Assembly (NCBI GenBank): GCA_961205875.1
Contig: OY540809.1
Span: 10,118,267-10,182,266 of the forward strand
Length of the DNA: 64,000 nt
Source of the DNA: Sialis fuliginosa
Taxonomy: Eukaryota; Arthropoda; Insecta; Megaloptera; Sialidae
Direction: 5' to 3'
Part shown: positions 1-64,000 of the stretch, in pieces
Numbering within the stretch: the stretch's first letter is position 1
Layout: every line of letters starts with the position of its first letter
Made by a program: the position numbers and the translations under genes
Notes under the pieces: model-generated
The model's database searches: none
What the model saw: only the letters and a program-made list of their open reading frames with translations
Told to the model about the DNA's origin: nothing

Positions 1-280
1 GAACGACACATGTTACGTGAAAATTTTATAGAATATTTTTTGTAGAGCGTTAAATTTCCTATAATATGGGTTTACAACGTTTGTTGTAAAATATTCCTTT
101 ACAAAGATTTATCTCAATTTATTTTTATAATTCGTGTTTTTTTTTTCTAAATTGACATATTATATGTCATTTTGACGTTTTAAATGACATTTTGACGTTT
201 GCATAAATTTAGATTTAGATTGAAATTGTCAAAAAATTAAAAATATATGAAAAAATAATCAGGTGCATTTTAAGAAAAAT
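1..280. repeat. Dispersed repeat, partner of the inverted copy at 56.9-57.16 kb
   Basis: This segment matches the reverse complement of about 56900-57157. Shared stretches include the ACATGTTACGTGAAAATTTT region, the TTTCCTATAATATGGGT region and the TCAAAATGACATTTAA-like block. The right copy continues into a part with CACAGACAGACC that resembles 7860-8010, so the full unit is longer than what is seen here and is cut by the left window edge. No coding capacity is visible. The repeat class is not recognised. Confidence 0.6.
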
Positions 281-2921
281 TATTTATTAATACTAAACCG
301 GTTATCAAATTTCATAACTGTACCACAATGGGTTCTCTCATTTTGAGTAAAATCTTTGGAAGGCTATAGCGTAGCTCCCTCACGAAGAATTTCTGGACAC
401 AAGTTAACATAAAGTTTTTTACTTAAAATAACATCCTCAATCTACTGTTAATTTTTTTTTACATTAGTTATAAATCAACATGTATAGAAAATAACGAGAA
501 AAGTTTGAAATTTTTAAACCGTTCACCGATTCAAAAATTGCTGCCATTTTTCTCCAAAATTAAAATTAAAATATTTTCACATCAAAATTTTTTATAAGGC
601 TCTAATCTCTAATGTAGCCAGTGCGTAATTTGTCCCTGACTTTTGTGTGCGAGAACCTCAAATTCACGCATCAGACAAAAATAACAAACACGCAAACAAT
701 GCAATAAGGTCGTGCATGGTTTCGACTATACTTGTCATCTCGTTAGTGTCGCAACTCTATTTCGTGGTAATGAATTACTTCAAGGTCATGTCGGTGACAT
801 TATAAATATTGTTCTGAACCCGGTTTTAAAGTAGTAATTACAACACAATGACTTTGGCATATACAGATATGAGTTTTTTATTAATGCCTTTTTTGTTTTG
901 GAAAAGAAACGTCTTTTTCGCATAAAGTCTAATCTACAGTATACACAAACTCAAATTACAGTTTCGCTATTGTATAAAATATTTAACTAGTGTTTATTAT
1001 CGCATTAAACTAAATTATTCATCTAGAATAAAATGTGTAATTAAATTTTAAAAATATATCTTAATTGATCTTACGCAACATAATTTTAATAAACCAACTT
1101 TAAAAAAACTCTAAAAATAATGAAAAGTATATAATCATTTTTAACAGTTTTTTAAGTCGGTTTTCTTTATTATTTCTTTCTTTATTGGCTTGGCACCGAC
1201 TTAAAAAAACTGGTAATAATTTAATTATTACTTTTCAGTGTTTTTAGAGTTTTTTTCAAGTTTTTTTATTTTTTTCCTTTTGAGTGGCGTATCTAAGAAG
1301 TCCATTGTCATATTCTGATAAAATTTATATGGGACCATCTCAGGAGTGTACTCTTTCAAATAAACAAAAATCAACCGAATAAGTGTATATTTGTCGGAAT
1401 AATATTCGAACATACTTAAAAACATATATTGATTGAAATGAGATAACCTCCTTTTTTGAAGTTGGTTAAAATTACACACAGTCTTTTAACTACTGAATCG
1501 TCTGACTTGGTAGAAAACTAAAATTTAGCATAATTATAGTTAATGATGGGACAATAATAGACCCTCAGAAATATTATAAAAATAAAATTTTAAGTTTTTG
1601 GCCTTTTTTGGAGGGAGGAGGGGAATGGTTTACTAAAAAAATGTATTCAATTCAAGTGGGTTATCAAATTATAGCTAATAATTCAAGGAATTTAAAATGT
1701 AAATGTTTTGTTATTAATAAAATCTTCATTGAAAAAATTTAAAAAAAAATTTCACATTTCGAAAAATATATAGAAAATAATCTGAAAAAATGGAATTATG
1801 TAAAATGATACCGTTATTACAAGAACTGAACGAACTATTAAAAGTATTTGTTCTTAACTTTGCTTTAGTTAAATTAAATTAACAATAAAATAAAAAATAC
1901 TTAACAATCGAATAAATTTAAAAATGACACACTTGAATTTTTTTTATGATAGATTTTTATATTCATTTAAGTACCTACAACCTTTGATCTAAATTTAGAT
2001 GGAGATTAAGAAAAACTGATATTAATAACACATCAATAAATATAATTCCTTTATTTTAAAGGAAACATTTAGCCTGGGATAAATTTAATTTAAAGCATTT
2101 GTATAAAATATAAGACATTTCATTGTAGATTTAAATATCAATACGATTTTATATATCGTTGTACATTAATTTTTAAAATTTGATACATCAAAAATACTTG
2201 TTTTTTTTCTTTACAAAATTCTACATATACTTTTTTTATATCATCGAAATATTTTATAAAATTTAATCGCAGTAATACAATCAATAATATAAGTCAATAA
2301 CTTTACAAATTGCCTGATTTATTTTTGTACTTAACTACTTACTACATTTGAAATTTGAGTTTAAAGTACCATCAAAAATCCTTTGATCCGATTAAGACTT
2401 AAAAATGGAAAAACAATTGAAATCAATTAGGTAGCTATATTTATTCACATCCACATCGTATTAAAATCAAATAATGAACAAAAAGTAAATAAAACACAAA
2501 AGGTGTAAATACATTATCAGATTTGATTATTTTCCGAAAAAAAAAACGTGAAATAAAACAATAAACAAAATTCGATAATGGACTGAAATAAGTACCTACA
2601 AATAAGTAAATCATCCTTTATTCATATATAAAGTATACATATATTTTATATACATTAACTTTTTCTACATAAATATTAATAATAAAATTATTATATGATT
2701 TTAAAATGTATGCACATTTTTATTATTTTTAAAATGTCATTCTACAGGTATATTAACCTTGACAAAAAACTAAATAAAAAACATACTTCTTGTTTTGAAT
2801 TTATAAATACAGTAATGAATTTCTTCATCGGTTTAGTTTTTTGTTTATTTTATAAGAAGATGATATTTAAATAAAATAATAATAACTAAAGATGTGACAT
2901 ACGTGTAAAAGTCATCCTTAA
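281..2921. other. AT-rich intergenic or intronic DNA without recognisable gene
   Basis: This 2.6 kb is very AT-rich with frequent stops in all frames. A minus-strand frame at 1228-1479 (83 codons) is lysine-rich at its end and overlaps simple A/T runs, with no splice or domain signal. A slightly more GC-balanced patch near 600-820 has no clear features. If the GALNT-like gene at 34 kb extends leftwards, this stretch may be intronic. Confidence 0.5.
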
Positions 2922-3790
2922 TCCTTAATATATATAAAGCTCAACGTCTCTCTGTCTGTCTGTCTGTCTGTCTGTCTGTCCGTTAGTTACCTTATCACTC
3001 GAGAACCACTTATCCGATTTACTTTTTGTATTTTTTAATTCATAGGTACGTTCTCTGGCCAGGTTATAGGCTATATTTTTTTACGTTAGGTAACATAACA
3101 ACAAAGCAGTGACAATAATAGTAAATCAAGTCGGAAAAATTTTTGCCGTCGGCGCGCTGTTTTGTAATACGCTGCCTAAACCGTTCAATATAGAACAAAA
3201 TAATGTAATAAAGAATTGTGTAGAATCAAAAGTTCTTCAATTAAGTCCGCGACACCATATGTCTAACTTTTATATTTTAGCCACAATGACTGCTTTTATG
3301 TTACAAAGAAAACATACAATATTTGGGTTCTGTTTACATGGACTTATTACCTGCAAAACATTAATCCATATCGAAATAAATGATTTCATCGTCATAAGCA
3401 CTTAATGTAGATATAATTTGCCCTTTACAGCATCCAATTTGGTCGTATAGTTTATAAAATATCGAAATATATGTTATACAGGACATATTATTCGCGCGTT
3501 GTGACCGTGCGCGGGGTGCAGCGAGGGAATGTGCCAACACGCTGGGCAGAGCCGAACAGGCCGGTATTCTTTTGATTGTCAATTGTTTATTTTGTTTTCA
3601 ATAATTAACTTTTAAATTTAAATAGAACAAAAATTATTTTTACTTTTTGTTAGGTAGGTAATTTAAGTGTTATTTGGTTTTTATTACATTAGTAACTAAT
3701 CGTGTTTGTAATTAATTCAACTATATATTTTTTAAATCCTAAACAATAATTCCGTAGTTCACGCGAGCGAAGCCGCGTGGGCCCAGCTAG
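2922..3790 (+). mobile_element. Helitron-like non-autonomous element, copy 1
   Basis: The element begins TCCTTAATATATATAAAGC after an A. It ends with a GC-rich hairpin (GCGAGCGAAGCCGCG region, about 3759-3777) followed by CTAG and then T. This matches the Helitron pattern A|TC...hairpin-CTRR|T without a target-site duplication. A TCTG microsatellite (2949-2980) follows the 5' end. An inverted relative at 30573-31347 shares the blocks around GAACCACTTATCCGATTT, the GGCCAGGTTATAGG region and the GCGCGCTGTTTTG region. Open frames at 3109-3405 (plus) and 3361-3582 (minus) show no Rep or helicase motif, so the element is non-autonomous. Confidence 0.7.
2949..2980. repeat. (TCTG)n microsatellite
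   Basis: Eight consecutive TCTG/TGTC units lie just inside the 5' end of the Helitron-like element. The inverted copy at 31305-31325 has only a short GACAGACAGAGAGA version, so the tract has changed length between copies. Confidence 0.85.
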
Positions 3791-3940
3791 TTATATTATA
3801 AAATGAATTGTATACGCTATCTATTGGCTTTTTATTTATTACTCAATGATTATTGTAAGTTCCGGAGATATAAGCTTTCATATTTTCGTTACATTCGTGT
3901 TTCCGAGGTTATCCCTTAAAATTGCCGGGGAAGACGTATA

Positions 3941-4508
3941 GTCCTTGGTCCCGGCTTTAAATTTTGAAATAAAAAATACTCCTCTGAAACTGCGTGAGTG
4001 GATTCATTTTGGCGTAACCTACAACTTTTTTATCTTCGAAAATTCTGAGAATTGGGGCGTTATTGATGTGGCATGCGTCAAACATGTTTAGGGCGTATAT
4101 CAGGGCAAGACCCTTGATTTTTGTAGGCCAGTATAACCATAACATTTTACTATTATTTATCTAGCAATTGTGCAAAAATCAGCCGGTTATTTATAAATTA
4201 CATAACATCATGAATTTGACATGTTGAGGGTGTAGGTCTCGCTAAATGCCCCAATATTTTTGTAGGTCAATATATTTCCCGGTGTTTGCATTATAAAATC
4301 TTGTTATTCAAGTGAAAAAGAAAGGGTTATTCGTAAATTTCTTATAACTATCGTTAAATTGACGTGTTTGACGCATGCCACATCAAAAACGCCCCAATAC
4401 TAAGAATTTTCGAAGATAAAAAAGTTGTAGGTTACGCCAAAATGAATCCACTCACGAAGTTTCAGATGAATATTTTTTATTTCAAAATTTAAAACCGGGA
4501 CCGAGGAC
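3941..4508. mobile_element. MITE with long terminal inverted repeats and TA target site, copy 1
   Basis: It starts GTCCTTGGTCCCGGC and ends with the inverse GGGACCGAGGAC, flanked by TA on both sides (3939-3940 and 4509-4510). The inverted arms are about 130 bp and share the blocks TGGCGTAACCTACAACTTTT and TATCTTCGAAAATTCT. The TA duplication suits the Tc1/mariner superfamily. A second copy at 17297-17806 carries the same arms but the interior in the opposite direction. The minus-strand frame at 3957-4145 runs through the arm and is not a gene. Confidence 0.85.
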
Positions 4509-4510
4509 TA

Positions 4511-5516
4511 GTAGTTCTGTACATAAAAAAATGGATTAGAAAAAAATTCTAAACCAGAAATCCAAATTTTTTTACAAAATTTCTTATTTGTGTGCGACCC
4601 ACGGAAAATTTGTCAATGCAGCCCCTGGTTAACCAGGCCTGTGTTAGATTATAAATATGTAATCTATATTCATATACATAACAACAATCAATTACATATT
4701 CATATATCACACGTTGGAAACATAAAAAATCCCATCTTGAATGACCTTAACCATTTCTTCAGACAACAGGTCAAACGCATAAATAAACAAACACAATATC
4801 CACAGCCCATAGTAGCATGTTCAGTAGTAATATATGAAATGGTAATTCACCGTAATATTTCTCTAAACAATAGGCCTTCTTCAAGTATCTTACTTTCTAT
4901 CTGCGTGAAGAATACACATCTCGAGTATCGTACACACTTCCTCTATGCTTTTTGTTATAAATTTTACGGAAACTGGCGGGTGATGGAAACGCGCGCTCTG
5001 AGTAATTTATAGAAAACGTATTCATGCAAATAATTCTATGCGCTATTATTATTTGTTTTTTTTTTTAAATACTTGGATAACTGTTATTACACATTGTATG
5101 CTGTTATCTGCATCTATTCACTTTCTTTATTTTTTTATAAAATTTAGCTTCACTCTCTGGCGAATCTTATGCCAAACTTGATGAATCGCTAAGTCGAGAC
5201 TTAAACCATCTTAAATTTGGACGAGACGATATCAACTTTATAAATTTTGTCGCGAATATCGGTTTTAAAACATTATCAATAACAGCCCCACAAAAAATGT
5301 CTTGTACTCTAAACCAGATTATGTTTTTCTTACGTATTTTTGGACTCTTAAAACTGACGATAAAAATCCCCGCTGACCTCCAAAACGATTTGCTAGCATC
5401 AAAAAACTATTTAAAAAATAAAATAATTATATCAATTTTGAGAGCTCTTACGGACCATGATAAATATATTAACCAAGTCCAATTTATGACTTTTGACGTA
5501 AATAACGTCTAGTTTC
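4511..5516. other. No supported gene; contains a 140-codon open frame
   Basis: The longest continuous plus-strand frame of the window lies at 4590-5012 (140 codons, starting from GTG). Its translation is rich in I, H, N and Y, as expected of AT-rich non-coding DNA, with no recognisable domain. The flanks show no exon signals that I trust. A second frame at 5297-5512 (71 codons) runs up to the repeat found again at 59.35 kb and may be a transposon remnant. I do not call a gene here. Confidence 0.4.
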
Positions 5517-5660
5517 AGGCCAGATACTGGGTGGGCATTTCAGAAACTTGATGTAATGCACTAAGATTAGTTTTGCGCGCTAGCGTAAATTTAAAATCAG
5601 TATATCTCTACACACAAAATTAAGGGCAAAAAACATATCCCTACACACAGAGCAGCTACC
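5477..5660 (+). repeat. Dispersed repeat, copy shared with 59.35-59.50 kb
   Basis: The blocks GGTGGGCATTT, AGAAACTT(G/A)ATGTAA and TGCGCGCTAG(C/A)GTAAATTT, followed by AAAATCAGTATAT, occur in the same order here and at 59350-59480. The similarity begins upstream with TTTGACGT(A/G)AATA(A/G)CGTCTAG. Ends are not defined and the repeat class is not recognised. Confidence 0.65.
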
Positions 5661-6084
5661 TTGCGGTAAAAAAATGGTCATACAGTGATACAAAAAAATT
5701 AAATCGAAGAGAAAAGACTGATCTATAAAAGCCATCCATTCAATTTCGTAAAAAAATTATCATAGCCCGCGAAGGCTTTCAAAATTGACGACAGAAAAAC
5801 ATTTTGGGGGTGAGCGAGTCTTTATTGGCAAATTCGTTTTCAACGTCCAAAAATACGTGATTTTTATGAGTTTGTGTAATTTATGATTACATATTTATAA
5901 TTCTAGGCGCTAAATATAAATACGTTTTATTTTTATTTCATGGTTATAAATTAAATATTATTTAATTGATTTTTTTAAAATAAAAGTTTTCTTTTATTTT
6001 TTATTAATGAACGTAAAAATAAGGAAATAGTTTAACCAAATCAAATTAATCTGCTTCTTGTAATGTATTTCAATTAAATATTTT

Positions 6085-6260
6085 ATTTATAACTGTAACA
6101 TAAAAAATATCTGCCTTGGGAGCCACGGGACTTTCTTATACGTAATCGTAACAGTGAATAGTGTATGTGATTCTTATTTTATTAAAACATTTTTGACAAA
6201 CTAATAAAATGAATGGAACATAAACTATAGATAATATTATTCTCTACATTATATATCATA
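6085..6260 (+). repeat. Dispersed repeat, copy shared with 22.32-22.50 kb
   Basis: It shares GGGAGCCACGGG, CTTTCTTATACGTAAT, TGACAAACTAATAA and the ACATAAA(C/T)TATAGATAAT block with 22345-22490 in the same orientation. The last block also occurs in the neighbouring family at 6565 and 20728, so these repeats share a module. Confidence 0.65.
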
Positions 6261-6564
6261 TGAATTTTTTTAACGTAATAATTGAAAACGGATGTTTACT
6301 CTTGTCAATTTTTGAATTTTCGAATTATTTTTTAAATTAGAAAAAAATGTCGAGTATGTTACTATCTATAATTTATTCCCCATACATTTTTTCTCAACAT
6401 TTATGATTTAGCCAAAAAGAATTTTTTTATATAATTATTTAGACTCACCCACACTGTTCACTCTCAATATTACGTATACGAAAGTTCCATTACATTCATG
6501 GCAGATATTTCTTCTCTGTTATGAACCATTTGAATTATAATACATTTTTTTCAAATTCGTTCTT

Positions 6565-6965
6565 TCGAAAAAATGAATAGAACATAAATAATAGATATTG
6601 ATATTACCTACAATTTTTAACTTGGCCATTTTTCTCTATTTCAAACTGTTTCAGAGTAATTCGAAAAATTCAAAAATCGACGTAGGTAAACATCCGTATC
6701 CGGTTGAAAGATCGTTTTCTTCCCAGACAAAAATTAATCTTAAATATAAAATTTCATCCTTCTACGATTTGTCGTGTTTGAGTTACAGCACTTACAGACA
6801 GGCAGACAGACGGACACACAGACATCATGGCGAAAATAGTCAGAATGGATTCAGGGAAGGTCAAAATGGATAATTCCATCAAAATCCGGATTTCGAATAA
6901 AATCGGCTTCACTATACTTACTTATACTAATGTATATTTCATATACAAGGTATAAGAAAGTAAAA
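6565..6965 (+). repeat. Dispersed repeat family with GACAGACAGAC module
   Basis: The order is: a GAATAGAACATAAAT start; a TTACCTACAATTTTTAAC block; a TCTACGATTTGTCGT(G/A)TTTGAGT block; a CAGACAGACGG run; an ATTCAGGGA(A/G)GGTCAAAAT block; and an AAAATCCGGATTTCGAA block. This order is repeated at 20728-21070. Diverged relatives lie at 32255-32590 and 28730-29050, and the CAGACAGACGGACGG tail also appears near 19085. The plus-strand frame at 6598-6873 lies inside the repeat. The common end, TATTTCATATACA...GTATA, could mark a terminus. Class unknown; a SINE-like or LINE-tail origin is possible. Confidence 0.65.
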
Positions 6966-8529
6966 ATACTGTTCGATATTAATTTATAAAATCAATAATT
7001 ACATTAACATAAACATAATATAATATTTGATTATTTTCGAAAAAAAAGATTACTTATTTCATAAGAATAAAATAAATTTTTCTCAAATATTTTTATCAAT
7101 CTACTACCTTATTATTTAAAGCCAAATTTAGAGCGGTAAGTTCATAGAATCAGTACTTAATAAGTTAATTCCGGTGAAGAATGTGAATTTGACACTCTAT
7201 GCGTTTAATATATAACAATTTGATCCACTGATCATTCTCGCCGCCCTTTAATTAAACTATTACCTCGCTATATATAAGATTTATAAATACCTACATGAGT
7301 ACTAAATCTGTCTGAAACGTGTTTAGAAATCTATTTATAATTTTTGTTTTTTCAAAGGACTATAAATATCTTTATTGCAATAAAATATAATACAGTTGGC
7401 ATCGGCAATGTGCTTTATTAGTATAAAATATTCACATCAAAATTGAAATACGGATTACTTATTTATAAATTTGACGAATCAAACGGAAAAAAGACCCTCT
7501 CAAAGAGGGACCGTTGCTATGTTATTAATACTTGATTTTATTTATATTTGGAAAATACAGGTACAAGTGAAAACAGGAAACGGAAGCTTGAATTATGTTC
7601 AATTTTTTAACTTAGATACATAAGTTCAATTTTATATTATATATTTTCCAATTTCAAGGTTATTTTTATTTAAATATGGGATAATTAATAGTTTTTGGAG
7701 TTGGAAAAATTGATTGTATTTTTCTTAATTTCCAGATAAATACCACATGAAGATTTAAAAAAACATTTTGCTTCCTCGCAATCGCAATATCCGAGATATG
7801 AGAAGCTTTGTGATCATTTTAGAAAGAGACAAAAAAATTGTTCTCCGATTTCAAAATTTTCTGTTCCAGATCACGACAAACACTTTTCGTTCCGAGTCTC
7901 TCTGTCTGTCTGTGTGTCTGTCCCCTGAATCCTTGTCAGACGCATAATTAATTAAACTTGGTTGGATGGTTGGGTCAGGCTTGGGGATGGTTCCATTTAA
8001 TTTAAAATTTAAATAAAATTAAGATTAAGAGATGGCCTTAAAAAAATCTACTGTAGAAAAGAAACAGTATTCTAGTATAGAGTATAGAGTAAAAGAAAAC
8101 ACAGTTTATTGGTGCATTTTACTTTATTAAAAACCATTTGCAACTGAAAATTTTCCTACGACAAAACTGAAAGTATGCCTCAGGTTGCATTTCCTAAAAC
8201 AAAATTAGAATTTAAAAGTTTTATTACGGTGATCCATGGACCGGATGTAACCAGCAAGGGACTATAATCTGACCCCTAAACATTACTCTCATGTATTTTG
8301 TTTACTCATAATAACTAACAGCTTATAAGTCTATTTTTGTACGCTCGTCCATCCGGCCCGCATGTTGGTTTTATCACCGCCCCAAGATTACTAAAAAGTT
8401 ATCGATCATTGTCATGTTACAGTGGTTCTCAAACAGATATTTACTGATATATATACTGATATTTTTTATTTATTTATAAGATTGCAATTCTAATTTTATA
8501 TTTTTTTTAACCGATGTGTAGGATTGATA
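6966..8529. other. Non-coding AT-rich stretch with repeat fragments
   Basis: No gene is visible. Around 7860-8010 a TCTGTCTGTCTGTG run, CCCTGAATC, CTTGGTTGGATGGTTG and GGATGGTTCCATTT match, in reverse complement, the segment 57190-57320. This is another copy of the repeat seen at the window start. At 8225-8385 two GC-richer inverted patches (GGTGATCCATGGACCGGATG and CATCCGG...TTATCACCG) suggest a decayed TIR element. Confidence 0.5.
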
Positions 8530-9056
8530 CAAGGTTAGTATATGTATAGGTTGCCTCATAACTTTTTGACCAATCAGCGGCTGCGTGTGATGACGTCACC
8601 CTGAGGAACCTTTAAACGTTGTTTCATATATTAAGTTTTTTTTCAAATTATTTCGAATTTTTGGATATTTGTATTTAAAAAAAGTAAATATTATTGTTTA
8701 TTACAGAAGCACAAATTATTACATATAATATTTCTTCATAAAAACTTTAAAATGATGTCAGAAATCAATGCTTAAAGAAAATACATTTCTTGGTTACACA
8801 TAAAAAAACACTTGTTTAAAACTATAATTTATAATAATAAAATAATAAAAATTTAGATTTAAAACTCAGTACACTATCAATATCAAATGAAAATATTTAA
8901 AAACAACTTACAATAAATCAGTTTAACTAAAATAAAGAGTAAATATAGTTTGACAGCCATTTATAATGTCAAAGAGTTCCTCACGATGACGCGTTCTCCC
9001 CTCTCATGCCACTCCCCGCCAGAGTTATGAGGCAACCTATTACTTTACTAACCTTG
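8530..9056. mobile_element. MITE with perfect 9-bp target duplication, copy 1
   Basis: The element starts CAAGGTTAGTA and ends TACTAACCTTG. It is flanked by the identical 9-mer GGATTGATA at 8521-8529 and 9057-9065. A second inverted motif, GGTTGCCTCATAACT near the left end and AGTTATGAGGCAACC near the right, extends the terminal inverted repeat. A diverged second copy lies at 24187-24658. A 9-bp duplication is usual for Mutator-like elements, whereas hAT and P elements make 8 bp. The superfamily is inferred only. No transposase frame is present. A CRE-like TGACGTCA occurs near 8591. Confidence 0.9.
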
Positions 9057-9096
9057 GGATTGATATGGTTTTTCATTATTATTGTAGACTGATAAC

Positions 9097-9385
9097 TAGG
9101 GATTGGAAAAACAGTTGTTATTTTCAATGAAATATTTACTAGTTGAATTTTTTTTCGGAAAATAGTTAGTAAATAGTTTTTTTACGATTTGATAATAATT
9201 AGTGCAAACGAAGCAATAAAAAGTGTCGCAGATAGTTTTAAAATAGTTGGAAAGGTAGTTGCAAAAAGTTGATTTCAAATCGTGTTCAATCAAACCAGTT
9301 TTCTTAGAACGGTGGAGATATGTAATAAAAATTACAATAAATGCATTTTTACGCAATAGTTAAAAAACTATTTTTCCAATCTCTA
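9097..9385. mobile_element. hAT-like MITE adjacent to the 9-bp-TSD MITE
   Basis: Termini TAGGGATTGGAAAAACAGTT and, in reverse complement, TAGAGATTGGAAAAATAGTT form the inverted repeats. The flanks CTGATAAC (9089-9096) and CTAATAAT (9386-9393) agree at six of eight positions, consistent with a decayed 8-bp hAT target duplication. The minus-strand frame at 9096-9356 covers almost the whole element and is not a gene. The element sits 31 bp beyond the duplication of the previous MITE. Confidence 0.7.
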
Positions 9386-9708
9386 CTAATAATCTGTATA
9401 AAAGCAAAATGCAGATCGCATTAGCTTAGCTTTTGCTCGAGAGTAAATTCATTATAATACTGAACATTAATTAATTCATATTGTTGTTTTGACTCCAACG
9501 TAATTTAATTACAAACAAAGATAAAAACTGCACAACTCAAGCCAAACGGTGAAAGCGGAAAATTATGAAGACATTTTTGATTCTAATTGAAACTGATGAA
9601 CTTCTTACAGAAAACGAGTTTAAAGAAAAAGTTACCTCCAACATTTTGTCACTCAATGCAAAATCTCGAAGATTTTTTTTTTCGAAAGTGTATGATGTAC
9701 GCAGAAAC

Positions 9709-9856
9709 CAGTGGCGTAACCAGCATGACGCCAGGGGAGGCCTAACCCCTCAGCAGTGTTGTAATCAACGAGGAAGCAGGTTATTATGTTATAACTTATA
9801 ATATATATATTATGTCAATATCCCCCCCCCCTCCAAAAAAACTGGTTACACCACTG
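9709..9856. mobile_element. Short hAT-like MITE (CAGTGGCGTAACC termini)
   Basis: It starts CAGTGGCGTAACCAG and ends CTGGTTACACCACTG, giving 15-bp inverted termini with two mismatches. It contains a GC-rich start and a C run (CCCCCCCCCCTCC). Flanking 8-mers GCAGAAAC and ACAAAACC match at only five positions, so the duplication is decayed or the ends are slightly off. Related elements lie at 38530-38667 and 39588-39910. The frame at 9565-9801 runs into it by chance. Confidence 0.7.
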
Positions 9857-11945
9857 ACAAAACCCGAATTTAATTTCACAAATTATACCACAAGTAAAAA
9901 TGAATCAAACAAAAGTTGCATTAAATCACTTTTACTTGAGATATCATGCAAAAATTCACACCGAAAATAAAAGTAAATAATACTACATTTGAAACAGAAA
10001 AAAAAACACGTAACTATAATTAAACATTGTGAGTATCACTTTCTACTTGCCTTACATTAATTATAACAGATGATGCATTAGAAATGTAAAACTATCATTA
10101 CGTCTACAATTTTTCATTTTTCTTCGAAATCCGTTGAAGACAGGGCTGTACTTAGAATTAGTTAAACAATTTATTCTAAATTAAATTATCACTCTTTTAT
10201 ATTTGCATATTTTTGGTAAGAAGGTTCCCAAAATATGGTTAGTACCCCAAAGTCCAGAATAATACCGATTTTAATGCGATTTTCACCAATAGTTATATAT
10301 TTTTAGTGCATGTTCTTAGCTACTAATATTTAATGAAAAGACTAAAAAAATATATTTTGTTTCCATGATGTGTCATGTCAACATTATAATTATATATAAA
10401 CATAATTTAGGTGTATAATTTGCAGATATTAACCCGAGTAATACCGGGTCCAATGCGCTAGTTAAGTAATATAATAACAATAAAGTAACTCATATAAGGC
10501 GTTGAAAAATTAAAAGAACTAATTCGCAAATTAAACAAAAATAAACTGCAATATGAACACCACAATATTGTTTTACAAACAAAATTTTAATAACGATTCG
10601 TTATATCGAAAAATGGTTAGAACATAAATTTTAGATAGTTACATTATCGACTTTTAATCAAATCATTTTTATATTTTTCAAACCATTTAAAAAATAAATT
10701 TCAGGAAAATGAATGCAGAAAATAAAAAATTACTTTAGGTTTATAGTTTTTGGGTTATTTTTTAAATAATATTTTAGTATCATATTCCTTAAAATATATT
10801 TTCATAAAGACAATTATGTTGCTACAAAAATGTTCCAATATAAAAATTGCTCACATCTACTTTTAGGACCGGCCCTGGATTTATTACCTTTCAAACATAA
10901 CCTTGATTTGTTGACGAACACTTTAACAAAGCAGTTATTTTGTTCTATTAATTTTTTATGAGAGCAATTTCATCTCAGACATCTTCCATTTACTATTATC
11001 AATTTGAATAAAGAATTTTAATTATCATATTATATCTTTCATTACTTCATAAATTCATGTCGGGACATTTTAATAATCCATACATTAAATATAATTATCA
11101 AATTAGTCGAATAATGTAAAGATTTAACATACATTACTTTAAAGTAACAAATAATAATGATTTTATATATTTCTTAAAATTTATCTAAAATTTAATCAAA
11201 TAAAATTGTATAAATATTTATAAAATGTAAAATTGGTGCAAAAATGGTTATGGGCACACAAATTCTCATATATAAGCCCGTATTGAATCAATTTAAACAT
11301 ATCTGATAAAAGTACCTATACTTGAACTAATTGTAACAAAATAAATTGTTTTAATTTAAAACAGTATTGTTTTTATTGCATATTTTCTCTAATCTTGTTA
11401 AAAAATATTTTGAAGAAAAGTTTCTCATTTTTTCACGTAGATTCACATCCCAAATAGAAAAATATAGGTTCTCATTTAGAAAAATAAAGTTAACATTAAA
11501 ATTTCCGTTCCCCCCCCCCCCCACCCAAAAAAATTAATTAATTCTCGAAATAAAAATTCGTTACCTTTTACTTCGAGTATTTATCAACATATAAATAGAA
11601 ATAGCAGTGCTTTTCTCAATAGATTAATAGTACCGATTGTTATTTTTTACATTTTTTTTACCATTATTTTAATTTTTTCTCATGCTCTTACATTACTTAA
11701 AACCCAAATCAAAGATCTCATAGAATAAATAAATTAAAATCTTAAAACTTTCAACCTTCGTTTTTCACAGGTAGGAGATTAAAAAATCCAGCAGATATTT
11801 TGTTATTATTAATACATAAAATATAACATGTTAGAATTATTTTCCTGCTACATACTCGTATATAACATATTTCTTGTTGATTATTTTATGAAAATAATCG
11901 AAATACACATTTTTATGATTTAAATAAACATTTATAACTAAAAAT
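9857..11945. other. AT-rich stretch without recognised genes
   Basis: No exon-like composition was seen. Around 10270-10400 the sequence TTTTCACCAATAGTTA, GTGCATGTTC and GAAAAGACTAAAAAAAT resembles 58560-58660 (same strand). It also resembles 25420-25480 and 25960-26080 in reverse complement, marking a dispersed repeat. A run of 14 C at about 11509-11522 is a homopolymer tract. Confidence 0.5.
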
Positions 11946-12215
11946 ATATTATACTTGTTCAGAGGCGACTTTAGCAAGCCTGACGCCCTTGGCAAGAATT
12001 TATTTCAACCCCACCCCCCTAATCGTCGCTCCCTTTCCGGGGCAATTATTTCATCAAGAAAATCATTAAAAATACATTTTTTATTCAATAATTTATTCAG
12101 TTAAAAATTAATAAAAAATTTTACTACAATTTGAACACATAAGTCTTATTCCGTGTGGCCGTTCTCTGCCCCCCCCCCTCCTGTCTTGGCGCCCTAGGCA
12201 GTTCCTATTCTGTGC
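11946..12215. mobile_element. Candidate decayed TIR element, GC-rich ends
   Basis: A GC-rich left part (CTGACGCCCTTGGCAAG) and right part (CTTGGCGCCCTAGGCAG) surround an AT-rich centre, with C runs next to each end. The style resembles the CAGTGGCG-type MITEs, but the inverted repeats are imperfect and no target duplication was identified. Confidence 0.35.
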
Positions 12216-14631
12216 TTGTTTGTTTTGTTTTGTTTTTTTCTAATTTTATAAATACTTAATATTTTATTATTATTTTTTAAAGACCCAATTAAACCATATG
12301 ATTCCCTGTACTACAATAATTTTACAAAATTAAAAACAAACATGATAATTTTCCCATTTTTCGAGCACTAACAATAAATACAAAATTATAGACATCCCAA
12401 GAGAATAACTACGATAAACAATGACCAAACACCGAAATTTTTAAATTAATAAAGTAATTATATAGCTGCCTTTAATTCATCAGTCTAATTGATGGGATTG
12501 TTTTAATCCCGCGCGCTATGTAGATAAACATCCCTATCCCACTGGTGTAGTTAATATAGCTGATCAATTCACACCGATAAACACAAACTATATACATCAT
12601 GGTCGGTCACAATATTGTTTATTGAGAAGTGGAGTTAATCAACATCATTTACTTGTTTTGGTTTTAATAATCTGATAATTAAAGTAATAAAATAAGTAGC
12701 CATACAAATGTAATTATATGTATATTTATTCAATTTACAGATTTAGGAGACGATATTTAAAAATACAAAATCGAAATTTGTTTATTTGAAAAACCTTTGT
12801 TGCCTGTATATAGGATATTTGACTAAATTTTAAAATATATTGTAAATTATGCGTATTTATGTAATTTGACTTTTGTTTTTTCTTTTCCAAAATTCCGAAA
12901 AAACGCTGACAATAATACATTTTTATTCAAATGAAAATTTTCCCGCTAAAACGCTCATTAAAAATTACAATGTTTAATTAGATTTATTATTAAAATACTG
13001 ACTTAACTCACATAAAAACACTTTTTTTGTTATAAAGCTAATAATTTCCGAGATATTTGCAAAAAAACTGTTTTTGTTGACCTTTGACCTATGCTCTTGT
13101 AATACCAAACGCTCCAGTGCTATCTTTGAGGACTTTTCTCTCTAAAACTGAACTAGCGAGAAATCACTAATTCATAGTGAATATTCACCAATTAAAATAG
13201 TTAAAAGTATACCACTATGAATCAGTGAACAATCACATCTTAAGCTGTGAATCTAAGAATTTTATTTTATTTATTTTTTATGTCAAAAACTGCAGCAGTC
13301 TAAAAAAACAGATTCATTATTTAATAAGCATAAACAAATAGAAAATCATCACGCATGACAATTACACAGCTACACAAAAAAAGTGCGGAGCCAAAAAAGC
13401 AATCTATATAGCATTGTATTATTGGTCGAGCATAGTCGAAATCCAAATTTTTAGAATTTTCTGCTTACCAGTTTTTTTTTAATATGAACTTGAATTTTTC
13501 CAAGTTGACTTAACCCAAAATTCAAGCTGAAATAAATAAAAAACTGGTAAGCAGAAAATTCCAAAAATTTGGTTGATTATGGTTTGTATAAATAAACTTA
13601 CCTGCTTTTTATTAATAACTCACTTATTAAAGCAGTTGATTCGTATAATTTGATAAACCGAAGTACGAGTAATTGCGGTAATGGCGCCACTTTCGATTCA
13701 AAATCACTATTCTTTTAGTGAAATTTAAAGTAACTAATTGAATTAGTGAAATAAAAACTAATTCAGAGTTGATATTTTATTTATATTATCGAAAAAAATG
13801 CTTCGTAAAAAAATTCAGCCTGGTGGAAATTTTTATTCAGACAAAATCTAATTTAACTGGACTAATTAAATATACCTAATATAAAAAAAGTTTTATTGAT
13901 AATTTAAATAATATAATTAAAATACCACCCTCGTACCCACCGTTACATACGTGCATGCAACCCAACCACCCGCCCACTTTTCTCCCACGGCCCTGCTAAT
14001 ATTGCCTTGCGACACGACCGCAAATATGTATTTTAAAAACGCAAACAGGACTATAAAAGACAAATATTAGTCATTTTAAATATTAATTTATGATTTCAGC
14101 ATTTTGTGTTATCAATATTTAATAAAAAAGAACCAACGATTGTTTTTCGTACTCTTGCATTTTTACTTACAGTTTGGAGAAATATGTGCAACTTGTACGA
14201 ACATTCTTAACGAAGGATACATTCATATATTGATGCAATTGAATTAGGTAGTATTCGCTACGGAATAGTTCATTAATTTTGTTAATAATCTCAACTTTTT
14301 ATTGGACTTCACACAGATACGAAACTTTCAATCAATCTTGGTTTTAAAATAAGATCGAGACGATAATATCAGTTTTAAAGGATATTTTTTAGAAAAAAAT
14401 TATACGAAACCAATACCAGTTTAGTTTCTACGAGACGAGACTGCCAATTCGTAAAAAAAGAAAAACCAAAACGAGACGATATTTACACTCTCATAATAAA
14501 ATTAATTATTTTTGTTATAAAATATCAAAAATCATATTACAACTCATTTGTATGTCAATTAATAAGTTATTAGTAGGGTTGTAACTAAAATAAAAACTAT
14601 TGATCGATTAAAATTATACTACAGTGTAAGC
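12216..14631. other. AT-rich stretch with one foldback and no recognised gene
   Basis: No coding signal is evident. A foldback lies at 13438-13580 (listed separately). Near 13920-14035 a more GC-rich segment (CCCACCGTTACATACGTGCATGC and CGACACGACCG) lacks flanking splice or start signals. The region could be part of a very long first intron of the minus-strand GALNT-like gene. Confidence 0.45.
13438..13580. repeat. Inverted repeat / foldback
   Basis: The left arm contains CCAAATTTTTAGAATTTTCT then GCTTACCAGTTTTT. The right arm contains AAAAACTGGTAAGCAGAAAA then TTCCAAAAATTTGG. The arms are about 40 bp with few mismatches and a loop of roughly 55 bp. It is probably a small foldback MITE, but flanking duplications are unclear. 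Confidence 0.65.
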
Positions 14632-14680
14632 TCGTTAATACGTTTTTGAAGGGACTGGGGGTACTAACGAAGTTCCACTG
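14632..14680. mobile_element. Miniature TA-flanked TIR remnant (49 bp)
   Basis: CAGTGTAAGCTCGTTA at the left and CTAACGAAGTTCCACTG at the right are inverted. The unit is flanked by TA (14630-14631 and 14681-14682), so it is a near-minimal mariner-type remnant. A similar one-sided piece, AGTGGAACCTTTTTAGTACG, lies at about 27726. Confidence 0.55.
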
Positions 14681-14767
14681 TATATATATGTAAATGCATG
14701 AATGTATGAGTCCTAAGTCATTAAACTATTGCTGCTAGAATACTCTATAAGTGAAGAACTACACTAT

Positions 14768-16647
14768 GGGCCGGTATTATAAAAGGCAGATAAGTTTACT
14801 CGATGAATAAATAACGACAGTACTAGGTAGTAAAAATAGTATTGTTGTTTCACTTGCTACAGATAAGTTCTTCTCTTTCTGATGTCGACTAGTTCAACAT
14901 TCGGAACGAAAAATTACTAAAAACGGAATAAAAATAACAAATTCACTATAAATATCACTATATCATACCATTAAATTTATTCCCATCTTTTTGCAAGGAA
15001 TAAATATTTACTTGGTCACGTGGTAATTAGAATAAATTGTGGCAGCCATAGTCATAGGTCACAGCTGTTTTGTGGAAATATGCTTACCTACAATTCACAC
15101 GTAAATGTCAAATTTGTTTTGTGTATTATTTAAGGAGTAATATATAATGTTATGAAAATATTGAAACTGCGACCAGCTAGGAATGCTTTAATAATAATTT
15201 TTCAAAAACATGGTAACTTAATTAATAATTATTTCTGCTTATAATAATGTAGATTTTGTGCTAGTTTTATATTTTTATAATTTTTAGAAACAAGCCTGTT
15301 TATTTATATGTACATAGTACATATATACAAATATCCATACATTGTACATATGTATGTGATATGACTCAAGCAAAAGAAACATAAAAAAAGACGAAAGAGA
15401 TTTTTTCATTTGAAGCACATACGAATATACAAAAAATTAAATCAAAATTACTTTGCAGTTTGATACGTAAAGAAATTAATGTTTTGTAAAGGTTTGTACC
15501 GAACAAAATAACATCGTATTTATACGAATAAATACAAAAAACTAAACCAAAATTACTTTGCTGTTTGTTACGGAAAGGAATTAATGTTTTCTAAAGGTTT
15601 GTACCGAACAACATCGTAAGTACATATACATTTTTTTAAAACTAGAAATCATATTTATTAATAGTTTCACAAGAAAAATATTTTTGTTTCTTGTACATTG
15701 TTTTGAAAATTAATGTATAATTATAATCAATAAATTTTTTTGCATAACTATTTACATTATTTACACATTACAAATTTACACATTATTTATTTCATACCCG
15801 AAGCTTTACTCTACGATAACATCAATAAGAAATAAAATAAAGTATTAAATCATTCCTGTTTCTTTTAACTATAGTCTAATTTTAATAAACCAGCAAATTT
15901 TAAATGATAATGTAATACGCAGTCAATTATACCTGCGATTGCAAGACATTATCGATTCTAAAATCTTTTTGGACATTTATATGAGGAAAAATTGTATAAA
16001 TTTAGATCGAAGGAATACAGTAATATAGAAAATTAAAGACCTAAAGATACCGAACTGTCATGGATTTTCAAATACATTCAAGTTTTTATTTTATCAAACC
16101 TTTTTTTTAAATAATTTTCTGCATGTTTTATACCATCCCATCTAAAAATGAAGAAATATGTGCCAATATTGTTGTATTATTATATATCAATAAAATTTAA
16201 CCTTCATTTTGAGCACATAATAAAATTCATAAGAATTTTAAATACTGTAAAAATTCAAATTTCATGTTATGCGTTATATGCATTTACGTATATATGAAGT
16301 TTTAGGTTATTTGTTTGATGCACGTTTGACGTTTCAATATGTACATAGATAAAGAAATCATATAGACGTTATTGGTTGCAATATTTTCAAATGTAAAAAT
16401 TTATTAGAAATCTCCATAATATTGAATTAAAAATTGATATTTTGGAGTTTTTATATGTACATATATAATCACTTTTTACTTTGTATTTAATATGTCTCAA
16501 CATTATTTTGTGTAAAAAAACCGAAATCGATATGACATTTCTGACAATGACATTTCTCAAATAAGGACCTCATAGAATGTGTAAACTATTTGTGGAATAA
16601 ATTTATTCCCTAGAGTAAAAGTTATCTGGCTTTTATAATACCGGGCC
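14768..16647. mobile_element. 1.9-kb non-autonomous DNA transposon candidate
   Basis: The left end GGGCCGGTATTATAAAAGGC, followed by AGATAAGTTTACTC, is inverted at the right end, where GAGTAAAAGTTATCTGGC precedes TTTTATAATACCGGGCC. The match runs for about 40 bp with small gaps. The interior is AT-rich and contains a two-unit tandem repeat but no frame of 60 codons or more. A CCGGTATTATAAA end-like motif recurs near 26866, and CTGGTATTATAAA near 63868. No clear target duplication was found (CTAT at the left, TATG at the right), so the superfamily is open. Confidence 0.55.
15421..15619 (+). repeat. Two-unit tandem repeat, period about 103 bp
   Basis: Unit 1 starts ACGAATATACAAAAAATTAA at 15421 and unit 2 starts ACGAATAAATACAAAAAACT at 15524. 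Both contain AAATTACTTTGC(A/T)GTTTG, then AATTAATGTTTT and GGTTTGTACCGAACAA. They lie inside the 1.9-kb TIR-bounded element. Confidence 0.8.
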
Positions 16648-17296
16648 TATGTGTATCAAAAAATTTACAAAAAAATATTTAAAAAAATATTTGCTATCTA
16701 CATATAAAACATCAATTTTATACAATTTTAACTTTGACCAATTAAAGTAAATATAGTAATTTCAAAATTAAATATCACATGTTTTTAATAAAATATGTTT
16801 AATCAGAAGCCATTCGAATATCATTAAAATTCCCAATCAAAAATAATAATAAATATATTTACATGCTTTACAATTATATATATATTATCGTATATACAAA
16901 ATATACATACATACATAAAACATTTAATCACTTTTTTAAGTGATTATTTTGCCAGATATAGAGTTGATAAATACTGAAATTTACATTTACATATATTCTA
17001 ATAAAACTATAGTGCACTAATGTACACACGAATAAATGTAGACCTAGATATACATATATACATTAACGATAAGGGAATTATAATTTCAAATAAATGGGGA
17101 CTTTCAAATTTACATAACAACATTTCAATAGAAAAATATAATATATGTATATAAAACAATAAAAATAACTTTGATTATGAATGATTTTGAAAAAAATTTG
17201 AAAACGATTTAACTCCTTAAACTCGTTCGAGCCTCGAATCAAATGTTAAAGAGACTGTTAAATGTTTTATCAAAATAAATTTTATAATGCATATTA
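16648..17296. other. AT-rich stretch, nothing recognised
   Basis: The region is rich in TATATA and TACATA tracts with no continuous reading frame and no TIR or splice signal that I could support. Confidence 0.5.
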
Positions 17297-17806
17297 GTCC
17301 TCGGTCCCGGCTTTAAATTTAGAAATAAAAAATATTCCTCTGAAACTTCGTGAGTGAATTCATTTTGGCGTAACCTACAACTTTTTTATCTTCGAAAATT
17401 CTGAGAATTGGGGCGTTTTTGATGTGGTATGCGTCAAACATGTCAATTTAACGAATAACGCTTTCTTTTTTACTTGAATTACAAGATTTTATAATGCAAA
17501 CATCGGGAAATATATTAACCTACAAAAATATTGGTGCATTTAGCGAGACCTACACCCTCAACACGTCAAATTCATGATGTTATGTAATTTATAAATAACC
17601 GGCTGATTTTTGGTAGATAAATAATAGTAAAATGTTATGATTATACTAGCCTACAAAAATCAAGGGTCTTTTGCCCTGACCTACGCCCTAAATATGTTTG
17701 ACACATGCCACATCAAAAACGCCCCAATTCTCAGATAAGAAAGTTGTAGGTTACGCCAAAATGAATCCACTCACGAAGTTTCAGAGGAGTATTTTTTACC
17801 GAGGAC
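17297..17806. mobile_element. MITE with long terminal inverted repeats and TA target site, copy 2
   Basis: It starts GTCCTCGGTCCCGGC, ends ACCGAGGAC and is flanked by TA on both sides. The arms match those of 3941-4508. The interior (ACCTACACCCTCAACA, AACCGGCTGATTTTTG, TGACCTACGCCCTAAA) is the reverse complement of the interior of copy 1. The right end lacks about 20 bp of the arm (the AAAATTTAAAACCGGG portion), so this copy has a deletion. Confidence 0.85.
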
Positions 17807-18385
17807 TATATTCATTAACTTAGCTTACAATAATAATTATCAACTAAATATATATTATATTAATTAAAACAAAGCACAATCATGTAATGTATTTTATCGA
17901 TGATAAACAATAATAATTTAATACATAAATTAAAAATCTATTTCTATAATTAAAACTATTAATAACTAATCACTTCATTCCATCAACAATATCCACCTCT
18001 ATAAATTTAATTAATTAACTTTTAAAACATAGACAGAGAATTCCACCACTGGCCATTATAACGGTGATGATGTATGCGGCATTATCATGAAAAGACTAAT
18101 TGATCCATTTTCTTAATTATTGTTGAAATTATACAATAATGCGAGCTTTATACCGGGCTCGTTCCCAATTAATTTGTAAATACACAGTCGATGTGCCACA
18201 TTACAGTAGTTATCAATCAATTAACCAGATAACCTCGCTATCGGTTGTGGCAGGGATTCAGGGCCGCATACGCCATACCCTACCGTACTATATTTTAACT
18301 ATATAATAGTCACTATAATATAAGATCAAAAACGTAACCACACAAAATAACAAATACTAAAAGAGTTTCGTATTGAAATATAATA
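17807..18385. other. Gene-free; a moderately GC-rich patch at 18.0-18.3 kb
   Basis: Positions 18040-18295 hold a more complex sequence than the surroundings (CCACTGGCCATTATAACGG, ATACCGGGCTCGTTCCCAAT, CGCTATCGGTTGTGGCAGGG). AATTAATT and TTAATTATTG homeodomain-type motifs occur. No ORF or splice signal accompanies it. It may be conserved non-coding DNA or an old repeat; the sequence alone cannot decide. Confidence 0.35.
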
Positions 18386-18898
18386 ACCAATCTTGGCAAG
18401 GACCCCAGTAATGGCAAATTTTTAATTAAATGTACTGAATTAGAAATATGTGTTGATATTTGATTACTACCATTTCTGAATATTAATCTGTATATATTTA
18501 ACTGCATGTCTTACAGCGTGATTTGATGACAATCGGTTAATAGGTGTCAAAATGGTGGACATTTAAACTAATTATTAGTATGATTTTTTTATTAATTATT
18601 ATATTATCATAGCAACTGCTTTACATTGTTTTAAATTTGACGATTCTTTCTTTTATATATTTTGTGTCGTAGTACTTATCATTTTGTAATCATTAGTAAG
18701 TGTCCATCACTATGTATTTATTACTGGTTTCACCTTTGCCAAGCATATTTGCGGACTTTGGTAATTAAATTGATTAAATAAAGAGTTATTTGTTTTATTA
18801 GTAACATGATTTCATGAGAGTTACAAAAAACAAGCCCATTAATCAAAAAAAAACAAAAATTTGCTCTTATAGCGACCATAATTGGTGCCTTTACCTTA
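18386..18898 (-). mobile_element. TA-flanked MITE of the AGGTACTGGCACC family, copy 1 (inverted)
   Basis: The sequence aligns in reverse complement with 46003-46504. Shared blocks are CCATTTCTGAATATTAATCT, CAGCGTGATTTGATGAC, TGTCGTAGTACTTATC, CTAATTACC and the terminal region ATTGGTGCCTTTACCTT. The end at the low-coordinate side (CCAATCTTGGCAAGG) is degraded. The minus-strand frame at 18313-18507 contains the translated stretch YRLIFRNGSNQIS, also present at 46352-46603. That similarity reflects the shared element. Confidence 0.7.
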
Positions 18899-19722
18899 TA
18901 ATCATGTTCTAGTAATTAAGACCTACATTTTGATACCCCACATGCCTAAGTTTGAAAAAGTTTTTGCCTAATATGCCGCTCCCTCTGAAAATAATTTTTA
19001 TATACATTCGGGGGTCATAATTTTGCATATTTAGTTACAATTTCAAGTTTCTAAGTTATATAGTTTACGAGATATTTTGCTGTTACAGACAGACAGACGG
19101 ACGGATGAGAAATTATGATTATAAGACATTTACGTAAACCTAAAAAAAGAATTCGAAAGAGATTAACTTCTTCTTTATGTTTCATTTTTTTTATTTAAAC
19201 GCCTGGTTCCACACTTGATGATGAAATTATTCATATACTAATTAAAAAACACCTCTCATCTCAGAAGATTTAATTTTTTCACAACTATTTCTTTCACTAA
19301 ATAGGAATAGTAGTTTATTTCACCATTCAAAATCTCTATTAATCTCTCATTATTAAAGAAACCTCCTTATTTCCCAACATTTGTTTGAAGTTGTATACAA
19401 TTTTTTATAAAAAATTATAATACTTTTTTATACAAAATTTTAACATGTGTAAATTATTTAACCATTCTGTATGTAAATTATTGTGCATACATATGTATAA
19501 TATCAAACACTATTAAGAGTAAACAAACCGTTATTTAAAACTTCATAGAAACGTTATCAAAGTGATCTATTTTTATACCATTTATTTATAAAATGCTTAT
19601 TAGCCTTCCATTTTAATAGTAAATATTTATCATTGTCTTCATTAATATTTTCATAAATATATCTGAACTTATTACATAGGTAAAAAAGTAATATACGCGC
19701 ATATGATTAACATTCTACAAAT
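18899..19722. other. Non-coding stretch with a repeat tail
   Basis: GTTACAGACAGACAGACGG at about 19082 ends a segment resembling the repeat family of 6565 and 20728. The remainder is AT-rich with no supported gene. Confidence 0.45.
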
Positions 19723-19893
19723 ATGTATCTGAACATTTTTTGGCTCTCCAGCACATTGAAAATTAATTTGAACCCTGTTTCCGAAAATCCGGAAAGAAAT
19801 TTCCCCTGTGTCCGATATGAATTCAATCACGAATTTTTGAACATCTGGTTCGAAAAAAAACAGTTAGAATGCAGTCGAATGCTTGGATTTCTT

Positions 19894-19949
19894 CTGACGT
19901 TTTCCGAATGTATCGAAAAAGAATTCACGAACGCATTCGGAAACGTCAG
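19894..19949. repeat. Short hairpin
   Basis: CTGACGTTTTCCGAATG and CATTCGGAAACGTCAG form a stem of about 16 bp with a loop of about 23 nt. It falls within the 79-codon plus-strand frame 19723-19962, which shows no recognisable domain and which I do not call as a gene. Repeated TCCGAA/TTCGGA words around 19750-20110 suggest an old palindromic repeat. Confidence 0.55.
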
Positions 19950-19962
19950 TATCGGATTTTAG

Positions 19963-20727
19963 GAGAAACCTTAACATATTAACAAACGTTTTCTGGATGC
20001 TTACATATAGTCAACGGATCAAAAAAAAACCATATAATTCTTATTTGTCCTGAATTACATCCATCTCGGACAGAGAGGAAATTACTATCCGAATACTCGG
20101 AAATCGAGTGCTTGTAGTCCTGCCTTAAGGTTCTGTTAAAAACGGAAAGCCTATTGGCAAGGTGTCAGTATATTTCTGTCTGTCGATATCTATAAAATTA
20201 ATTAATCTTCGTAATTAATTGAATTAATATTAATATGAAATTATTTTACAATAAGAAAAAGAAACTATATTCCACAGCCACGAAGTGAACTATAATTGCA
20301 CTTCATTACTCTAATATAATTTCTCTCCAAGATAAATACACAAATTAAATGCATATCTACATACATACTTTACTACTAACTGTCTTGTGTGTACATTCAT
20401 ACTTAACTTCATACATGGAGTATTTACGTTTACCATCTTCAAGTCAAGATAATAAGCTTTACGCGAAAAGCTTCATAATCGGTTTGTAAAGTCAAATATT
20501 ACACATACAAACTGAAATAATGTACTTTGTTGTTTTGTCTTATTTTTTACATTCGAATATGTACCGTTTACAGTTTATGAATAGTGAAGCAAATTTGTTT
20601 GTAAATGATTATTCAGCTCTCCAAGATTACTTAATACTTAAATAAAACATAAATATGCAACGAGGCGTCACAAATCTATAATTGACGTGTTTATGAAAAT
20701 GTAACATTGGTTGTATATTTTTGTTTT
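19963..20727. other. AT-rich stretch, nothing recognised
   Basis: No coding, splice or terminal-repeat signal could be supported between the hairpin-containing segment and the next dispersed repeat. Confidence 0.45.
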
Positions 20728-21070
20728 TTCGAAAAAATGAATAGAACATAAATTATAGATAATAATATTACCTATAATTTTTAACTTCACCATTTTTCTC
20801 TAATTCGCACTGTTTCAAAAATTATTCGAAAAATTCAAAAATATGAGGTTTTCTTCCTAGACAAAAATTAATCTCAAATATAAAATTTCACCCTTCTACG
20901 ATTTGTCGTATTTGAGTTACAGTGCTTACAGACAGTCAGAATGGATTCAGGGAGGGTCAAAATAGAAATTCCATTAAAATCCGGATTTCGAAAAAAATCG
21001 GCTTCACTCTAATTATACCTACTATGTATATATTTCATATACATGGGTATATATACGAAAGTAAAAAAAC
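20728..21070 (+). repeat. Dispersed repeat family with GACAGAC module, copy 2
   Basis: It is collinear with 6565-6965: GAATAGAACATAAAT, TTACCTATAATTTTTAAC, CTACGATTTGTCGTATTTGA, CAGAATGGATTCAGGGAGG and AAAATCCGGATTTCGAAAAA. The microsatellite-like CAGACAGACGG present in copy 1 is reduced here, so copy 1 carries an expansion or copy 2 a deletion of about 25 bp. Confidence 0.65.
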
Positions 21071-21271
21071 GTAAATTATAAACGTTTTGATATTTTTTAG
21101 TACCAAGCATAGCTCATTATTTCTGAGTTAAAACGAAGCAAAAACAATTCACACATTATTATTACTTATAACTGACATACTTCCTTTTCATGCAAACAAT
21201 ACGTTCAACATTTTCATTCAATTATAAAAATTCATAAAACTTTATTAACAAAACATAAATGAAATGTATAA

Positions 21272-21377
21272 ATAATCAAGACGTTACAAAAAGCTAATTG
21301 CCTGGTAGTGTACGTAGTACAGATTATGCGGTCGAACAGTTCTCCTAATTCCTTTGTATTCGCGAACAATCCACATG
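21272..21377 (+). other. Candidate exon ending at a strong donor
   Basis: A frame open from 21272 contains ATG at 21326 (M R S N S S P N S F V F ...). It ends at CATG|GTAAGTGAGAGAG, a near-consensus donor at 21378. The surrounding 21300-21500 segment is more GC-rich than its neighbours and includes GTGACGTGACAGTTAC-like words. There is no homology I recognise, no acceptor upstream and no other exon to join to. It could be a first exon, a 5' UTR exon or chance. Confidence 0.2.
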
Positions 21378-21952
21378 GTAAGTGAGAGAGAGACGGATAT
21401 TCCCAGCGAATGACGTGACAGTTACAATATAGTAGTTAGTTGTAAGTACACACAGACAGACAGTTCCTTTCACAAGAGGATGACGTTATTTGCCACGCGT
21501 ATTATGCGCTTCTACACCTTCAGATTATCTGCTTATAATGAAATCCTATTTAATACTCAACACCTTCTATATAACATGCCTATCGTGTTGTTGTTACAAT
21601 AAATATAATCAAAATTTTATTATTTGTCACTAGATAGGTATAAATTGTTTGGCGTATACAGGGCCGTAACTAGAAACTCGGGGGGCCCAGGGCAAGGGGT
21701 GACCGAGGGACCCCCACAATATGCAAAAAGAAAAATTGAAGACTTTTTTGATCATAGCTTACAAACTGTAAATGTAAACCTATAAATTTCTGCTAGAACT
21801 TATTAGTAAAATAAAGGCCATTAAAATCAAAATTAGTAATACTTTTTTTTGCTCCTAGCTTACAAAATTGTACTACGTTACATTTTTACGCTGCGGGCGT
21901 ATATTCATTCATTAGTTGAGTCAAGGTGTCTTTACTACTAACTATTACTATA
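21378..21952. other. Non-coding; fragment of a GC-rich repeat near 21.66 kb
   Basis: CAGGGCCGTAACTAG at 21659, followed by G and C runs, resembles the start of CAGTGGCG-like MITEs and the CAGGGCCGTACATAT segment at 48895. No matching right end was identified. No gene is visible. Confidence 0.4.
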
Positions 21953-22143
21953 AGGGTCGATCCAGACTATCGAGCTGATCTCGGTCCGGTCTCGCTCCAG
22001 TCAAATATTTAATATAGTAATACTGTATCGGAGCGTGATTGGACCGAGACCTGAGCGATACCTATAGTGTGAATGATTTCATTGTTTACTGTTTATTTAT
22101 ATTTGATTAGAACAAGATCGGCTCGATAGTCTGGATCGACCCT
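21953..22143. mobile_element. Short MITE with 28-bp inverted termini
   Basis: AGGGTCGATCCAGACTATCG at the left and its inverse CGATAGTCTGGATCGACCCT at the right bound 191 bp. The match continues inward (AGCTGATCT versus AGATCGGCT). The interior holds a second CGGTCCGGTCTCGCTCC / GGAGCGTGATTGGACCGAG inversion, so much of the element can fold. The flanks TATA and AAAG give no clear duplication. Confidence 0.7.
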
Positions 22144-24019
22144 AAAGGAGAAAACTGCATACGAAACGAGAGTCAGGTATGTCTCGTCTCGTCTCAGTTT
22201 CGAATATTACAACTGATAGTCTCGTCTCATTAAAATGAAGCCATATCGTCTCGTAAAATATCAAACCGGTCACGTGACCGATATCAAGATAGAAACCAAG
22301 AAAAGTCTCAGCCACGTCTGAATTTTTTTTATAAACTATCTGCAATGGGAGCCACGGGCCTTTCTTATACGTAATACTGAAAGTGGACAGTGTACGTGTT
22401 ACTAATTTTATTTTTTTTAATATTTCTGACAAACTAATAAGAGATAAATAGAATAAAATTAATGGGACATAAATTATAGATAATAATATTCTCGCAGTTT
22501 TGTAACCACCGAGTGGCTAGTATCTATAATAATACGGAATAATTTCTATAAAGCCATTTAGAAAAAAGGTAATAATTAATTAATTAATGCCATGGAACTG
22601 TCAAATATATGACTTTGATACTCCGTTCAGAGTGTTTGCAAGCTAACTAATATCACTCAATTTCGTTATAATATCGGACATAAATTAATGAATTTTGAAA
22701 ATTAAAGTTAAATTTTGACATATGCCCACGTACATACTAATTAAATAATCTGCCCACTGAACAGATTTGTTTATGGATAATTTAATTGCAAATTGTAATT
22801 ATGTATTCCTTTCCCAAATATGTTACATATTGGTATACCGCGTAACATGTATCTTAAAATATCAGCTAATTAATGACATCGAAAAATACAGGACTAAAAA
22901 ATGTTTTTTTGAACTTTGAACTTTAAATGTTTTTACACCAGTGCAGTGGAGTTTTCTCTGTAAGTACTACTAAGAGTTCATAACACATCCAATAATAATT
23001 AAATAAATTAATTATTGATATTTTTTAGCCGGTATGTTTTCAAAAAGTAGCATTGAAAAATAATAATGAATATTGTATCAAATTATAATATTTTTTATAT
23101 CACATCATGGTACGCCACTGATTCACCCCTAAGCTTTCAAAAATAAAACCTGTATGAAATTTTATTGCCGTAAAAAAGTATTTATTATCGTATCTTATTT
23201 TTTTACGAGATACAAGTTATTTCGTAAAAATTTAGATGAGTTTCACTGACAATACTGTCAATAGAATTCGTATGGTTAAAAAATATATTAAATTTTAATC
23301 AATACGAAGTTAATTAAATTTATAAAATAACATATTTGATCACTGTTTATTTTAATTTTTTTTTTTGACAAAATTGTGTATTTCCATTAGGTATTATTAA
23401 TTTTTATAATTTTGTTGAATAAAAAACCATATTTCGAAGACAATATTTATATGTTAATTAACTAATAACTATAGTACAGGTAACGAAGGGAAAAATCATC
23501 CTGTTTTTGGGCTATGAAAATTGGCAAACATGTACTTGTACAGTGTACCCATAATAATACACTTTGCACAAGTCTTCATACATAGGCCTTGGAAAAAAGT
23601 TTGACATCAGTTTGAATTTTAATTTAATTATTATTGAATAACTTCAAAACAAATGAAGATACCGAAGCGTGCCTTTTATCAAAATTTACAAAAATGTTTA
23701 CTTTTCAAAAATATTTCAAAATTTCTTCCAATATATCTACCTAAATTGTTAAAAAGTCACTGTCAAACAGAAAATTAAGTGCAATTAATCAAAAAATAAT
23801 GTTTAAATAGATATTAAACTGATAATAATCGGGCTAAATATCCTGTATAAAAATTACGTAGAATAAAATTATACAATTTTTTATACAAGGTACAGTAGTC
23901 AAATTTTAAATATTTATTTTTAAATAAATTTTTTTTAAAGTATTAACAAAATCATATGAATAGTGTGTTATGAAAATTAGTAAGTATTACACATAATAAT
24001 GATACAGATATTTTTCCAA
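22144..24019. other. AT-rich, no recognised gene; contains a repeat copy at 22.32-22.50 kb
   Basis: 22320-22500 is a second copy of the 6085-6260 repeat (GGGAGCCACGGG, CTTTCTTATACGTAAT). The minus-strand frame 22142-22432 crosses this repeat and the neighbouring MITE end, so I reject it as a gene. The rest shows no usable signal. Confidence 0.5.
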
Positions 24020-24039
24020 TTTTGTCATGTACAGTGAAA

Positions 24040-24885
24040 TGCAGAAGTGGTCGTCCAGTTTTCATTGAAATTCGCTTATCACAAACTTAGTAGGCTCCTC
24101 CGTTTATAGTAGTCATATATATTTGTGCGATTAAATTATTATGTAATCTATTGAACATTGTATAATTAAATTTTGTAGCAATAAATTAAGGTTAGTAAAT
24201 AAACAGATTGTCTCATAACTTTTTGACCATTCAGCGGCCACGTGGGATACGTCACCCTGAGGAACCTTTCAAACGTTGTTTTCAAATTATTTCGAATTTT
24301 TAGATATTTATTATTAAAAAAAAGTAAATATTATTGTTTATTATACAGAAGCACAAATTATTACGTATAATGTTTCTTCATAAAATTTTTTAAATGATGT
24401 CAGAAATCAATGCTTAAAGAAAATACATTTGTTGGTTACACATTAAAAGAAACACTTGTTTAAAACTATAATTTATATTAATAAAAATTTAGATTTAAAA
24501 CTCAGTACACTATCAATATCAAATGAAAATATTTAAAAACAACTTACAATAAATCAGCTTAACTAAAACAAAGAGTAAATACGGTAAATAGCAAGAGTAA
24601 ATATAGTTTGACAGCCATTTATAATATTTAGAGGCAACCTGGTCATTTACTAACATTGGCAATAAATATTTGATATTACGAATTATAGTATTTAAATATG
24701 TTAAACTTGATATAAAATTAATAAATGAAATGAACGTATATTTGTGTTTTTATTTAAAATGATGTAACTATATAAGCTCCGCCCTAGAAAAAAGATAACC
24801 GATTATGTTTGTCTTAATATTTTGGAATCTGTTGGCAGACGATTTATGAAGTCCATAGTACATATCTATGTATGTCAACTGTTGT
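24040..24885 (+). repeat. Dispersed repeat interrupted by a nested MITE
   Basis: Left of the MITE, CTTATCACAAACTTAGTAGG, CATATATATTTGTGCGATTA and ATTGAA(C/A)ATTGTATAA match 58170-58350. Right of it, AATAAATATTTGATATT, GTATTTAAATAT(G/A)TTAAACTTGATA and AAAGATAACCGAT(T/G)ATGTTTG match 58370-58470. At 58.37 kb the two halves are contiguous, so this copy was split by insertion of the element at 24187-24658. The opposing frames at 24768-25028 and 24868-25074 overlap the repeat's end and each other and are not convincing genes. Confidence 0.75.
24187..24658. mobile_element. MITE with perfect 9-bp target duplication, copy 2
   Basis: It starts TAAGGTTAGTAAAT and ends ATTTACTAACATTG, flanked by GCAATAAAT at 24178-24186 and 24659-24667. 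The interior parallels 8530-9056 (CATAACTTTTTGACCA, CACCCTGAGGAACCTTT, CTCAGTACACTATCAATATC, AACAACTTACAATAAATCAG). Near the right end the GAGTTCCTCACG...AGTTATGA part of copy 1 is deleted. The empty site at 58370-58380 reads GTGGCAATAAATATTTG and has a single copy of the target. Confidence 0.9.
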
Positions 24886-26722
24886 CTATTTCCAACGTAT
24901 TTTATTTTACATACACAGTTAATTTTTATTTTTTTGACAATTAGCGAAAGTGAAACAACGGTTTCCCTACAAAAACGCTGGGACGTAGGAGTGATACGGT
25001 TGAGAAACTCAAGAGATAACCCACACAAAAATATCTTGTGTGTATTTTGTAGACGCAGCAGACTTTATCGATAAACTATTTGTATGTAAATATATATGTT
25101 AGCAATTCGTTGTGTCATAACTTTCATTATATTATGTGGTACTAGAAGTATAGCAACACAATCCGCTATACCCATAGTGACGTTTTAATAATAATATCTT
25201 ATTACTCTCGATTTGACAGACTAATCAAGAAAAGGGGAATGTATATAATGTATTATATGTATATATATATAGTATGTGTTATTATCAAATGTCAGTCAAA
25301 TCGAAATGTCTCGATAATAACTTCGAAAGTTTTGTAATTAAAACAATAATGTTTAACATTTATTTCTACTTAATATAAATTTTATGGCACACCAAATTTT
25401 AGTATAAAAATATTAATAATCACGAACATGCACAGAAAAAATATCTAACTATTGGTGAAAACCGCATTGAAGTCGGTTCAGTGATTCCCGAGTCTATAAG
25501 CCTCATACAATTATATATAGAGATTTCAAACAGTGGTACTTTAATTTAATAAAACACACGGTTCACTTCAAATTTACACAAAATATCCACAAATTATAAA
25601 CCTAAACCTAACCTATCCATTAATGAAAATCGGAATAAAATCCGTTCAGTAGTTACTGAGAAAATCGTGTAAAATTATATTTTAAAACTCCCAGGAAACA
25701 CCAGTTCCCGTCTTAGCAACAATCATAATCAATTTCGATATTTTACCTTTCATGGAAGTGAAATTTTTCTTTATATTTCAATTTTCAATCAAAATATTTA
25801 ACTGTTCACATGTGTCAAAAATTATCCAATTGTTCGATAAAATATTTGAAAGAGACGAGATCATTGAAACCGTAAATTATAGAATTTTGTATCTCATGGC
25901 TATTATGTTTTTATATATCTAAATGACAGTTGTATGATGTGACATCATGGAAACAAAACACGACTTGATAAAGATTGTTTTAGTCTTTTGATGTTAAATC
26001 TTAAGTTTTCATAAAATATTAATAGCCACGATACTACACATAAATATTATCTAACTATTGATGAAAACCGCATTGAAATCGGTTCAATAATTCCCTCGGA
26101 AGTTTTGTGAATAAAACAAAATTCCAATAAATAGAGAATGGAATATTTGATGCATCCGTATTTCAACAACCATTCACGTTAGCAATTTTAAATGCAAGTC
26201 TAGTCATATCGACCATTAAATTCATTACGACGGGAGTTTCCTACATAAAATTAACTCGGAAACGAAGTGATCATTGTTAACTCGTTATTATTGAAATACA
26301 TACATTATATTAAACAATTTACACATTTCAGAAGTATTTTGAAAAATAATTGGAATACCTTATAATTAAATTAGTAGTGAATATTTTCTTCATAAAAAAA
26401 TACATGCATGGTGTTAACGAAAATAATGTGCTATGGAAATTTTTGATAAAATTGAAACAACATCTGTAAAACATGAATTTTGAGTATTCATGTTATTTGT
26501 TCGCAGGATTCTCACATTTTTTGTGGTATTGATCAAGAATAACATTATTCGTCACAATTAATTAACTTTATAACATGTACAACATCAAAAACCTGTATTC
26601 AAATGACATTATTGTTTTGTAGATGTTTACTTTACCACCATACCAATTTTTGATATTTTCTACTAAATTAAAATATTAATTTTAACATTATGTAAATGTA
26701 TGTTATGTAATCACACTTTTAA
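24886..26722. other. Non-coding with fragments of a dispersed repeat
   Basis: 25420-25520 and 25560-25690 contain GGTGAAAACCGCATTGAAGT and AATAAAATCCGTTCAGTAGT-type blocks. These recur at 26040-26100 and, for the second block, at 62800-62900. This is the common tail of an insect repeat, possibly a retroelement end. No gene is seen. Confidence 0.5.
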
Positions 26723-27024
26723 AGGATGTTCTATTAAAAAAGGTTAGTTTTCAAAATATCTCTGAAATTCGACGTACAATTGTTTTCCTGGGGTCATTAT
26801 TCTCCTAGAAAAATACTGATGCTTTACTCATTGAACCGACCTTTGAAGTTTAATAATAATAATGTCCGGTATTATAAACGAGCTAGCAAAATTTGATAGC
26901 TTGCAAGCACTTCCAAATGAGGTTTCAAACGTATCTGACAGTTCTCTCTAAGTTTCATGAAATGTTTGACAATTTTCCGGACATAAAGTGAGCAATGATC
27001 ATTCAGTTTCCGCGGACACTCTGT
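26723..27024. mobile_element. Diverged TIR element related to 46919-47257
   Basis: AATATCTCTGAAATTCGAC, TGTTTT-TGGG(G)-ATTATTC and GAAAAA-TACTGATGCTT parallel the right half of 46919-47257. The right end GGACACTCTGTATAC resembles GAACACTCTG there. The left end is unclear. A CCGGTATTATAAACGAGCTA segment has been inserted or is shared with another family. Confidence 0.4.
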
Positions 27025-30000
27025 ATACACAAAAATTATTATTAGGAAAAAAAATGAGTAAATAAGAAGTTATTCAATTACTTAATCGGTGAAATACATA
27101 GTTTAAATAAATTATAAAAAAAATGTTGAATATTTCATTAAATACCATGTATTTTTGTAACAAAAACTTAACATCCTATCACTATAATAACAATAACTTG
27201 TTTTAAAACTTCGTTAGTTTTATCTTACAAGAGTTTTACATGTAAATACAACTTTGGTCAATATATTCCAAAAGAAAATAAAGATATTTTTAAAATTTCA
27301 AACTACATTTAACCCTTCACGGTGCAAAAAAATATATGTATGCGCACATAATTTTTATAAAACTCTTGAATATTTCTTTTAAATGTGCGTTTTGGGAAAT
27401 ATAAGTGTTTTTCGACAATTTTATTTAAATTTAAGACCTCGTAAAATATATTTGTACAATTTGAAAATTGAAAACATAATATTTAGAAGATACCTATATA
27501 AGGATTTAAACAAGAAATCTTAAATTAGATTGAAGCAATACAAATGTGTCTGCAAATTGCGTTTTTTTAGTCTAGCCAATAAACAACTTATGCAATCATT
27601 TCAAAGCTTTAAAACCCTAGTTTTTAATTTAATGAGATATGATCTCAATAATTACCATTTTTCAGGATTATTTAATATTTCAAGTATCAAGCAATAAATC
27701 ATAAAACAATTAATAAATACTATATAGTGGAACCTTTTTAGTACGTTTTTGAAGAGACTGGGAGGAAAACACTGCTCATTTTCAAAGTAGTGCCAATAGG
27801 TCAAATATGATCTTGTTTTTACTTATAGGGTATGAAAATTGAAGGAAATTTTATCTTCTTTTCGAATTCAGGGGTATTTTTGTGTTATTAAACTTTTTTT
27901 GTGACCAATAAAAAATAAAAAATTTTAAAAAAAATTTTTTTTTTTCAATTTTGAAAGTTACCCACAGGGAAGTTTAATTTTTTTTTCGAAAATTTCAAGA
28001 TTTTTAGGAAATTTTCTTAGCTTTAAAACGCATTGTTGAAATTTGTTTTAGAATTTTTTGGTGTTGCGATAATCGAGTTTGAACAAAAAAGAAAAAAAAG
28101 AATATTATATTCATGTTTGAATGAAAAAAGTACCCTATTAAAAATAATCTTGATACCACATATATTGAAAAGAAATTACCCTTTTTTTAGAATATAATCT
28201 TAATTATATCATTGTATCTCTTAATTAATATTGTCAAATAAAGTAAATTCTCTGATTTAAATAATATTTTGAAGAGAATATTTTTCCTAAACTTTTATTG
28301 CGTGTACATACTGTACATATATCAAAAATGTACATTGCATACAAAATTACATATCCCTCATTAAGAATTTTTTATTAATAAACTTTTTACAAATCCTCTA
28401 ACAATTAACTATTACATTAATGACTATTTTAAATTGTATAAATTGTGTATTATAAATTCAGTGACCGAAAGTAATTATAACTGTAATAATAAAATGAACT
28501 GTTGATTATAAATTAATAAAATCTAACGAACTGAATAAGATGGACAATGGTTTTATTCAGCATTTTACCCAATTTAATTGTGATTTGGGGCACATATTAA
28601 ACGCTACAATGAATTCATAGTGAAATGTCATAAATTTACAATTTTAAAGAATCATATTATTAGAAATTCATTTATAACGAGTTCAAAGAAAAGTCTACAT
28701 GAATACTATACGTTTGTATATTTGTGAGAAATTTTAAAAATAGTTAGAACATAACTTAAAACATTTTTTCTGTTACCAACTATTGTAAAATTAATGTAGA
28801 AAAAAGGAATTCAAAAACTAACATTTCCGGTTTAGTTATTGTTTTTAAAATAGGAAGTGCACATACACAGTGTACAAGAAGTATTTAAATTTAAAATTCA
28901 CATTTGTATGTTTCACCGTTTTAGTTGTAGAGCATTCAAAGACCGACATACAGACCCACAGTCACACATATATTATTAAGATAATGATCACACATGAGAC
29001 CTTTAAAACGTGTAATTCCGTTAAAATCTCAAATAATGCATAAAAAGTAAGTATAAGAATTATTTTAATAGAAACTATCTTATTAAAATACAAATGTCAC
29101 AACCTGTATTCTCGGTAATTATATTCGAGACCTTTTATAGTTTGACACAGCTTAACTGCTGTTTGTATTTGTAAGGCTTACTTTTAAGAACTACCCCAAA
29201 CGTATAATCCTGTAGAAGTTACGTTTACCTATTACGAGTATAATACCTGACCGTGATTATACGAATAAAGAATATAAAACTAACTTTTTCTTTAATTGCG
29301 GAAAAGTCCAAAACCAATTAGTAAAATGACATAACAATATTATTTTCTAACTTCCACACCTTAATAAATTTTACAAAAAAATATGCATCATAATATATTA
29401 TCAAAAAAAAAACTGTGTTTAGGAGTCATTGCATGAATGTAATTTGTTCAACATAAAGAAACATATAAAATAATATTTCTTAACACGTTTCTAATTGTAT
29501 GGTTATAAATAAAATATTACAGGGGTGGGCAACTGAGCATGAACGAAAAAATTCGCATGTTTAGTTCAGAATATATTTTTATGTCTGGAATCTATTATAA
29601 AAAAATTGATTAAAACTTGTTATTTTGCAAGCAATTTAAATTCTCTACTCTGTGGCATAACCTATGCATTTATTTATAACTTAAAACAGCGGTACTTCAA
29701 TTTAATAAAACAAAATTGATGATTCTGACCGTACAAGATATTTTTCATATACCGTTATAAAAGATTGATACCCCATACAAAGTGCTTGTTAGCCAACAAA
29801 TTTTAGTCAGTTTTTTTTATAATATCGGACATTACAAATCAATTTGGGTCAGAAATAACCCCAGGATAGAATGAAGGTTAAATATACCTTTAAAATACTT
29901 TTTATCGATGTATATTATATACTATATACAGTCATTTTTCCATATCTTTGAGCATTAACCTTTTTCTATAAATAATTTTTCGACATAATTTTATTTATGT

Positions 30001-30572
30001 TTATAACAAACAGAAGTGGTGTTTCCCATGAATCTATTTACATTGCGTGTTAATTCAAATATGTCACAAATAACAGAGTTACGGTACTGGTTCTCTTTTA
30101 TCATAGAGACAACAAAGTAGCGTTTGTCTCGACGTAAAATAACTGTTATATAAACCTAAACACAAAGATCTCTCCCGTTTTCTTCAGCCCGTGTCATTTA
30201 TATGGGGAATATGACGTGTTTCATGTTGAACGACATTGTCTAGAGAACAGTGGCGGACGGCTTGTCCTTAAGGACATTAGGGGTTGAGTGCCCCGGTAAA
30301 AGGTTCAGTATAAAATGTATATTGTTAATAATAAATCAGTATTGTGTCTCGATCGATTGAGCCGTTCAGAAACTAAAGCGATATACTCCGCAAAAAAAGG
30401 TCGAGGAAATTGATGTTTTTATAAACAGAAATAAGCTATACTAATGTAACTCTTGCTTCATAAGAAGTTTAGTGTAGCACATATCAAAGTCGATAATTTA
30501 TTGGTAAATATCATAAATAATATTGTAACAAATTGTTTTGTTTTGTGATACTAATTTCAATTTATATATTTA
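27025..30572. other. AT-rich stretch with repeat fragments, no recognised gene
   Basis: At 28730-29050 there is a diverged relative of the GACAGAC repeat family (AGTTAGAACATAACTTAAAA, GACCGACATACAGACCCACA, GTAATTCCGTTAAAATCTC). At 29521 AGGGGTGGGCAACTGAGCAT resembles a hAT end, and at 30249 CAGTGGCGGACGGCTTGTCC resembles a CAGTGGCG-type MITE start; both are one-sided. No reading frame above 60 codons is present across the whole 3.5 kb. Confidence 0.5.
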
Positions 30573-31347
30573 CTAGCTGTACCCGCGGTTTTTACAAACA
30601 CGATTAGTTATTTTTGTAATAATAACAAATCAACACCTAAATTACCTAACAAAAACGAATCAGAACAAAAAGTACAAATAATTTTTGTTCTGTTTAAATT
30701 TATTAGTTTATTATTAAAAACAAATTAAACAACTGACGATCAAAAGATAACGGCCGAGCCGAAGGAGTCCGAATGGCGGCCGAGATGCTCCGACGCAGTA
30801 CTTTTTCTTCAGTTCGTGCGTTATTAATAATATTTTACCATATATAACTTATTTAAAGTTATTTCCTAAACTAAAAGACAAAATTGGATGTTGTAAAGGG
30901 CAAATTATATCAACATTAAGTACTTAAGACGATGAAATCATTTATTTCGATAAGAATTAATGTTTTGCAAGTCACAGACCCTAAACATTTTTTATTTTCT
31001 TTGTAACATAAAAGCAGTCATTGTGGCTTAAATATAAAAGTTAGATAGGATTTTATTTTAGATTTTTAATTCTGCACAATTCTTTACTACATTATTTTGT
31101 TCAATATTTAACGGTTTAGGCAGCGTATTGCAAAAGAGCGCGCTGGCAGCAAACTTTTTTCCGACTTGTTTTACTATTATCGTCACTGCTTACTCCTTAT
31201 GTTACCTGACATAACAATATATATCCTATAACCTGGCCAGAGAACATATCTATGAATTAAAAAAAAGACGTAAATCGGATAAGTGGTTCTAGTTATAAGC
31301 GCACTAACGGACAGACAGAGAGATGTTGAGCTTTATATATATTAAAT
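30573..31347 (-). mobile_element. Helitron-like non-autonomous element, copy 2 (inverted)
   Basis: On the plus strand it begins CTAGCTGTACCCGCGG, the reverse complement of the Helitron CTAG end, after a T-rich flank. It ends near the inverse of the TAATATATATAAAGCTCAAC start. Internal blocks GGATAAGTGGTTCT, CCTATAACCTGGCCAGAGAA, GGTTTAGGCAGCGTATTGCA and GGATGTTGTAAAGGGCAAAT are reverse complements of 2922-3790. A GC-rich insert at 30750-30800 (ACGGCCGAGCCGAAGGAGTC) differs from copy 1. No protein motif. Confidence 0.65.
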
Positions 31348-33980
31348 ATTTAATATTTTTTTATTTGGTAATCTTTGGGATTGGATTTGTCTCAATCTCG
31401 CCTCATTTTCGTCACGTATGCGAAACATGACCGAGACGAGACTAATCTAAACCAAGTTTCATCTCGTGTGAATCTCTATACCTATAGATAAAATCAATTG
31501 GAAAATATGATTATTTTAATTTCTTAGAAATTTCAAAATTATGTTTATTATTTTCCTAGAATTTATTTCTCCAACGAGGCGCCACTGTTAAAAAACGCAC
31601 AATGTAAGAAATTCGCACCGTTATTATTTAATAATCTTGTAAAAAACAAGTTTTCTTTTTTCGAGAGGGTCATTATTGTAATACAAATTATATTATATCG
31701 CTGTAATTTGCTTTTGTACCTTTTTTGTGTATCCTATTATAAGGGAAAATATTGTGTTGTTGAAATTACTTAACTCAATTCTTTTTGTTACTTTTGTAGG
31801 CGAAGATAATAAATTGAAAAATAATGGTAGTGTGTTCGTGATTTTATTATATTTACTTTTTAAACTAATTCATATAATTTCTGTATGACTTATTGTCATT
31901 TGTTTGATATAAAAGCAAAATGATTAACTCTTTTCAAAATTGATTATTTTGTTAGAATTAAAAAGCGCAAGTAATAAAAATATGAAATATAACAATGTCT
32001 TAAAATATCTCCAAAAATATCTACATAGTGTATTGTCTGAAAAACATTATTATTTTGACATTTAAATAATTAAAATTTGCGTTCTTCGTGGAATATAAAA
32101 ATTTCATATACGTTATACTGTACCAACATGTAGACGTGTATTTACTTTTAATTAATTATTAAGAGGTATAAAAAATATAATAAAACATAAATTATTATAG
32201 AAAATAACGTTCTCTATAACTTTTATTTTAAATGTTTTTCTCTGTTATGGAGCGTTTTAAATAAATGAAAAAAAAAATAAACAGAACATAAAAATAGATA
32301 ATGATATACCCTACAACATTGACATAAGACATTTTTTCTAATATCCAACATTTCAAAAAAAATTTAAAAATTAACAATACAAAAAAAAATATTTTTCAGA
32401 TTGTCGCTGATTATAGAGATTTTAAATATGAAATTACATCCTATGATTTGTCGTTTTTGAGTTACCTTGTATACAGACAGACAGACACAATGGTGAATAT
32501 AATCAAAATAGATTAATAATAGATCAAATTATCAATATTGAAATTTTTAAAAACGTAATTAAAATAAATAGGAGTATTATTTTTTAAAGACCACATAATC
32601 AAAAATAATGATTCAGTAATTGTATGTGCTTTAAAACAGAATAATTACATAGTTTAATTCTAGTTGTTCAACAATAATTGCCAAATTCTTAATTACAATT
32701 TACCTAGCATTACAATAACATAACGCAGAAACAATTCAATCAAATTAATTTTAAATGAATTTATTAATTTAATATAAATGTTTGTATTAATTAAAACCTC
32801 AATTAACGAAATGAATGCAATCACAAATTGTAAACAAGATAAAAAGGTACAGCTCATAATTTGATTTGATAGCTAATTGTATCTCCATCATTTTTGAAGA
32901 GTTTACTCTTTTGTAATTTTATATTACCTACGAACGCTATTTAAATGTTAAAATGTTGTTAAATAAAACATCCTCCTATGACACTTACTGTCAACTACAT
33001 TATTTTATTACATTAGGTATAAATGGAATATTATTTTTAATAAAAAATGAGGATGTGCTAACGCAATTATGTCAATTATAATAATTTATAGGTCCTTCAA
33101 ATATATTTAGAAAATAGTACCTACCTACTCATTCATATTATCCTTAAATAATTATCTATTTTAAACATTATTATTATTATTTGGACTTCCTGATTCCCTT
33201 TGTTGACAATTGCAAGGTTAATTAAATTAATAATATATAATTAAACCTTGAATTAAAAAAATATTAAAAAACTAAATCTAAAATTTGAATATCAGAATTA
33301 AATATTTCTTTATTTATTGTTAGAATTAAATTAAAACAGCTTGTTGTACTAACAGATATATGTATACTTTTCACAATCCTTTTTCACATTTGAAAACTTT
33401 GTTTCTTAATAAAAAATTTACAAAAGATACACAGCATGTTTATGTAAATCTTCGTTATTGTTTACATTGCAAAATTTCAAATTATGAAATTTATAATGTA
33501 AATGTATAACAAAAAACATATTAAATCTTCCTTTGTGCATGCATTACATAACTCTTGTATTAAATAATCCGATTAGCGTATAAAAAACGTTTGCTCTTCA
33601 AATATTTATTTACATTTTAATACTATAAATGTTAAGTTTGAGACATGTTTATTTTTTATATTGAAAAGTAACAACAATGTATTAACATATAAAAAATATA
33701 GACAAGGACACAACAAACAGAACGTATTTTAAGAAGGAAACATTACGATGAAAATATCTTTTCTCATTCATAGCAATATTGTTTTTTAGCAATCGTAAAT
33801 TAATGTGACATCTAGATACGCATGGAGGTAACCATGACAACCGGTATTTAAATTGCAACAATGAGTGAGTATGTAGATTCGCTATAAATAGAATATATGT
33901 CAGTGTTTACATAATTAATAAACTAAAAAAAACTTAAAAACACAGATGAACACCAAAATAGCCACATGAGGTTTACAAAC
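31348..33980. other. AT-rich; likely first intron of the GALNT-like gene
   Basis: This stretch lies directly downstream, on the minus strand, of the donor at 33980. It is expected to be intronic if the GALNT-like call is right. A diverged GACAGAC-family repeat lies at 32180-32590 (AACAGAACATAAAAATAGAT, CCTATGATTTGTCGTTTTTG, ACAGACAGACAGACACAATG). No second exon was recognised in any frame. Confidence 0.45.
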
Positions 33981-34070
33981 CTTTCCCTCCCTGCCTGACT
34001 GTAGATAGTAAACAATCACAAACATCCAAGCGGTGGAGAAGAGAAGCAAAAGTTTGACGTTTCGTCTCAT
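33981..34070 (-). CDS. First coding exon of a GALNT2/Pgant2-like polypeptide GalNAc-transferase (partial)
   Basis: The minus-strand ATG at 34070 opens 30 codons, in outline M-R-R-N-V-K, then a hydrophobic run LLLLFSTAWMFVIVYYL (residues 7-23), then QSGREGK. The exon ends at a possible donor GTTTGT immediately after codon 30 (phase 0). A basic tail, one membrane segment and a polar stem form the type II topology of Golgi glycosyltransferases. The R-R at positions 2-3, the YY at the membrane exit and the SG after it resemble vertebrate GALNT2 as known. Family members add the first GalNAc to Ser/Thr in the Golgi to start mucin-type O-glycans. The catalytic GT-A and ricin-like lectin domains should be encoded to the left, but no such exon was recognised, implying an intron of tens of kb. 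Another type II enzyme remains possible. Confidence 0.6.
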
Positions 34071-34356
34071 GTTGAGCATAAGTGCAAGTGATTAGAATAA
34101 CAACAACTGTAGGCAACACTCACTGACACAAACGCGCGGGTTTGCGGGGCCAATGCCGCGTCTGACAAATCCAACCGACATACTGAAAGCACAGCTGAAG
34201 ATTCGCCGCTGCCATTGGGGCCATGGCGCCCCACTGCCTCTCTCTCATGCTAGCTCGCGCCTGTGCGTTCGACAAAGATGCGCGCAACGCAAGAGTCACT
34301 GACAGGACCGATTCCACAGCCGGAGACTGCGCCTTCCCCGCAACATTATGTGTCAC
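34071..34356 (-). promoter_or_regulatory. Probable 5' leader of the GALNT-like gene with an upstream ORF
   Basis: This is the most GC-rich segment of the window. Reading the minus strand, an ATG at 34224 in a good context (GCGCCATGG) opens 34 codons (MAPMAAANLQ...) ending at a TGA at 34122-34120, 49 nt before the main ATG. In the same frame the opening extends to an ATG at 34356 (78 codons). The upstream ORF is out of frame with the main one and shows no known domain. If transcribed contiguously it would be expected to limit initiation at the main start. An overlapping plus-strand frame (34263-34538) is a shadow. The transcription start is not known. Confidence 0.45.
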
Positions 34357-34668
34357 CCTCCACTAACACTTCGGTCGATATACCCATTGGGGTTGTTCAA
34401 GAAATCGCTTTTATCAAATACATTCTCCGATGCAATAACATTTTAATCAAATGCATGCAGCGACATCTCTTACTTTGTACTAGATTTAATAAATCACGTA
34501 AACGATCTCTATATTACCGATCCATAACTCATTCATAGATGGCACAATCGTCGTTTCAGAAATGTCATAATTGACAATAAACGACGTCACAATTGTCAAT
34601 CAAACATTAAAAATATTAGCGTATTTTTAATAATGTAAACATAAATTTTATTATTTCAATCACTTAAA
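34357..34668. promoter_or_regulatory. Bidirectional promoter region between the GALNT-like gene and fuz
   Basis: The two start codons face away from each other 598 bp apart, with no room for separate large promoters. Within it are ATTGG (inverted CCAAT) at 34385-34389, a CRE-like GACGTCAC at 34583-34590 and several ATTGTCA/TGACAAT words at 34570-34600. The right part (34540-34668) is AT-rich and probably contains the short fuz 5' UTR. No TATA box in a convincing position was seen. Motif function is inferred. Confidence 0.5.
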
Positions 34669-36588
34669 ATGTCTATTACGATTATGTGCCTTACATCTGC
34701 CGGTGGGCTGCCGTTATTTGTAAGAAAGAAAGGCGATGCAAACACAACAAATAATGTAAATTTCATGAATAACAGTTATTTGAAAATTATCATTTAATAA
34801 CATTTTCAAATTTTAGTTACCATTCTCTGTAGTTGCATCTTTAAATGGGGTACATATGTTTGGAAAATCACATGGTATTGAAATTCAAAGTACGATAACA
34901 GAAAATGGAATTACAGTTTGGAAAGAATTCCACGAAAGGTACATCATTCAATAATTTTACAAAAGCTAATTTGATTTATGAATATAATGTTTTAGTATTA
35001 TTCTTATTGGTATGGTAAATGCAGTAGGTGAAGATGTAATGAGCCAACTATTAGAATCTATATTTTATTCCATGGTATTGACAGTCGGAATAGAAGATAT
35101 AAAAAATCAAAAAAACATTGAAAGATTAAAACGGGATTTAAGGGTAACAAATGTACTTTCATGTATACGAACTAACATTAATAATTATTTATGTTTTAGG
35201 TCAGTTTTCCTATTATAGATTTACTATTAGACTGTGCAGATTTAGGGAATTCAGGAGCAAATCAAAATGTAGATTTAATCGGACTTGTAGAAGCAATTTT
35301 ATGCTCTGAAAACCATTTACTCCAGGTATATTTTTTTATAACAGATAATTAACTTGAATGCAATTAATTTTGCTTTATGGAACCAAATGTTGATTTATAT
35401 TCATGCTTAAATTAAATGCATTAATATCATAATATAATTACTTATAAAAAAAATCAATTTAATGCCTATAAAATTAAAGCATAGATTTATAAAAAATTTA
35501 TAATATATACCTAACTATTATTTTATTACAGACTGTTTTGGAGAACTATTCAGAGAACGTAGACTCTTTGTTTGGATGCGTCCTGATTCATGGCCGTATT
35601 GCAGTAGCTACAAAAAACTGGTGGACTTTACACCCGTTGGAGCAAAAACTACTTATATTACTAATAACATCAGATACAAATGCTACTTCTCGTGACATTC
35701 CGGTATTTTTACCATTTAGAAGCCCAGATGTAAGAAACAAATTTAAATAAATTTAAACTTATTGAACTTTTTCATGAGGCAATATATTCGTAGAATAATT
35801 TGAACTGAACATTTACTATTATAAACGTTAACAAACATTTTCTCTTTAATTAACATACTGTAATTACTACACAGTGTTCAACATATGATTCTGTAATAAG
35901 TTTTTACTTTTAGGTTCCGTTTCGACTAGTATTTAGTGTTTTGATACCAGGTGTTGAAGTCTGTACTATTTGTGGACCAACACCTGATCTGCCTGAAATT
36001 GATCATATTATAATACAGTGTTTTAAATCATCGATCGATATATTGCAAGCAGCGGAACAATGTTCTCCTAGAAATTTCCCGTTGACAGTGCAATTTGATG
36101 CTGAAATATTAGGGTTTGTATTTATTTGTTTTTTTTTTCTCAAAAATTGAAATCCCCTCTTAATTACAATATATATAGCAGTTAATTTTTTTTATTATAT
36201 ATTTAATATTTTATTAATTATTTAATTGTTTCTCAGATTACTTCTTATAAATCCAGTTGAAGGAAAGTTTGTATTATCAAGAAATCTTCAACTAGCAACA
36301 AATAAACGTTCTCTAAGTGCAAACCACAGACTTGATATTTTAAGAACGTTTTTTTATGAAGCTGTTTCACCGTTTTTAATTAGAAACAATGAATCTGAAA
36401 CTGAAGGTGAAGAGGAATCTACATTAGAAACGTATTGGTGTTCTGAATATCATAAGTGTCATGCGAGTCGTGTTGACGATAACATATTATGTGTTTTGTA
36501 TAATGCAGTGGTACCAACTCATACTATGAGACTTTTAACACAAAAGACATTAAAGGATATTTTATTTGATAAACATTTGTGCTGGTAA
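34669..36588 (+). CDS. fuz: Fuzzy (FUZ/fy) planar cell polarity effector, seven exons, complete
   Basis: Exons are 34669-34755, 34817-34938, 34996-35143, 35200-35325, 35532-35729, 35914-36113 and 36237-36588 (TAA). All introns are GT-AG, 56-206 nt, and the joins give 410 residues, against about 418 in human FUZ. Recognised family segments are LTSAGGLPLF near the N-terminus, SLNGVHMFG (37-45), NIERLKRDLR (110-119), GRIAVATKNWW in exon 5, DIPVFLPFRSPD (216-227) and TICGPTPDLP in exon 6. Fuzzy proteins have longin-like domains. With Inturned and Wdpcp they form the CPLANE complex at the ciliary base, which in animals acts on Rab23 and ciliogenesis; in Drosophila fuzzy controls wing-hair polarity. 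The start is supported by the match from residue 2 onward and by the absence of an upstream in-frame alternative. Intron 6 uses a GTTTGT donor. Its left neighbour shares the promoter. Two AATAAA sites follow. Confidence 0.95.
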
Positions 36589-36682
36589 TTTTTTTAAGTA
36601 AAAAAATGTGTATTTGATATTATTACAATGATCCGTCCTTTTTTTATATATTTATACAATTTTTTATGATATTTATATTTTT

Positions 36683-36696
36683 AATAAAACAATAAA
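36683..36696 (+). terminator. Probable polyadenylation signals of fuz
   Basis: AATAAA occurs at 36683-36688 and again at 36691-36696, about 95 nt after the fuz stop codon, in T/A-rich sequence. This would give a short 3' UTR of roughly 110-130 nt. Confidence 0.55.
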
Positions 36697-36839
36697 ATTA
36701 ACATAATCATTATTTTTCTTACAGTATCCTAGAATTTCATACTATAAAAATAATTTGAAATTAATTTCTGATAATGTTTTACAGAGTTCTATAATAAAAA
36801 ATACAGTAATCTGTAAATGTGGTTTGTATTCCAGATAAC

Positions 36840-37298
36840 AAAAATCCACGCCCTCTAGTAATGAAAATTACAATTAAAATATTGACGCATGCGCCTTAGC
36901 ACGCTTGCTTCAATGCTTTTGTAACTCATGTATTTCAACTTTGTTCACGCAACGTAGTTTGCAGACGCAATCTTTAGGTTTTCGTTGAACTGTTTGACTT
37001 TATTTGTATTCGAGTGCCTTGTTTTGCTTTTATTTTATAAAATACATTTAAATAAGTGATTGAAATTGTGCACAAATGTTTTTACTTTCTTTTTAAGTGA
37101 TAAGTGCGATTTATAAAAAGTTTTTAAATAGTTTACTCAGTGTGTATGTGCAGTGGAATGTACTTATTGAAGTGTATGATTTAAACCCTCCCGTGTTATA
37201 TTTGTGTTTGATATTTTATTTATTTATTTGTGGATAAAAGAAGAACCGTGACGTTGTTTTGTGTGCCTCGACAAAGACGATCATCTCAAAGCGAATAT
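36840..37298 (+). other. Candidate promoter and non-coding first exon of a downstream gene
   Basis: About 250 bp after fuz, sequence complexity rises. A GCATGCGC (NRF1-like) word lies at 36887-36894, an arthropod initiator-like CTCAGTGTG at about 37136, and the segment ends at GCGAATAT|GTAAGT with a consensus donor at 37299. The segment has stops in all frames, so it would be 5' UTR. No acceptor precedes it, which suits a first exon. The gene body was not identified; candidates are exons beyond the right edge of the window. Exact start is unknown. Confidence 0.4.
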
Positions 37299-38529
37299 GT
37301 AAGTTTTAATTACTTATAATTGGATTTAATTGTTTTGTTATTGGTTATAACTGAATATAAACATTACTTATCTTGATAATTTTATTTTCAAATATTTTTT
37401 TCTATCGTAAATAAATTCTACAATTATTTAAACGTGTTAAAAAATATACATAGGTATATTTACTATTGAATATGTATAAGTTATGAATCACTTTAAAGGT
37501 ATGAAATGTATGTTGGAAGATATTACAAAGGTACAAAAGTCGTTGGCAATGAATATATCGATGTAAAGATTTAAGTAACATCATAATACTCGTAGGTATA
37601 ATTCAAGTTCTGGGTCATTTAAATCACTTGTTATTTATAAGTCGAAAGTATCATTTACAAATTTAATCAACCGTCTATAAACAATTGGCATCCGTGTTCT
37701 ATAGAATTATTAATTCAATCGCGGAACCAATAAGAATTTTATTCGTTTTTAGTATTTATGAAATGACTCATTGTATAAATATTTCTGTCAGTTTTCTTTT
37801 AAAGAAAAAACCGTTAATATTATAATCAGATTTTTTAAGATTTATAATTCTTTGAAAACGTTCAAGTTCTGAAAGTGAAATCTTTATTTTTGTGTAACTA
37901 CATACATATATTTTTAATCATAATATGATAACTGCAATAAGGTGTTTTCTCCGAAGATTGATTTTAAATTGAACCATAGTTAAATTAAATACAACGCAAG
38001 AATTATACGTCTTGGACTGGTATTTAACTTTTTTTTATTATGACATTTGATCCATCATTAAAATATATGTAGTCCCAGTGACGTATTTATAAACTCTGCA
38101 CATCTGGATAAAGACGATTTACCGCCCCCTTTCGGGATACTTTATAATCAAATGATAAATAATTTAGGCGTTGACTAAAGAGGAATAGTAAAATAAAAAT
38201 TAAATTTTGATTGTTCGCCCCTTTAAATTTTCTGCCTAGGGCAATTACCTTTTTCGCCTGTAGGTGGATGCAAACAGTAGGTACTTTAGATAACTGCCTA
38301 GGGGCCAGAGATAAAGGGGTGCTCCAAGCTAAGGAATAAGTAAAAAATTGTATGATATTTTTTTGCTTTAATTTATAAACAAATATATTTATTTCTCGTT
38401 ATTTACCTACTTCGTTTCTTCATACAAAGACATCTTTAGGGCATTTTCTTAACAGCTTTATCGAACAATTTGATGACTATTAAAACTTGCAAAAACTCTA
38501 TTTATTTAGAAACGTTTTCACATATACGA
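37299..38529. other. Non-coding; decayed GC-rich repeat at 38.09-38.33 kb
   Basis: 38110-38330 contains CCGCCCCCTTTCGGGATAC, GCCCCTTTAAATTTTCTGCC and CTGCCTAGGGGCCAGAG. These resemble the ends of the candidate element at 11946-12215 (GGCGCCCTAGGCAG). This may be a diverged member of that family. The minus-strand frame at 37402-37584 is AT-rich and not supported. Confidence 0.4.
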
Positions 38530-38667
38530 CAGTGGCGTAACCAATTTTGTTAGTGGGGTGGAGCATAGAATATTTTTGTTAAATTGTGAAAACATATAAT
38601 ATATCATAACCATGGCCTCTCTCCTGTTAGTACCCCCCTCCCCCCATTCGCGCTGGTTACACCACTG
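38530..38667. mobile_element. Short hAT-like MITE (CAGTGGCGTAACC termini)
   Basis: The left end CAGTGGCGTAACCA and the right end TGGTTACACCACTG are inverted with one mismatch. The element is 138 bp with a C run near the right end, like 9709-9856. A TATACGA/TATGCGA similarity at the two flanks is consistent with a decayed 8-bp duplication. Confidence 0.7.
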
Positions 38668-39587
38668 TATGCGATAAGCCTGTCGGATGTTGTATGAAGA
38701 TATAAATAATATGATCTTGAACTCTCATCGGCTCTGATCACTCACCTGCTCTCATCCGGTTTCTGTATAAAAAAGACAAATGTGCAATAATATGCAATAA
38801 AACCGGTCTTCCTCTCGCTCTAAGAGTTCTCCATGTTTTACTTATTGACTATAAATAGTAAATTAAATGCATTTCCAGTACTAGAATCTTCGAATCTTAA
38901 TACAATATAATCGTTGATTCAAGGTTATTTATTTTACAAGGAATAATAAAATTATTGTCACATAATATTGTCTTTGTTTAATAATCAAATCTATCTTTGT
39001 GTTTTACATTAGTTGTTAACTAATTAAATTATAATAATATAAAGGCAACTATTGTTACGTTGTTTTACTGCATATATTATTATATTTTCGTATGTTCAGA
39101 AACACGTGAGCATTACCCCCACAAGAGGTGGGGAGCTAAATTGAAAATCCTGACTCGGGGACCCACGATAAGATATCGGGGCTATGCATGTGAGAATGAA
39201 AAATTTACTATACATCTATGTATGTACCTATCTAATAAGTAATAACCTTTAAATTTTTCAAAAAAAATTCTGGACCAAGCCTAGCACCCAACACTGGGCC
39301 AACATACAAATTATAACTTCGTGCAAGACTCGGCCAACGCTTTTCGACCAATATAGTACCAAAGTTGACCCAGAGTCTACTGGAATTATTTGACTGTTCA
39401 AAATTTTAAAACACCAATAAATTATCTTTTTGAATTTCTGAATGGGAAAAAGATATTTGTACATTTTATGATGCATCTAAATGTAGACTCCAATTATTGT
39501 AATACAAGCACCTATTATACCTGCAAAAGGCACCTACTTATATTTTATTGTCACCTACTAACTTGACATTTGTGTTAAATCTAGTAC
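38668..39587. other. Non-coding stretch, nothing recognised
   Basis: The frames at 39060-39242 (plus) and 39258-39476 (minus) have no recognisable domain and no supporting splice or start signals. The GC-richer patch at 39100-39190 (GGGGAGCTAAATTG, CTCGGGGACCCACG) could be a repeat fragment. Confidence 0.4.
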
Positions 39588-39910
39588 CAGTGGCGTAGAC
39601 TTCATAAGAAAATTCAAAGACATTTTGTTTAAACTTCCCAAGTATGAACAAAATAGTAGAAGTAAATAGGAAAAATTTGGTAAATTAAGAGTAAAAAAAA
39701 GAAAAAGTTATTTTAAAATTTTGAATGACCTTTTTTTTAGTAATAAGAAGTAGACTAAATACAGTTTATATGATCAAAAAAAGGTCATTCAATTTAAAAT
39801 TAGATTAATAATGTTTTTTATTTCGCATATTTTAGAGGCCCCTCAACCACCACTTGCCCCGGGGCCTGGTCATATCGCCCCCCCATCGCAAAAAGCTATC
39901 TACGCCACTG
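39588..39910. mobile_element. hAT-like MITE with near-perfect 8-bp target duplication
   Basis: It starts CAGTGGCGTAGA and ends TCTACGCCACTG. Flanks are TCTAGTAC (39580-39587) and TCTAGTGC (39911-39918), seven of eight identical, as expected for hAT insertion. The right inner part is GC-rich (GGGGCCTGGTCATATCGCCC). An internal foldback, AAAAAAGGTCATTCAA against TTGAATGACCTTTTTT, lies at 39720-39795. No coding capacity. Confidence 0.85.
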
Positions 39911-40816
39911 TCTAGTGCTAATTTTAAGAAAAAAATCTAGTTTTATTGAAAATAAAAGTATTGGTGTTATTTGCTTGTTACATCCATTATGTTAGATTAA
40001 AGTTATAATAATTATAAATATATGTAATATTATAATCACTATCTAGCAGTAAAAATAAATAAAATTACCTTTCCAACTTAAAGACTATAATACATATTCA
40101 TACGCACCAAACAATGGTTAAAATTATATCAGTAAAAAAAACGACTCTATATTTACCTCTTTGATCTTTCAACCCTTAATCATTATAACCACAATTGGTT
40201 GATATATGGCCAGTAACCAATTCCAACAGAAATACATTCTATAATAGCTCGTACTTCTCTGTCAGATAAACGGTTTATATCTTCATTAAATATCTTGAAA
40301 CATGTTTCAAGTTTAAGATTTCAATTGGTTATAATAACGTATTAATTTAATATATATGTGGGTGTGTTATGTCACAGTTTGTCTTCTCGTTAGCGTGTTA
40401 TTTCAACTTTGTAGTTATTAAAAATATTGATTTTTTTGCATATTTACTATATATGTTATAATTACTTACACACACACACATACGTGCAAAATTCAATTTG
40501 ACTCTCTAATGTAATTACATTTGTATGGACAGTATCTGACGCCACTGTCGTTAAAAAATAATGATAAATGAATGGTAGACAGTAATTCAGATGTTGAGAT
40601 ACAATGTACATATTGTATTATTTGTACTGGAGTTGAAATTAATTTTAGATATTTAAATGAGGCGTTTGCATGCCAAAAAGATAAAACACCATATTATAAA
40701 TAGGATATAAAACAAACGATATCAGGATATATTAATTACGAGTCGACTGCATGCAGGCATTATGTTCCTATATGTTGTATATTGTTATACTTACTAACTA
40801 TCAATATTTAAATATA
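39911..40816. other. AT-rich stretch, nothing recognised
   Basis: No frame above 60 codons, no splice signal that stands out and no terminal repeat was found. A short CA microsatellite (ACACACACACA) lies near 40469. Confidence 0.45.
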
Positions 40817-41068
40817 CACTCGGCGTCAAAAAAATCGCACCTTTTAAAAAATCTACTTCAAACAACTTTAAACCTTATTTGGAATCAATGATGGTAATGT
40901 TAAATATATCATTTGAAAGGTAACGAAAAGGAGTTAATTGTTTTTGGGTACTCCTTTTCGTTACCTTTCAAATGATACCTAACATTACCCTCATCATTGA
41001 TTCCAAAAAAGGTTTAAAGTTGTTTGAAGTAGATTTTTTTAAAGGTACGATTTTTTTGACGCCGAGTG
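40817..41068. mobile_element. Near-perfect foldback MITE (long hairpin)
   Basis: CACTCGGCGTCAAAAAAATCG at the left is matched by CGATTTTTTTGACGCCGAGTG at the right, and the arms continue almost to the centre. AAAATCTACTTCAAACAACT pairs with AGTTGTTTGAAGTAGATTTT, and GGTAACGAAAAGGAGT pairs with ACTCCTTTTCGTTACC. Arms are about 115 bp with a loop near 16 nt (TAATTGTTTTTGGGT region). TA lies just left of the element; the right flank is TTTA. A transcript would form a long double-stranded RNA hairpin. Confidence 0.9.
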
Positions 41069-43920
41069 TTTAAAATCCGTAGACTCTGTCTGTGTACATG
41101 TACAATGTAATTTTTTTATTGATACATCGTTTTATTGGCAATTATTCATTTTGATTTTTTTTAATATTGTCAGTTGACTCGGAAAAGAGTGAACCGAAGC
41201 CTAAGATCCTTAATTATGTTTAGGCCATGTAATTACTTAATTTCCCATGTAAAAATCAAAGTACATTTATTTTTATTTTTAACATTAGTACTAATTAGAT
41301 GAAACACCTATATCCCCCCCCCCCTCCCATAAAATAAAAATAAAATAAATCTGAAATATTTGCATTTCTTTTTATAATATTAAGTAAATCGAATGAAGTA
41401 AAATTGCTGTAGTATTTTTTTCTATGTACATGTACATAAACATATGTATTATTATTTATATTAAATATTACTTAATTTCGTTATCAAAAATACATTTTAT
41501 TACAATATTTTTATGACGTAAAACCCACAGCGATATTCAAAACACCCACATATTTACGATAAAGGCATTATTCATACTCTAATTCTAAACTATTTTATTT
41601 AGTGAATTGTTTAGTTTATATCATAATCGATTAGAACGAAATAACAATAGTATAAGAAATAGTTTGTTCTCAAACTTATTTAATTTAATTGTAGGTACAA
41701 TCATTGGTCAAAATTTTTAAGATATCTATATTTACGTATTTTATTTATGTCTTCATATGTATTTAGTAGAGTTATTAAAATTTTACAAATAATGTAAATA
41801 TGAAAACGATAAAACCAATCAATAAATTAAATATTGTATAAATTAACACAAATTGCTTAATACCATTTAAAAGGATGTAGTTTCAGCTTTAAATGATTTT
41901 TTTATATTTGATTTATGATTTTTCCAAAGTTTTATTTCATATTAAATAAAAATAACAATTTTTCATTAATCTCTAATAGCTTCGTGGAAATTTTGAAAAA
42001 TGTCAATGAGAAAAAATTTGAAGTTTAAACACGCTTTAAAAATAATTTAACTCTATGCACCTAAAAAAAATTACATATTTTCGCTTTTAATCCCATAATT
42101 TTACGAAAAATTTGTCAATTTGAATTTTTTACCAATTTTATATATTTTTAAATATTGATTCAATTTTTATAAAAATTTTGACCATTAAATTATTTTGATG
42201 AATGTACAATACATCTGCACTTTCTGCTGGACCTCTGCAATCTAAGATGAAATATTTGTCGTAACTAAGTACATTTACATTAAACTTATCTTAACATTCT
42301 TAACGAACCGTTTAAGATATGCAAATGCGTTTTCTAAAATAAGAAATCAAGAACACAGATTTAATACCAAAAATAATTACACACTTGTTTTAAATGTATT
42401 TTAAACATCAACCTGAATGATGAAATGAGAAAAAACAATGGTAACTATAACACCAAGATAACAATCACTTCATTTGAAAGTATTAAACAATGGAGTTACC
42501 TGGAAGACAGTATGACCGGTGATTAATTATTAAAAAAAAGAAAATACAACCGTGTCTCTTTGCAAACAACTTTAATACATTCTAGGAAACATTTTTGTAC
42601 ATTCTCGCATTTTCATGACATATAATTGTAAAAACTTACATGCAAGTATGTTCATTAAAACATTAGTTTGTATGTTTATGTACAAACCTTGCTTTATATT
42701 TTATTCATGAGGATATTATTATTGTTCTTTTGTTTTACAAAGATTTTAATATGTTGAGGAATTTTAGTATATGAGCTTAAGGCCACTAAAGGGCGTATTA
42801 GATTAAAGTTATAAGTATGGTGAAGAAGTTTAACAAAAAGGTTTTACAAAAAAAAACTGTTTTTTTTATCTGTTCATAATATCTTTAATTTAACCAATGC
42901 CCTTGAATCTTGAAGATTTTATTTTGGCCTTGGGGTTTCTGATTATTTTATTTTTGTGACCTTAAAATGTTGTGATATACTTGTTAATTTTTTTTACTAA
43001 ATCAATGAAACTAACGTAGAAAAATTGTATAAAATAACATAAACTTATAAATACTGAAAAATCTTGATTTGCAATCGTTAATGCCACTAGAAATACAAAA
43101 AAAATACGAAAGAATAGGATAGGATATGATTTTTGTTTTGAACATAAATTGACAAGTGCTATACATGCAGTCTTCTGACCGAAATATTCTCAAAAATTGC
43201 TGAACTGATTTTAGTGAAACCTATACAAACACATTCCTTGAAATCTCAGAAGTTCTATAAGGTACATATTATCACGCTATCACTCAAAACAGTTAAGCGG
43301 TGACTATTTATATTTTTAAATTCATTCTGTGAAATACAATAACATTTAAAAATCTTTAAATTATGTTTTTTAATAATTCATAACGACCGACAAAGATATA
43401 TTTTATTAATTACATAAATTAATTTATATTTCACTAAATACAAACAAAGAATATTAAACTATATCCTGTTTTATGGTTTTACACTTCTAACACAAAGAAA
43501 GTCGTATGTTTTCTTTTGTTAATTTCCTAAAACATAACCACAAAGTTAAAAAAAAACACTTATCTCTCAAGAGCGCATATATTATTATCATCTGACAGCC
43601 TCTTCCAAGAAACTACTGATAACTGTTATCAGTAATATATAACATGAGTGTATAGACTACCTGGAAAGAGATGTTAATTTGCACATTACACGAAATATCA
43701 TATACTGTGCAAAAGAACATGTATTCTGTAACAAAAATACTACCTTTTACTGATTCCTATCAAATTTGTTAACATCGTTGTATTATTATTTTTCTACTGT
43801 AATTTATTGTAGTTTTTAATTAATAGATTAAAATATGAGTACATGGATTAATTTAAAAGATCATTTATCTAAATTTATGCTACATTTGTACATGAATGTT
43901 AATTTGCGATTTTGCTTTAA
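41069..43920. other. AT-rich stretch, nothing recognised
   Basis: The region contains homopolymer C (about 41310) and T/A runs. The frame at 43011-43193 (minus) has no recognisable domain. No TIR pair other than that of the next feature was found. Confidence 0.45.
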
Positions 43921-45298
43921 AAAATATCGGTATGGAGAACCATACATGACTTCCATGTTCTTTAATATCTTTTAATATAATTTTTTATATATGAAAAATT
44001 TCAATGGGATTTGTCAGAAATAAAACTCACCTTTGTATTATAAATATTACGTTTTCAAAATATCAAAAACATAATACACATTCGTAGAATAACTAATTTG
44101 ACAATTTGAATTTAGTTCCTTTTCTTTCAGAATCTGGAAGTAATAACACATAATTTAAAAAATCATAATAAAAGTTATTTTCTTATTAAGTATAACATTT
44201 CAAATTTACCTACATTAAAAAAAATGTTATAAGTGCTTTTAATCTCTATATTTACTTCACATGTATTTAAATTATTAATCAACTTTTTTAAGTACTAGAT
44301 TAGATATAAAATACCTAGTCTTCGGTTACATTTCAAATCCTAGATGCAGAAGACCATTGCATCTCTCACAATGCACCTATACCTTTGTGCAGCAACCTTG
44401 AAATGATAAAGTAATGAATTCCCTGCAGTACATTTGTGTTATGTAACACAAGCTTGCTCTGACCTACAGGCCTACACAAGCAGTAGTGTGGGGCAGAGTG
44501 GCCCCAGTGGCCGTTACTTTCAGCCCGAGGGCCGGCCCGCCTACTGACACCTCTGACGTAGTCGACTTGCTGCTTACTCGCTACCTCGTTGTGATGTTGT
44601 ATGCAGCTCTAAGACCTCTCCGTCTTTATCTTTTATGTCTTTATGTTACGCAATATCAACTGTATTTTGAATATTAAGAAGAAGCGTCAGCTGTTGATTG
44701 TGCGATATTAGATAGAGGTTCCATTGATGACAGTACTCAAGTGTTATTTTACGTATAATTTCTGAAAATGTAGATTTTTGCGACTTGTAATTAACAAGTT
44801 TAATGTTTTTACTTCCATGTTCCGAAAGAAGTGGAAGTATTGTAATACCGTCGAAAATTCGTGTCCGAGATAAGAGCAGATTCTGATTGTACTATCTTCA
44901 AAACTTAAAAAAAAGTTAATTTCAACATGGCGGCTATGTGTGTCGGTGCGTGTGTCTGGATGTAGAATTTTCTTTCGTTCACGATAACTACTGTAAAATT
45001 GCACCGATCTGAATTATTTTTGGGGAAAATGTTTGTCTCAGTGAGTACTCCAAACCTGTTGATTTTGGTGCTAACCGGATTAGGGGTTTTGGAACAATTT
45101 GAAAATTTGTAACTATTATCGTTTGAAAAGTGAACGTTGCGAGTATTATCTCACTAATTTTGATAAGACTTGAACCTAATGGACATTTATTTTTTATATG
45201 TGCCGAAACAGCTATTTAAGGGGTGAAAACCACTCCCAAAATTTGAATTTTAAATACTAATTAATACGTCCATGTATGGTTCTCCATACCGATATTTT
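43921..45298. mobile_element. Candidate TIR-bounded element, 1.4 kb
   Basis: AAAATATCGGTATGGAGAAC followed by CATACATG at the left is perfectly inverted at 45271-45298 (CATGTATG then GTTCTCCATACCGATATTTT). TTAA-like bases lie at both flanks (CTTTAA left, TTTTAAATTAA right), compatible with a TTAA target but ambiguous. The interior is asymmetric and includes a GC-rich patch with an exon-like frame and, at 44930-45240, a repeat-like sequence. Either it is a single DNA transposon or it is two separate inverted short elements. Confidence 0.45.
44410..44547 (+). other. Exon-like open frame in a GC-rich patch
   Basis: A frame open from 44410 ends at TGA 44545-44547. After a plausible acceptor (GCTCTGACCTACAG, 44456-44469) it reads A-Y-T-S-S-S-V-G-Q-S-G-P-S-G, then RYFQPEGRPAY and stop (25 residues). 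The composition is unlike the AT-rich neighbourhood and is exon-like. The opposite strand and another plus frame (44486-44677) are open too, so the frame choice is uncertain. No homologue is recognised. It could be a terminal exon, a gene fragment carried by the surrounding TIR pair, or chance. Confidence 0.2.
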
Positions 45299-46002
45299 AA
45301 ATTAATTGCAGGGATTAAAAATTGTCGGTAAAATTAGTATTTTTGATACCAGTCAGTAATTGTCAGTTATTTGTGAAAATGGTCAATTTTATTAGTATTT
45401 TTGATTAATAATGAAACTGAACAAAATATTGTAAAATTTGGTATATGTCTCTTATTCGCTTTTAGCTTTCCACTGTCGACATAATTAATACATCGATATA
45501 TTTATTTTTTGCCGTGTTTTTTATAGCTATTTCCGTTCTTTAGTTAAATATTTCCTCATGCATATTTAAAAATAAAAATACATTTTTTATTTATGCTTAT
45601 CATGTTTAACATGATATCTTGCACACAAAATCGCATGTCTTTATTAAATATGTTAAATGTAAATTTTACTAAAAATAACTATTTATATATGCAGTAAATC
45701 TAATAAATAAATGCAATAGGGATTTTAAGCGAATTGGTGTGTTAATTAATTTGTAATCAAGGCGATAATGAATGCAGTTTCAGAAATAAATACCTTTACA
45801 AATGAGATGTTTCTACGTAAATCCAAACCACACACGAGAACAGTTCTACGTTAATATTATACGTCAAAAAACAGTGGCTCACAAACTGTAGTCTTCCAAA
45901 TACATTACATATATTCGAAGTAAAAATATTCTAATCATTTTTCTAAATATTATGTTGACAGACATTTCAAAATTGGGATATACATCGAGTGAACATATTA
46001 TA
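45299..46002. other. AT-rich stretch, nothing recognised
   Basis: The minus-strand frame 45879-46085 runs into the next MITE and has no domain. No other structure was seen. Confidence 0.45.
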
Positions 46003-46504
46003 AGGTACTGACACCAGTTATGGCCACTATTAGAGCAAGGTTTACTGTTTTTGTGATTGACGGGCTCTTTTTTTATAATTCTCATGAACTCGTGTTACTA
46101 ATTAAACAAGTAACTCTTTATTTAATCAATTTAATTACCAAAGTCAGCAAATATAGTTTATTTTTAAAATAATTTTTTATTTTGTTCGTGTTTTTTCTCC
46201 AGTAATGGATAAAATAAAACCAGTAATGAGTACGCAGTGATAGACACTTGCTAATGATTACAAAATGATAAGTACTATGACACAAAAGATATAAAATAGA
46301 GAATCGTCAAATTTGAAACAAATATATTAAATAAATGATACTATTGACCGATTGTCATCAAATCACGCTGTAAGACAGTTAAATGTATATAGATTAATAT
46401 TCAGAAATGGTAGTAATCAAATATCAACAAATATTTCTAATTCAGTACATTTAATTAAAAATTTACCATTATTGGGGTCTTTGTCAAAACTGGTGCCAGT
46501 ACCT
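46003..46504 (+). mobile_element. TA-flanked MITE of the AGGTACTGGCACC family, copy 2 (most complete)
   Basis: AGGTACTGACACCAGTT at the left and AACTGGTGCCAGTACCT at the right are inverted. TA lies on both sides (46001-46002 and 46505-46506). Related copies are at 18386-18898 (inverted) and 49416-49900 (truncated). The interior carries CATCAAATCACGCTGTAAGA and a frame with YRLIFRNGSNQIS that is also open in the 18.4 kb copy. No transposase motif is recognised. The TA target points to the Tc1/mariner superfamily. Confidence 0.8.
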
Positions 46505-46918
46505 TACTATGTTGGCAGACATTTCAAAACAATAAAAAATGGGACATGCATCGAGGATAGAACATACTATATGCTGTTGCAAATAATGTATTATATTCTT
46601 TAAAATATAACCGTATTATGTACAGTTGAACAAAAAATGTTACCGTATAATCTATACCATCTTTATATGGATATTCAAACAGAACATACAACAATTTATC
46701 TAAAAACCGTGACACTGCGACAACAAATTCAAGTATGTATGAAATTAACACTGTAAGCGACAACTCGTTGGAAATACCTTTAAGAGCTTCGGTCATTAAC
46801 GGTCGAGTTACTAAATTAAAACTGTATTTACATTTTATTTGGATCTACTTATCTTATTTTATTTATTTATAGTAGATGTTAGAAGACATAAATAATTCCT
46901 CCAGCGTCAGCATGTATA

Positions 46919-47257
46919 CAGGGTGTTCACTATAATCTAGTTTGTTGTTATTGGAGCTAGAAGATCAGTTAACCTAATGGGCAAAGTATCAGTATTTTCT
47001 GATATTTTCTATTTACGAGTATTACTTACTATATCTTATTTTATAATAATTTTACCACCATATATGTATGTACAAGACTTTAATAATATACAGGATATTA
47101 TATTAAAAAATATATATATATTTCAATATATCTCTGAAATTCGACATTCAACTGTTTTTTTGAGACCAGCATTATTCATCCCAGAAAAAGTACTGATACT
47201 TCTAGCTCCAATAATAACAAAATAAGCAATGGTAAATCGATTCTGACGAACACTCTG
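46919..47257. mobile_element. MITE with CAGGGTGTTC termini
   Basis: CAGGGTGTTCACT at the left and GAACACTCTG at the right are imperfect inverted ends. Inside, TTTGTTGTTATTGGAGCTAG followed by AAGATCAG is inverted as CTGATACTTCTAGCTCCAAT followed by AATAACAAA. The plus-strand frame 46977-47225 lies within the element and is not a gene. A diverged relative lies at 26723-27024. Confidence 0.65.
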
Positions 47258-49415
47258 TTTGTGTTAAAATTATGTAATTTATAATTTGAAAATCTATTTC
47301 AAGTTTTTTTGCTTTTTGCTAATGTCTATATTAAGCACAAAAATCGACAAAAAGTATTTTGTGGAGAATTTGATGACAACATAATTTCACAATACCTTGT
47401 TTCTCATAAAAAAATTACAATTTTGATAATTTTTATGAATTAATTAAATATAAATATATTACTGCTTCTTATACTTTAATATATATTTTCTGAAATCAAC
47501 ACTGTATCTGCCTTTTTTCCACACCCTTTCAGCTACTGAACCATTAGACCTAAAAACAAAACTTAATTCATTTCATTCTGTTTTCTAATAGACGAACTAT
47601 TAAAGAAACTAACGATTCTTAATTAAAATTCAAAAAAATTTATTGACATACATATTTCATATGTTCGACTCCTCCATGTTATTTTACCGTGTGGATACCG
47701 ACCACTCTAAAACAACCTCATGTTTGTGGGGGTGTTGAATGGAAATAGACCGAAAAACTTTCAAGCAAAAACACCTTCATTCATCATGCACTCATAATAA
47801 TAGTATATCAGTTCAATCTCCCACGTTTCAAACATAATCTTATTAAAAATATATTTATTGCTAACGATACATTGAACTCTCTCTCACACACACGTGCATG
47901 TAAATAATATATATAAAACTGAAATTAAAACCACAGCAAGGTTTTTAATTCACATCCGCCACGGTGTATTAACTTTTATGCAATCACATTATGTAGAGGC
48001 GTGGCTCTTTGTCAAACAAACGTAGAGACAAATGCACTTTTCACGTTTGTCAACATTGTGCTCTCTGTTGTTTATTTTCTTAGTCTATGCGCGTATTTAA
48101 TTATTAATGTTGCCGTACCCTTTAACATTGCAGTTGGTAATAGTCTAGCTTATCCTGTGTTAAGTCCCTCTCTTTATAATTTGTGTGTGCTGTTTTATTA
48201 TTGATTGAGTTGTATAATATTACATTCATGGCCGATTTCACCGCTTAAACTTAGCGTTTAAAAAATTTAATTGTTGCACCAACGATTTGAGTTATGCTTA
48301 AGTCGTTAAGTATCACCCAAATTTAAGTCCTAGTCAAAGTGATACTTTAGTTCCACTTAATTTTAAAACTGTACACAAAAATGAATATTGTAAACCTTTT
48401 GATAAAATTATTGATGACAATAATGCAGATTTCATAGGTATAATAGTTTATAACATTTTAAGTCAAGTTAATTAATTAATTAACCTTTTTAAAACTGTTT
48501 CGTTCAAGAAAGCCTTCAGTTTTAGCTTTGCTACTACGTTTGAAAAATAGACAAATCTACAATTTATATTTAAGATCATATTGACATAAACGATTATCTT
48601 TATTCTGTTACATAAACCAAGGTTTAATTACCTCGGATACAAACAAATTATAAACTGGCACCATAACAAAAATAAAAATTCTTAAGTGACACTTGGCTAA
48701 CTACATATATGATAAAGCAGACCTGTGAGATCGACGTAAAATTTAGGTTCAACTTAAGACTAAGGAACACTTACAATTAGCTAAGGAACAGAAATAAGTT
48801 TGAGCGGTAAGACCGGGCTTCATGTTTTAAATTATTTTATATTTATTTCTTATCAATTTATAAAAAACAAATTATGGAACCTAATGCAATAGTCAGGGCC
48901 GTACATATTCATTTTGAGGCCTGAGGCACAAAAATAAATTGAGGTCCCATTGAAAAGATTTTTTTAAATTTATTTCCCCCCCCCCCCCAAAAAAAAAAAA
49001 AGAAAACTTAATAAATTTATATTAGGTTATCATAATAATGTAAGAGCTTTTTTTCTTTCATCACACATTACCATAATACTTCAGGGCCTACTATATAACG
49101 CGCTAATGCCCCAGCATTCATTATATGAATTTTAATAAATATCGATTATCTTAGGTATCATAATAAATTTAATTTCTCAGGAGAGCGATTTGAAAGTTTG
49201 AAGTATACCTATGTTGTTCACAAATATCATTAAATTACCATTTATTTTAACGTATTTCTCAAATGAATACAAATACTATGAATATAAATGTCCAATAGCT
49301 TAGCCCAGTCTTTTTGAAAAAAATATAAGAAATGTTGTACTGTATTTTGCTACTGTTCTGTTATGTGCTGCTTCGAAAAATTCGTTATTGCCAATACCAA
49401 ATTTTAGGGGTTCTA
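47258..49415. other. Non-coding; a moderately complex patch at 47.93-48.2 kb and a repeat fragment at 48.9 kb
   Basis: 47935-48200 (CCGCCACGGTGTATTAAC, GAGGCGTGGCTCTTTGTC, TTGTCAACATTGTGCTCTCT) is less AT-rich and contains a 67-codon frame with hydrophobic composition but no recognised domain. It may be a promoter or an old repeat. At 48895, CAGGGCCGTACATATTC plus a C14 and A12 run resembles a GC-rich MITE start without a right end. Nothing else was recognised. Confidence 0.4.
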
Positions 49416-49900
49416 AGGTACTGGCACCAATCTTGAACGCTTTAAGAGTTTTTTGGGACTGGTGGGTTACTTTTTTGTAATTCTTATGAACTTATGTTAC
49501 TAATAAAACAACTACCTCTTTATTAAATCAATTTAATTACCAAAGTCCACAAATAAAGTTTTTTTTAAATTATAGCCTTTTATTTTGTTTATGTTTTTTC
49601 TCCACTAATGAACAACGTAAAACCAGTAATAAACACTTGAGAATATTATAAAATGTTAAGTACTATGACACAAAAGTTATAAAATAAAGAATCGTTTAAT
49701 ATACTCACTTCACTAATTATTTACATAAGAAAATACTATTTGTTATTATTTATATTATTTGTCCAGTATTTAAAAAAATGATCAGTTGTCATCAAATCAC
49801 GCTGTAAGATAATTAGATGTATATATCATAGATTAATATCCAATAATGGCAGTAATCAAATATCAACAAATATTTCTAATTTAATACATTTAATTTAAAA
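49416..49900 (+). mobile_element. TA-flanked MITE of the AGGTACTGGCACC family, copy 3 (truncated right end)
   Basis: It begins AGGTACTGGCACCAATCTTG after TA (49414-49415) and is collinear with 46003-46504 through TTGTAATTCTTATGAACT, AAATCAATTTAATTACCAAA, TTAAGTACTATGACACAAAA, CATCAAATCACGCTGTAAGA and AATCAAATATCAACAAATAT. The right terminal inverted repeat is missing, the similarity fading after TTTAATTTAAAAATATTC. Confidence 0.75.
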
Positions 49901-51160
49901 ATATTCAAAGGTATTGTTTAAGTATCTATTACTAATTATAGCCCCTTCTTTAAAACTGCATATGATATAATAAATAATATATATTGTGGTAGGATTATTC
50001 ATACTAAATGCGACCTTCGTTATCATAATCAATTCCTGGAAGTTGCGGTTACATTCAAGGATTTTTCTTGGCTGTTATATTTAACTGATATATAAAGTAA
50101 TTGTTTATTATTTTAATTAGTATTTATCACAATCTGTAGAAAAAGCACACTGCATTTGATTATTGACTGTTATATTTAATTTAGTACTTACCGCACTTTT
50201 AAATTACTGTTTTTAAGACTTGTACATTATTTATCTTAAATGTTTTATTATGACATTTTTAATTTTGTTGTACGTGTTACAGTGTAGTGGATATAGTGTC
50301 TTAAAATGCTTGGTGATGTAACAAATGGTTGTGCATGTTTTAATTTATAGCATAACATCATTTATGGATGTATGTATATAGTTCGTAATAAATTTATTAG
50401 AGTAATGTTATTTTAAACGTAAAATAAAATTGTCTATTCAAATCGTCGCTATTCTGGTGAATATGAAATTTCAACAAAAAGATGTTTAAATATTATAATT
50501 TGTATTTCTTCAATGCCACATAATTGCAGTGCAAAAGCGATGATGCATACATTAAAATGAATCTATAGAATTTAAAATCATTGGACAAAATATTGTTTTT
50601 ACGTAACATTGTAAAATTTAGTATATGCTACTTATTTAGTTATAGCTTTCACATATTATTTAAAGTAGAAATAAGTTTTAAACATGTGAGTAGCTTCCCA
50701 ATAATGTCTAGTTAAACCGTGTTTTTTTTTTGAAATTTTTATAAACTATTTTTTCAAAAAAATACATTTTGGTACGACTCTCATTCCTCAACGATTAGTT
50801 TTAGATATAAACTGGAGTACCTACCATTCTTATAAAGGATTTTCCTATCTGTAAAATTGATTATGTTCATTTTTGCTGTATCTTATATCGTTTTCAATGC
50901 ATCGACGATTTAAGCATAACCAACACTCAATTTTTTGTGTTTATTTTCCGGGGTCTACAGCCTTGCATTTTTGATATTTTATTAAGGGCATCTTTTACTA
51001 TCGATTGGCGCAAAAATAATTGAGGCGAATATTAATTCCATAGGAAATTTCTAATTTGAGTGGACTATATCTAATTCGATCATTTTTTTATTTTTCTGAT
51101 GACTGGCGAAGAAAAATAGTAAATAATCTCTTGGGTTATATGTTATCCTGTTATTTTCAG
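49901..51160. other. AT-rich stretch, nothing recognised
   Basis: No reading frame, terminal repeat or splice signal of note was seen before the acceptor-like TTATTTTCAG at 51151-51160. Confidence 0.45.
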
Positions 51161-51360
51161 GCGCGCGGTCGTCGCTAGTGCCCCTGACGGTGGCGAAGCA
51201 CGCATACACTTGCCCATACACACTCGCATCTGACAATACAGATGTAGCGCACATTTACCCCCTTTACAACCTGAGATCCGCGATACATTTGCCATCGGTC
51301 ATACTGTGGGTAGATGATCCACCACAAATTAATCTGTCCGAAGGCAAAGTGACTAACTAA
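51161..51360 (+). other. Candidate exon after a strong acceptor
   Basis: TTATCCTGTTATTTTCAG| at 51160 is a good acceptor. The following GC-rich 200 bp is open in one frame to the TAA at 51358-51360 (ARSSLVPLTVAKHAYTC..., ending QINLSEGKVTN). Two minus-strand frames (51051-51254 and 51175-51366) are also open across the patch, so strand and frame are not settled. No domain or homologue is recognised. It might be an alternative terminal exon of a gene on the plus strand, an untranslated exon or a GC-rich repeat. Confidence 0.22.
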
Positions 51361-51607
51361 TTCCACTTATATATTCGATTTCCTAAATCTGATAGCAAGT
51401 TAGGGGTAGAGAAAAATATATTTTTTAACGGTAATATTTTTACTACAAGTCCAAAACGGGTCATTCATTCATATCTATAGAAAATTTAGCAATACAATAA
51501 AATTTCATTTGATGTATGTTCAGATTGTGTATATTTTTCCATATTTTTGAAATAGAAAATAAGTGTGATTTATTATTTTATATATATAGGTATTATAGAA
51601 AATATTC

Positions 51608-51750
51608 TACGAGTTCCAAAACTCATTCGTTCCATTTAAAAAAAGGAGATGTCAGTAAATTTTGAATGAAATAATGCCGAAAATTCTTTCAAAATTCACT
51701 GACATCTTGATTTTTTTTTAAATGGAACGAACAAGGTTTGAAACTCACCG
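51608..51750. repeat. Foldback inverted repeat
   Basis: Left arm: TTCGTTCCATTTAAAAAAAG, GAGATGTCAGTAAATTTTGAA. Right arm: TTCAAAATTCACTGACATCT, TTTTTTTTAAATGGAACGAA. The pairing extends outward through GAGTT(C/T)(C/A)AAA(A/C)CTC-like sequence for about 20 more bp. The loop is about 25 nt (TGAAATAATGCCGAAAATTC region). Likely a small foldback MITE. Confidence 0.75.
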
Positions 51751-53543
51751 CCTCATATTATATATAGATAGGTATAAAAAGGAAATACCTATTAAAATTA
51801 GTTTAGGTTTAACTAACAAACGTTTGCTCGACATTGCATGTGATTGAGAAAATCCTAAAATACATATTAAAATTGATTTAACTAACAAAGCTCGGCATTG
51901 CATTTGATTGATTGAAAAAGTCCACATAATAAATAAAATATTTTCAGTTTAGAATAGGGTAACAGGAAAGTAGAGAGGTAGAATACTCAATGCGTAATGT
52001 GCATGAATATCGAAATTTTACATTATAAATTGTAATACTATGTAAGTATATATGTTTACAGAAAAACTTTTCAGACAAAGTATACTTGTAGTTTCGAAAG
52101 GGAAATATCATGATATTTTGTATTTCTTGTTTTTTTATAATTTTTTTTAATGTTAACTTTACTTTTCATTTAAAAATACTTATTATCTGTACCATATTAT
52201 ATTTAAAAAGTACTACGATTTGTTACTTACTATTTTTCATAGGATGATTTTCCCCCTGGGTCACTTTCTCCAACCCTTAGCCACGCCTCCGAGTGATGAA
52301 TTCTATAAATATTATTAGTAACACCTGACTGACCACATTCACTAATAAACAATTAACACAAAGACATAATTTACAAAAACAATGTCCGTGTGAGGGGCGT
52401 TGGAGGTTCTAGGAAACTCTGGTGCCTAAATCATCCACGCTCCGAGCGTAGGCAGCTATGACAATTGACAATGAGCAATCACCGTGTGTGTAGCGGATTG
52501 TTCCTCAACCATAGACATAACAACATCTATAGATTTATCATGAAATATTATGTTTATTCTAGCATTTTCATCCTTTCTTCCGTCTAATTTCGATGAAATG
52601 TTTTTCGTCGTTCATTGATCTCAAAATATGTCTCTTTTTGAAAACTTGTATTCCCGAAACTAATAATTGTACAGAAATACATAAAACAAAATACAACTGT
52701 AACTTCTGATCGCGGAGTTGGAATTGGTTTTAGTTGATGAATTTGAAATCATGTCATTTTCTATATAATGATATGTAAAATACTTCAAAACTCGACAAAA
52801 AAAAATTCGCGAAAAATCGAAAAAATTCAAAGGGGTATACCTTAAAAAAAGGTCGATTTTAGGCCAACATTTTTTTGTCTGATTTTGAAGTGTTATACAT
52901 GTCATTATATAGATTTTGACACTCTGATTTCAAATTCGTCAACTAAAATCAATTCCGACCACGCGTTCAAAAGTTACGGCTATTTTTCCCCAAAATTTTG
53001 AAAAAACTAAAACTTTGAGAGGTTATATCTCGAAAACGGTTTGAGATACAAACCTGCAGTTTGAAAATTTCAACTTTTCACCTCATTTTCTATACAAAAA
53101 ACGCATTTTAACGAATTCTAAAATTATTTATTTTTTAGTCATATTTCATGCTTCAAATTTCAACATTTTCATAGAAAAATCAATTTAAAAATAAGAAAAT
53201 TAGAAAGGACATCATAACTTACTTTATAAATAATAATTTTCATTATTTATCATTTAATGTTTATTTTAAATCACGGGTATTTAAACATTAAAATGCGCAA
53301 GTATCAAAAAAAGAAAATAGTTTACGTTCACGTCGCGTCGGATCACAATCGTGACCCGAAAAATTCAAGACCCGCACCCCCATATACCTATATTCAATGC
53401 CAATGTACACAAAACATAAGTTAAGAAAAATATGGCAATTACAACGAAAATTTTTAACAACTAAAACTTTTAGTTAAGCTATACTTTATACATAAATAAA
53501 ACAATATTTTAAATGTTATTTTGAAGAAAACAAGGGGAAAATG
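51751..53543. other. Non-coding; GC-richer patch at 52.25-52.5 kb
   Basis: 52250-52500 (CCACGCCTCCGAGTGATGAA, GTGTGAGGGGCGTTGGAGG, CCACGCTCCGAGCGTAGGC) includes TATAAATATT at about 52303 and short inverted words. No exon could be defined. 52660-53100 holds low-complexity sequence with CGAAAAACGGTTTGAGATAC-like words typical of interspersed repeats, and the minus-strand frame 52660-52905 there is not supported. Confidence 0.4.
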
Positions 53544-53615
53544 TGTCTGCGGGCCGCATGTAACCCGTGTCTGCGGGCCGCATGTAACCCGCGGGCCACA
53601 GGTTGACTAGCCTTG
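53544..53615 (-). repeat. hAT-like end with a 24-bp tandem duplication
   Basis: Reading the minus strand, CAAGGCTAGTCAACCTGTGG followed by CCCGCGGGT resembles the well-known hAT terminal consensus (CAGGGGT..CAACCTG.GGCCCGCGGG). Next to it the 24-mer TGTCTGCGGGCCGCATGTAA + CCCG is repeated twice in tandem (53544-53567 and 53568-53591). No opposite end was found. Two overlapping frames on opposite strands (53509-53754 and 53603-53812) cross it and are rejected. Confidence 0.6.
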
Positions 53616-53992
53616 CTCTAAACGAACGAAACAACCTACAAATTTGCAAAAATCGATATTTTTTAACAATTGTATGTACTTCGATGGGAAAACTCATGCA
53701 AATAACGAGGAATTTTTGTTTGTTCTGGATGTTGATCCATGGAGCACATAACAAAAAAGATGCACTCAGTGTAGCAACGCTAAAGTCACCATTTTGTTTT
53801 ATATTTCATTAAAAAAAATATGTTTTAAGACATGTACAATAAACCCTCCAAATAATTTCATTATTTTATTATTCTAAACCCCTTAATGTCTTTTAGATAC
53901 TAGAGTTGTGTACATGAACCATATGTTGTTATTATTACTATGCTAATACTAAATTCTAGTATGGTAAATCTACAATATATTATTTAATATCT
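53616..53992. other. Non-coding stretch, nothing recognised
   Basis: AT-rich; no structure supported apart from chance frames. Confidence 0.4.
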
Positions 53993-54010
53993 GTGTCGGC
54001 AGCATCGCGA

Positions 54011-54115
54011 GTGTGTGTGTGTAAGTGTGTATGTGTGTTTGTGTTGGTAACGCGCGACACGAGGTCAGTGGACTCGACGACGACTTTATGGTCAGGGCAG
54101 CGTCATCTTCGTCAG
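54011..54115 (+). other. Candidate alternative first exon / promoter
   Basis: A GT-rich microsatellite (54011-54050) precedes a GC-rich segment with an initiator-like GGTCAGTGG (54064-54072), GACTCGACGACGACTTTATG and an end at CATCTTCGTCAG|GTAGCA. An ATG at 54088 would give M-V-R-A-A-S-S-S-S before the possible donor. The layout (GT repeats, GC-rich exon, donor) resembles the 57.7 kb candidate. The donor is only moderate and there is no homology. Confidence 0.25.
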
Positions 54116-55686
54116 GTAGCATTCGATTACGTTTTGTGTTTCATCTCCATTGTTATGTCTTACTGCAGCAGCAGTTAAACTAACATTTATGTTATCTTAA
54201 ATTAAATTAAATGGTTTTGTAGGCGCATTTGTTAGTGTCAGATAATTATATATATGTATTTATTTATCAGAAGTCAAAATATGCATTTTTATATACCAAA
54301 TTTTTTATACTCATCTGCATTATAATAAATAATAAGACAATTATAATGAACATATATAATTAATGTCTTCAAGTTACAATAGAATCTAACCTTCTGCACG
54401 TTTTTTAATATGATGAAATCACCTCAAAAGGTGATACTTAATACTTATACAACATAATAGTATGCGCGTTACATGCATTATAACACTTTATTATGATGCC
54501 TTTAGCATGTATAGTATTAATTACATACTTACATTTATTAACTTATATTGTCGATTACCTTATTATCACAATTTAAGTAAATATCGACACACGCTATCTA
54601 GAATGTAAGACAAACAGAATAGCATGAACCTTGTTTATGAAGAAAAAGTAGGTACCTATCTCTTACAAACTTGCTGTTAATTATACGTATGTACAATGTA
54701 GACATAATGATTATCTCAGAAATTATATTTAATTTTTATAACCTATTATACTTTTACAATTACTGATTGCCTACAATAAAGTTGTAATAATTATATCCTT
54801 ATCAAAGTGCACCAATTTACAGGGCTTTCAATTGTTTTTAAATAAATTATTCATACCGGAGTCGATAGGGTTATAAATTAAATATGGAAATGTCGATTGT
54901 ATGATGTTATATTAATTGAATCTTCCTGTTGTTATGTATTTTTTATTTCACATAATTGTTGATAGGCTTGTTAATATTAACAAAAGATTAATGCTAATGT
55001 ATAAATGTAACAATGTATAATACATACAATTGTTTCCATATTGGCAGCTGTCTATTATTCATTTATATTTATGTATTTATTTGTCTAACAATTTCTCTTA
55101 CTAGAATCATGTATTTTTTGTATATTACTTATATTTGTTTTTTACAATTCTTGATCAGAATAAATAAGTAGTAAAAATCAGTGTCATATAAAAACAGCAA
55201 CGGGTTTCTGAAAAGTCAGTAGCGGCCCAAGTAATATTTTGTGTGTGTGGGGAGCAAAAATTTTTAATTTCGCCTTTGTAATTTATATATAATTTTTTCA
55301 ATCTCAAAAATAATAAATAAGAAATAACAATACAATGCAATGGTGTAAATATGAAATACAACATTACAATAACAATCAGTATTGGCATACCTGGGTTGCC
55401 ATGATCCAATGCCGTGTAGGTCTTGAATAATTATTAATCAGAAATTAGTCCAAACCAACAGTTGGGCGTTTATGTGGGTACATAAGAATATTACCTCAAC
55501 CTCTTTAACACTACATTCTATGTACTTACATATTTAAATGTACATGTTTATGCATGTATATTGTATACATTAATATTGCGTTTTGTATTGTTATCGGATG
55601 TTGTTTATCAAAGGAAAGGAAACTGATTGATAGATTTGCAAAATAAAATTAATTGTTTGTTTATTTACATATAGAGTGACTTCAAT
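54116..55686. other. AT-rich stretch, nothing recognised
   Basis: A short repeat-like patch near 55200-55270 (AGTAGCGGCCCAAGTAATAT, GTGTGTGTGGGGAGCAAAAA) is one-sided. The minus-strand frame 55155-55409 overlaps it and shows no domain. If the first exons at 37.3 and 54.1 kb are real, this is intronic. Confidence 0.45.
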
Positions 55687-56208
55687 GAGTACGTTTACAT
55701 AGCACTGTTATTCCAGTTTTACTGTAACCGGTGTAGTAAATCCGGGTTTAAAAATTCGTGTAGATGGCGCACTACACCCGACATAACGAATCAGGTTTAG
55801 TTATGCTATTCCTCTTGACCTACAGGCTAAACCGGAATAAAAACGCATGTAAACTGCATGGACATAGTTATAGCTATTTAGCTAACCCCAAAAAATATAA
55901 GTATCTACGGAGTATAGGGATTTCATCGCATTAACATTTGAAAAAGCGTCGTTAGTTAAAATATGCTTAAAACACCTGAGACGAAGAGATGGAAAACAAG
56001 AGAAAGCGTGATTCGTGGGACGTAGAGGAGACGAAGTATTTTTGGGATTTCTTGTTGGTACGCCATCGAACTTATAGCGTACTTCAAATCGAAATTATAA
56101 TTCCAGCTGGCGTTACTTATTCTCGTATGTGTAAACAGCACCGCTTAAAATGATTTAACTACATCGGTTACAGTAAAACCGTAATAATAGCACTGTTTTA
56201 ACGTACTC
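55687..56208. mobile_element. DNA transposon or MITE with about 55-bp inverted termini
   Basis: Left: GAGTACGTTTACATAGCACT, GTTATTCCAGTTTTACTGTA, ACCGGTGTAGT. Right, inverted: ACTACATCGGTTACAGTAAA, ACCGTAATAATAGCACTG, then TTTTAACGTACTC. The interior also shows inverted words (GATGGCGCACTACACCCGAC and CCGGAATAAAAACGCATGTA). The flanks TTCAAT and GATATT show no duplication. The minus-strand frame 55956-56141 is internal and lacks a transposase motif. Confidence 0.7.
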
Positions 56209-56879
56209 GATATTATTTCAAATACATGAAAATATTTTCTCTCTTGTAAATATTTCTCACAGGTAAACCATGTCTGGTAATAGTTTTGTAATGACTGAAT
56301 AATATTATTCTATGAAAGCCAAAAGGCGAAGAAATACATTTTTGGTAGTATTGCTAATTGAAATGATGGTCTTAGTTTAATAGAATTAATTTAAGTTAAA
56401 TGCGTACAAATTAAAATAACTGTTAGATATTCAGTTAAGATAATAGGAATGTCAACCAACATGTTCAAGAACAAAAAAATAATTAAAGATTCTGTTCTTA
56501 GTCAGCAGATACTTGACTGACAGTAAATAATTGAATTTCTACAGTTGATGTAAGTTAAATCTATTTAATTTCTTGTGTTCCAATAATTGGTTCTATCATG
56601 AATTGAAGCTTACTGTATATCACATTTCGAAGATTCTAGAGTATATTACAATAACAGGGGCGTCTGCAAAAAAAATTCCAAACGGAAACAAAATTTGTAA
56701 AATAAAATAACCCCCAGAAAAAAAACTAGGTTAGGTTTGCTCTCCACAAATTAAAAAAAAAACATCTGCCAAGTAAATACACAGTGCTACTTCGTGCTTA
56801 ATTCACCAAATTGAACAATTTAAATAAAAACCGATAAATTGTTCAGATAAATTGCCTGGCATTGGTTAACCAGTTAATT
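56209..56879. other. Non-coding stretch, nothing recognised
   Basis: AT-rich with short repeats such as AACAGGGGCGTCTGC at 56655, possibly a one-sided MITE end. Confidence 0.4.
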
Positions 56880-57345
56880 TTTATACAATTTTACTAAAAA
56901 GTATTACTTCGATTATTTTTTCGTATATTTTTAATTACTTTTTTTTGACAGTTTCAATCTAAATCTAAATTTGTATAAACGTCAAAATGACATTTAATAT
57001 GCCAAAGTATGTAAATAGTAATTTAAAAAACAAAACACAATTTTTTAAAGCAATATATTTTACAACAAATATTGTAGACCTACCTATATTATAGGAAATT
57101 AAATGCTCTACAAAAAAGTTTCTATAAAATTTTCACGTAATATGTGTCATTCATAAGATGTCACCTCTCCCCCTTACATACGATTTTGATGATTTTGAAA
57201 TGGGACCGTCCTGAAGCCAGACTCAACCATCCAATCAAGTTTCATTAATATCGGTTCAGTGGTTCATGAGTTATGCGATGACAATGATTCAGGGAACACA
57301 CAGACAGACCTGAAATGAAAAGATCAATTTAAATTCTTGAAATCT
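56880..57345 (-). repeat. Dispersed repeat, inverted copy of the window-start repeat
   Basis: The reverse complement of 56900-57157 matches 1-280. Further right, TGGGACCGTCCTGAAGCCAG, AACCATCCAATCAAGTTTCA, GATTCAGGGAACACACAGAC match in reverse complement the 7860-8010 segment. Together the three copies outline a repeat of at least 450 bp that includes a GGTTCAGTGGTTCATGAGTT block common in insect retroelement tails. The class is uncertain. Confidence 0.65.
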
Positions 57346-57642
57346 GGGAACAATTTTTTTGTCTCATCCAAAACGTTTATTCGATATTGCCAGGAAGAAT
57401 TTTTATATTCCCCGCATTACACACATACAAATGCAAGAGTTCTTCATTAACTTCTGCTTCCCTATTATCAACATACCTTTGATTCTTTTAATAATTTTAT
57501 TTAATTTAAAAACTGACCTTATTACATTTTACATGAACATCATCAATTGTATACATTTTGACTAGCATAAAAAATAAACTTAATAAATAAATGTTACAAT
57601 AAGTTTTATACTGAGTGCTTCATGCACGGTAGCGTGACATGT

Positions 57643-57650
57643 TGACGTCA
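57643..57650 (+). promoter_or_regulatory. CRE-like palindrome
   Basis: A perfect TGACGTCA lies about 100 bp upstream of the candidate first coding exon at 57751. CREB/ATF proteins bind this sequence. Its use here is inferred from position only. Confidence 0.35.
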
Positions 57651-57779
57651 TACAGCAACAACAAGTGCGTGTATGTGTGTGTGTCTGTATGTCCGGTGGG
57701 TGGGTGAGTGTGGAGCACGTTACGGTCACTAGACATGATCCACTGCGGAAATGTCGCACAATCTGTTCCGGCCAGAGAG
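57651..57779 (+). CDS. Candidate first exon with a short coding start
   Basis: After a GT-rich tract (57666-57690), a more GC-rich segment ends at CCAGAGAG|GTAAAT with a good donor at 57780. The ATG at 57751 (GCGGAAATG context) opens M-S-H-N-L-F-R-P-E and two bases of a split codon. An upstream ATG at 57735 in another frame also remains open to the donor, so the frame is not certain. No homologue is recognised from nine residues. The pattern (leader, start, donor, GT-rich promoter, CRE) suggests a real transcript start whose later exons are beyond the window or not recognised. Confidence 0.35.
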
Positions 57780-58149
57780 GTAAATTCTATATTATACAAA
57801 TATAATGCATATTGTGTTCTTCGGATTGTTATTTTTTATGAGATTGTTTTTAACATAATAATTTTTTTACATATTTTTATTTTTTAACTTCAGTTCGATC
57901 TGGTTGGAGCTCTATATAATTATTTTAATCTCTATACACTGCTCCACTTAATTAAGGGATCAGATAAAAAATATCGAAAATTTTCGCTTTTTTGAAGCTT
58001 GTATACTTTCTAGTTTTTGAATCATAAACTGAATTTTTGTATCATCCCTTAGCGAGCCGTGAGAAATGAAAAAGACAACAAAATTATCCTTTAATTAAAT
58101 TAAATAAATACGCTTTTCTTAATTGCAAAGTACAGTTACCTGCATTAAT
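57780..58149. other. Probable intron, nothing recognised
   Basis: AT-rich sequence directly after the candidate donor; no further structure. Confidence 0.35.
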
Positions 58150-58480
58150 GGTCTTGCAGTTTGTTTTCATTTTCGTTTATCACAAACTTAGTAGGCTCCT
58201 CCCATTTGATTATTATAATATTTAAATCATTTCTCCATGTATCAAACAAAGACAGATATTTTGAAATTCATTTGATAGATAAAGAACTACTCTTCGTCTA
58301 TAGTACTCATATATATTTGTGCGATTAAATTATCTATTGAAAATTGTATAAGTCAATTTTGTGGCAATAAATATTTGATATTCCAAATTTTAGTATTTAA
58401 ATATATTAAACTTGATAGAAAAAGATAACCGATGATGTTTGTCTTTAAATTTGGAATCTGTTGTAAGCGATTCTAGCCTT
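58150..58480 (+). repeat. Dispersed repeat, copy with the empty MITE site
   Basis: Same family as 24040-24885. Across the insertion point it reads GTGGCAATAAATATTTGATA, with only one GCAATAAAT, where the 24.2 kb copy has the MITE and two. It has its own insertion of about 100 bp (ATTTGATTATTATAATATTT region) after GTAGGCTCCTCC that the other copy lacks. Confidence 0.8.
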
Positions 58481-59349
58481 TAGGGTGCCAGACGAATTCT
58501 GCAGGCGACTGTACATATATGTATATATTTATATATAATAACTTAACCGATTTCAATGTGGTTTTCACCAATAGTTAGATAAATTTTCTGAGCAGTATCG
58601 TGGTTATTAATATTTTATGGAAACCCAAGATTTAACATCGAAAGACTAAAAAAATCACTATTTTGAGGTGGCTGTGATCATAAAATATAAAAATATATAT
58701 AATGCAACTAGCGGACCCGACAAACATTGTTCTATCCAAAAATAATTTTTTTTAATCAAACCATAAATACACATTTTCGTAAATATCTCGACTCCAGCAC
58801 CACTTATCGGGTCCAAAAAAAAGGTAAACTTGTCAGAGCACCAAACGAAAATATGATGTTAATATGACTTCGATACATCCAGTGGTTATTTAAAATTAAA
58901 ACATTATATTTCATCTGTAATATATCAAATTATATGATAGGAACATCAAAAATTACTTGTTATTAATATCAATTTACACAACGGAACTACGTATTAAAAT
59001 AATGCAGTGCATAAATGATTAATGGTTTAAATTGACGTATCTCAATTTAAATATATTCAACGAAATTGGATTCAAATTATGATAAATGTTTTGCATAAAT
59101 ATTGGCAATTGGAAGTTGTATTAATTTATACAATTTTATAAACTATTAACATTGTTATAAATTCATAATGATCATACACATTTACTATATGCAGAAGCGT
59201 AACTACAAATTTCTATTTCGAAATTTTATAAAGTGGAAGCTTATTTATAAATAATAAAACTTCAGGATTTTTAGTTAAAAAATAAAAGAAAAAGAAAATT
59301 AATTTAATGAATTATTAATTATTTCGTAAGTTTATTCGAATATTTAACT
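58481..59349. other. Non-coding with repeat fragment at 58.55-58.68 kb
   Basis: 58545-58660 (ACCGATTTCAATGTGGTTTT, CACCAATAGTTAGATAAATT, TCGAAAGACTAAAAAAATC) matches 10270-10360 directly and 25960-26090 in reverse complement. The rest is AT-rich without a gene. Confidence 0.5.
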
Positions 59350-59500
59350 TTTTTGACGTGAATAGCGTCTAGAGTTTCAGATCAAATACTAGGTGGGCAT
59401 TTTAGAAACTTAATGTAACGCACAGAGATCAGTCTTGCGCGCTAGAGTAAATTTAAAATCAGTATATGACACTCATAGCAGCTACCATCTCGCTTAGATC
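59350..59500 (+). repeat. Dispersed repeat, second copy of the 5.5 kb repeat
   Basis: TTTTGACGTGAATAGCGTCT, AGGTGGGCATTTTAGAAACT, CTTGCGCGCTAGAGTAAATT and AAAATCAGTATAT are in the order found at 5490-5630. Confidence 0.65.
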
Positions 59501-62430
59501 TACGAGGAACAAGTAAAAATTAAAACATTTAACCAGTTTTAATGAGTGATAAATTTAATATTATAAAAAAACAACAAAAAATTAAATTTTGTATGTCCCC
59601 GATTGCACTTGTCAATTTTAATAAATTGAATTGAAAAAAATAAATATATATTATGTTTTTAATTTTTTTGATTTAAGTTTTTAAAATTAAATTAAAAAAA
59701 AATGTAAATTTCGTATTTCCACGATTACGCTTGTAAATATTAAATAATTAATCGTTTTTATGTTCGTAGAAATAACTATGTTATACACTACTGGTTATAT
59801 ATTCCTTTAGTTAGATTTTAGACTAATGCAACATTTTTATCCATTTTACAAAAATTCAAACATTCCTGTGTAACAAAAAAATCATGTATCAATTCACGAG
59901 TATTCATGTTAATCTCTCGACTGTGCATTCCGATGCAGTCACACTAATTTTTTTTAATCTAATAAATACATGATATTCCCGAAAATCATCTATACATTGC
60001 GTAATCACGCGAAACAGGAATTTCATTTCAAATACATACTACAACGAAAATCCAATTGTGAAGCCCGTACGTTCACGGGACCTATTCTATTTGCTCATCT
60101 GCAGTAGCTATCAACATAAAATGATCCCTATTCTTACACTATGTCGATATATATATTCTTTGTCCTTTGTCATTACCGACTTTCTTCCCTCACTGCGTGT
60201 GCCAATAAATATAAATCCAGATAACAACAACGAGGTTTTAGGGTGTTTGGTAATTGCTTTCTTCCCTATTTCTAGTGAAATTGATACAGCAGAAGTATTG
60301 TCATAGAATATAGTTATTTGAATTTGAAGCAATAAAGTTTTTATGTCAATTCATATGTTTTTATTGGAATTTGTTTGATGTATGATTTATATATTAAATT
60401 TTGAAGGAAATACCTAGTTTTGCATTATTTATTGTATTCAAAAATTTATTGGAATAAAAATTTAATGGAAGGTAATTTTTTAATAAAAATTGCAGGTTTG
60501 AGCGCGTCTGTCTTTGTTTTTCGGGTCATCTACAGATCAAAAACTGCCATTCCTCCAAAATTTATCAATGCTCAAATTAGGCATTTTCAAAAAAAGAATT
60601 ATCTGCCTTATCCCCACCCTATGCGTCTGCCCATAGCACTTTCACTATCTAACTTTTCATAAACTAACTCCCTGAGATGATTTTATTAGTGCTCACATGG
60701 GGCAAAAATGTACTTTTTCTTTTCATATTCACTTAGGAATTAAACCCCTTTATCCCCGGGTGTAGAGGTTGGAACTATTTTTGCCATGATGTACAACACA
60801 TCAATAAACGATTTCCTGCCTAGTGCTCAAATGGGGCAGAAAAATATGTCATCACCTCTTATACTATGTTAATTTGATAAATTTACGCTTGGCATACGAA
60901 GTTGGCAATCATATTTTATAGTACGGTATACTATTTCTAAGAAACGATATATTGGATAATACAAATATAAACGTAAACTCACGTTATATCAACTGTCCTT
61001 GGTTAGGACAATCTCTACGGGCCCAATCTCATGTGGCGAAGCTGAAGGTTAATTTAGATTAAAACAGGGATTCAATCTTTTAATAGTCTTAATATTGTTG
61101 AAATAAAGAATTATGAACCGTATGGTAGCAATTCTGATACACGAAAATACGAAAAATATTCAAATATTACTTACGTAGAACCATTATTTATACACATAAT
61201 AATAATTTGTGGCCAAAGTTCGCCTTCTTACATAAAAAATATTTTTCTCAATCAACATTGTAATTATTCTATTATTTCAAATATTAATAAAACTGAATTT
61301 AAAAATTTATCTTTTCTATAACATAATATCATAAAATAAATCAGAACATGCATACAATTCAATCAATAATAGCTGTTTTTTTACAGTTGCAATATTTCAT
61401 TTAATTGCTTTTGATAAAAAAAAGGCGAATTCATAAATTGACTATTACGTGTATTTATGAATCATTTTTATCAACAAAAATAATGTTTTATCAGTTTACA
61501 AACGGCTATAAATAAATATTGTATTACGAGTGTTTTATTTATTTTATGTTTGGGTTTAAAACAAGCTATTCTATTATTTGTTTATTGTTTTTCTGACTTA
61601 TTTAAGTAACACAATAGTAATGAATGAAACATAAAAAAAATTGCTCGTACATATTTTAAATAGCAATAACATTTTTAAAAGGTATTTAAGATATACGTGT
61701 ATTTTTTATTTTATTTATATTATTGTTCGTCTTTTGAATTATAAATACGTATGTATGTAAATTTTCATGTATTGGTAAAAAGATTACGCTTTATATACTA
61801 TGACATAAGAACAAATTGTGTACTTCCATTTCTCTTTGACAAGAGCAAGATGAATGGTTTAAATCCTACAGTAAACATGTATAAAAGATTGGCCATATTT
61901 AACAAAAAAAGTAAAATATTCAATACGTGATTTTTACGAAAACCCCAAAATCAATACACATTATTTTACGGCATCCCATAAAATTACCAAATCTCCGTAA
62001 TTTACGAAAATCACGTGTCAAATAAATAGTCACGAAACAAACGAACAACGCCAACATGTACAAGTAAATAAAGACTACATAGTATTCATAGCAGCATTAC
62101 TCACCAACAACAAACTAGATTGAGTTGGCTCTGGAGCTAATGTCAATGCGACTTGGCACGCAAATTCTTCCGCCAGAGCAAGTCGTTAATATTCAAAACA
62201 CCAGAAACTAAACCGTCGTAATTATACGCAGTTATACCAGTTTCCAAGATCTGGAGCCAACGGCACGCCCGCAGTTTTGTTTCCACTGTAGAAACGTTTC
62301 TTATCGGATTGTGGTCTTGTAAAATGAATTGGCATATTAGTTACTAACAATAAATTAAATTATTTTGATACTAGTGCAGTGGACTCGGCGTTCCCGGAGA
62401 CGTAAATTTAATCTGTCTTAAGATTGCTTT
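59501..62430. other. Largely gene-free; repeat-like patch at 60.05-60.85 kb
   Basis: 60058-60306 is open on the plus strand (82 codons) and 60111-60332 on the minus strand (73 codons). Neither shows a recognisable domain; symmetric openness suggests chance or a decayed repeat. 60485-60850 has repeated words (AATGCTCAAATTAGGCA, AGTGCTCACATGGGGCAAAA, AGTGCTCAAATGGGGCAG), a diverged short tandem theme. A GC-richer patch at 62100-62290 (GAGTTGGCTCTGGAGCTAAT, GATCTGGAGCCAACGGCACG) has inverted TTGGCTC/GAGCCAA words but no exon signal. Confidence 0.4.
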
Positions 62431-62775
62431 GCATGTAACTGCAAACTTGACAAGCATGCATGTTCCATCTTTCTGTACAAGCAGTCTGTAGCGTATGTAG
62501 GATAATTATATCTTCAATTTACTCAGTAAATTAATGTGGGAATATGTTTTTCTTTTCATTAACTACTTTTTACACCACGATTATTCTTTCGCGTTTTCCT
62601 CTTATGGATAAGGCAAAAAGCAGCCAAAACGAGCGCATCGTCGTCCGAGCTTAACATAGTCCAAGCGCAAACTGGCACTTGTGTAAGCATACTTGTACCG
62701 TGTGGTGGTCTCAGGGAAATTGTGCGTGCTTATACAAAAAGATGGATCATGCATACTTGTCAAGTTTGCATGTCT
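62431..62775. mobile_element. MITE candidate with about 45-bp inverted ends
   Basis: GCAAACTTGACAAGCATGCA, TGTTCCATCTTTCTGTACAA at the left are inverted at the right as TTATACAAAAAGATGGATCA, TGCATACTTGTCAAGTTTGC. The interior is moderately GC-rich (GCGCATCGTCGTCCGAGC). The minus-strand frame 62602-62793 lies inside it. The exact ends and the target duplication were not resolved. Confidence 0.6.
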
Positions 62776-62789
62776 TTTTTTTGCAGTCT

Positions 62790-62930
62790 TCATGAAATTT
62801 ACAAAAAATAACTACAAATTATACACCTAAACCTTCCTCGCGAAACATTCTATCCGTTTGTGAAAACCGGAATAAAATCCGTTCAGTAGTTACTTGCCAT
62901 ATTTACCAGAAAATATTAGTTACCGCTATA
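62790..62930 (+). repeat. Dispersed repeat fragment, copy of 25.57-25.69 kb
   Basis: AAATTTACAAAAAATAACTA, CAAATTATACACCTAAACCT and CGGAATAAAATCCGTTCAGT + AGTTACT match 25570-25665 in the same order and strand. This is the tail of a repeat widespread in insects; class not determined. Confidence 0.6.
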
Positions 62931-64000
62931 TGTTTTATGAAATACCCAAGATTATTTTATTTTTATCAGAGCACATCCATTATTTACGATATTTATTACA
63001 TTACCTCCTTTAATGTATTGTTATTGCAATTTCTCGGTAAATTGCGCCTATAAAAATTACCGTTGAAACTCATAAAATCATTCATTCATGTATTTATCAC
63101 TGAAATGAATGATAAAATATAGAATTACAAGACCGTATCGAAACTGCTTTGTACACAATACAAGTAAGATATTTTTTATTTGACAGACCTTGAGTAGAAT
63201 AAGTTGAATCAAATATTGTATTTAAGTAAAATTATAACAAAATTAGAGTCCTTCAAGTCGACAAGTAGACGAAAAAAGTGGTGTGCACCTCACCCACATA
63301 AGCGCACGGTTGAAGCGAAACTTATTTTGTTTTCATTAACCATGTGAATTAAATAAACAAAGCTAAACGTATTAAATTAATAATAATCAAACATAATATT
63401 TTGACGTATAAACCGTATACAAAACACGTAGCTTGACACTACGCATTCATTTATTTCATCCATCTTTCTCTTATACATCTAATCATCGCTCTCTCACTTA
63501 TCATTACAATTCATGCGCTATTTATCCATATTTTTTTTATACATAGACTCATCGCTTTCTCATGTATATGCACGCTCTCTTTAAAGTTTCATCTTGAAAA
63601 CCTGTCGTATATTAAAACGTGTTGTGTTCTTTCCAAATCACTAGCTCGCTGAAAAAGTTTCACTTCAAAAATTTATATAAAAAACTGAACTGAAAATTGA
63701 TATAATTCCAAAATTACAAAAATTATTATTTAGATAAAATATTTTTCAATAAATTAAACAAACACAACTTTTAATAGGCATATTATAAATCTTGCAAAAA
63801 AATATTCGTTTAAAAATTAACATATTGTTAATGAATGAAATCATAATTGAATGAAAATATTTAATTCCTGGTATTATAAAAAATTTGCACGCAAATTAGC
63901 TTCCAGCTAACGCTATCTGCTAGGTATTAAATATAAACACACTCACACTTAACGCATATGCGATAAGTACAATCAGTGACTTAAAATAAGTTCTTCCAAG
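62931..64000. other. AT-rich stretch to the window end, nothing recognised
   Basis: No frame or terminal-repeat pair was supported. CTGGTATTATAAAAAATTTG at 63868 and AGCTTCCAGCTAACGC nearby resemble an end of the GGGCCGGTATTATAAAAG family of 14.8 kb, but only one end is visible before the edge. Confidence 0.4.

What the first reader, a model, noticed from the sequence alone, without database searches (positions are those of the whole stretch)
24178..24667. MITE insertion with 9-bp target duplication and a paralogous empty site in the same window
The element at 24187-24658 is flanked by GCAATAAAT twice. The same host repeat at 58370-58380 is uninterrupted and has one GCAATAAAT. A second family member at 8530-9056 has its own perfect 9-bp duplication (GGATTGATA). 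Two independent perfect 9-mers plus an empty site prove transposition and fix both ends. CAAGGTTAGTAA ends with 9-bp duplications do not match a family I can name; Mutator-like mobilisation is the inference.
Basis: partly seen in the sequence, partly recalled or inferred. Interest (0 to 1): 0.7.

Follow-up and report, generated by a model that had tools for sequence, protein, structure and literature searches.

The report
Two short non-coding jumping-DNA copies
Two related, non-coding pieces of transposable DNA sit in an animal genome, each with a matching pair of nine-letter insertion scars, and a similar uninterrupted copy of one landing site lies nearby; it is an ordinary kind of parasite DNA whose driving enzyme could not be identified here.

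Summary
Copy B (24187-24658) is flanked by GCAATAAAT twice; copy A (8530-9056) by GGATTGATA twice. A and B are 91% identical over 445 aligned bases and share inverted ends, 34 bp at 88% in A. Neither has a reading frame above 48 codons. This is a MITE family in an animal genome, seen in two copies. New here: in A, GGTTGCCTCA lies at bases 20-29 from each end, and an inverted relative of it at 73-82.

The superfamily is not proven. Mutator-like (perhaps Phantom) mobilisation is the best inference from 9-bp duplications. Two cautions: both duplications begin with G, so an 8-bp duplication plus one matching base is not excluded; and the ends fit the hAT terminal consensus as I recall it. Merlin is disfavoured: its ends start GG. 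The own-genome search did not complete in 16 attempts, so copy number, genome-wide duplication length and an autonomous partner remain untested. A new member of a known kind; low interest.

The parts
24187..24658 (.). MITE copy B, 472 bp
   Evidence: 91% identical to copy A over 445 aligned bases; inverted arms 24188-24214 / 24631-24657, 27 nt at 81%; longest stop-to-stop frame 48 codons
24178..24186 (.). left target-site duplication GCAATAAAT of copy B
   Evidence: exact 9-mer
24659..24667 (.). right target-site duplication GCAATAAAT of copy B
   Evidence: exact 9-mer
8530..9056 (.). MITE copy A, 527 bp
   Evidence: inverted arms 8530-8563 / 9023-9056, 34 nt at 88%; longest stop-to-stop frame 46 codons; as single-stranded DNA none of 100 shuffles folded as well, z -6.13
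8521..8529 (.). left target-site duplication GGATTGATA of copy A
   Evidence: exact 9-mer
9057..9065 (.). right target-site duplication GGATTGATA of copy A
   Evidence: exact 9-mer
8549..8558 (+). outer end motif GGTTGCCTCA, bases 20-29 from the left end of A
9028..9037 (-). outer end motif (TGAGGCAACC on +), bases 20-29 from the right end of A
8602..8610 (-). inner, inverted relative of the end motif (TGAGGAACC on +), bases 73-81 from the left end of A
8975..8983 (+). inner, inverted relative of the end motif (AGTTCCTCA), bases 74-82 from the right end of A; in a stretch that copy B lacks
58364..58372 (.). single GCAATAAAT in the uninterrupted paralogue of the host repeat (empty site)
58130..58472 (.). 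paralogue of the host repeat without the MITE (pieces 58130-58202, 58292-58372, 58362-58422, 58419-58472)
   Evidence: match 24029-24101, 24098-24186, 24657-24717 and 24789-24844 at 79-92%

Best explanation
A and B are two copies of one non-autonomous DNA-transposon (MITE) family. Both were moved in trans by a transposase encoded elsewhere that binds the roughly 34-bp inverted ends, cuts the element out and inserts it at staggered cuts 9 bases apart, so that gap filling duplicates 9 bp of target. Copy B landed in an already dispersed host repeat, of which another copy without the MITE is still present. The 9-bp stagger makes a Mutator-like (MULE) transposase, possibly of the animal Phantom group, the most likely mover. 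Shown: ends (to about one base), duplications, paralogous empty site, two copies, no coding capacity. Inferred: mobilisation in trans, the cut-and-paste route, the MULE class, and that the paired motifs in each end are transposase binding sites.
For: Exact 9-mer duplications at both elements with symmetrical ends. Inverted arms of 34 nt at 88% in A, and a second inverted stretch at 8594-8620 / 8965-8991, 74% over 27 nt, which reads as an interrupted, imperfect inverted end of about 90 bp. End motif and its inverted relative at matching distances from both ends of A. Published MULE features, seen as passages: TSDs 8-11 bp, TIRs between 14 and 500 bp; invertebrate Phantom with 8-10 bp TSDs where indicated and TIRs of 18-613 bp or none (PMC6446971); mosquito MULEs with 8-9 bp TSDs and non-autonomous derivatives (PMC5225508); nematode Tm1 with MITE-like members, 8-10 and most commonly 9 bp TSDs in 45 of 53 elements, and a Phantom-like transposase (PMC3169594); a barley MULE with 9-bp TSDs at 267 of 278 copies (PMC9168764).
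Against: No transposase was seen, and only 10 of 289 window ORFs were scanned for one. Only two copies were examined. Both duplications begin with G, and 8-bp parses are exact in both copies. The termini CAAGG, CAAGG, TAAGG, CAATG also fit the hAT terminal consensus YARNG (recalled; a paper search for that word with hAT found 0). 12 of 14 mosquito MULE families have TIRs over 100 bp, longer than the 34 bp here.
Confidence: 0.6

Rival explanations
1. A hAT-superfamily MITE with true 8-bp duplications (GATTGATA and CAATAAAT), the extra G being part of the right end or a coincidence.
For: Both 9-mers begin with G, and the 8-bp parse with elements 8530-9057 and 24187-24659 is exact. All four termini fit the hAT consensus YARNG, recalled. 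Size, AT-richness (G+C 0.28 and 0.25) and lack of coding resemble Mar, a Drosophila hAT MITE of 610 bp with 8-bp TSDs (PMC3517528, passages).
Against: It makes the two ends unequal by one base, while the symmetrical parse gives 9. The Buster target consensus nnnTAnnn is met by 1 of the 4 possible 8-mers, counted by eye (CAATAAAT yes; GATTGATA, GGATTGAT, GCAATAAA no). Mar TIRs are 11 bp and start CAG, unlike 34 bp starting CAAGG.
Confidence: 0.22
2. A Merlin-superfamily MITE (8-9 bp duplications).
For: Merlin makes 8-bp or 9-bp TSDs and has TIRs of 24-462 bp (PMC8101967, passages).
Against: That paper gives GG as the first bases of its new families and of all earlier Merlin families; the four ends here start CA or TA.
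Confidence: 0.03
3. A P-superfamily or still unnamed DDE-superfamily MITE.
For: Ends CA...TG also occur in P elements (recalled). No listed paper describes these ends in a transposon (capped lists).
Against: P-type duplications are 7-8 bp (recalled), which needs a shifted parse.
Confidence: 0.12
4. No transposition: segmental duplication or chance repeats produced the picture.
For: The host flanks are themselves repeated in the window.
Against: The A-B match starts at the element's end and not in the flanks, and the two copies have different exact 9-mers at the exact ends of the inverted repeats; random pairs give such a 9-mer in 5 of 200000 draws; the paralogue lacks the insert and one 9-mer.
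Confidence: 0.01

Closest known systems
Tm1 MITE-like elements of root-knot nematodes (Phantom-type MULE), PMC3169594
   Same: Non-coding members, inverted ends, most commonly 9-bp target duplications without a clear consensus (passages).
   Different: Tm1 ends are built from 13-15 bp tandem repeats with unequal outer motifs; here the ends are simple and symmetrical. Tm1 has a transposase-bearing member; none was seen here.
Non-autonomous derivatives of Muta1/Muta5 (Aedes aegypti MULEs), PMC5225508
   Same: Derivatives that share their ends with a full-length element and have 8-9 bp duplications (passages).
   Different: 12 of 14 of those families have TIRs over 100 bp, and 10 of these 12 have subterminal tandem repeats; neither was seen here.
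Mar, a hAT (Buster) MITE of Drosophila, PMC3517528
   Same: 610 bp, AT-rich, non-coding (passages).
   Different: 8-bp duplications with nnnTAnnn and 11-bp TIRs starting CAG; here 9 bp in the symmetrical parse, 34 bp, CAAGG.
Merlin, PMC8101967
   Same: 8-9 bp duplications, TIR length range that includes 34 bp (passages).
   Different: Merlin ends start GG; here CA or TA.

Membership tests
MITE (non-autonomous DNA transposon) | Short, terminal inverted repeats, no coding capacity | tested here: met
   472 and 527 bp; arms 34 nt at 88% (A) and 27 nt at 81% (B); frames of at most 48 codons
MITE (non-autonomous DNA transposon) | Target-site duplications and more than one copy | tested here: met
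   2 of 2 copies found in the window have exact adjoining 9-mers
MITE (non-autonomous DNA transposon) | High genomic copy number | not tested
   own-genome search did not complete (16 calls, e.g. 6 and 61)
Mutator-like (MULE / Phantom) | 8-11 bp target duplications, commonly 9 | tested here: inconclusive
   9 bp in 2 of 2 by the symmetrical parse, but 8 bp plus one shared base not excluded; 8 bp would itself lie in the MULE range
Mutator-like (MULE / Phantom) | Partner with a MULE DDE transposase and the same ends | not tested
   needs the genome; the genome search unanswered
hAT | 8-bp duplication (nnnTAnnn for Buster) | tested here: inconclusive
   8-bp parse possible but makes the ends unequal; Buster consensus met by 1 of 4 possible 8-mers
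hAT | Partner with a hAT transposase and the same ends | not tested
   needs the genome; the genome search unanswered
Merlin | 5'-GG terminus | tested here: not met
   ends CAAGG, CAAGG, TAAGG, CAATG

The most novel reading that the evidence does not exclude
The family belongs to a lineage whose ends (CAAGGTTAGTA... with GGTTGCCTCA at 20-29 and an inverted half-site at 73-82) match no described superfamily: either a MULE branch with simple symmetrical ends and a paired, head-to-head binding-site architecture, or a hAT-like enzyme with a 9-bp stagger.
Probability: 0.1. Interest if true: 0.4.

Novelty: new member of a known kind. Interest (0 to 1): 0.2.

Why it matters
It gives ends and duplications, good to about one base, for a MITE family that I could not name (no repeat library such as Repbase or Dfam was on hand), enough to find its full-length partner once the genome can be searched. 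Otherwise it is routine: animal genomes hold many such families (general knowledge).

Tried and rejected
Own-genome search: the genome search with copy A against 'own' was sent 16 times in the same form and did not complete.

Other collections: end and interior patterns gave 0 matches in viral contigs and 0 in genome contigs. These hold viral and prokaryotic sequence and were exact-match scans, so this says little about animals.

Literature: searches for the ends found 84 papers holding CAAGGTTAG (30 listed) and 40 papers holding at least one of six end strings (25 listed); none of the listed titles concerns a transposon, and the unlisted papers were not seen. Five topic searches led to the six papers of which I read passages; one more found nothing, as did YARNG with hAT. 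The original Phantom paper is not held. No paper was read whole.

Window scan: a script for inverted ends with exact 8-10 bp duplications returned 3 rows: copy A, and one other element in two parses. Five order-2 Markov controls gave 0, 0, 0, 0 and 1. It missed copy B because it demanded equal first bases at both ends (T against C in B).

Protein families: Pfam was run on 10 of the 289 ORFs of at least 45 aa that a complexity filter kept (333 before it). Three matched FUZ-type longin domains (one below cut-off), one had a sub-cut-off match to a phage family (E 0.011) and six had none. The other 279 were not scanned, so absence of a transposase in the window is not shown. Rfam matches at gathering level: 0. 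tRNAs: 0 (bacterial settings).

Full report
Observation. Both elements and both duplications are as described. Copy B spans 24187-24658 between two GCAATAAAT; copy A spans 8530-9056 between two GGATTGATA. Sliding each end by up to 30 bases gave no other exact 9-mer duplication. Among random position pairs 300-700 bp apart, 5 of 200000 carry an exact adjoining 9-mer duplication. It is a paralogue at 79-92% identity, with insertions or deletions between the matching pieces. It therefore shows that B entered a repeat that already existed; it is not an allelic empty site.

Anatomy. A and B align over 445 bases with 22 transitions and 18 transversions, 91% identical, K2P 0.096, so they are probably not products of one very recent burst, assuming neutral decay. 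The inverted arms of A are 34 nt at 88%; those of B are 27 nt at 81%. A further inverted stretch in A, 8594-8620 with 8965-8991, is 74% over 27 nt. Within it lies an inverted relative of the end motif: GGTTGCCTCA is at bases 20-29 from both ends, TGAGGAACC at 73-81 from the left, and the counterpart AGTTCCTCA at 74-82 from the right. Copy B keeps the right outer motif with one mismatch and the left inner one; its left outer motif has two changes, and its right inner motif lies in a stretch that B lacks. This head-to-head pairing is what one would expect of transposase binding sites, but that is inference. Neither copy codes for a protein of note (longest frames 46 and 48 codons). As single-stranded DNA, none of 100 shuffles of copy A folded as well, as expected of inverted ends.

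Duplication length. The symmetrical parse gives 9 bp in both copies. Both 9-mers begin with G, so an 8-bp duplication with a right end one base longer, or with a chance match, is also exact in both. G makes up 13.4% of the window, so a shared G is unusual under either parse, and with two copies neither can be excluded. The symmetry of the ends is what favours 9.

Superfamily. MULEs make 8-11 bp duplications, and the invertebrate Phantom group has 8-10 bp where indicated, with TIRs of 18-613 bp or none (PMC6446971, passages). Mosquito MULEs make 8-9 bp duplications (PMC5225508, passages). Nematode Tm1 has MITE-like members with most commonly 9-bp duplications and a Phantom-like transposase (PMC3169594, passages). 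A barley MULE has 9-bp duplications at 267 of 278 copies (PMC9168764, passages). Merlin makes 8-9 bp duplications but its ends start GG (PMC8101967, passages), not met here. hAT makes 8-bp duplications; the ends here fit its recalled consensus YARNG, while the Buster target consensus nnnTAnnn (PMC3517528, passages) is met by 1 of 4 possible 8-mers. I put MULE at 0.6 and hAT at 0.22. Because MULEs also make 8-bp duplications, an 8-bp result alone would not exclude them.

Context. The window is 23-33% G+C in 2-kb steps. Three reading frames between 34988 and 36585 match the three longin-domain families of FUZ/MON1/HPS1 proteins: Fuz_longin_2 (2.1e-12) and Fuz_longin_3 (4.7e-13) above cut-off, Fuz_longin_1 (0.00066) below it. 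A fourth frame that I chose by eye as FUZ-like, 35914-36147, had no match. A FUZ gene fits an animal genome (recalled); the species was not identified.

Limits. Everything above rests on two copies and one paralogous empty site. The finding is a sound description of an ordinary MITE family with an open superfamily assignment.

Noticed in passing
55709-56186 (outer arms 55687-56208): A second TIR element: 24-nt ends matching at 21 of 24 (TATTCCAGTTTTACTGTAACCGG...), flanked by an exact 10-bp direct repeat ATAGCACTGT, which itself sits between short inverted flanks GAGTACGTT / AACGTACTC, as if it had inserted into a palindromic target. Not related in its ends to the MITE above; possibly also Mutator-type.
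   Followed up: partly
3939-4510 and 17292-17808: Another inverted-repeat family with ends TAGTCCTYGGTCCCGG; arms of 149 nt at 94% in the first copy; TA at the borders, perhaps Tc1/mariner-type.
   Followed up: partly
40813-41072: A 260-bp near-palindrome, arms 81 nt at 95%, ends TATACACTCGGCGTC / GACGCCGAGTGTTTA.
   Followed up: partly
34988-36585: Frames of a FUZ-like (longin-domain) gene on the + strand, in a repeat-rich window.
   Followed up: partly
24571-24603: Copy B carries an 11-bp direct repeat AAGAGTAAATA, 22 bp apart, where copy A has a single unit.
   Followed up: no
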